From: Geoglobus sp.
Lineage (GTDB): Archaea > Halobacteriota > Archaeoglobi > Archaeoglobales > Archaeoglobaceae
Direction: 5' to 3'
Assembly: GCA_027019885.1 (NCBI GenBank)
Contig: JALUWC010000503.1
Location: 1 to 26,815, forward strand
DNA: 26,815 nt
A model generated the notes under the pieces. That model worked only from the letters and a program-made list of their open reading frames with translations, did no database searches and was not told where the DNA came from. Positions 1 through 26,815 of this stretch are shown in pieces (position 1 is the stretch's first letter; every line of letters starts with the position of its first letter). A program made the translations under genes and the position numbers.

Positions 1-35
1 GAGTTATAGTGATAGGTGAGGGTGGCAGAGGATGA
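1..35 (+). CDS. 3' tail of an upstream gene (partial)
   Basis: An open frame entering from the left edge (codons in phase from base 3) reads VIVIGEGGRG and stops at TGA 33-35. The stop overlaps the next ATG (32-34) in an ATGA arrangement, the usual archaeal sign of translational coupling, and the same kind of overlap recurs at the next gene junction. Only about ten residues are visible, so no function can be given. The alternative is that this is non-coding leader sequence. Confidence 0.45.
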   Translation, partial: VIVIGEGGRG

Positions 36-400
36 AAACAATAAAAGACTCAATCACAATCCTTAGCTGTGACAACGTTCTTGAGTGTTTTTACGGAATA
101 AATGAGAGCGATGTTGAGATATACAGAATTCTCCTCTCTGAAGGCGAGAAAAAAATAGAAGAGCTGAGCTCAATTGCAGGAAAAAGTGAGAACACAACAT
201 ACAAGTCTCTCCAGAAACTCATGCTCGCTGGCATAGTTATACGGGAGAAAAGGCTGATCAGAGGGGGAGGCTACTACTACACATACCGAGCAGTCAATCC
301 GGATGACGTGGCAAGGGAGATGAAAGAAATACTGGAAAACTGGTACAGAAAGGTAATAGAGACAATAGAGGAGTTCAGAAAGAGATACGGAGGTGGATGA
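32..400 (+). CDS. Winged-helix transcriptional regulator (TrmB/ArsR-like)
   Basis: A 122-residue protein with a single winged helix-turn-helix domain at about residues 22-80. It has an initial helix (SDVEIYRILLSEG), a helix-turn-helix (IEELSSIAGKSENTTYKSLQ), and a basic, glycine-rich wing (REKRLIRGGGYYYTYR). The C-terminal 35 residues look helical (EMKEILENWYRKVIETIEEF) and probably dimerise. The layout resembles the short TrmB-type DNA-binding domains of archaea, without the sugar-binding C-terminal domain. The start has a purine-rich GGCAGAGG just upstream. The stop overlaps the ferredoxin start (ATGATG at 397-402), so it is co-translated with an iron-sulfur protein. That suggests, but does not show, a redox- or metal-related regulon. 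The fold is fairly certain; the target genes are unknown. Confidence 0.75.
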   Translation: MKTIKDSITILSCDNVLECFYGINESDVEIYRILLSEGEKKIEELSSIAGKSENTTYKSLQKLMLAGIVIREKRLIRGGGYYYTYRAVNPDDVAREMKEILENWYRKVIETIEEFRKRYGGG

Positions 401-573
401 TGCCGCCAGCAATCCTTGGGTGTCAGGGATGTGGCAAATGCTCTCAGGTATGTCCGACTGATGCGATAATAAGGGAAGGGGGGAAAGTCGTCAGGATTGA
501 TCCTGAAAAATGCATGGAATGTTACAAATGTGTTGAGGTATGCCCCTACGGTGCATTGATAAGGATGGACTGA
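397..573 (+). CDS. Small 2[4Fe-4S] ferredoxin, 58 aa
   Basis: The product is a 58-residue ferredoxin. It carries two perfect cluster motifs: CQGCGKCSQVCP (C-x2-C-x2-C-x3-C-P) near residues 9-20 and CMECYKCVEVCP near residues 40-51. The spacer is the usual IDPEK-type loop, so this is a bacterial-type 2[4Fe-4S] electron carrier in the cytoplasm. It starts at ATG 397, overlapping the stop of the regulator gene; a second ATG follows at once (400). It ends with TGA at 571-573, after the next ORF has already begun at 540. It is short enough to be missed by a 60-residue cut-off. Its electron partner is not visible. Identification as a ferredoxin is secure; the pathway is not known. Confidence 0.9.
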   Translation: MMPPAILGCQGCGKCSQVCPTDAIIREGGKVVRIDPEKCMECYKCVEVCPYGALIRMD

Positions 574-1112
574 AAGATGAAACTGCTCTCAGGGGATACA
601 GACTGATAGAAAAATATTCAGAAAAAGGTTTTATTCCAAAAGAAGATATTGATGAGGAACTGTTGCTATTCTTTGACTCGGAAAAGCTTGCTTTTCCTGT
701 CAATTCCCAAAAGGACTCTCTGTCATGGGGAATGAGGATATTAACACTCCAGGATCTCGAGATTCCCTATATTATAAGAGAAGTTGTGAAAACCAGCTGT
801 GACTGGAAAAAGGCAGTAGCAGATTACTTCAGAAAGATTGGAGAAAAAGAGCCTGAGAATTTTGTTAAGATAGTCGGGGATTTGATTTTTCAGAGAAAAG
901 GGTTCCTGATATCCGGGGATACCATAACATCCATAGCCCGGAAATACGGGAAGGATGGTGGAGCAGTCATCGCCGAACTCAAAGGAGCCGGTATAATAAG
1001 CCCGTATTCTGGGTGTGGCAGAGCTGTTTCAAAGCTTGAAAAGATATACGGATCTCCTCTCTACGAGATAAACAGGTTTCTGATGAAACTGGTAGAGAAG
1101 AGCTTTATTTGA
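540..1112 (+). CDS. Conserved-looking hypothetical protein, 190 aa, with C-terminal winged-helix-like region
   Basis: The family is not recognised. The 190-residue protein is soluble and mostly helical. Residues about 125-190 (TITSIARKYGKDGGAVIAEL, then GAGIISPYSG) read like a helix-turn-helix plus wing, as found in MarR- or RNA-polymerase-associated domains. The only ATG lies at 540, inside the ferredoxin gene, giving a 34-nt out-of-frame overlap; an in-frame stop just before it (534-536) and the lack of ATG, GTG or TTG codons until well into the protein support that start. An alternative is that ferredoxin and this ORF were once one fused gene separated by a frameshift. Its 3' end overlaps the convergent gene on the other strand by 8 nt. 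It probably works with the ferredoxin and regulator upstream. Confidence 0.6.
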   Translation: MPLRCIDKDGLKDETALRGYRLIEKYSEKGFIPKEDIDEELLLFFDSEKLAFPVNSQKDSLSWGMRILTLQDLEIPYIIREVVKTSCDWKKAVADYFRKIGEKEPENFVKIVGDLIFQRKGFLISGDTITSIARKYGKDGGAVIAELKGAGIISPYSGCGRAVSKLEKIYGSPLYEINRFLMKLVEKSFI

Positions 1113-2367
1113 GTTCATCCCATTTTCTTTTCTTCATGTAAACCTTCAAACCCCTGTAGCCTGCGAAACCCACGATAACAAGAACCAAAAGTCCACCACC
1201 GTAAAGCAGAATTTTATCCCTGTTCTGAGAGAACCAAGACGATAACCCGGAGGAGAACTCAGAGATTCGTTCACCAATGCTCGGTCCCTGAGGTGTCTCT
1301 TTCTCAGCTGGAGTTGGTGTTGGAGTCGGAGTTTTCTCGACCATCGGCTTAAGCTCATCAATCAGATTGACTATCTCCTCAGTTTTTGAGTTAATTCCAG
1401 ATATGACATCATTCAGAACTGTCTCGGCATCATCGTAAAGACCCTTGGCCAAGTAATCATTGGCCTGAGATATCCGGGAGTTGAAGTCAGAGTAATCCTG
1501 CTTGAATTCATCGAGTTTTACCTCGTAGCTGAGTGTTGATTTACCCTTTGACTTTAGATTCTGAATGAGAAGTTCAAATTCGGTCATCTTGGAGAACATC
1601 GTGTTAAGCTTATCCTTGGCATTTTCTGATAGGAGAGTTATCTCTGCCGTTCTGATGAGCTTCTCTGCGTCATTCAGAAAACCTTCAGCACCACTCAAAC
1701 TTGCATTCGCCTCTCCATAGTTCTCATTGCTGAGGTATGTTTTGCCATCATCAAGCTTGGTTTTTGCAGAGTTGAGCTTCAGCCTGATTTCAGCCACAGC
1801 AACACCCTTGTTTTCGAGCTCGCCAGTTTTTGAGGATAAAGAATTGTATTTCTCCTCAAGCTGAGATATGTATGAGGAGAAAAGATCTTTATTGACAACA
1901 TTTATCACAACCGGACTTACAGCCCCGCTCTCAGCATCCTGAATCTCTATACCAATGACTGTCACTTTTTTTATCCTCTCATTAACCGCTGGAACTTTTC
2001 CAGATACTTCAACAATGATTTTGCTGAGCCCGTCCTCCCAGTCCTTGACATCGGCTTTTATGTAGTCCGAATCCTGATATATCCTCACAGGGCCAGTACC
2101 GGCATATTCAACGCTCACCTTCATTGATGGGTTCTCAAGCGAGGTATTGAATTCATACACCCTGCCATCTATAAGTTTCGCATCGTCTGTTGTTTTTGGC
2201 TCAATCGTCATGTTTAGGCTCAGACTCGCTCCGGGAAGGTAATAATCATTGAGCTTCGGCTCCACAATCGGCTCTGCAAAATTATCCTTTGTTACAGTCT
2301 GTGCAGCAACCGCAATACCTATCAGTGCGATCAGCGTGAATGTGAGAAGTAAGAGTATTCTCGACAT
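1105..2367 (-). CDS. Secreted, membrane-anchored coiled-coil surface protein
   Basis: A 420-residue protein with an N-terminal signal peptide (about residues 1-22, RILLLLTFTLIALIGIAVA, ending near AAQ). An extracellular beta-rich region follows at about 25-165. A long helical coiled-coil region of SAKTKLDDGKTYL-type repeats runs over about 165-345, then a Thr-Pro linker (TPTPTPTPAEKETP) and one transmembrane helix (ILLYGGGLLVLVIVGFAGY) before a short basic cytoplasmic tail. This architecture is typical of archaeal envelope or S-layer-associated proteins tethered at the C terminus. The specific function is unknown; the helical part resembles archaeal proteins where such repeats act as spacers. 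It is monocistronic, with a TATA-like box placed for a leaderless mRNA, and overlaps the convergent gene by 8 nt. Confidence 0.8.
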   Translation of the reverse strand: MSRILLLLTFTLIALIGIAVAAQTVTKDNFAEPIVEPKLNDYYLPGASLSLNMTIEPKTTDDAKLIDGRVYEFNTSLENPSMKVSVEYAGTGPVRIYQDSDYIKADVKDWEDGLSKIIVEVSGKVPAVNERIKKVTVIGIEIQDAESGAVSPVVINVVNKDLFSSYISQLEEKYNSLSSKTGELENKGVAVAEIRLKLNSAKTKLDDGKTYLSNENYGEANASLSGAEGFLNDAEKLIRTAEITLLSENAKDKLNTMFSKMTEFELLIQNLKSKGKSTLSYEVKLDEFKQDYSDFNSRISQANDYLAKGLYDDAETVLNDVISGINSKTEEIVNLIDELKPMVEKTPTPTPTPAEKETPQGPSIGERISEFSSGLSSWFSQNRDKILLYGGGLLVLVIVGFAGYRGLKVYMKKRKWDELK

Positions 2368-2390
2368 GATTTAAAAAACCGAAACGTGAA

Positions 2391-2400
2391 ATTTAAACTT
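2391..2400 (-). promoter_or_regulatory. TATA-like box for the surface-protein gene
   Basis: On the minus strand this reads AAGTTTAAAT, 24-33 nt before the ATG at 2367. That distance puts the predicted transcription start at or next to the start codon, as in leaderless archaeal mRNAs. No Shine-Dalgarno sequence is seen between the box and the ATG, which agrees. Confidence 0.55.
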
Positions 2401-2402
2401 TG

Positions 2403-2801
2403 CTAAAGAACATGCAAGATGACTCTCCTTTTTCTTCTTCTCGTATCAAAGTTGATCAGAACAATCTGCTGCCATGTCCCCAGCATCAGCCTCCTGTTCG
2501 AGAAAGGCACGATCATGCTTGTTCCGATTATGGCTGATTTGACATGTGAGGAGCCGTTGTCATCATTCCATGTTCTGTGGTGCTCGTAATAATCTGAGTA
2601 TGGAGCTATTTTTTCCATGATCATTGGAAGGTCTCTTTTTAACCCCGGTTCGTATTCAAGCGTTGTTATCGCACCTGTTGAGCCGACAGAGAATATCAGC
2701 ACTGCCCCATCCTCTTTCTCACTCTTCTCAACAAATTTCTGGACTTCATCTGTTATATCGAGTATCTCGTCTCGTTCCATCTCAAATTCAACAATCTTCA
2801 T
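2403..2801 (-). CDS. YjbQ/UPF0047 family protein (COG0432)
   Basis: A 132-residue protein matching the YjbQ family over its whole length. It has the conserved block EHHRTWNDDNGSSHVKSAII (about 72-91) and the C-terminal signature LMLGTWQQIVLINFDTRRRK (about 105-124). Family members form a compact beta barrel-like trimer, and some have weak thiamine-phosphate synthase activity in genetic assays; the physiological reaction is not settled. The histidine/aspartate-rich block (HH, NDD) is thought to bind metal. The gene overlaps the upstream gene by 4 nt (ATGA), so both are made from one mRNA. Confidence 0.88.
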   Translation of the reverse strand: MKIVEFEMERDEILDITDEVQKFVEKSEKEDGAVLIFSVGSTGAITTLEYEPGLKRDLPMIMEKIAPYSDYYEHHRTWNDDNGSSHVKSAIIGTSMIVPFSNRRLMLGTWQQIVLINFDTRRRKRRVILHVL

Positions 2802-3244
2802 TCGTGTCCCCCCAGAGCTTTTTCAACAGCATCTTCAGGGTTTTCTGCGACAATCAATTTTTCCAGAATGACAGATGGTCTGTATGCAACCACTCTTTTG
2901 CCCTCTTTCAGTGCTATCGCCATCTCTGAAATCGTTCCATAACTCCCTCCTATGGAAATTAACACATCACTTGAGTGGACGATTATCATATTCCTTGCAT
3001 GGCCCATGTCCGTTGCAATAACATAGTCACAGTATTTGTTTGCCATTTCCCTATCTTTTCCGGGCACTATCCCAATAACAATCCCATTTCTGCTTTTAAC
3101 ACCTCTGCTTACGGCCTCCATAACTCCTCCAAGTCCCCCATTGATAACGACACAGTTTTTCTCTGCGAGAAGCTGACCTATCCTGAATGCCACCTCACAA
3201 ATATCGCTATAACAGCTCCCACTCCCTATAACACCAACCTGCAT
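2798..3244 (-). CDS. SLOG/TIGR00725-like Rossmann-fold nucleotide-binding protein
   Basis: A 148-residue protein of the LOG/'lysine decarboxylase-like' superfamily. It opens with a beta strand and glycine loop (VGVIGSGSC). It continues with the signature NGGLGGVMEAVSRG (about 35-48) and then ISIGGSYGTISEMAIALKEG (about 96-115), which in the family forms the PGGxGT-type nucleotide or phosphate-binding site. It is shorter than the cytokinin-activating LOG enzymes and fits the TIGR00725/YHI9_like subgroup, whose role is unknown. The start is supported by a GAGGTGAT ribosome-binding site. It lies first in a two-gene operon with the YjbQ-family gene and is divergent from the CdhC-like gene. Confidence 0.8.
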   Translation of the reverse strand: MQVGVIGSGSCYSDICEVAFRIGQLLAEKNCVVINGGLGGVMEAVSRGVKSRNGIVIGIVPGKDREMANKYCDYVIATDMGHARNMIIVHSSDVLISIGGSYGTISEMAIALKEGKRVVAYRPSVILEKLIVAENPEDAVEKALGGHE

Positions 3245-3307
3245 TTCATCACCTCTGACCTAATCTGTCAAAAGTCCTCTGTCTATTTATCGAAAGGAGT
3301 TAATTAA

Positions 3308-3316
3308 ATGATATGA
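3308..3316 (+). promoter_or_regulatory. Start-stop mini-ORF (Met-Ile-stop) overlapping the CdhC-like start
   Basis: ATG ATA TGA at 3308-3316 overlaps the ATG of the CdhC-like gene at 3313. The Shine-Dalgarno-like AAAGGAGT (3293-3300) is 8 nt from this upstream ATG but 13 nt from the gene's own ATG. If the leader is transcribed, ribosomes could start here and re-initiate. A TATA-like CTATTTATC (3282-3290) instead places the transcript start near 3312, in which case the mini-ORF would not be translated. Confidence 0.25.
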
Positions 3317-4410
3317 TCGAGAGGTTCATCGATCCTGAGAAGATTGAGGCTGACTCAGAATGCATTGAAATGAGTCCCCTATTCCTGGGAGAAAGAGTGA
3401 GAGACGGCAGGAGATTCAGGGGCTTTGAGCTTGTTGAGGCAGGAGAGGTTGATGAGGAGGGTGTTGAGATTGCTGGAGAGTGTGAAGACAGAATTGGATT
3501 GCATGTTATTGCAGAAGGGATAAGCGATGACTCCGCTCAGGCCATCGAAAGCCTTTTTTCAGAGGTTTTGGGCAGAATGAAGGGGGTTGAATACAGATTC
3601 AGAAGGGAAAATGTTGTTATAATTGTGTCAATGGACTCAGCTGACAGCTTTACCCCAGAATGTGTTGGAGAGACCATTTTCAGGACTGTAAAGTCAATTA
3701 AGGCGGTAAATAAGGTTAAGGTGAGGATCGTATGTGACAAAGACGAGTTTGAAAAGGTGTTAGAGAGAGCATCTGAAATACATGCTGAGAGGGAGATGAG
3801 GAGCAGGAATTTAGCTGAGAGGGATGTTCAGGAGTTCTTTATATGTGAGTCATGCAAGGCATACCTCCCCTACCATGCCTGCATCATAACTCCCGAAAGA
3901 CCCTCTCCATGCGGGACTCTCTACACTGAGGCAAAATCTGCCAGTGAGCTTGAAACCGTAAGCTATTACTCTCCTGTTGAAAAAGGTGAGGTGGTAGATG
4001 CTGAAAAAGGTGAGTACAGCGGTGTGAATGAGGAAATTGAGAGAAGAACTGAGTCAAGGGTCAGGGGTGTGAAGATTCACTCAGTTCTTGAGAATCCTCC
4101 TCTCACCGGGAATTTTGCCGAGGCGATAGTGTTTTACATTCCTGAGAGGGATGGTTTTGGGATTGCTGACAGAAATTATAGAAGAAAGACTCCCATCGGG
4201 CTGAGATTTGCTGAAATGGAGAAATTCATTCTCGGCACACAGGTTGAGGGGTTTGTTGGCATAAGCTTTGCTTACATGAAATCCAAGGGGTTTTTGAAGG
4301 GTGAGGGTGGGTGGAAAAGGGTTGTCTGGGTGAGTCCAAAGATTTATGAGTTCATCAAAGGCTTTCTTCCTGATGAAATTCTGAAAAACATTTCAACTGA
4401 AAAGGAGTGA
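3313..4410 (+). CDS. CdhC-like protein with degenerate acetyl-CoA synthase A-cluster site
   Basis: A 365-residue homologue of the beta subunit of CO dehydrogenase/acetyl-CoA synthase (CdhC, AcsB A-cluster domain). The spacing C178-x2-C181-x8-C190-x9-C200 matches the four ligands of the A-cluster [4Fe-4S] (C506, C509, C518, C528 of Moorella AcsB). Further family blocks are CIITPERPSPCG, GEVVDAEKGEYSGVNE, AEAIVFYIPERDGFGIADRN and GFVGISFAYM...GEGGW. The Cys-Gly-Cys that holds the two nickel ions (C595/C597 in Moorella) is T265-G266-N267 here, so a normal Ni-Ni site cannot form. No other cdh genes adjoin it. It could be a regulatory or electron-transfer paralogue, a cluster carrier or a scaffold; acetyl-CoA synthesis itself is unlikely. 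Homology is secure, function open. The ATG at 3313 follows AAAGGAGT by 13 nt. Confidence 0.85.
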   Translation: MIERFIDPEKIEADSECIEMSPLFLGERVRDGRRFRGFELVEAGEVDEEGVEIAGECEDRIGLHVIAEGISDDSAQAIESLFSEVLGRMKGVEYRFRRENVVIIVSMDSADSFTPECVGETIFRTVKSIKAVNKVKVRIVCDKDEFEKVLERASEIHAEREMRSRNLAERDVQEFFICESCKAYLPYHACIITPERPSPCGTLYTEAKSASELETVSYYSPVEKGEVVDAEKGEYSGVNEEIERRTESRVRGVKIHSVLENPPLTGNFAEAIVFYIPERDGFGIADRNYRRKTPIGLRFAEMEKFILGTQVEGFVGISFAYMKSKGFLKGEGGWKRVVWVSPKIYEFIKGFLPDEILKNISTEKE

Positions 4411-4474
4411 TCAGAGCAAGATCATCCCATTGACCGGGATGTGCTTTTGATACTAATCGAGAGAGGTGGGATTG

Positions 4475-5473
4475 ATGATAAAGATAGATGGAAGTTATGG
4501 AGAGGGTGGTGGACAGATTCTCAGGACAGCCATAGCTCTGTCGTGCATAACAGGGGAGGATGTGGAGATCTTCAACATAAGAGCTAACAGACCAAAACCC
4601 GGGCTTAAGGCTCAGCATTTAAAGGGAATTGAGGTTGCAAAAGAATTGTGCAATGCTGATGTCGAAGGATTGAGAATTGGCTCAACCAAGGTTGTATTCA
4701 GACCGAGAGGTTTGAGAATCAGGGACATGAGGATAGACATAGGCACGGCAGGAAGCATAACTCTGCTCCTGCAAACAGTTCTTCCGCCAATAATACATTC
4801 AGGAGAGCGGTGCAGACTTGAAATAACAGGAGGAACGGATGTTAAATGGAGTCCAAGCATGGATTATTTCAAATTTGTCACCCTCAGGGCACTTGGAGAA
4901 ATGGGTGCTAATGTTCATGCTGAAGTAATAAAGAGAGGATACTACCCCAGAGGTGGTGGAAAAGTCATAATTGATGTAGAAGAAACCAGACTCAGGGGCA
5001 AGGATTTTCATGGCTCGGATTGCAAAAAGATTGGTGGAATAAGCCACTGCTCAAACCTTCCTAAGCATGTTGCTGAGAGGCAGGCAAAATCAGCAAAGGA
5101 ATTTCTTGAGAGCAGAGGTTACAGTGCTGAAATAGATACTGAAGTTGTACGAGGGTTCTCCACCGGATCTGGGATTACTCTCTTCTGCAATTACAAAGGT
5201 TCTGTGTCGCTTGGAGAAAAGGGAAAACCAGCTGAAAAGGTTGGAATGGAGGCTGCAGTTGACCTGACAGATGAACTTGGCACAGATGGAATTTTTGACA
5301 GACATCTGGCCGATCAGATTATGATATATGCCTTTCTGGCAGCAGGGAGAACATCATACTCAGCAACATCAGTTACAGATCATTTAAGGAGCAACTCATA
5401 TGTCATCAATTCCTTCTCAAAGGATTCCGTATTAATTGAGGATAGAAAAATATGTGTATTCCAGAGACATTAA
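4475..5473 (+). CDS. rtcA: RNA 3'-terminal phosphate cyclase
   Basis: A 332-residue RtcA, which converts RNA 3'-phosphate ends to 2',3'-cyclic phosphates using ATP through a covalent enzyme-AMP intermediate. The family signature DGSYGEGGGQILRTAIALS is at the N terminus, followed by RANRPKPGLKAQHL and the IDIGTAGSITLLLQ block. HLADQ contains the nucleophilic histidine (H277, equivalent to H309 in E. coli RtcA). Length and block order fit a complete archaeal enzyme. I chose ATG 4475 because GAGAGGTGG (4461-4469) sits 5 nt before it; a GTG at 4466 lies inside that ribosome-binding site. It follows the CdhC-like gene by 64 nt in the same direction. No RtcB is visible in the window. Confidence 0.95.
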   Translation: MIKIDGSYGEGGGQILRTAIALSCITGEDVEIFNIRANRPKPGLKAQHLKGIEVAKELCNADVEGLRIGSTKVVFRPRGLRIRDMRIDIGTAGSITLLLQTVLPPIIHSGERCRLEITGGTDVKWSPSMDYFKFVTLRALGEMGANVHAEVIKRGYYPRGGGKVIIDVEETRLRGKDFHGSDCKKIGGISHCSNLPKHVAERQAKSAKEFLESRGYSAEIDTEVVRGFSTGSGITLFCNYKGSVSLGEKGKPAEKVGMEAAVDLTDELGTDGIFDRHLADQIMIYAFLAAGRTSYSATSVTDHLRSNSYVINSFSKDSVLIEDRKICVFQRH

Positions 5474-5547
5474 ATTAATTAGATCCAAAAAAAATTGTAA
5501 TGGAATAACTACTAAAAAGGATATTATATTTACTTTTTAAAAAAATG

Positions 5548-5563
5548 CGAAAAAATTAAATAC
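5548..5563 (+). promoter_or_regulatory. Likely BRE/TATA promoter of the hydrogenase operon
   Basis: The 164-nt gap between rtcA and the hydrogenase is very AT-rich. GCGAAAAAA followed by TTAAATAC (5548-5563) fits an archaeal BRE plus TATA box. Transcription would begin near 5585, leaving a leader of roughly 50 nt that carries the strong ribosome-binding site GGAGGAGGGGAG (5623-5634). The upstream part of the gap (5474-5545) holds only A/T runs, probably including the rtcA terminator. Confidence 0.5.
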
Positions 5564-5637
5564 AATCTTTTTGATATAGATACCAGATTCCCAAATCTCA
5601 AGAATCAATTATGAGGAATACTGGAGGAGGGGAGATT

Positions 5638-6705
5638 GTGAGATTAAGCAGAAGGGAGTTTAATAAAGTACTGGCAGCAATGGGAGCATCAGGATTTCTG
5701 ATGTCCTACAAGTCAGAGATTGTAAGTGCGCTTGAAGAAGCCAAGAAGAACGACGTAAAGATATTCTGGCTTCAAGGACAGAGCGACTCTGCATGCACAG
5801 TGTCACTTCTTCAAGCATCAGATCCAGACATCTACGATGCTATTGAAGAGCTGAGCGTGAACATAGCATTCCATCCAACAATCATGCCTTCATTTGGCGA
5901 CGAGGCAATAAGCATTCTCGAAAAATACGATCCTGACATTCTCGTGCTTGAAGGAGCGATTCCAACTGGAGACATGGAGGTTGCATGCACATTTGGTGAG
6001 AAAAACGGAAAAGAAGTTACCCTTGTTGAATGGCTGAACGATCTCATCCCCAGAACAAAGATTGCCGTTGTTGGATTTGGAGTCTGCGCAGCGTATGGTG
6101 GGATTCCGTCAGGCAGAGATTACACCGGAAAAAGCCCTACAAATGCAGTTGGGCTTTACCAATTCCTGAAAGGTAAAAAGCCATCTGTTCCCGTGATACT
6201 GATACCTGGATGCCCGGGGCATCCTGACTGGCTTTTAACTGTACTTGCAGCAGCCCTTCTTGGAGTTGCTCCTAATCTGGATAACTACTGGAGGCCAAAA
6301 GCATTCTTCTCAAACCTAATCCACGACAATTGTGCGAGAAGAGGGTTTTATGATGAGGGATGGTTTGCAAAGAGCTTTGAGGAAAGCGACTTCAGATATA
6401 ACAAATGCCTTTTCAAGCTTGGATGCAGAGGGCCGATTACAATTGCTGCCTGTAGCGAAACAAAGTGGAATGGTGGTATTAATGTATGCATGAATGCCGG
6501 TGCTCCATGCATAGGCTGCATGCATCCAGGCTTCCCGGATGAAACATCTCCATTCTTCAAGGGGCAGAGCAGACTAGAAATTGATGCTACAAAAGCCATT
6601 TTCTCAACTCTGACTGGAGCAGTGCTTGTTGGAGCTGGCGCATACATAGCCATGCACGCATACAGGGAGCACAAGCTTGATAAAGAAAAGGAGGAGGAGA
6701 AATGA
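5638..6705 (+). CDS. [NiFe] hydrogenase small subunit, Tat-exported, membrane-anchored (VhtG-like)
   Basis: The 355-residue electron-transfer subunit begins with a Tat signal (LSRREFNKVLAAMGASGF, RR at 5-6) and ends in a membrane anchor (about 316-341). Distal cluster ligands are H229, C232, C257 and C263. Medial cluster ligands are C272, C284, C291 and C294; C284 replaces the proline of [3Fe-4S] enzymes, so a [4Fe-4S] medial cluster is expected. Proximal cluster ligands are C53, C150 and C192, but the expected first cysteine is D50 (QGQSDSACTVSLL where CTGC is usual). Aspartate ligation is known at the proximal cluster of F420-reducing hydrogenase FrhG and of some group 5 enzymes. I chose GTG 5638 because GGAGGAGGGG lies just before it and places the RR motif at the N terminus; ATG 5611 is in frame but lacks a ribosome-binding site. 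It overlaps the cytochrome gene by 4 nt. Confidence 0.92.
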   Translation: MRLSRREFNKVLAAMGASGFLMSYKSEIVSALEEAKKNDVKIFWLQGQSDSACTVSLLQASDPDIYDAIEELSVNIAFHPTIMPSFGDEAISILEKYDPDILVLEGAIPTGDMEVACTFGEKNGKEVTLVEWLNDLIPRTKIAVVGFGVCAAYGGIPSGRDYTGKSPTNAVGLYQFLKGKKPSVPVILIPGCPGHPDWLLTVLAAALLGVAPNLDNYWRPKAFFSNLIHDNCARRGFYDEGWFAKSFEESDFRYNKCLFKLGCRGPITIAACSETKWNGGINVCMNAGAPCIGCMHPGFPDETSPFFKGQSRLEIDATKAIFSTLTGAVLVGAGAYIAMHAYREHKLDKEKEEEK

Positions 6706-7358
6706 ATGAAATAAAAAGATTTGATTTGCATCAGAGATTTCAGCATCTCCTTCTGTTAACAAGCTTCATATTCCTTGCAGTAACTGGACTGCCATTGCTC
6801 TACAGATACACAGACTGGGGGATGGCAGCAATAAACGCAATGGGCGGAGTTGAAACTGTGAGAGGGTTTCACAGACTTTCAAGTTTTGTCATGATATTTG
6901 CAGGGATCTATCATATAATCTGGGCACTGGTAAAGAGGCCAGAAGGTATGATTCCCAGGAAAAAAGACATTCAGGACTTTTTCACCGATGTCAAATTCGT
7001 TTTTGGAAAGTTGAATTATGTTCCAAAATATGATAAGTTCAGTTACGTCCAGAAATTTGAGTACTGGGGAGCTTTCTGGGGAATGGTTGTTATGATTCTG
7101 ACAGGACTGGTGCTCAGCTATCCGGAGTACTTCTCACCGTCTGGAGATATATTCGTTGCAATACGGGTCGCTCACTGGGAGGAGGCAATCCTTGCAGTTG
7201 TTTTCATTGCAACCTGGCACATGTACTTCAGTCATCTCAGAAAGAAGTTCTTCCCATTCAACAAGTCTGTATTCACAGGGTATATGGATGTTGAAAAGGC
7301 AAAGGAAGAGCATCCCCTGTGGGTTGAGGAGGTGATTAAGCGTGGAAGTGGTAATTGA
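6702..7358 (+). CDS. Hydrogenase cytochrome b subunit (VhtC/HyaC-like)
   Basis: A 218-residue integral membrane protein with about four transmembrane helices (roughly 14-36, 57-78, 120-140, 160-180). It has paired histidines suited to binding two b hemes: H10/H15, H57, H71, H158, H173 and H178. Contexts such as RGFHRLSSFVM, GIYHIIW and ATWHMYFSHLR resemble HyaC and formate dehydrogenase gamma cytochromes. It would take electrons from the small subunit on the outer face and reduce a lipid-soluble carrier (menaquinone-type in Archaeoglobales, methanophenazine in methanogens). The start overlaps the small-subunit stop (ATGA at 6702-6705), and the end overlaps the large-subunit start by 17 nt. 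The gene order small-cytochrome-large is less common than small-large-cytochrome. Confidence 0.9.
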   Translation: MNEIKRFDLHQRFQHLLLLTSFIFLAVTGLPLLYRYTDWGMAAINAMGGVETVRGFHRLSSFVMIFAGIYHIIWALVKRPEGMIPRKKDIQDFFTDVKFVFGKLNYVPKYDKFSYVQKFEYWGAFWGMVVMILTGLVLSYPEYFSPSGDIFVAIRVAHWEEAILAVVFIATWHMYFSHLRKKFFPFNKSVFTGYMDVEKAKEEHPLWVEEVIKRGSGN

Positions 7359-8916
7359 TCCTGTAACAAGACTTGAGGGTCATCATGGTGTGAGGCTCAA
7401 CGTTGAGAATGGTGCTGTAAAAGAGGCTAAGGCTCTTGCAACAATGTTCAGGGGATTTGAGAGGATAGTGATAAACAGGGACATAAGAGATGCTCCAATA
7501 CTTCTTCAGAGAATTTGCGGTGTGTGTCATAATGACCACAGGCTTGCGAGTCTTTTTGCGATTGAAAATGCTGCTGGGCTTACAAACGAATGGGGGCATG
7601 GATTGCCAGATGCAGCACTTTTGCTGCGAAACATCATTGCAGCTTTGCAGTATGTCTTCGACCACCCTGTATGGGCATATGCTTTAACAGGCCCGGATTA
7701 CTGCGACACCCTTTTCAAAACAGGTCTTGTTAGATTTGATCCTCTCGTTGGACAGGGTGTCAAGGAGGCTGTTGAGGCGCAGAGAAGACTTCATCAGGCA
7801 ATGGCATACATAGGTGGGAAAGTCCCCCACATAATGACCCCGATTCCCGGTGGAGTTACAATGGAGATAGACAAGAAAGTCATTGCAAGACTGATAAGCA
7901 TAGTTCTGGATGTCAAGAAGTGGGCAATTGGTGTTGGCCTTAAAGAAACCGCCATTGAACACACAGCCGATGTGGCAGGATACATAATTGATGATGTGAG
8001 CAAAAAACTGGAAAAAGGAGAAAAAGTGATACCTCCAAACGATCCTGAGATAGGCAGGGGTCTTTACGATCTCGTTTCTCTGATCCTGGTTATGGCAAAC
8101 AAGGGTATTGGAGACATGGGGAAAAGAACCCCCACAATGCTCGCTTACGGATTTCTGACAGATACTGATGGAAAGCTCTTCTTCCCTTCAGGGTTCTTCA
8201 ACGGAAGTGACATTGAGAAGTTCGATTACAGAAAGATAAGCGAGGATGTGAAGCACTCCTACTACAGCGATGAAGCCGGTGGGGAGTATGTTGGAACCGA
8301 AGACACGAGAAAGCTCATTCCGGAATATGGTAAGGCTGGAGCATACACATGGGCAAAGGCTCCCAGATATGCCGGAAAGCCAGCTGAAGTCGGTCCACTG
8401 GCAAGAATGGTTGCAAAGGGTTTCAGAGATGGATGGGGTGTTGGAGATCCACTTGACCTCAGGAAGAAACTTGCAGGAGGCAGAGCAGCCAGCAATGCTC
8501 TTGCAAGAAACATTGCAAGGATTCAGGAGGAGCTTGTCATGATTGACTACCTTGAGAGTTTGCTCCTTCAGCTCACGGAGTACGCAGGGAAAAAGGTGTA
8601 TGTTGAATATCCAGACAACGTAACAGGAGAAGGGGTGGGAATGAGAGAGGCTCCAAGAGGAGCTCTCGGACACTGGATGAGAGCAAAAGATGGGAAAGTG
8701 GAGAACTATCAGGTTATCGCTCCAACAACATGGAATGTTTCACCGAGGGACTCAAATGGAACTCCCGGACCCCTCGAAGAGGCTCTTGTTGGGACTCCAA
8801 TAACCAAGGATGACCAGTGGGAAGTTATAAGGGTGATACACAGCTTTGACCTCTGCTTGGCATGCACCGTGCATGTGTTCACAAAAGATGGCAGAAAATG
8901 GGATTTTGTTGTCTGA
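7342..8916 (+). CDS. [NiFe] hydrogenase large subunit (VhtA-like)
   Basis: A 524-residue catalytic subunit that oxidises H2 at a Ni-Fe(CN)2CO centre. The N-terminal ligand motif is RICGVCHNDH (C59, C62) and the C-terminal motif is DLCLACTVHV (C505, C508, H511). The opening DPVTRLEGHHG block is the family signature. All four nickel cysteines are present, so the enzyme should be active. The 13 residues after H511 are the peptide normally cut off by a maturation endopeptidase after nickel insertion; no such protease gene is in this operon. The commonest form of the motif has Pro where L504 stands. The GTG start at 7342 is preceded by GAGGAGGTGATT and lies within the cytochrome gene. The 3' end faces the DUF99 gene across 6 nt. 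Confidence 0.95.
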   Translation: MEVVIDPVTRLEGHHGVRLNVENGAVKEAKALATMFRGFERIVINRDIRDAPILLQRICGVCHNDHRLASLFAIENAAGLTNEWGHGLPDAALLLRNIIAALQYVFDHPVWAYALTGPDYCDTLFKTGLVRFDPLVGQGVKEAVEAQRRLHQAMAYIGGKVPHIMTPIPGGVTMEIDKKVIARLISIVLDVKKWAIGVGLKETAIEHTADVAGYIIDDVSKKLEKGEKVIPPNDPEIGRGLYDLVSLILVMANKGIGDMGKRTPTMLAYGFLTDTDGKLFFPSGFFNGSDIEKFDYRKISEDVKHSYYSDEAGGEYVGTEDTRKLIPEYGKAGAYTWAKAPRYAGKPAEVGPLARMVAKGFRDGWGVGDPLDLRKKLAGGRAASNALARNIARIQEELVMIDYLESLLLQLTEYAGKKVYVEYPDNVTGEGVGMREAPRGALGHWMRAKDGKVENYQVIAPTTWNVSPRDSNGTPGPLEEALVGTPITKDDQWEVIRVIHSFDLCLACTVHVFTKDGRKWDFVV

Positions 8917-8922
8917 ATTTTT

Positions 8923-9471
8923 TCAAACCTTTCCCTTACTTTCCCCATGAATGATGGCTGTTGCAATAATATGGGCTATTCTCAGGCATTCGGGCATGTT
9001 CCCTTTCAGAATTGAGACATTTATCATTTCAACCGCATTTTTCATGTCGCATCCTGAGAATTGAAAGTACACATCTCTGTATGTGTGGACTTCGCCAGCC
9101 TTTTTTATTATACCCTTTCTTAACTCAGCATCTGATAAATTTTCAAGAGCTCTGTATATCGACTCAAAATCAGGTTTTTTTCTCGTAACAGCAATAACGG
9201 GGATATTCAGGGAGCTGTTTATCTCAGCAATATCAGCAACATTGAAGCCACCGAATGTAACACCATCAAGAAAAACTGCCTTTATTTGATTTTTGAATTT
9301 TGACCTCCTTAGCATTGAGACAATCCTTGATGTTGAATCCAGACCATCAACTTCAATTCTGTCTACCATCACTCCTTCAAGGTAGCTTTTCCCCTCAACA
9401 ACTGCTCCAACAATGTAGCATTCATCGCCCTTAAAGCTATCATCAAACCCGATAAATCTCCACGACTTCAT
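8923..9471 (-). CDS. DUF99 family protein (endonuclease V-like fold)
   Basis: A 182-residue archaeal DUF99/COG1628 protein. The N terminus GFDDSFKGD carries the acidic DD motif, followed by AVFLDGVTFGGFNVAD (about 65-80), VIAVTRKKPDFESIYRALE and the C-terminal helix with AHIIATAIIHGESKG. The fold is related to endonuclease V/RNase H, and the acidic residues suggest metal binding. No biochemical role is established. It is the last gene of the minus-strand run below the ATP synthase, sharing one base with the upstream small gene (TGATG). Confidence 0.85.
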   Translation of the reverse strand: MKSWRFIGFDDSFKGDECYIVGAVVEGKSYLEGVMVDRIEVDGLDSTSRIVSMLRRSKFKNQIKAVFLDGVTFGGFNVADIAEINSSLNIPVIAVTRKKPDFESIYRALENLSDAELRKGIIKKAGEVHTYRDVYFQFSGCDMKNAVEMINVSILKGNMPECLRIAHIIATAIIHGESKGKV

Positions 9472-9653
9472 CAGCAGTTGTAATGTTTCCTGACATATTT
9501 AACTCCATCTATTGCGAGGATTTCCTCCTCACTTTCAGCATTCACAATGAAGTGGTAGTCGTAAAAAACCTCATAGATCTCATGGAATTCCTCTCTTAGT
9601 TTTTTCAGAATGCTATCTTTCATTGACAGGTCTATCCAGACCTCAAAATACAT
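9471..9653 (-). CDS. Hypothetical 60-aa protein coupled to DUF99
   Basis: Family not recognised. A 60-residue acidic protein predicted as a beta-alpha-beta-like unit: MYFEVWIDLS, then a helix KDSILKKLREEFHEIYEVF, then HFIVNAESEEEILAIDGV and a short strand. This could be a small ACT/ferredoxin-like half domain. Its stop overlaps the start of the DUF99 gene (TGATG), implying translational coupling, and it lies only 7 nt below the 52-residue membrane gene. It is cysteine-poor (one C-terminal Cys). Confidence 0.65.
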   Translation of the reverse strand: MYFEVWIDLSMKDSILKKLREEFHEIYEVFYDYHFIVNAESEEEILAIDGVKYVRKHYNC

Positions 9654-9660
9654 GAACTAT

Positions 9661-9819
9661 TCACCTTAATGAGGCAAGATCGAATATCTTGAAAACAATA
9701 ATTAAAAATAGAATCAGGCCAACAGACACCCTTATCGCGCTCACTACCCACCAGTACTTCAGAATTCTTACAAGGTTTTCCTCATCGCTGAGCCATTTGA
9801 ATATTCTTTCAGATATCAT
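9661..9819 (-). CDS. Small single-span membrane protein (52 aa) coupled to ATP synthase subunit D
   Basis: A 52-residue ORF: MISERIFKWLSDEENLVRIL at the N terminus, then KYWW, then a hydrophobic helix (VGLILFLIIVFKIFDL, about residues 33-48). It starts at ATG 9819, overlapping the atpD stop in an ATGA arrangement, and ends at TGA 9661-9663. The coupling makes it a likely last subunit-sized member of the ATP synthase operon. A cytoplasmic amphipathic N-terminal half followed by one membrane helix would suit an assembly factor or accessory subunit; this is inference from position and topology. No named family is recognised. Confidence 0.65.
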   Translation of the reverse strand: MISERIFKWLSDEENLVRILKYWWVVSAIRVSVGLILFLIIVFKIFDLASLR

Positions 9820-10445
9820 GCCTCTGCCTTTTCCTTCTTACCCTTGATCTTCTTGAGCCTTATTATGTTTTCCCTGTCCATCTCCTCAAGCTTGAAGGTT
9901 ATGTATCTCGCAGCATCCTCCATTGAAGGAATGACCCTGAACTCAAGGGCGTTAACTCGCCTCTTTGTCCGTTCAATCTCGTCAATCAGCCTTTTGAGTG
10001 TTGTTTCGATTTCAGCAACCTCAAGTATTGCATCAATCAAAGCCTCATAAGCCTCAACCGCTTCATCAATTCTCGCTGTTGTGCCAATGATGCCATAATT
10101 TCTTTCAGCAACAGATTTTCTTACAATTTCCCTCTTGATCACTGGAACTACAACACCCATTATGTTTTTTCTTTTGAGAGTGAATGACGGCTCCTTATCA
10201 ACAGACAGAGCTATTGATTTAACTGCCACAACACCATCCGCCGCCATAGCAAGGGCAAGTTTTTCCTGAGCTTCCCTGTATCTCTGCACCATTTCGTCTA
10301 TGACCCTCTTAGCATCCTCAAGAATTGTCCTGAACTCCATTATAAGGCCGTCTCTCTTCATTTTAAGCAAAGCATGACCTTTCTTTGCCATTGTTATTCT
10401 TCTTCTGAGCTTTATGAGCTCCATTCTTGTCGGCTGTACGTCCAT
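9816..10445 (-). CDS. atpD: A-type ATP synthase subunit D (central stalk)
   Basis: A 209-residue coiled-coil subunit of the rotor shaft, inserted in the A3B3 hexamer and functionally like gamma of F-type enzymes. The N terminus contains the family signature PTRMELIKLRRRITMAKKGH with LLKMKRDGL. A central region (ALSVDKEPSFTLKRKNIMGV) precedes the return helix ending in NALEFRVIPSMEDAARYITF, which is the other conserved block. Length is typical. It follows the B subunit by 26 nt with a GGTGA ribosome-binding site and overlaps the small membrane-protein gene by 4 nt. Confidence 0.95.
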   Translation of the reverse strand: MDVQPTRMELIKLRRRITMAKKGHALLKMKRDGLIMEFRTILEDAKRVIDEMVQRYREAQEKLALAMAADGVVAVKSIALSVDKEPSFTLKRKNIMGVVVPVIKREIVRKSVAERNYGIIGTTARIDEAVEAYEALIDAILEVAEIETTLKRLIDEIERTKRRVNALEFRVIPSMEDAARYITFKLEEMDRENIIRLKKIKGKKEKAEA

Positions 10446-10471
10446 GTTTTCACCTCAAAAAATTGAAAGGG

Positions 10472-11854
10472 TTATTCCGCTTTCTTCTTGTAGGCAGGAT
10501 GGTATTTCTCGATGAACTTCCTCTCTATCTTTGTCAGCTCAGCCTCAGGCAGCATTGAAAGCAGTTCCCATCCAATTGCAAGTGTTGTTTCGATGTCTCT
10601 ATCCTCATACCTTCCCTGCTGGATGAATCTTCTCTCAAACTCATCTGCAAATCTCAGATACCTTCTGTCCCTGTCTGACAATGCCTCCTCACCAACAATT
10701 GCCACAAGACCTCTCAGATCAACACCCTCAGCGTAAGCAGCATACATCTGATCGTTCCACTGTACATGATCGTCTCTTGTTCTTCCTTCACCAATACCTT
10801 CCTTCATCAATCTGCTTAGAGATGGCAGAACGTTGATTGGGGGGTATATTCCCTTTGCATGAAGCTCTCTGCTCAGCACAATCTGCCCCTCTGTGATGTA
10901 GCCGGTGAGATCAGGAATTGGATGTGTTATGTCGTCTCCGGGCATTGTCAGTATTGGCATCTGGGTGATTGTTCCCTTTCTGCCTCTTATTCTCCCAGCT
11001 CTCTCGTAGATTGTGGCAAGATCTGTGTACATGTAACCCGGATAGCCTCTTCTCCCGGGAACTTCTTCTCTCGCAGCAGAGATCTCTCTCAAAGCCTCGC
11101 AGTAGTTGGTCATGTCTGTCAGGATGACAAGAACGTGCAGATCATACTCATAAGCCAGATATTCCGCTGCTGTCAATGCCATCCTTGGAGTAAGCAATCT
11201 CTCAATGGCCGGGTCGTTGGCAAGATTCAGGAAAACTACAGCCCTCTCAAGAGCTCCTGTTCTTTCAAAATCCTTCATGAACTGATAGGCTTCTTCATGA
11301 GTGATGCCCATAGCAGCGAAAACAACAGCAAATTCCTCTCCTTCTCCTCTCACCTTGGCCTGCCTGGCAACCTGCAGTGCAATATCGTTGTGCGGTAATC
11401 CAGAGCCTGAGAAAATTGGAAGCTTCTGCCCTCTAACGAGTGTGTTCATTCCATCAATGGCTGATATGCCTGTCTGGATGAACTCTCTCGGATACTGCCT
11501 TGCATATGGATTTATGGCAGCACCTATGATTTCTCTCCTCTCCTCAGGGACTATCTTCGGCCCTCCGTCTATCGGGTCTCCAGAACCGCTCAGAATTCTA
11601 CCAAGCATGTCGTAGCTGACATTCAACCTTATGATATCTCCTGTAAACCTGACTGTGGATGAGGTGTCGATGCCTCTCGTTCCCTCAAAAACCTGCACAA
11701 CCACAACATCCATTGATGTGTCCAACACCTGTCCTCTTCTTGTTGCGCCATCCGACAGTGTTATCGTAACGAGCTCTCCATAACCAACCGGCTCTGTCTT
11801 CTCAACAAAAACAAGTGGTCCTGCTACCTGTGTTATAGTTTTGTACTCCTTCAT
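10472..11854 (-). CDS. atpB: A-type ATP synthase subunit B (non-catalytic)
   Basis: A 460-residue regulatory nucleotide-binding-fold subunit that alternates with A in the A3B3 head. Landmarks are the beta barrel start ([19 protein letters not shown]) and the degenerate P-loop region [15 protein letters not shown], which lacks GKT as in all B subunits. [20 protein letters not shown] and the C-terminal domain with [13 protein letters not shown] follow. Length and content are complete. The start lies immediately after the A stop (11855/11854), so A and B are translated together, suiting their 3:3 stoichiometry. Confidence 0.97.
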
Positions 11855-13591
11855 TCACTCCACCCCCAGATTGTGCCTGATCTTCTTTATTGCGTTTTCA
11901 ATTGCACTCCTGTAATCCTCTTCAAACTTTGCTCTTGCAAATTCGTCAACGCCTTCAACGCCTATGATTTCCTCAACAAGCTTTCCTGCTTCAAGTGCTT
12001 TGTAGAATATGTCATTCACGTCCTTGATTGATTTGAGAAGGTCATATTGCTTTTTCAGATCGCAGTAAGTATCAACCGGATGATAGGCATACTGCTGCAA
12101 AAATACCTCTCTTATCAGCCTGGCAACCTCAAGCAGAAGTCTCTGGCTTTCTGGCAGTGCATCACTCCCGACAAGCTGAACGATCTCCTGCAGATTGGCT
12201 TCTTCCTGCAATACCGTCATTGCCCACTTTCTCAGTTCGCTCCACTCTGGAGCGATGTTCTCATTGAACCACTCTGCCAAACTCTCTGCATAAAGGCTGT
12301 AGCTCTGGAGCCAGTTTATGGCCGGAAAGTGTCTTCTTGCAGCAAGCTTGGCATCGAGAGCCCAGAAAACCTTCACAATTCTCAGGGTGTTCTGTGTGAC
12401 GGGTTCGCTGAAGTCACCACCCGGTGGTGAGACAGCACCAACAACCGTAACACTTCCAACGTTTCCGTTGAGGGTTCTCACTCTTCCAGCCCTTTCATAG
12501 AACTCTGCAAGCCTTGAGGCGAGATAGGCTGGATACCCCTCTTCGCCCGGCATCTCCTCAAGTCTTCCTGAGATCTCTCTCATTGCCTCAGCCCATCTGC
12601 TTGTTGAATCAGCCATTATGCTGATATCATAGCCCATATCTCTGAAATACTCGGCAATTGTAATGCCTGTGTAAACACTTGCCTCTCTCGCAGCAACGGG
12701 CATGTTTGATGTATTGGCTATGAGCACAGTCCTCTCCATGAGTGGTTTTCCGGTTCTCGGATCCTCAAGCTCAGGGAATTCCTCAAGCACTTCAGTCATC
12801 TCGTTTCCTCTCTCACCGCATCCGATGTAAACCACAACATGGGTGTCGCTCCACTTGGCAAGCTGATGCTGTGTGACTGTTTTTCCTGAGCCAAAAGGCC
12901 CAGGAATTGCAGCAGTCCCTCCCTTTGCAACAGGGAAGATGGCATCGAGAATTCTCTGCCCTGTGATAAGAGGAATCTGAGGCGGGAGTTTCTCCTGATA
13001 GGGTCTTGGGATTCTCACAGGCCATTTGTGGGAGAGTTTGAGCTCGGTTCCATCTTCAAGAACCGCCACAGTATCCGTTACAGTAAAGCTTCCCTCATAA
13101 ATCTCCCCGATAACTCCAGTGATGTTGGGAGGAACAAGAATCTTTTGTTCAATGAACTCTGTTTCCTGAACAGTCCCGATAATGTCCCCTCCATTCACCT
13201 TGTCACCCTTCTTGACCACAGGCTTGAACTCCCACTTGACACTTCTGTCCAAGGCGGGAGCGTCAATTCCCCTGCCTATGAAGTCACCACTTTCATCCTT
13301 CAAAGCTGGAAGAGGTCTTTGAACTCCATCGTATATTGACTTGAGCAAACCTGGGCCGAGCTCAACGCTCAAGGGCATCCCTGTGTTCTCAATCTTGTCT
13401 CCCGGTTTTATCCCTGACGTATCCTCGTAAACCTGAATTAATGCCCTCTCTCCTACAAGTCCAACCACTTCACCCATCAGTCCCTCATCACCAACCCTGC
13501 ACACATCGTACATTCTGGCTTTCAATCCCTCTGCCACAACTAAGGGTCCTGATACACGATAAACCTTCCCGATTAATTCCTTCACTTCCAT
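11855..13591 (-). CDS. atpA: A-type ATP synthase subunit A (catalytic)
   Basis: The 578-residue catalytic subunit has the Walker A loop GPFGSGKT (231-238, K237), the general-base glutamate E260 in GCGERGNEM, and [20 protein letters not shown] further on. An insertion typical of A/V-type A subunits (the non-homologous region, roughly 115-190) is present, unlike F-type beta. No intein is seen interrupting the P-loop. The gene overlaps subunit F by 10 nt and abuts subunit B. It makes or hydrolyses ATP coupled to ion flow through the membrane ring. Confidence 0.97.
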
Positions 13592-13887
13592 AGGTCAACA
13601 CCTATCGCCTTTCTTATCTTTTCTCTAATCTCCTCTGCCCCTCCCTCAGCACCAACAGCAACAAATGTTGGCTCAACACTCCCATCCACAGCTCTCCTCA
13701 ATGCGAGGGGCAGCTTTTTCAAAAACTCATGCTTGATGACCGCAACACCAATATCCTCACTTTCAAGAACCTTTTCAACAGTTTGAATTAGTTTTTCATC
13801 ACTATCAACATCAAAAATATCCCTAACTCCTGCAAGCCTGAAACCCAGATTGAACTCCGGATCTCCGATTATTGCCAGCCTCTTCAT
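13582..13887 (-). CDS. atpF: A-type ATP synthase subunit F
   Basis: A 101-residue Rossmann-like subunit that binds the D stalk and moves with rotation. It begins [20 protein letters not shown], the family signature, and continues with [20 protein letters not shown]. Its start overlaps the C stop by 4 nt and its end overlaps the A start by 10 nt. Complete by length. Confidence 0.93.
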
Positions 13888-14927
13888 ACAATCACCAGCT
13901 GCTCCCTAATGTCCTCAATACTCATTCCGCTCTCCTTGCCTCTTGCAATGATTCTCAGGTTGTCAACCTCTATCTTTTTGAGGAGCATGTACGACAGCAC
14001 GGGAAGTATTGAAAGCGGGTAGTTGCTCGCCTTTTTAATCATCCTTTCTGCCCACACTCCCGTCAGCGAATTCTCTACCCTTGACATTGGCTGGGTCATT
14101 ATGGCTTCCTTTAAATCCTTAACAAACCAGTAGTTCTCGATTGCCTTGTAGATTTCCTCCAGCTCCATGGCTGCAAGCTTTCTTGCCTCGTCTTCTGTTA
14201 GCTGATATCCGTAGGGAATTATCTTTGAGATTATCTCATCTGCAGAAACTCCCTCTTTCTTCAGCCTCATTATCGTCTTCATGTTCACGATGTCAATCTC
14301 CATCCTGATGAAGTCTATGAAGTATTTTGCATCAAGGCTTTCTGCTGAAAGGCTTGCTATTGATGTGTAGTAGAACTTGTCAAGCTCATCCTCCACTTCT
14401 GAAAGCTTCTCTCCATGAAGAATTTTCTCGAGGATGCTGTAAAACGGTTTCCCTTTAAACGCGTTGACAATCTCCTCAACACTTTCCTTTGCAAGGAGAG
14501 ATTTGAAGAATTCCTCATCAAATTCTCCTGCAGGAACAAGAGTTGTCTCTATCTCCTCATTGGTGAATCCAAACATCTTTCCTCTGAGTATGTTCTTGAT
14601 GTTCCAGAAATCCCATTTTCTGAGGTAAAGAACAATCAGATCTTTTGGCAATCCCTTTGAAATTCTTATCAGCTTTGAGTAAATTCTTGAGAGATTGAGC
14701 GACAGGGCATGATCTATTAAATCAACGCCAGAATATTTGAATGCAAGTTCATCTATCTCCTTTTTGTACTCTGTCTCCTCAAGGTATCTCGCAATTTCGT
14801 TAAGATCCATGTTCAGCAGTTTCGTGTACTCATCCTTCGGGATGAGCTTTCTCTTCATCACCCTTACTCTTGCGACAATGTACGCCCACTCTGAGATCTT
14901 TGTTCTCTTTATTATCTTTGAAATCAT
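13884..14927 (-). CDS. atpC: A-type ATP synthase subunit C (rotor socket, V-type d homologue)
   Basis: A 347-residue helical subunit that links the central stalk to the c ring. Family features include the N-terminal SEWAYIVARVRVMKRKL, the LYLRKWDFWNIKNILRGKMF block (about 103-122), FIRMEIDIVNMKTIMRLKKE (about 205-224) and the C-terminal VLSYMLLKKIEVDNLRIIAR. Three repeated helical bundles of this type are characteristic. It overlaps subunit F by 4 nt and follows subunit E by 6 nt. Confidence 0.93.
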   Translation of the reverse strand: MISKIIKRTKISEWAYIVARVRVMKRKLIPKDEYTKLLNMDLNEIARYLEETEYKKEIDELAFKYSGVDLIDHALSLNLSRIYSKLIRISKGLPKDLIVLYLRKWDFWNIKNILRGKMFGFTNEEIETTLVPAGEFDEEFFKSLLAKESVEEIVNAFKGKPFYSILEKILHGEKLSEVEDELDKFYYTSIASLSAESLDAKYFIDFIRMEIDIVNMKTIMRLKKEGVSADEIISKIIPYGYQLTEDEARKLAAMELEEIYKAIENYWFVKDLKEAIMTQPMSRVENSLTGVWAERMIKKASNYPLSILPVLSYMLLKKIEVDNLRIIARGKESGMSIEDIREQLVIV

Positions 14928-14933
14928 CGTTTA

Positions 14934-15494
14934 TCACCCGAAGAGCTTTTCATACACTTCTTTCATTTTCGATTCGTAAACCTCCCTCAGGAGGTTATCA
15001 AAGGTCAGATTTATTCTGTACTCACCATCCCTGCTCTCAAGTATCACTCCACCAATGCAATCAATATTCCCCGCATACTCAAGCTTTGAGATTTTTCTGA
15101 CAATTTTCTCGTCTCTCTTGCTTGAGTAAATTAAGTAGTCCTTATTCTTGTACTTGTCAAGAATCTTTTTGAGAAGTTTCTCTCTTTCAGAGTCGCTCAG
15201 ATTCTCTACTTTTTCAACAAGAAGCTGGTAAACCTTTTCCACAACTTCCCTTTTTCTCAGCAGTTCCTCCTTCTTCATCTCAAGGTTTATCCCTGAAATC
15301 TCCTGCCTCCTCAACCTTTCAGCTTCTTTCTCTGCCTCTCTCCTCGCCTTCTTCAGAATCTCTTTCGATTCATCATTAGCTTCAACAATTATCTTTTCAG
15401 CCTCCTCCTCAGCAGATCTGGTTATTTCTGATACCTGCTGGTGTCCCTTTCTGACTATTTCCTCGATTATTGGCTCCAGTGGCATTTTTTGCAC
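14934..15494 (-). CDS. atpE: A-type ATP synthase subunit E (peripheral stalk)
   Basis: A 186-residue peripheral stalk protein. The N-terminal two thirds is a charged right-handed-type coiled coil (AEEEAEKIIVEANDESKEIL, then KKARREAEKEAERLRRQE). The C-terminal globular domain contains SKLEYAGNIDCIGGVILESR, the family signature, and ends YRINLTFDNLLREVYES. It pairs with subunit H to form the stators that hold the A3B3 head. It lies 27 nt below the c-subunit gene. Confidence 0.93.
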   Translation of the reverse strand: MQKMPLEPIIEEIVRKGHQQVSEITRSAEEEAEKIIVEANDESKEILKKARREAEKEAERLRRQEISGINLEMKKEELLRKREVVEKVYQLLVEKVENLSDSEREKLLKKILDKYKNKDYLIYSSKRDEKIVRKISKLEYAGNIDCIGGVILESRDGEYRINLTFDNLLREVYESKMKEVYEKLFG

Positions 15495-15521
15495 CTCTTA
15501 AAAAAATTGGAAGCTTTGTTT

Positions 15522-15737
15522 TCACATGAACATCAGCAGGAACGACACAACCAATCCGAAGATGACAATGGTTTCGGGGATAACTGTCATCAGCAGACCT
15601 TTGCCGAAGAAAGCGGGGTCTTCAGCCATCGCACCTACCGCAGCAGCACCAATTCCCTGCTCACCAAGTCCAGCACCAATTCCTGCCAATCCTACAGCCA
15701 GACCAGCTCCAACAGCCACCATTCCTTCAACTGCCAT
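15522..15737 (-). CDS. atpK: A-type ATP synthase subunit K (membrane rotor c subunit)
   Basis: A 71-residue hairpin with two transmembrane helices (about 5-36 and 47-71), the single-hairpin form rather than the duplicated form seen in some archaea. The ion-binding carboxylate is E55 in VIPETIVIFG of helix 2. Helix 1 has an additional acidic residue, E26 in GAGLGEQGIGAA, at the position where Na+-binding rings often have Gln. Whether the ring carries H+ or Na+ cannot be decided from this. The start has an AAAGGAGGTG ribosome-binding site, the strongest in the operon, fitting the high copy number of c. Confidence 0.95.
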   Translation of the reverse strand: MAVEGMVAVGAGLAVGLAGIGAGLGEQGIGAAAVGAMAEDPAFFGKGLLMTVIPETIVIFGLVVSFLLMFM

Positions 15738-15753
15738 TTACAACACCTCCTTT

Positions 15754-17703
15754 TTAATCCTCTTTTGTATACTTCCTCCTTCTACCAAAGGGGGTATAAA
15801 GCCTTCCCCCACCCTCGAAAAATTTCACAAAGAACTCCACATAATGCAATCGAAGACTCTGCAACCCCGGATCAAGAATGCCGAGAAGAATGTTTATGAA
15901 ATGCCCTATTGCAAATACAACAATTGCTACAAGTATTCCTACTGGCCCTGAAGGCCAGAGCATGTTGAAAGCCATGTAGTTGAATGCAACAGCAAATCCA
16001 ACACTTGCCAAACCCACAGCCAGCAATCGAGCGTAGCTTATTGTGTTGCTGAGGAGTGTGAGATATTCAATGAGGAACATTGCCCCCTCACCGATAACTG
16101 TGAGCACAGCCCAGAGTACAATGAACGGCACTGCAGCCAAGTAGGCGAAGTTGAGTGAGAAAACCGCTTTTCCAGCAATGTTGTTTATTATAAAACCAGT
16201 TATAATCAGCGCTATACTTATAAGTGCCATAAGCCAGTTGAGCTTTTCCTCAACTGCATGCTTCCATCCGTGCTGTTTTGCTACATTCCTTATGCCGAAA
16301 ATGTAAGCCATTGCCATATGGAATACTCCAATTGCTATTGTGAGAACAAGGAGCATTGGCGCCTCATACAGTCTGTTGGCTATCGGGTGCATTTCAGCAA
16401 AAATCTTTGCAAAACCACTTTCATCCCCCAAAAGCTTTACGAACATTGATTCGTGACCGAAGATTTCGAATCCAAAAAACTCACCATAAGCAAGACCAAA
16501 AACAATTGTTGAAATTGCAGAGTAGTTAAGAACCTTGAGCAACGCCTGCCATCCCTCTGTTTTGAATTTTGTTGAAAGCCAGAGTCCAAGAGCGAGAATA
16601 ACAATACCATAACCTACGTCTCCAAGCATGAATCCGAAGAATATTGGGAAAAGGATGGACATGACCGCTGTGGGATCAATCTCGCTATACTTGGGTATGG
16701 CATAGGACGTTGTGAGAAGCTCAAATGGCTTGGCAAAGGCCGGGTTCTTTAATGCTGTTGGTGGGTTGAATTCTGACTCATTCAGCTTCAGTGCAACTAC
16801 CTTACCGCCGGTTTCGCTTTTCAGTGTTTTCTGGAATTTTTCAAACATCTCTTCAGGGATGTAGCCAACGACGACAAAAGCGTACTTTGATGTTGCAGCC
16901 CTCAGAGGCAGCTCGCTTTTTTCAAGCTCAATGCTGAGATGCTCTTCAAGAGCGAGAAGAAGATCGAGATTTTCCTGCTCATACCTGTTTATCTCGTCTT
17001 TAAGCCTTGCAAGCTCATCTTCCAGCTCAGATTCTTCAGAATCGAGCTGTTCCAGTCTTTCATCATAACCCACATCAATTTCAGGAACAGGAATTTCTCT
17101 GAAGGAGAAATCCTGAAGGACTCTGAAAACGCTCTCAGCATGTTCCTTTTTCACAAATACTGCCGTAACAATCTCATCACCGTATTCGGCTGTAAATATT
17201 TCAAAATCCTTTGTCACCTCGACTATTTTCTCAAGCGGATTTGCCTTAACAAATCCGGTAAAAACCTCAATGTTTCTATAACCTGTAAGAAGGTCCGGTC
17301 TGATTCCAAGTGCTTTCAATGGTAACAGTGATCTTCTTTCTTCAGAGATTTTTCTTAATCTTTCCTCGATTTCCTTCATCCTTGATATCTTGGAGTTTAT
17401 AACCTCTTCAAGCTCCTTTATATTTACATCAAGCTCTCTGTCAAGTTCTGAAACACTAAACACCTTTTCAGGTTCGTAACCATCTTTAACTCCAGCATAG
17501 GAAAGGATAGATCTGACTGAAACCAGAAGCTTCGAAAACTTCGATGCTCTTTCGAGGGGCTCTCCAATTCTGAAATACTCATCCTCTTCTTTATAATCCT
17601 CAATGTGAAGACCATTAAGCCTGTAAAGGGTGCTGGATGTTTTCTCAAGGTACTCTTTCGGCCCAACTACCGAAACCTTAACCATCCTTACAGGCTCAAA
17701 CAT
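15754..17703 (-). CDS. atpI: A-type ATP synthase subunit I (a subunit)
   Basis: The 649-residue stator subunit has a cytoplasmic N-terminal half (1 to about 335) with long coiled-coil arms. A membrane half of about eight helices begins near FPIFFGFMLGDVGYGIVILA, the family signature. The essential channel arginine is R559 in TISYARLLAVGLAS; a second conserved arginine is R618 in LQSLRLHYVEFF near the C terminus. It forms the ion half-channels against the K ring. It lies 1 nt below subunit H and 16 nt above subunit K. Confidence 0.95.
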   Translation of the reverse strand: MFEPVRMVKVSVVGPKEYLEKTSSTLYRLNGLHIEDYKEEDEYFRIGEPLERASKFSKLLVSVRSILSYAGVKDGYEPEKVFSVSELDRELDVNIKELEEVINSKISRMKEIEERLRKISEERRSLLPLKALGIRPDLLTGYRNIEVFTGFVKANPLEKIVEVTKDFEIFTAEYGDEIVTAVFVKKEHAESVFRVLQDFSFREIPVPEIDVGYDERLEQLDSEESELEDELARLKDEINRYEQENLDLLLALEEHLSIELEKSELPLRAATSKYAFVVVGYIPEEMFEKFQKTLKSETGGKVVALKLNESEFNPPTALKNPAFAKPFELLTTSYAIPKYSEIDPTAVMSILFPIFFGFMLGDVGYGIVILALGLWLSTKFKTEGWQALLKVLNYSAISTIVFGLAYGEFFGFEIFGHESMFVKLLGDESGFAKIFAEMHPIANRLYEAPMLLVLTIAIGVFHMAMAYIFGIRNVAKQHGWKHAVEEKLNWLMALISIALIITGFIINNIAGKAVFSLNFAYLAAVPFIVLWAVLTVIGEGAMFLIEYLTLLSNTISYARLLAVGLASVGFAVAFNYMAFNMLWPSGPVGILVAIVVFAIGHFINILLGILDPGLQSLRLHYVEFFVKFFEGGGRLYTPFGRRRKYTKED

Positions 17704-17704
17704 A

Positions 17705-18025
17705 TCAGATCATCCTCACAAATTCATCGTAAAGAAAGCTGACAACCTCATCCACCCTTGACTCTCCCTTTCTCACAAGCTCGTTTATTTCAGCCATCTT
17801 CTTTTCCCGGATGCTCTCCTTCTCTCTCTCGATTTCAGCCTTGGCCTTCTCAATTATGTCCTCCTTTATCTTCTCTGCCTCTTTCTTTGCATCCTCAACA
17901 ATCTTCGTAGCCTCGTTTTTTGCAGCGAGAATCTTCTTTTTTCCTTCTTCTTCAGCTCTTTTGATGTCCTCTTCAACTTTCTGCTCGGTTTCTTTTATTT
18001 TTGCGAGTATCTCTGCTTTTTCCAT
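17705..18025 (-). CDS. atpH: A-type ATP synthase subunit H (peripheral stalk)
   Basis: A 106-residue almost entirely coiled-coil protein. It is rich in Lys/Glu with AAKNEATKIVEDAKKEAEKI as a typical stretch, and a short C-terminal segment (VDEVVSFLYDEFVRMI) that binds subunit E. As in other archaea it is the first gene of the ATP synthase operon. Its ATG at 18025 follows GGGGTGAAC. Function is inferred from composition and from its fixed place before subunit I. Confidence 0.9.
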   Translation of the reverse strand: MEKAEILAKIKETEQKVEEDIKRAEEEGKKKILAAKNEATKIVEDAKKEAEKIKEDIIEKAKAEIEREKESIREKKMAEINELVRKGESRVDEVVSFLYDEFVRMI

Positions 18026-18050
18026 GCCCGTTCACCCCATAAAAATGAGT

Positions 18051-18093
18051 TCAGGAAAGTATCATGGTCACCTCCAGCATATGGTATTTAAGG
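18051..18093 (-). promoter_or_regulatory. ATP synthase operon promoter and leader with four-codon mini-ORF
   Basis: On the minus strand a TATA-like CCTTAAATA lies at 18085-18093, giving an expected transcript start near 18062-18065 and a leader of about 40 nt before atpH. Between them, GGAGGTGA (18068-18075) precedes ATG ATA CTT TCC TGA (18065-18051), a Met-Ile-Leu-Ser mini-ORF. If transcription starts slightly further upstream the mini-ORF could be translated; if not, its ATG would be at or next to the mRNA 5' end. Confidence 0.4.
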
Positions 18094-18130
18094 ATTTTCT
18101 TTTTTTTCTAACCGTAGCTCGGTAATCCTT

Positions 18131-19297
18131 TCAGAGAAGATATGCCCTCACAATCTCGTTCTCATCCACGACCTCCACATTCTCATCCACAAGGGTATAG
18201 GCATTTGCCCTTGTTACGCTTGAAAGAATCCCGGAGCCATAAGAAGAGACTGGTTCCGCATTCATGGTTTCGAAATCAACTTTAAGCCTTACAAAGCTCG
18301 TAAATCCTGGTTTGGAGTATATTTTGCCTGTAATCCTGACATCAAATGAAATTCCATCATCTCTCCCAGCCATCCTCAAAATGGCGGGTTTGAGAAAGAG
18401 ATAGGCTGAGGCAACACATGCAGATGGAAATCCCGGAAGACCGAGTACGGGGGTATCATTAACCAATCCGAACACGGTTGGCTTTCCCGGCCTGAGAGCA
18501 ACACCCCTGAAAACAACATCACCCAGCCCATCAACCACCTGATAGAGCAGATCTCTCTTCCCGACAGATGTCCCTCCTGTTGTGACGATCATATCGTATC
18601 TCTCTGAATCTGAAAAAATCTCCTCTATTTTTTCTCTCACATCAGGAACTATCTCTGTTTTCTCTGCATAACCGCCCCACTCATTTATGTATGCTGAAAC
18701 CATCAGCCCATTGCTCTCTATAACCTTTCCGGGCTTCAACTCACCTCCGGGCTTTACAAGCTCATCCCCCGTAGGAACAATCTTGATCCTCGGTTTTCTA
18801 AAGACTTCAACCTTCTCAATTCCAGCCGCTCTCAGAAGTGCAAGGTCATGGGGTCTCAGGAGCTTGCCCTTTTCTGCGATCACATCTCCAGCACTCACAT
18901 CCTCTCCCCTCAGCCCGACATTCTCATATTTCCTCACAGACCTGTACACAGCAACAACCTCTCCAATCTCTTCAGTATCTTCAGCTTTCACAACAGCATC
19001 AAATCCCTCCGGAAGAGAATCTCCCGTATGCACCCAGACAGCATCAGTTTCCCTCTTCAGCAGAATGGGGTTTGTTCTCCCAGCGCTTCTCAGCATCCCG
19101 CTCTTAACGGCGTATCCATCCATCGCACACCTGTTATAGTGGGGCATGTCAATCTCTGAAAAGACATCAGATGCCAGAATCCTTCCCAAGGCATTTTCAA
19201 CCGGAATTACCTCGATATCGCCGTCTCCAAACGGCTTTATCCTTTCAAGCAATTTCCTCTGAGCCGATCTCAGACTTTCGAGCCTGTCAAAAAGCAT
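18131..19297 (-). CDS. moeA: Molybdopterin molybdenumtransferase MoeA
   Basis: A 388-residue enzyme that inserts molybdate (or tungstate) into adenylated molybdopterin. Family blocks are MPHYNRCAMDGYAV (conserved DGYA), HTGDSLPEGFDAVVKAEDTE, GLRGEDVSAGDVI, KIVPTGDELVKPG, IESNGLMVSAYINEWGG, MIVTTGGTSVGKRDL, FRGVALRPGKPTVFG and LGLPGFPSACVASAYLFLKP. Length fits the four-domain protein. I prefer ATG 19297 to the GTG at 19306, giving an 11-nt overlap with moaD. In a hyperthermophilic archaeon the product may serve tungsten enzymes. Confidence 0.93.
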   Translation of the reverse strand: MLFDRLESLRSAQRKLLERIKPFGDGDIEVIPVENALGRILASDVFSEIDMPHYNRCAMDGYAVKSGMLRSAGRTNPILLKRETDAVWVHTGDSLPEGFDAVVKAEDTEEIGEVVAVYRSVRKYENVGLRGEDVSAGDVIAEKGKLLRPHDLALLRAAGIEKVEVFRKPRIKIVPTGDELVKPGGELKPGKVIESNGLMVSAYINEWGGYAEKTEIVPDVREKIEEIFSDSERYDMIVTTGGTSVGKRDLLYQVVDGLGDVVFRGVALRPGKPTVFGLVNDTPVLGLPGFPSACVASAYLFLKPAILRMAGRDDGISFDVRITGKIYSKPGFTSFVRLKVDFETMNAEPVSSYGSGILSSVTRANAYTLVDENVEVVDENEIVRAYLL

Positions 19298-19538
19298 GAC
19301 CACCACCGCTCACAGGTGGAAAGATTGCCACCGTATCTTCCTTCTTCAGCATCAAATCTTTTTCTTTGTCTGCGATCTTCCCGTTCACAACAACAACCGC
19401 ATACCCCATCAGACCATGAAACTCAGGGTACATCGATACTAAATTTTCCAGGAGTTCTTTAAGACTCTTTGCCTCCACCTCAACTTCTCTCTTCCCCGCA
19501 ACCTCCCTGAAGTTGGCAAAGAGCTTTACAACCACCAT
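19287..19538 (-). CDS. moaD: MoaD/ThiS-family sulfur-carrier protein with tail after Gly-Gly
   Basis: An 83-residue ubiquitin-fold protein: MVVVKLFANFREVAGKREVE, LLENLVSMYPEF, VVVVNGKIADKEKDLMLKKE, DTVAIFPPVSGGG. The FPPVSGG end is the MoaD signature that becomes a thiocarboxylate and donates sulfur to molybdopterin. Unusually the frame continues GHAF after Gly-Gly, so the terminal Gly-Gly is not exposed. The tail codons overlap the moeA start. Activity would need proteolytic trimming, as for QbsE-type carriers, or the protein is used differently. ATG 19538 with GGTGAG upstream is preferred to an earlier in-frame start inside the protease gene. Confidence 0.85.
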   Translation of the reverse strand: MVVVKLFANFREVAGKREVEVEAKSLKELLENLVSMYPEFHGLMGYAVVVVNGKIADKEKDLMLKKEDTVAIFPPVSGGGHAF

Positions 19539-19551
19539 ACTCTCACCACAA

Positions 19552-20385
19552 TCACTTTTCCGCCTTTTTCTCCCCCTGACTTGGAGCAAACTCAACACCG
19601 GGGTGTCTCTGCATCAGAGGCTGCTGATAGAGATCCATGAGCTCGTAAACCTCTTCAGGAATGTCAGTTGAAATCCTGAGCCCGAACTCCCTTACTGTCT
19701 CGACCGTCAGTGGGTAATCGTGTGTCCATTTACCCTCTGTAAGCATTTCTGCCACCTCTTTTGCCCTTTCATCTCCAAGCTTGTCTTTGAGAAGAGAATA
19801 AACGAGCTCTCTCACCTGATTTATTGCCCTCTCAGCTATATCCGCCATTATCAGTGTCTGATCGTCAACATCGTTCAGATTCTTTTTCTCCACAGCCCTG
19901 AGTATTGACGGGGCTGGATAGTTCATGAGCTGCGGATCCACCGGGCCAAGAACGGCATGGGGATCCATTATTATCTCGTCCGCAGCAAGAGCTATGAGTG
20001 TGCCGCCACTCATGGCGTAATGAGGAACAATCACCGTGGTTTTTGCGGGATGATCATTCAAGGCCTTTGCTATCTGGGTTGCAGCAAGAACAAGCCCGCC
20101 CGGAGTGTGGATTATGAGGTCTATTGGCTTGTTTTCTGGTGTGCTCCTTATCGCTCTCAGAACCTTCTCGGAATCGTCAATGTCTATGAATCTGTAAACA
20201 GGGATGCCAAGAAAACCAATGCTTTCCTGTCTGTGAATTATTGTTATGACGTTGCTACCCCTCTTTTCAGCAATTTTCTCCATAAGCTTTCTTCTTGCAG
20301 AAACGAGCATCTGATGCTTCATCTGTGGCATGAATATCAGGTAGAGAAATATCAGGAGCCAGAATATACCGTAAAGGTCATACAT
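19552..20385 (-). CDS. SDH/ClpP-class membrane serine protease (SppA-like)
   Basis: A 277-residue protein of the 'serine dehydrogenase proteinase' family (Pfam SDH_sah), within the ClpP/crotonase superfamily. One N-terminal membrane helix (GIFWLLIFLYLIFM, about 6-19) anchors it, with the protease domain probably in the cytoplasm. Active-site blocks are IIHTPGGLVLAATQIAKAL (HTPGG at 93-97 shapes the oxyanion hole) and HYAMSGGTLIALAADEI with nucleophile S126, followed by DPHAVLGPVDPQL. It could cleave membrane protein fragments or signal peptides. It is unlikely to be a true ClpP because no ClpX/Lon partner is present. A TATA-like ATTTTATAAT near 20407-20416 may give it a leaderless transcript. 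The moaD gene follows 13 nt downstream. Confidence 0.85.
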   Translation of the reverse strand: MYDLYGIFWLLIFLYLIFMPQMKHQMLVSARRKLMEKIAEKRGSNVITIIHRQESIGFLGIPVYRFIDIDDSEKVLRAIRSTPENKPIDLIIHTPGGLVLAATQIAKALNDHPAKTTVIVPHYAMSGGTLIALAADEIIMDPHAVLGPVDPQLMNYPAPSILRAVEKKNLNDVDDQTLIMADIAERAINQVRELVYSLLKDKLGDERAKEVAEMLTEGKWTHDYPLTVETVREFGLRISTDIPEEVYELMDLYQQPLMQRHPGVEFAPSQGEKKAEK

Positions 20386-20431
20386 GATAATTCACTGGGC
20401 ATGGCATTATAAAATGAAATCGGTGAAAGGA

Positions 20432-20845
20432 CTACACCCTGAACATCACCTGACTCGCTGTCCTTAGCCTCCTCCTAACCCTCTGCATCTCGTATGCGTA
20501 AAGCATCATAACGCCATTCACAAACCTGTCAAAGCCGAAGGCTTTTTTGAGAAACTCGGCATGCAATCTGTCCCTCACATAAACAACATACTCATCCCCA
20601 AGGCTTGTCATCTCAAGAATTATGGGAATCGAGAATCTGTCACGTCTGTCCTCATCAACATGCTCTGCGATGAACTCAAGTTCCTTTCTTTCAACATCAT
20701 ACTCAATCCCATCTCTTGCCTTAAATGACGGGTTCTCCGCTTCAAGCATGGCCTTCAGTGAGTGTCTTTTTTCAGGCAGATGCCGGTTTATTGATTCGGC
20801 AAGCTTGGCAATCGCCCTGTCACCAAATTTATCCCCGATCATCAT
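20432..20845 (-). CDS. DUF61/UPF0216 family protein
   Basis: A 137-residue archaeal protein of the UPF0216 (DUF61) family. The marker segments are HLPEKRHSLKAMLEAENPSF followed by KARDGIEYDVERKELEFIAE and IPIILEMTSLGDEYVV. No reaction is known for the family. I chose ATG 20845, which has GAGGTG just upstream and overlaps the stop of the preceding gene in an ATGA arrangement; the earlier GTG at 20851 is part of that ribosome-binding site. Arginine-rich C terminus (RVRRRLRTASQVMFRV). Confidence 0.82.
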   Translation of the reverse strand: MMIGDKFGDRAIAKLAESINRHLPEKRHSLKAMLEAENPSFKARDGIEYDVERKELEFIAEHVDEDRRDRFSIPIILEMTSLGDEYVVYVRDRLHAEFLKKAFGFDRFVNGVMMLYAYEMQRVRRRLRTASQVMFRV

Positions 20846-21606
20846 GACCACCTCAATCTCAGTCTGCGACCTCTGACATTATACTTTTCTGAAAAATTCC
20901 CCTCTCTAACGCTCAGCTCAAGCGTTTCGAAGCTGCCAATTATGGCGAGAGGTTCTCCGACCTCAACATCCTCATACCTCTCAACCAAAGGAATTCTCAC
21001 ACCATCAAACCAGAATTCCCTTGCATTCAGCTCTTTCAGCACATCTTTCTTTATGTTGGTGACGGCATTTCCAAACCTGTCAATGTAGGGTACGAGGCAT
21101 CTTATCTCATCTCCACCCACCTCAAACTCGAAGAGCTCAAGAGCTTCCAGCCCGCTTTCAGTTTTTTCAAAGTATCTTTCATGGATCTTTCCCTCTTTTA
21201 TCAGGGCTGCTGCTGGAGCAAAAATATCTCTTCCGTGAAATGTTGTGGAGATAGAGCCAGAAATCTCGGAAATGGAGTTTTTTATCAGATATATCTCTTT
21301 AATCCCGTCATCACTGGCTGCGGGATATATGAGACCGTTATCCGGGCCAACAAACCAGTAATTTGTTGTCCTTACAGCAACAGCCCTTCTGTCCCCTCCA
21401 ACACCCGGATCGACAACCGCAACAAATACAGTTCCTTCAGGAAAATAACGATAGGAGTGATAAAGTAGAAAAGCTCCTTCAAGAACGTTCTGAGGAGTTA
21501 TGATGTGAGTTATGTCAATTACCTCTGACTCTGTAATTTTTCTTATGACCCCCTTCATCACTCCCGGATAGAAGTCTCCAAAGTCTGTCAGAAGTGCTAT
21601 CACCAT
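20842..21606 (-). CDS. SAM hydroxide adenosyltransferase (DUF62 family)
   Basis: A 254-residue enzyme that splits S-adenosylmethionine with hydroxide to adenosine and methionine, homologous to fluorinases/chlorinases. Motifs seen are [37 protein letters not shown] (D66 and the R73/R74 pair), [14 protein letters not shown] and [16 protein letters not shown] (H124), giving the Asp-Arg-His triad of the hydroxide-using branch. The C-terminal beta barrel includes [13 protein letters not shown]. The extra loop typical of halogenating members is not evident. It overlaps the nitroreductase gene by 7 nt and DUF61 by 4 nt, so the three are one operon. Confidence 0.92.
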
Positions 21607-22118
21607 CTCTCCCAGTGTGTTATCTCCTCAAGGTCATATCTCCTTCTCGGTCTCGGATCCTCAGCTGGATAACCGATTGGAAGAATTGCCACAGGTCTTG
21701 CGTAGCTTGGAATGTTAAGGATCTCAGAGACCTTCTCATCGTCGTATGCGCCAATCCACACCGAAGCAAGACCCATTGCATGAGCTGCAAGAAGCACGTT
21801 CTGTACAGCCGCAGCTGCATCCTGCTCTGCATATATCCTCCCTCTCTCACCGTATACCTTCATGCTCCTTGGATAGTTCGCTACAACAACAATGAGAACC
21901 GGAGCCTCTGTTATGAACATCTGCCTGAAAGATGCCAGGGCAAGCTTTAGCTTTGTTTCTTCATCTTTCACAATTATGAAGTCCCTTGCCTGCAAATTTC
22001 CTGCCGATGGTGCAGCATTTCCGGCTTCTATCAGTTTCATAATGAGTTCATCGCTTACATTACTATTCCTGAACCTCCTGATGGACTTTCTGGTGAATAT
22101 CGCAGTCAGACAATCCAT
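21600..22118 (-). CDS. Nitroreductase family flavoprotein
   Basis: A 172-residue FMN-binding oxidoreductase of the nitroreductase superfamily. The phosphate-binding start [11 protein letters not shown] is followed by [20 protein letters not shown]. Further on come [20 protein letters not shown] and [16 protein letters not shown] with [15 protein letters not shown] at the end, all standard blocks. The natural substrate is unknown; it could reduce quinones, flavins or dehalogenate. I chose ATG 22118, because a TTG two codons earlier has no support and a TATA-like GTTTTAACTT lies about 25 nt upstream, suiting a leaderless mRNA. Confidence 0.88.
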
Positions 22119-22455
22119 AAACAAAGAGAGTAAACGAAAAGTTAAAACACTTTCGAGAGTTCGTGGTAAAATTCTCAGTTAATATAATGTATGTTAATCT
22201 TTTAAACCCGTACCCATCAGTCCATCAATTCCTGTGTGGTGTCTCAGCTTTGCCATAATATTGACATGGTCTGTCACAATTCATAACGTTTACTTCACAG
22301 TATCTCATAATGCTACTGATTTTTATTTCTTGACACATCACCAATCCAGATTAATCTCCTATTTCCTATGGACTGTACAAAACATCTGAACGGATATCAC
22401 AACAGAATAAAATTTATATATCTCCAATGACTGAAAAAAGAATTGAGGTGATAAA
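22119..22455. other. Intergenic region between nitroreductase and histone genes
   Basis: This 337-nt stretch holds two divergent promoters and no convincing gene. Near 22138-22148 is the TATA-like box for the nitroreductase gene. At 22410-22420 AAATTTATATA is a strong TATA box for the histone gene, with transcription expected near 22443, and GAGGTGA at 22445-22451 is its ribosome-binding site. The middle (about 22200-22400) is AT-rich sequence in which I find no ORF, hairpin or RNA gene I can support. Confidence 0.6.
22410..22420 (+). promoter_or_regulatory. Strong TATA box of the histone gene
   Basis: AAATTTATATA matches the archaeal TATA consensus closely and is the clearest box in the window. 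The distance to ATG 22456 leaves a short leader that contains the GAGGTGA ribosome-binding site. High expression would be expected for a chromatin protein. Confidence 0.7.
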
Positions 22456-22659
22456 ATGGCTGAGTTACCACTTGCACCAATTGATAGATTGATAAGGAAG
22501 GCAGGTGCTGAGAGAGTAAGTGAGGATGCAGTAGAAAAGATGGCTGAGGTTCTTGAAGAGTATGCCCTTCAGGTTGCTAAGAAGGCTGTTGAGATAGCAA
22601 AACACGCAAACAGGAAGACTGTTAAAGCAGAGGATATAAAGCTGGCTTTGAGCATGTAA
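22456..22659 (+). CDS. Archaeal histone
   Basis: A 67-residue single histone fold (HMf/HFo type). The pattern [20 protein letters not shown], then a long central helix ([20 protein letters not shown]) and the last block [16 protein letters not shown] covers the whole protein with no tail. It dimerises and wraps [16 protein letters not shown] is the signature of archaeal histones. It is monocistronic, with its own TATA box upstream and a T-rich terminator downstream. A second histone gene may exist elsewhere in the genome. Confidence 0.97.
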
Positions 22660-22660
22660 A

Positions 22661-22677
22661 TTCTCTTTAATTTTTTT
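22661..22677 (+). terminator. T-rich terminator after the histone gene
   Basis: TTCTCTTTAATTTTTTT directly follows the histone stop codon (TAA 22657-22659). Archaeal RNA polymerase terminates at such oligo-T tracts without a hairpin, and a highly expressed single gene is expected to end here. Confidence 0.6.
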
Positions 22678-22803
22678 CATTTGCTTCTTTGCTGGATGAC
22701 CTTTCTCACTTCCTGAAAAAGTTCAGAAACTGGCAATCCTAAGGAGTTTTATTTTTGTTCCACATAGAGATGGGTAAAAAATCACCAGAATTGAATGCCT
22801 GTG

Positions 22804-23622
22804 CTATCCCACCATGATTCTGAATTCTTTTGCCTCCTTCCACATCTCCTGAAATCTCTCCCGAAGCTCCTCGGCAAATTCCCTCTGCCACACATATACT
22901 GAAGCAAAATACTCCTCAGGTTTTGCGGGATTTCTCACCTTCAGCTGAACCTTTTCCCCGTCGATTACATCAAAAGGACTGGATACGGTGTCGATTACTT
23001 TAACATCCATTTTTTTCAGTAAACTCAAAAATGGGGTGATTAGAGGGATTAACTCTTCCAAGATTCTGTCATCACAGCCAATCAGCAGTTTTATCTCCAC
23101 TCCCCTTCCAATCAGATCTGAGATTATCCTTAAAAATTCGCTCATCCAGATTTTCTTCTCTTCATCATCTATCATCGACCTGTGGAGTTCTGCATAGGTT
23201 AAAAGTTCTCTTTCAGCTTCTCCCAGCTTCTCCATATGCTTCCTTACAACATCGCTCCCAACAGCCACATTCCAGAACATGCTTTCTCTCTGATTTTTGT
23301 TGAAATTTTGGTTAAGCTTCTCTTCCAGTTCAACTGCCTTTTCCGTGAGAGACTTCATTAAGGACTTTGTTTCTTCATGTTTCAGCTCAAGCAACCTTTT
23401 CAGGGCAAGTTTTGGTTCAACTGCCAGAAATTTCTTTGGCCTCGATATTTGCTTTTCCACCAGCCCTTTGCTCTCCAAGGAAGCCAGAACATCATATATT
23501 CTTCCGAAAGGCACACCTGATCTGGAAGACAGACTTCTGGCATCGCATATCCCGCTTGAGAGCAGGGTCACATATGTTTTCGATTCGTATTTTGTCAATC
23601 CGAACTCTTCAAGCTCTTCCAT
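22804..23622 (-). CDS. TrmB-family transcriptional regulator
   Basis: A 272-residue regulator. The N-terminal winged helix (about 1-75) has the TrmB pattern LTKYESKTYVTLLSSGICDA, then SSRSGVPFGRIYDVLASLES and a basic wing (VEKQISRPKKFLAVEP). A long helix (about 80-115) leads to a C-terminal domain (about 118-272) with VKVIDTVSSPFDVIDGEKV, resembling the PLD-like TrmB C-terminal sensor. Archaeal TrmB proteins sense sugars or other small molecules; the effector here is unknown. It is divergent from the cysteine hydrolase gene, and an inverted repeat in the shared promoter region is a candidate operator, so it probably controls that gene and itself. Confidence 0.88.
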   Translation of the reverse strand: MEELEEFGLTKYESKTYVTLLSSGICDARSLSSRSGVPFGRIYDVLASLESKGLVEKQISRPKKFLAVEPKLALKRLLELKHEETKSLMKSLTEKAVELEEKLNQNFNKNQRESMFWNVAVGSDVVRKHMEKLGEAERELLTYAELHRSMIDDEEKKIWMSEFLRIISDLIGRGVEIKLLIGCDDRILEELIPLITPFLSLLKKMDVKVIDTVSSPFDVIDGEKVQLKVRNPAKPEEYFASVYVWQREFAEELRERFQEMWKEAKEFRIMVG

Positions 23623-23639
23623 TTTTACAACTCCATTTT

Positions 23640-23689
23640 GTTGTTTTTTGAGTGAAAATTATATTAAATAACAACTACTATTTGTTGTT
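23640..23689. promoter_or_regulatory. Divergent promoter region with candidate TrmB operator
   Basis: AACAAC at 23670-23675 and GTTGTT at 23684-23689 form a perfect 6-bp inverted repeat separated by 8 nt. A third GTTGTT is at 23640-23645. The repeat sits next to a minus-strand TATA-like TATTTAATAT (about 23661-23670) for the regulator gene and just before a plus-strand ACTTAAATG (23692-23700) that could serve the hydrolase gene. Symmetric sites overlapping a TATA box are typical for archaeal repressors. Confidence 0.5.
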
Positions 23690-23777
23690 GAACTTAAATG
23701 TTTTGGGGCAAAAGAACTCGAATCCAGATAACCCAAATCAGAAAAGCTCATCAGAAATATTTTGAGGAGGTAGAAAA

Positions 23778-24359
23778 ATGGAAATAAACATAAAAAAATC
23801 GGCACTCGTTCTGGTTGAATTCCAGAACCAGTGGACTGAAAGGGGCCTGTATCACCGATTGATCAGGGGACAGCTGGAATCAAGAAATGTGCTGGAAAAT
23901 ACCCGATTTCTCGTAAGGGAAGCAAGGAAAAATGGTATTAGGATTATTCATGCACCTCTGGTAATTGACCCTGAAAGGAAAAAAGGATGGCTGGCTCGTC
24001 TGACTTCTGGTAGAGTTTTTACAAAGAATACCTGGAAATCCAAATTCACAGAAGGTGTTCACGAAGAAGGCGACCTAATTGTTGAAGGAAGATATGCATT
24101 CGATGCCTTTACTGGAAGTAACCTGGAGCAGCTATTGGAAGACAACCAGATTGAAACGGTGTTTCTCTGCGGTTTTACAACAGACCAGTGCGTGGCCAAG
24201 ACCATGAAAACAGCTTTAAAAAAGGGATTCAGAAGTTTTCTTGTTTCAGACTGCACCGCTACGCTTAATCACTTTCTTCAGAGTAGGACTGAAAAAGGCT
24301 TTCAGGGAAAGGTTGTGAGTTCCCGGGAGGTTTTGGATATGATTGGGCAGATGGAGTAG
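23778..24359 (+). CDS. Isochorismatase-like cysteine hydrolase
   Basis: A 193-residue cysteine hydrolase of the isochorismatase/nicotinamidase superfamily. The first strand and motif ALVLVEFQNQW is followed by GIRIIHAPLVI. The nucleophile is the cysteine in LCGFTTDQCVAKTMKTALKK, preceded by a loop IVEGRYAFDAFTGSNLEQLL. In well-studied members the triad is Asp-Lys-Cys; here the Asp position is Glu (VEF) and the Lys position appears to be Arg (GRYAFDAF). Both are conservative, so activity may persist with altered specificity. Substrate unknown; it could be an amide, an N-carbamoyl compound or an isochorismate-like ether. A GAGGAGG ribosome-binding site precedes ATG 23778. It is divergent from the TrmB-type regulator, likely its controller. 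Confidence 0.85.
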   Translation: MEINIKKSALVLVEFQNQWTERGLYHRLIRGQLESRNVLENTRFLVREARKNGIRIIHAPLVIDPERKKGWLARLTSGRVFTKNTWKSKFTEGVHEEGDLIVEGRYAFDAFTGSNLEQLLEDNQIETVFLCGFTTDQCVAKTMKTALKKGFRSFLVSDCTATLNHFLQSRTEKGFQGKVVSSREVLDMIGQME

Positions 24360-24591
24360 AAAATTGCGGTCTTCTAATGCGGACTGAAGTGTTCGTAGCT
24401 AAAGACCGTATCAGAAGTCGGAACACTTCAACACCAGAATCTTCATGAGACTGATAGAAAACGAGCTTCATTCCGGGTTTCAGTTGCTTCCAGACTGTCA
24501 CTGACTTGAAAAAACATCCTTGCCCTCCTTGGAAAAAACAATCCATAAACTGCCTGGGAATTGGGTAGGTTACGCCTGAAATTTCAACCAT
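24265..24591 (-). pseudogene. Truncated DUF365 gene
   Basis: The first about 54 residues match the archaeal DUF365 family (PUA/ASCH-like): GVTYPIPRQFMDCFFQGG, then VTVWKQLKPGMKLVFYQSHE followed by DSG. After DSGVEV the reading changes into low-similarity sequence (RLLIRSLATNTSVRIRRPQF) and then runs antisense through the end of the hydrolase gene to a stop at 24265. Full family members are roughly 150 residues, so the C-terminal two thirds is lost or replaced. The break lies in a cluster of inverted repeats (24367-24429). It starts at ATG 24591, overlapping the HicB-like stop by one base, so it was once part of that operon. Confidence 0.6.
24367..24429. repeat. Interleaved inverted repeats at the DUF365 breakpoint
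   Basis: Three inverted pairs overlap here. GAAGTGTTC (24386-24394) pairs with GAACACTTC (24421-24429), 9 of 9. CGGTCTT (24367-24373) pairs with AAGACCG (24402-24408), 7 of 7. CTTCTAATGCGG (24371-24382) pairs with CCGTATCAGAAG (24406-24417), 10 of 12. They cannot all form one hairpin. This could be a scar of an inversion, a remnant of a mobile element end, or a complex bidirectional terminator between the convergent genes. Confidence 0.55.
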
Positions 24592-24830
24592 CAAACCACC
24601 TTGGCCTTGATATTCTCCATAACCTCTTTGAGCAGTTCCTTTCCCATGGGTTTTGGGATCTCTCTGCCTTCTTTCTTGGAAGCTTCGATCCACAGCTCAA
24701 TGGCAACCTTTATTTCCTTCAAAGCTTCCTCTTCAGTCTCGCCAAATGCAGAGCAGTCAGGCAGCTCGGGGACTACAGCGATGTATCCTTCATCTTCCTC
24801 ACTGTGGAAGATTTCGATTGTGTAGCGCAT
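24591..24830 (-). CDS. HicB-like antitoxin-type protein
   Basis: A 79-residue HicB-family protein with the partial RNase H-like fold: MRYTIEIFHSEEDEGYIAVV, PELPDCSAFGETEEEALKEI, KVAIELWIEASKKEGREIP. These match the conserved HicB N-terminal block (GYxAxxPELPGCxSxGxTxEEAlxN). HicB neutralises the mRNA-cleaving toxin HicA, but no HicA-like small gene with its catalytic His is visible beside it, so it may be an orphan or may pair with another toxin in the cluster. It sits 6 nt below the DUF2283 gene. Confidence 0.8.
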   Translation of the reverse strand: MRYTIEIFHSEEDEGYIAVVPELPDCSAFGETEEEALKEIKVAIELWIEASKKEGREIPKPMGKELLKEVMENIKAKVV

Positions 24831-24836
24831 ATCAAC

Positions 24837-25079
24837 CTAGATCTGAGCTTTGACCTTCAGCCGGCTGGCATTCAAGATCGTTATGCCTACAAGCTTGTCA
24901 TCTCTGAACCTCAGCAGAACCCCTTCCTCTGCAACTTCCGTATCCGTAGCTTTCTGAGGTCTCTCAAAACTTATGTAGAGCACATCAGCTTCCTTATCGT
25001 AGTCAACGTGAAATTTCTTTACGGGAAAATCAAGCAGCATGGGAACTGCACTGATTATCCTTTTTACTTCTTCTGCCAT
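24837..25079 (-). CDS. DUF2283 family protein (probable antitoxin-like)
   Basis: An 80-residue DUF2283 protein. The diagnostic core is VDYDKEADVLYISFERPQKA followed by TDTEVAEEGVLLRFRDDKLV and GITILNASRL. Members are small beta-rich proteins that commonly lie next to small toxin-like genes in archaea and bacteria. The gene overlaps the upstream 101-residue gene by 16 nt, which supports a two-gene toxin-antitoxin arrangement. The function is not demonstrated for the family. Confidence 0.8.
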   Translation of the reverse strand: MAEEVKRIISAVPMLLDFPVKKFHVDYDKEADVLYISFERPQKATDTEVAEEGVLLRFRDDKLVGITILNASRLKVKAQI

Positions 25080-25369
25080 ACTATTCCCCTCTTCAAGATT
25101 TTATCCACTTTCTTAGTTAAGAAAGCTGTTATTATAAAACCATCGTTCTCAACTTCTTTGTACACAACTACGATATGCTTCAGATTGATTTTTCTAATGG
25201 CTAACAGTTCATCAATCCATCCCTTAACTATGAAGTCAGGGTCTTCAACCGTGAGCAGGACTTCATCTGACAGGCCTGCAAGCTCATCATGGTTTTCGAC
25301 GATGTGGAACCATCTTTCTTCCGTTAATCTGATTGGAATTCCATTTTTTGAGATAGCAATGCCTATCAT
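25064..25369 (-). CDS. Putative toxin, BECR/PBECR-like small protein
   Basis: A 101-residue protein: an N-terminal [20 protein letters not shown] helix, then [20 protein letters not shown], then two strands [20 protein letters not shown] and [15 protein letters not shown] His-containing helix before a set of beta strands ending in a TAFLTKK motif resembles the BECR-fold (RelE/barnase/colicin-like) nucleases often paired with DUF2283. The family assignment is tentative. Start overlaps the EVE gene stop by 4 nt; the end overlaps DUF2283. Confidence 0.6.
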
Positions 25370-25806
25370 CTTTCACCCACGATGAGCTGGAAGTCTTCCT
25401 CTGGGATTTCTCTCATTGCCTTCCCCATCAGATGCCCGCTCCACTTCTGCTTGTTGGTGATGAATTTCAGCTTGGGAATTAGAGGTTTGAATTCAACAGG
25501 CTTACCGAAGATTTTGACTGGTTTGAGCTTGATTCTCAGAGGGAAGGTTTCGTTTCCCATGCCTTTTGGAGATTTGAAAATCCTGCTTGAATCTCTGAAA
25601 ACTTCAGATATGGCTTCGTAAATCGCAACTATTCTCGGTTCTTTAACTTCGTCTTTATCTCTTTCCTGTTTGAGATAGATGAGGAGTTTGTCTCCCGGCT
25701 TAACCTTTGCAATCGTGTTTTTGTGTCTTTCAGGCACACCCCAGACGTTCTTTTCTTTTATAACCTTCCAGTTATCCTCGTTGGTTATGCAGAGCCAGTA
25801 AGCCAT
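25366..25806 (-). CDS. EVE domain protein (YTH/PUA-like)
   Basis: A 146-residue stand-alone EVE protein: [20 protein letters not shown], then [20 protein letters not shown], a variable loop, [19 protein letters not shown], and a tail [23 protein letters not shown] domains bind modified bases in DNA or RNA through an aromatic pocket and occur with restriction and toxin-antitoxin systems. Here it is the first gene of the cluster EVE, BECR-like, DUF2283, HicB, DUF365 fragment. GGTGGT lies just upstream of the ATG at 25806; a TATA-like GGTTTATC near 25841-25848 may be its promoter. Confidence 0.87.
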
Positions 25807-26103
25807 AAGACCACCATCGTATTATTTTTCGAGATTAATAGATAAACCTTGCCTAAGATTCATCTAGGAGTTTCTCAATTCTCTCAACAAACTCAAATTC
25901 GATATTCAGTGCAGATTCTGTCTCTGGTTGCAAAGTAGGATGCATCATGCTGATCCGCATGCCTCGTTTCCCTCAATCTGTCAAACGGGTCGATCTGCTC
26001 CCTTTTATGGTGAAGTTCAAAGGCTGGAGTCTTCAAGCTTTTCCTTCCTTGCCTTCGCACTTATCTCTTCTACCGGGATGAATTCTTCTATCAGCAGCCT
26101 CAT
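25807..26103 (-). other. Decayed region between the EVE gene and the truncated VapC
   Basis: This stretch has no intact gene. It contains the DUF1156-like N-terminal fragment (26017-26103), followed in another frame by a possible 47-codon fragment from TTG 26036 to TGA 25893 (KTPAFELHHKREQIDPFDRL, then HADQHDASYFATRDRI). A third frame ends in ALNIEFEFVERIEKLLDES (stop just below 25861). The three pieces read as shifted remnants of one or more lost genes. The 3' end carries the EVE promoter. Confidence 0.45.
26017..26103 (-). pseudogene. N-terminal remnant of a DUF1156 DNA methylase gene
   Basis: The 28-codon ORF begins MRLLIEEFIPVEEISAKARK, then EK and an abrupt LEDSSL stop. This opening closely resembles the start of DUF1156-type adenine-specific DNA methylases, where LIEEWLP-EEI---S-REK leads to a conserved HxWWARRPL segment. 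That segment, and the rest of the gene of several hundred codons, is absent. It follows the VapC-like ORF by 4 nt. The similarity is recognised by eye over about 22 residues and needs a profile search to confirm. Confidence 0.5.
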
Positions 26104-26107
26104 TGCA

Positions 26108-26431
26108 TCACCTAATCCACAGGAGGTCTGGATAGACTCCATTGAACTCCTTATCTCCTATCACGATTACCCCTTTCTTGTCAGTAGCGGTTGCAACAAC
26201 AAAGACATCGGCATAGGATAGTTTGTGCACAGCTTTGATTCTTGCAACGATCAATGCGATGCTCTCGTCAACTCCAACAAACTCCATATCCCACCTCTTC
26301 ACGATTGCTATCGCCTCATTTGCTTTTACAACACCCAATTCTCTTGCTACGATGTAGTAAACCTCACCGAGATTGACGTAATTCATGAACAGCTTTATCT
26401 CTTCTCTTTCAGCCCTTTCAATCACCCACAT
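26108..26431 (-). pseudogene. N-terminally truncated VapC (PIN-domain) toxin
   Basis: The 107-residue ORF is the C-terminal four fifths of a VapC ribonuclease. Family blocks are NYVNLGEVYYIVARELG (acidic E), LSYADVFVVATATDKKGVIV (acidic D) and IGDKEFNGV (acidic D). The first 20-25 residues, which contain the invariant DTS/DTN catalytic aspartate, are missing. The in-frame sequence upstream of ATG 26431 (SESFSLLRT) does not resemble it. Three of four metal ligands alone should not give an active nuclease. No VapB gene is present. Alternatively a short active variant could exist, but this is unlikely. Confidence 0.65.
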
Positions 26432-26453
26432 TGTTCTTAATAAGCTGAATGAT

Positions 26454-26815
26454 TCACTTCTCTGTTTCTTTTGTTTTCAAAATCACCTTAATGGCCTTTC
26501 CTATTCTTTGTATGAACTCCTCAGCCTCAGTTAGGATTTCTTTTGCCTCATCCCTGCTGGCTTTGTAGTAAACATCGTAATCAACTCTTTCCCTCATCTG
26601 CATACCCTTGGCAAGTGTTCTGCCGTAAATTTCCTCGATAAACCCTTCATTAACGAATTTTAAGCCAAGCTCGTAAACAACCCCTCTGTGTGTCTTCGGA
26701 TAAATCCCTTTTAAGCTCAGGAGAGCTTTAGAAGCATAAAACATGGAGTAGTATGCCTGACTTGTCGATGCATTGTATTTGCCGCTTTCAAACAGAATTC
26801 TCGCAGATTCAATTG
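26454..26815 (-). CDS. HEPN-domain protein, UPF0332-like (5' end outside window)
   Basis: At least 119 residues, entering from the right edge. The frame upstream of the first internal Met reads IESARILFESGKYNASTSQA, then YYSMFYASKALLSLKGIYPK and THRGVVYELG, so the true start lies beyond 26815. The SxAYYxMFyAxkALL pattern and DYDVYYKASRDEAKEILTEA are typical of UPF0332 HEPN proteins, which form four-helix bundles. They often work with a nucleotidyltransferase antitoxin (MNT) that may lie outside the window. C-terminal KETEK stop at 26454. Confidence 0.85.
   Translation of the reverse strand, partial: IESARILFESGKYNASTSQAYYSMFYASKALLSLKGIYPKTHRGVVYELGLKFVNEGFIEEIYGRTLAKGMQMRERVDYDVYYKASRDEAKEILTEAEEFIQRIGKAIKVILKTKETEK

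Follow-up and report, generated by a model that had tools for sequence, protein, structure and literature searches.

An open reading frame of Geoglobus sp. encodes a protein related to CdhC, the beta subunit of CODH/ACS, that keeps the four cysteines of the iron-sulfur half of the A-cluster and has lost the cysteines of the nickel half. As judged by sequence, the protein belongs to a conserved, mainly Archaeoglobaceae family that appears to be derived from the A2 and A3 domains of CdhC and in which the dinuclear nickel site would have been lost permanently. The family members are almost certainly nickel-free paralogues that do not function as acetyl-CoA synthases. The A-cluster consists of a [4Fe-4S] cubane and two nickel ions, and it is held to be among the oldest catalytic centers. 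The gene is located in a stretch of 26,815 nucleotides, referred to here as the window (contig JALUWC010000503.1 of assembly GCA_027019885.1), and its features are listed in Table 1.

Table 1. Features of the window that are relevant to the nickel-less CdhC-like protein. Mt, Methanosarcina thermophila.
Feature	Position	Strand	Remark
SLOG cluster 4 / TIGR00725 family gene, divergent neighbor	2798..3244	-	Adjoins the paralogue in 12 of 22 carriers
Intergenic gap separating the divergently oriented SLOG gene and paralogue	3245..3312		68 bases
ORF of the nickel-less CdhC-like protein P0001	3313..4410	+	365 aa, uninterrupted; A2 and A3, without the C-terminal extension
C17 codon, second family-specific cysteine	3361..3363	+	C in 45/46 long forms; 0/113 CdhC
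C117 codon, extra cysteine	3661..3663	+	C in 46/46 long forms; 0/113 CdhC, nor within 2 columns
A3-like (cluster-binding) domain, about residues 175-365	3835..4407	+	From the 9c0s_E alignment; portion retained in the short sub-family
C178 codon, first [4Fe-4S] ligand (Mt C189)	3844..3846	+	C in 46/46 long forms
C181 codon (Mt C192)	3853..3855	+	C in 46/46 long forms
Y184 codon, replacing alcove Phe195 of Mt (F512 of Moorella)	3862..3864	+	F in 113/113 CdhC, 0/46 long forms
C190 codon (Mt C201)	3880..3882	+	C in 46/46 long forms
C200 codon (Mt C211)	3910..3912	+	C in 46/46 long forms
G266-N267-F268 codons, replacing the Ni-binding Cys-Gly-Cys (Mt C278-G279-C280)	4108..4116	+	Gapless alignment
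[NiFe]-hydrogenase operon: small subunit, cytochrome b, large subunit	5611-8916	+	Pfam
MoaD-like and MoeA genes	18131-19598	-	About 14 kb from the paralogue, opposite strand

By sequence, the encoded protein is a homologue of CdhC. Its residues 158-353 belong to Pfam family PF19436 (ACS/CODH beta C-terminal), with an E value of 1.1e-45 and 156.6 bits versus a gathering score of 25, and the NCBIfam cdhC model TIGR00316 scores it at 248.7 bits, which is below the curated cut-off of 355.95. The top match among solved structures is chain 9c0s_E, the beta subunit of M. thermophila, of which residues 6-378 align with residues 18-365 of the reading frame; the residue numbers of the M. thermophila cubane cysteines are taken from this alignment. 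PMC11474084 divides the M. thermophila subunit into A2 (residues 4-151), A3 (residues 186-397) and a C-terminal extension, which is flexible and about 75 residues long. Therefore, from the alignment and these published limits, the reading frame spans A2 and nearly all of A3 and ends without the extension, and the A2-A3 fold of ACS is present. The protein is indeed shorter than full CdhC, as the preliminary description of this DNA had stated, but the difference is the missing extension, and A2 and A3 are almost whole.

A search of about 5.8 billion proteins recovered 38 proteins of 338-378 residues, including that of the window, with E values of 2.1e-95 or lower; among the best 120 of the 256 matches, these were followed by a sharp drop to ordinary CdhC proteins at 8.4e-60 or above. 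Eight more of these long forms (P0138-P0145) were found with a profile of a shorter relative described below, which brings the total to 46 with the window's protein. The residue counts given here refer to these 46 long forms, to 16 short forms (two of them, P0135 and P0136, truncated) and to 113 CdhC proteins, and leave aside the fragments P0137, P0146 and P0147. The CdhC set combines 82 proteins from the protein search with 31 from genomes of the order, and the two sources may overlap.

The spacing of the four cubane cysteines, C-x2-C-x8-C-x9-C, is identical in the reading frame and in 9c0s_E, and all four are present in every one of the 46 full-length long forms. This agrees with the preliminary description, which had recognized a CdhC/AcsB homologue that keeps C178, C181, C190 and C200 with the spacing of the A-cluster cubane. 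That description had also reported the loss of the nickel-binding Cys-Gly-Cys and had placed T265-G266-N267 at the site. The loss is borne out, as the motif is present in none of the 46 long forms, but the triplet is one residue further downstream: the alignment, which has no gap, pairs C278 with G266, G279 with N267 and C280 with F268. According to PMC11474084, C278 and C280 are the thiols of the proximal nickel, the backbone nitrogen of Gly279 coordinates the distal nickel and its carbonyl accepts a hydrogen bond from Arg500 of CODH. Phe195, which PMC11321310 gives as the sole alcove residue of the methanogen subunit, is also replaced. Because the nickel ligands, the alcove phenylalanine and the C-terminal extension have all been lost, the protein cannot make acetyl-CoA in the known way.

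The replacement is conserved among the orthologues. Position 266 is glycine in all 46 long forms, position 267 is leucine in 27 and asparagine in 19, and position 268 is tyrosine in 36, phenylalanine in nine and cysteine in one. The last of these, P0141, reads T-G-L-C and is the one long form with a cysteine at the second nickel-ligand place; the first ligand is missing there as well. The equivalent of Phe195 is tyrosine in 36 long forms, asparagine in four, serine in three, histidine in two and threonine in one, and in no case phenylalanine. In the 113 CdhC proteins, the equivalents of C178 and C181 and of Phe195 are always present and the Cys-Gly-Cys can be read in 112; the remaining one is a piece from the window's own genome that ends before the site.

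Could the unusual site be a pseudogene, a sequencing error or an assembly artefact? The assembly is fragmented, with 574 contigs and 8.75% contamination. However, the same features occur in all 46 long forms, some of them from single-contig genomes, and dN/dS is well below 1 among relatives, which indicates purifying selection on them. The dN/dS result comes from three usable pairs of eight: dS was undefined in three of the others and saturated in two (3.5 and 5.0), and both pairs that include the window's gene are among these five. The conserved orthologues refute this explanation, which we consider to have practically no chance of being right, and the sequencing error or simple decay that the preliminary description had named as grounds for refutation is not borne out.

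A second, much shorter version of the protein also exists. Reading frames of about 174-187 amino acids that consist of A3 only were matched in the search across the order, and a protein search with one of them returned 17 matches, namely 16 short forms and P0137, which is an incomplete long form. All four cysteines are present in each of the 14 short forms that are complete; none of the 16 has the Cys-Gly-Cys, and the second nickel-ligand place is leucine in 15 and isoleucine in one. The complete short forms (P0121-P0134) have, in 13 of 14 cases, an additional cysteine immediately ahead of the first cubane ligand (C-C-x-S-C). All lack A2 and with it the region of C17 and C117. A structure model of the short form was of low confidence (pLDDT 71.3). 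One short form, P0129, carries the source label of a Candidatus Hadarchaeota bin, outside of the Archaeoglobales, and this may reflect either gene transfer or misbinning.

A phylogenetic tree of 99 rows (38 long forms, 15 short forms, 25 CdhC proteins from genomes of the order and every fourth protein in the series P0039-P0119, but not P0135, the fragmentary long form P0137 or the later-found long forms P0138-P0145) places the long and short forms together in one clade (100/100) on a stem of about 1.6-1.8 changes per column. The CdhC nearest to this clade within the tree set is P0039. The short forms make up one clade (100/99) that is placed within the long forms, and not one of 200 bootstrap trees has a branch that separates the long forms alone from all other rows, although the nesting is not forced by any starred branch and fewer than half of the columns are filled in nine of the 15 short rows. 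Therefore, the clade and the nesting would most simply imply that the nickel ligands were lost once, before the short form lost A2.

The short form bears on two explanations in which the protein would bind something other than a plain cluster. The first is that it is still an acetyl-CoA synthase, with nickel held by other ligands, such as C17, C117 or H256. These residues are well conserved: C117 is present in all 46 long forms and C17 in 45, the sole exception (P0036) having a cysteine adjacent to that position, and a histidine is found at 256 in all 46 long and all 16 short forms. However, the short form is missing the region of both cysteines, the alcove phenylalanine and the C-terminal extension are lost, and 21 of the 22 genomes with the paralogue have a CdhC with the Cys-Gly-Cys; we know of no other nickel site in the ACS fold. 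We regard this explanation as very improbable. The two extra cysteines may form a disulfide or bind a further metal. The second is that CoA, an acyl group or another small ligand is bound in the cleft inherited from A2 and A3, with the cluster in a structural role. The long form does keep the A2-A3 architecture, and H256, P262, G266 and P199 are invariant or nearly so around the old nickel pocket. With A2 missing from the short form, binding of a ligand between the two domains could not be common to the whole family, and we find this explanation improbable, if less so than the first.

The paralogue is present in 22 of the 57 genomes of the order, as the long form in 16 and the short form in six; one of the six has only a 67-residue piece at a contig end; contig ends truncate the G024 long form and the G044 short form. 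Across a sample of 392 genomes of the phylum, the matches stronger than 1e-57 numbered 21, each of them from the window's own family; the remaining matches listed are at 1e-44 or weaker and have the long reading frames expected of CdhC. A CdhC match accompanies the paralogue in all 22 carriers, and in 21 of these the Cys-Gly-Cys and the cubane cysteines could be read directly. As for the separate, intact CdhC that the preliminary description had proposed to look for, it is thus present in these 21 genomes, whereas in the genome of the window the piece of CdhC is cut off by a contig end ahead of the site. That piece is on another contig (C80), together with a cdhA match that is over the cut-off, and the paralogue is, as had been claimed, not in a cdh operon. 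One genome of the window's genus, G030, has two CdhC matches on different contigs (C24 and C68) and no paralogue was found in it; the pair may be a real second CdhC or a mixed bin.

Support for the earlier suggestion that the paralogue is used for something else comes from its conservation and phylogeny, from purifying selection and from its co-occurrence with a CdhC that has the Cys-Gly-Cys. One such use would be in A-cluster assembly, as a scaffold or maturation factor that resembles CdhC and takes the [4Fe-4S] unit prior to nickel insertion, by analogy with NifEN, which resembles NifDK. Exactly the iron-sulfur half of the site is kept, in cells that also make the whole cluster. However, 28 of the 35 non-carriers have a CdhC match, and because the paralogue was not found in these 28 genomes, it is not needed to make the A-cluster. 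The CooC-like maturation factors do not track the paralogue either: exactly two matches (E 1e-20) are present in 41 of the 57 genomes, corresponding to 19 of 22 carriers and 22 of 35 non-carriers, which is no useful association, and at the same threshold the window's own genome has none. A link to an extra CooC was therefore dropped, and the scaffold role seems quite improbable to us.

In 12 of the 22 carriers the paralogue adjoins the SLOG gene, always divergently; these carriers include five genera and both protein sizes, and in G013 the two genes are about 0.75 kb apart. This adjacency at both long and short loci supports their common descent. The SLOG gene is present in 46 of the 57 genomes, and 25 of these 46 lack the paralogue; SLOG was thus rejected as a partner, and the adjacency would imply only an old gene order, possibly with shared control. 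Downstream of the paralogue in the window are rtcA and the [NiFe]-hydrogenase operon. In genus g3, MoaD-like and MoeA genes come immediately after the paralogue, in the same orientation, in five of the six genomes (loci L006, L007, L008, L012 and L046), and MoeA alone was called in the sixth; gene names outside the window rest on similarity to window genes. This arrangement might point to a cofactor link; in the window, the two genes are about 14 kb from the paralogue and on the opposite strand. At four short-form loci (L050, L051, L052 and L054) the 3' end of the gene meets or overlaps a convergent gene of about 430 amino acids, which, judging by its sequence, we take to be a hexulose-phosphate-synthase-like fusion. 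Among the loci of carriers in the order, the window included, the paralogue is in no cdh operon; the neighbors differ between genera, and no partner gene is conserved throughout, nor is there a conserved operon with an oxidoreductase.

What, then, might the protein do? We argue for a plain [4Fe-4S] protein because the four cysteines have been kept and everything specific to nickel chemistry has been lost. A cluster is, in our judgment, very probably present, and most likely it would be a normal cubane [4Fe-4S] cluster bound by the four retained cysteines, with no nickel bound. The nickel-ligand place has an invariant glycine and, two residues on, a tyrosine or phenylalanine in 45 of the 46 long forms and leucine or isoleucine in the short forms. 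This pattern suggests that the old pocket is filled by the glycine and by aromatic or aliphatic residues, which may shield the cluster as a plug. Judging by the short form, the only part that has to be retained would be the cluster domain. The paralogue could thus be a redox iron-sulfur module, either an electron carrier or a redox sensor, in cells in which the genuine CODH/ACS also operates. Given that a cluster is present, a redox or electron-transfer role has somewhat less than an even chance, and the nickel-free [4Fe-4S] redox module taken as a whole is an explanation that we favor by a small degree. Against it, the variable neighbors and the lack of a conserved operon with an oxidoreductase or with cdh genes at the carrier loci do not name a partner, and a conserved, two-domain protein of 365 amino acids exceeds the needs of a simple electron carrier.

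Such a protein would also suit a regulatory partner of CODH/ACS, and this is the main rival to a redox role. Here the paralogue would be a regulatory or decoy subunit that docks on CODH or on the corrinoid protein via its inherited A2 and A3 surfaces and either competes with CdhC or protects it, with the cluster being merely structural. Both A2 and A3 touch CODH in the solved complex (PMC11474084), and both are kept in the long form. The CdhC match in every carrier, compared with its lack in seven of the 35 non-carriers, points in the same direction, but the contrast is small and uncorrected for relatedness, and the completeness of four of the seven genomes does not exceed 81%. Furthermore, the CODH-facing residues at the cluster, Phe195 and Gly279, are replaced, the short form has no A2 and the gene is in no cdh operon. 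We consider a regulatory or decoy subunit unlikely. A bolder version of the redox module, which we offer as doubtful speculation, is that, in a whole family, the catalytic A-cluster protein of an enzyme among the oldest in carbon fixation lost its nickel and was redeployed as a [4Fe-4S] redox sensor or regulator dedicated to the Wood-Ljungdahl system, and that it was later reduced in one lineage to a cluster domain of 175 residues that works alone.

Compared with the known systems, the paralogue differs from CdhC (TIGR00316; structures 9c0s and 9c0t of M. thermophila) in lacking the Cys-Gly-Cys, the alcove Phe195 and the C-terminal extension, and also in its separate clade, its score below the TIGR00316 cut-off and its location outside of a cdh operon. 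It has A2 and A3 in common with the bacterial AcsB (1oao, 1mjg, 7zkj), but it lacks A1 and the nickel ligands. Thus, by sequence it is a member of family PF19436, and as an acetyl-CoA synthase it would fail on the defining nickel ligands. The relevant passage of the G. ahangari genome paper counts an additional CODH/ACS beta subunit and does not mention missing nickel ligands. This gene, GAH_00919, is very probably the G. ahangari orthologue P0006, because the source name of P0006 is the CODH/ACS beta subunit of G. ahangari and its position near 775 kb (in G027) fits the locus number by estimate. In literature judged by titles and the openings of abstracts, with most subscription journals outside of the coverage, we found no nickel-less CdhC family.

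These observations advise caution, as not every protein annotated as CODH/ACS beta should be counted as an acetyl-CoA synthase. The cubane half alone, in two protein sizes and beside the intact enzyme, provides a natural control for the nickel-free half of the A-cluster, and the short form, as an isolated A3 domain with only about 175 residues, lends itself to spectroscopy. As far as its sequences indicate, an ancient catalyst seems to have been converted to a different iron-sulfur protein in the Archaeoglobus group of archaea.
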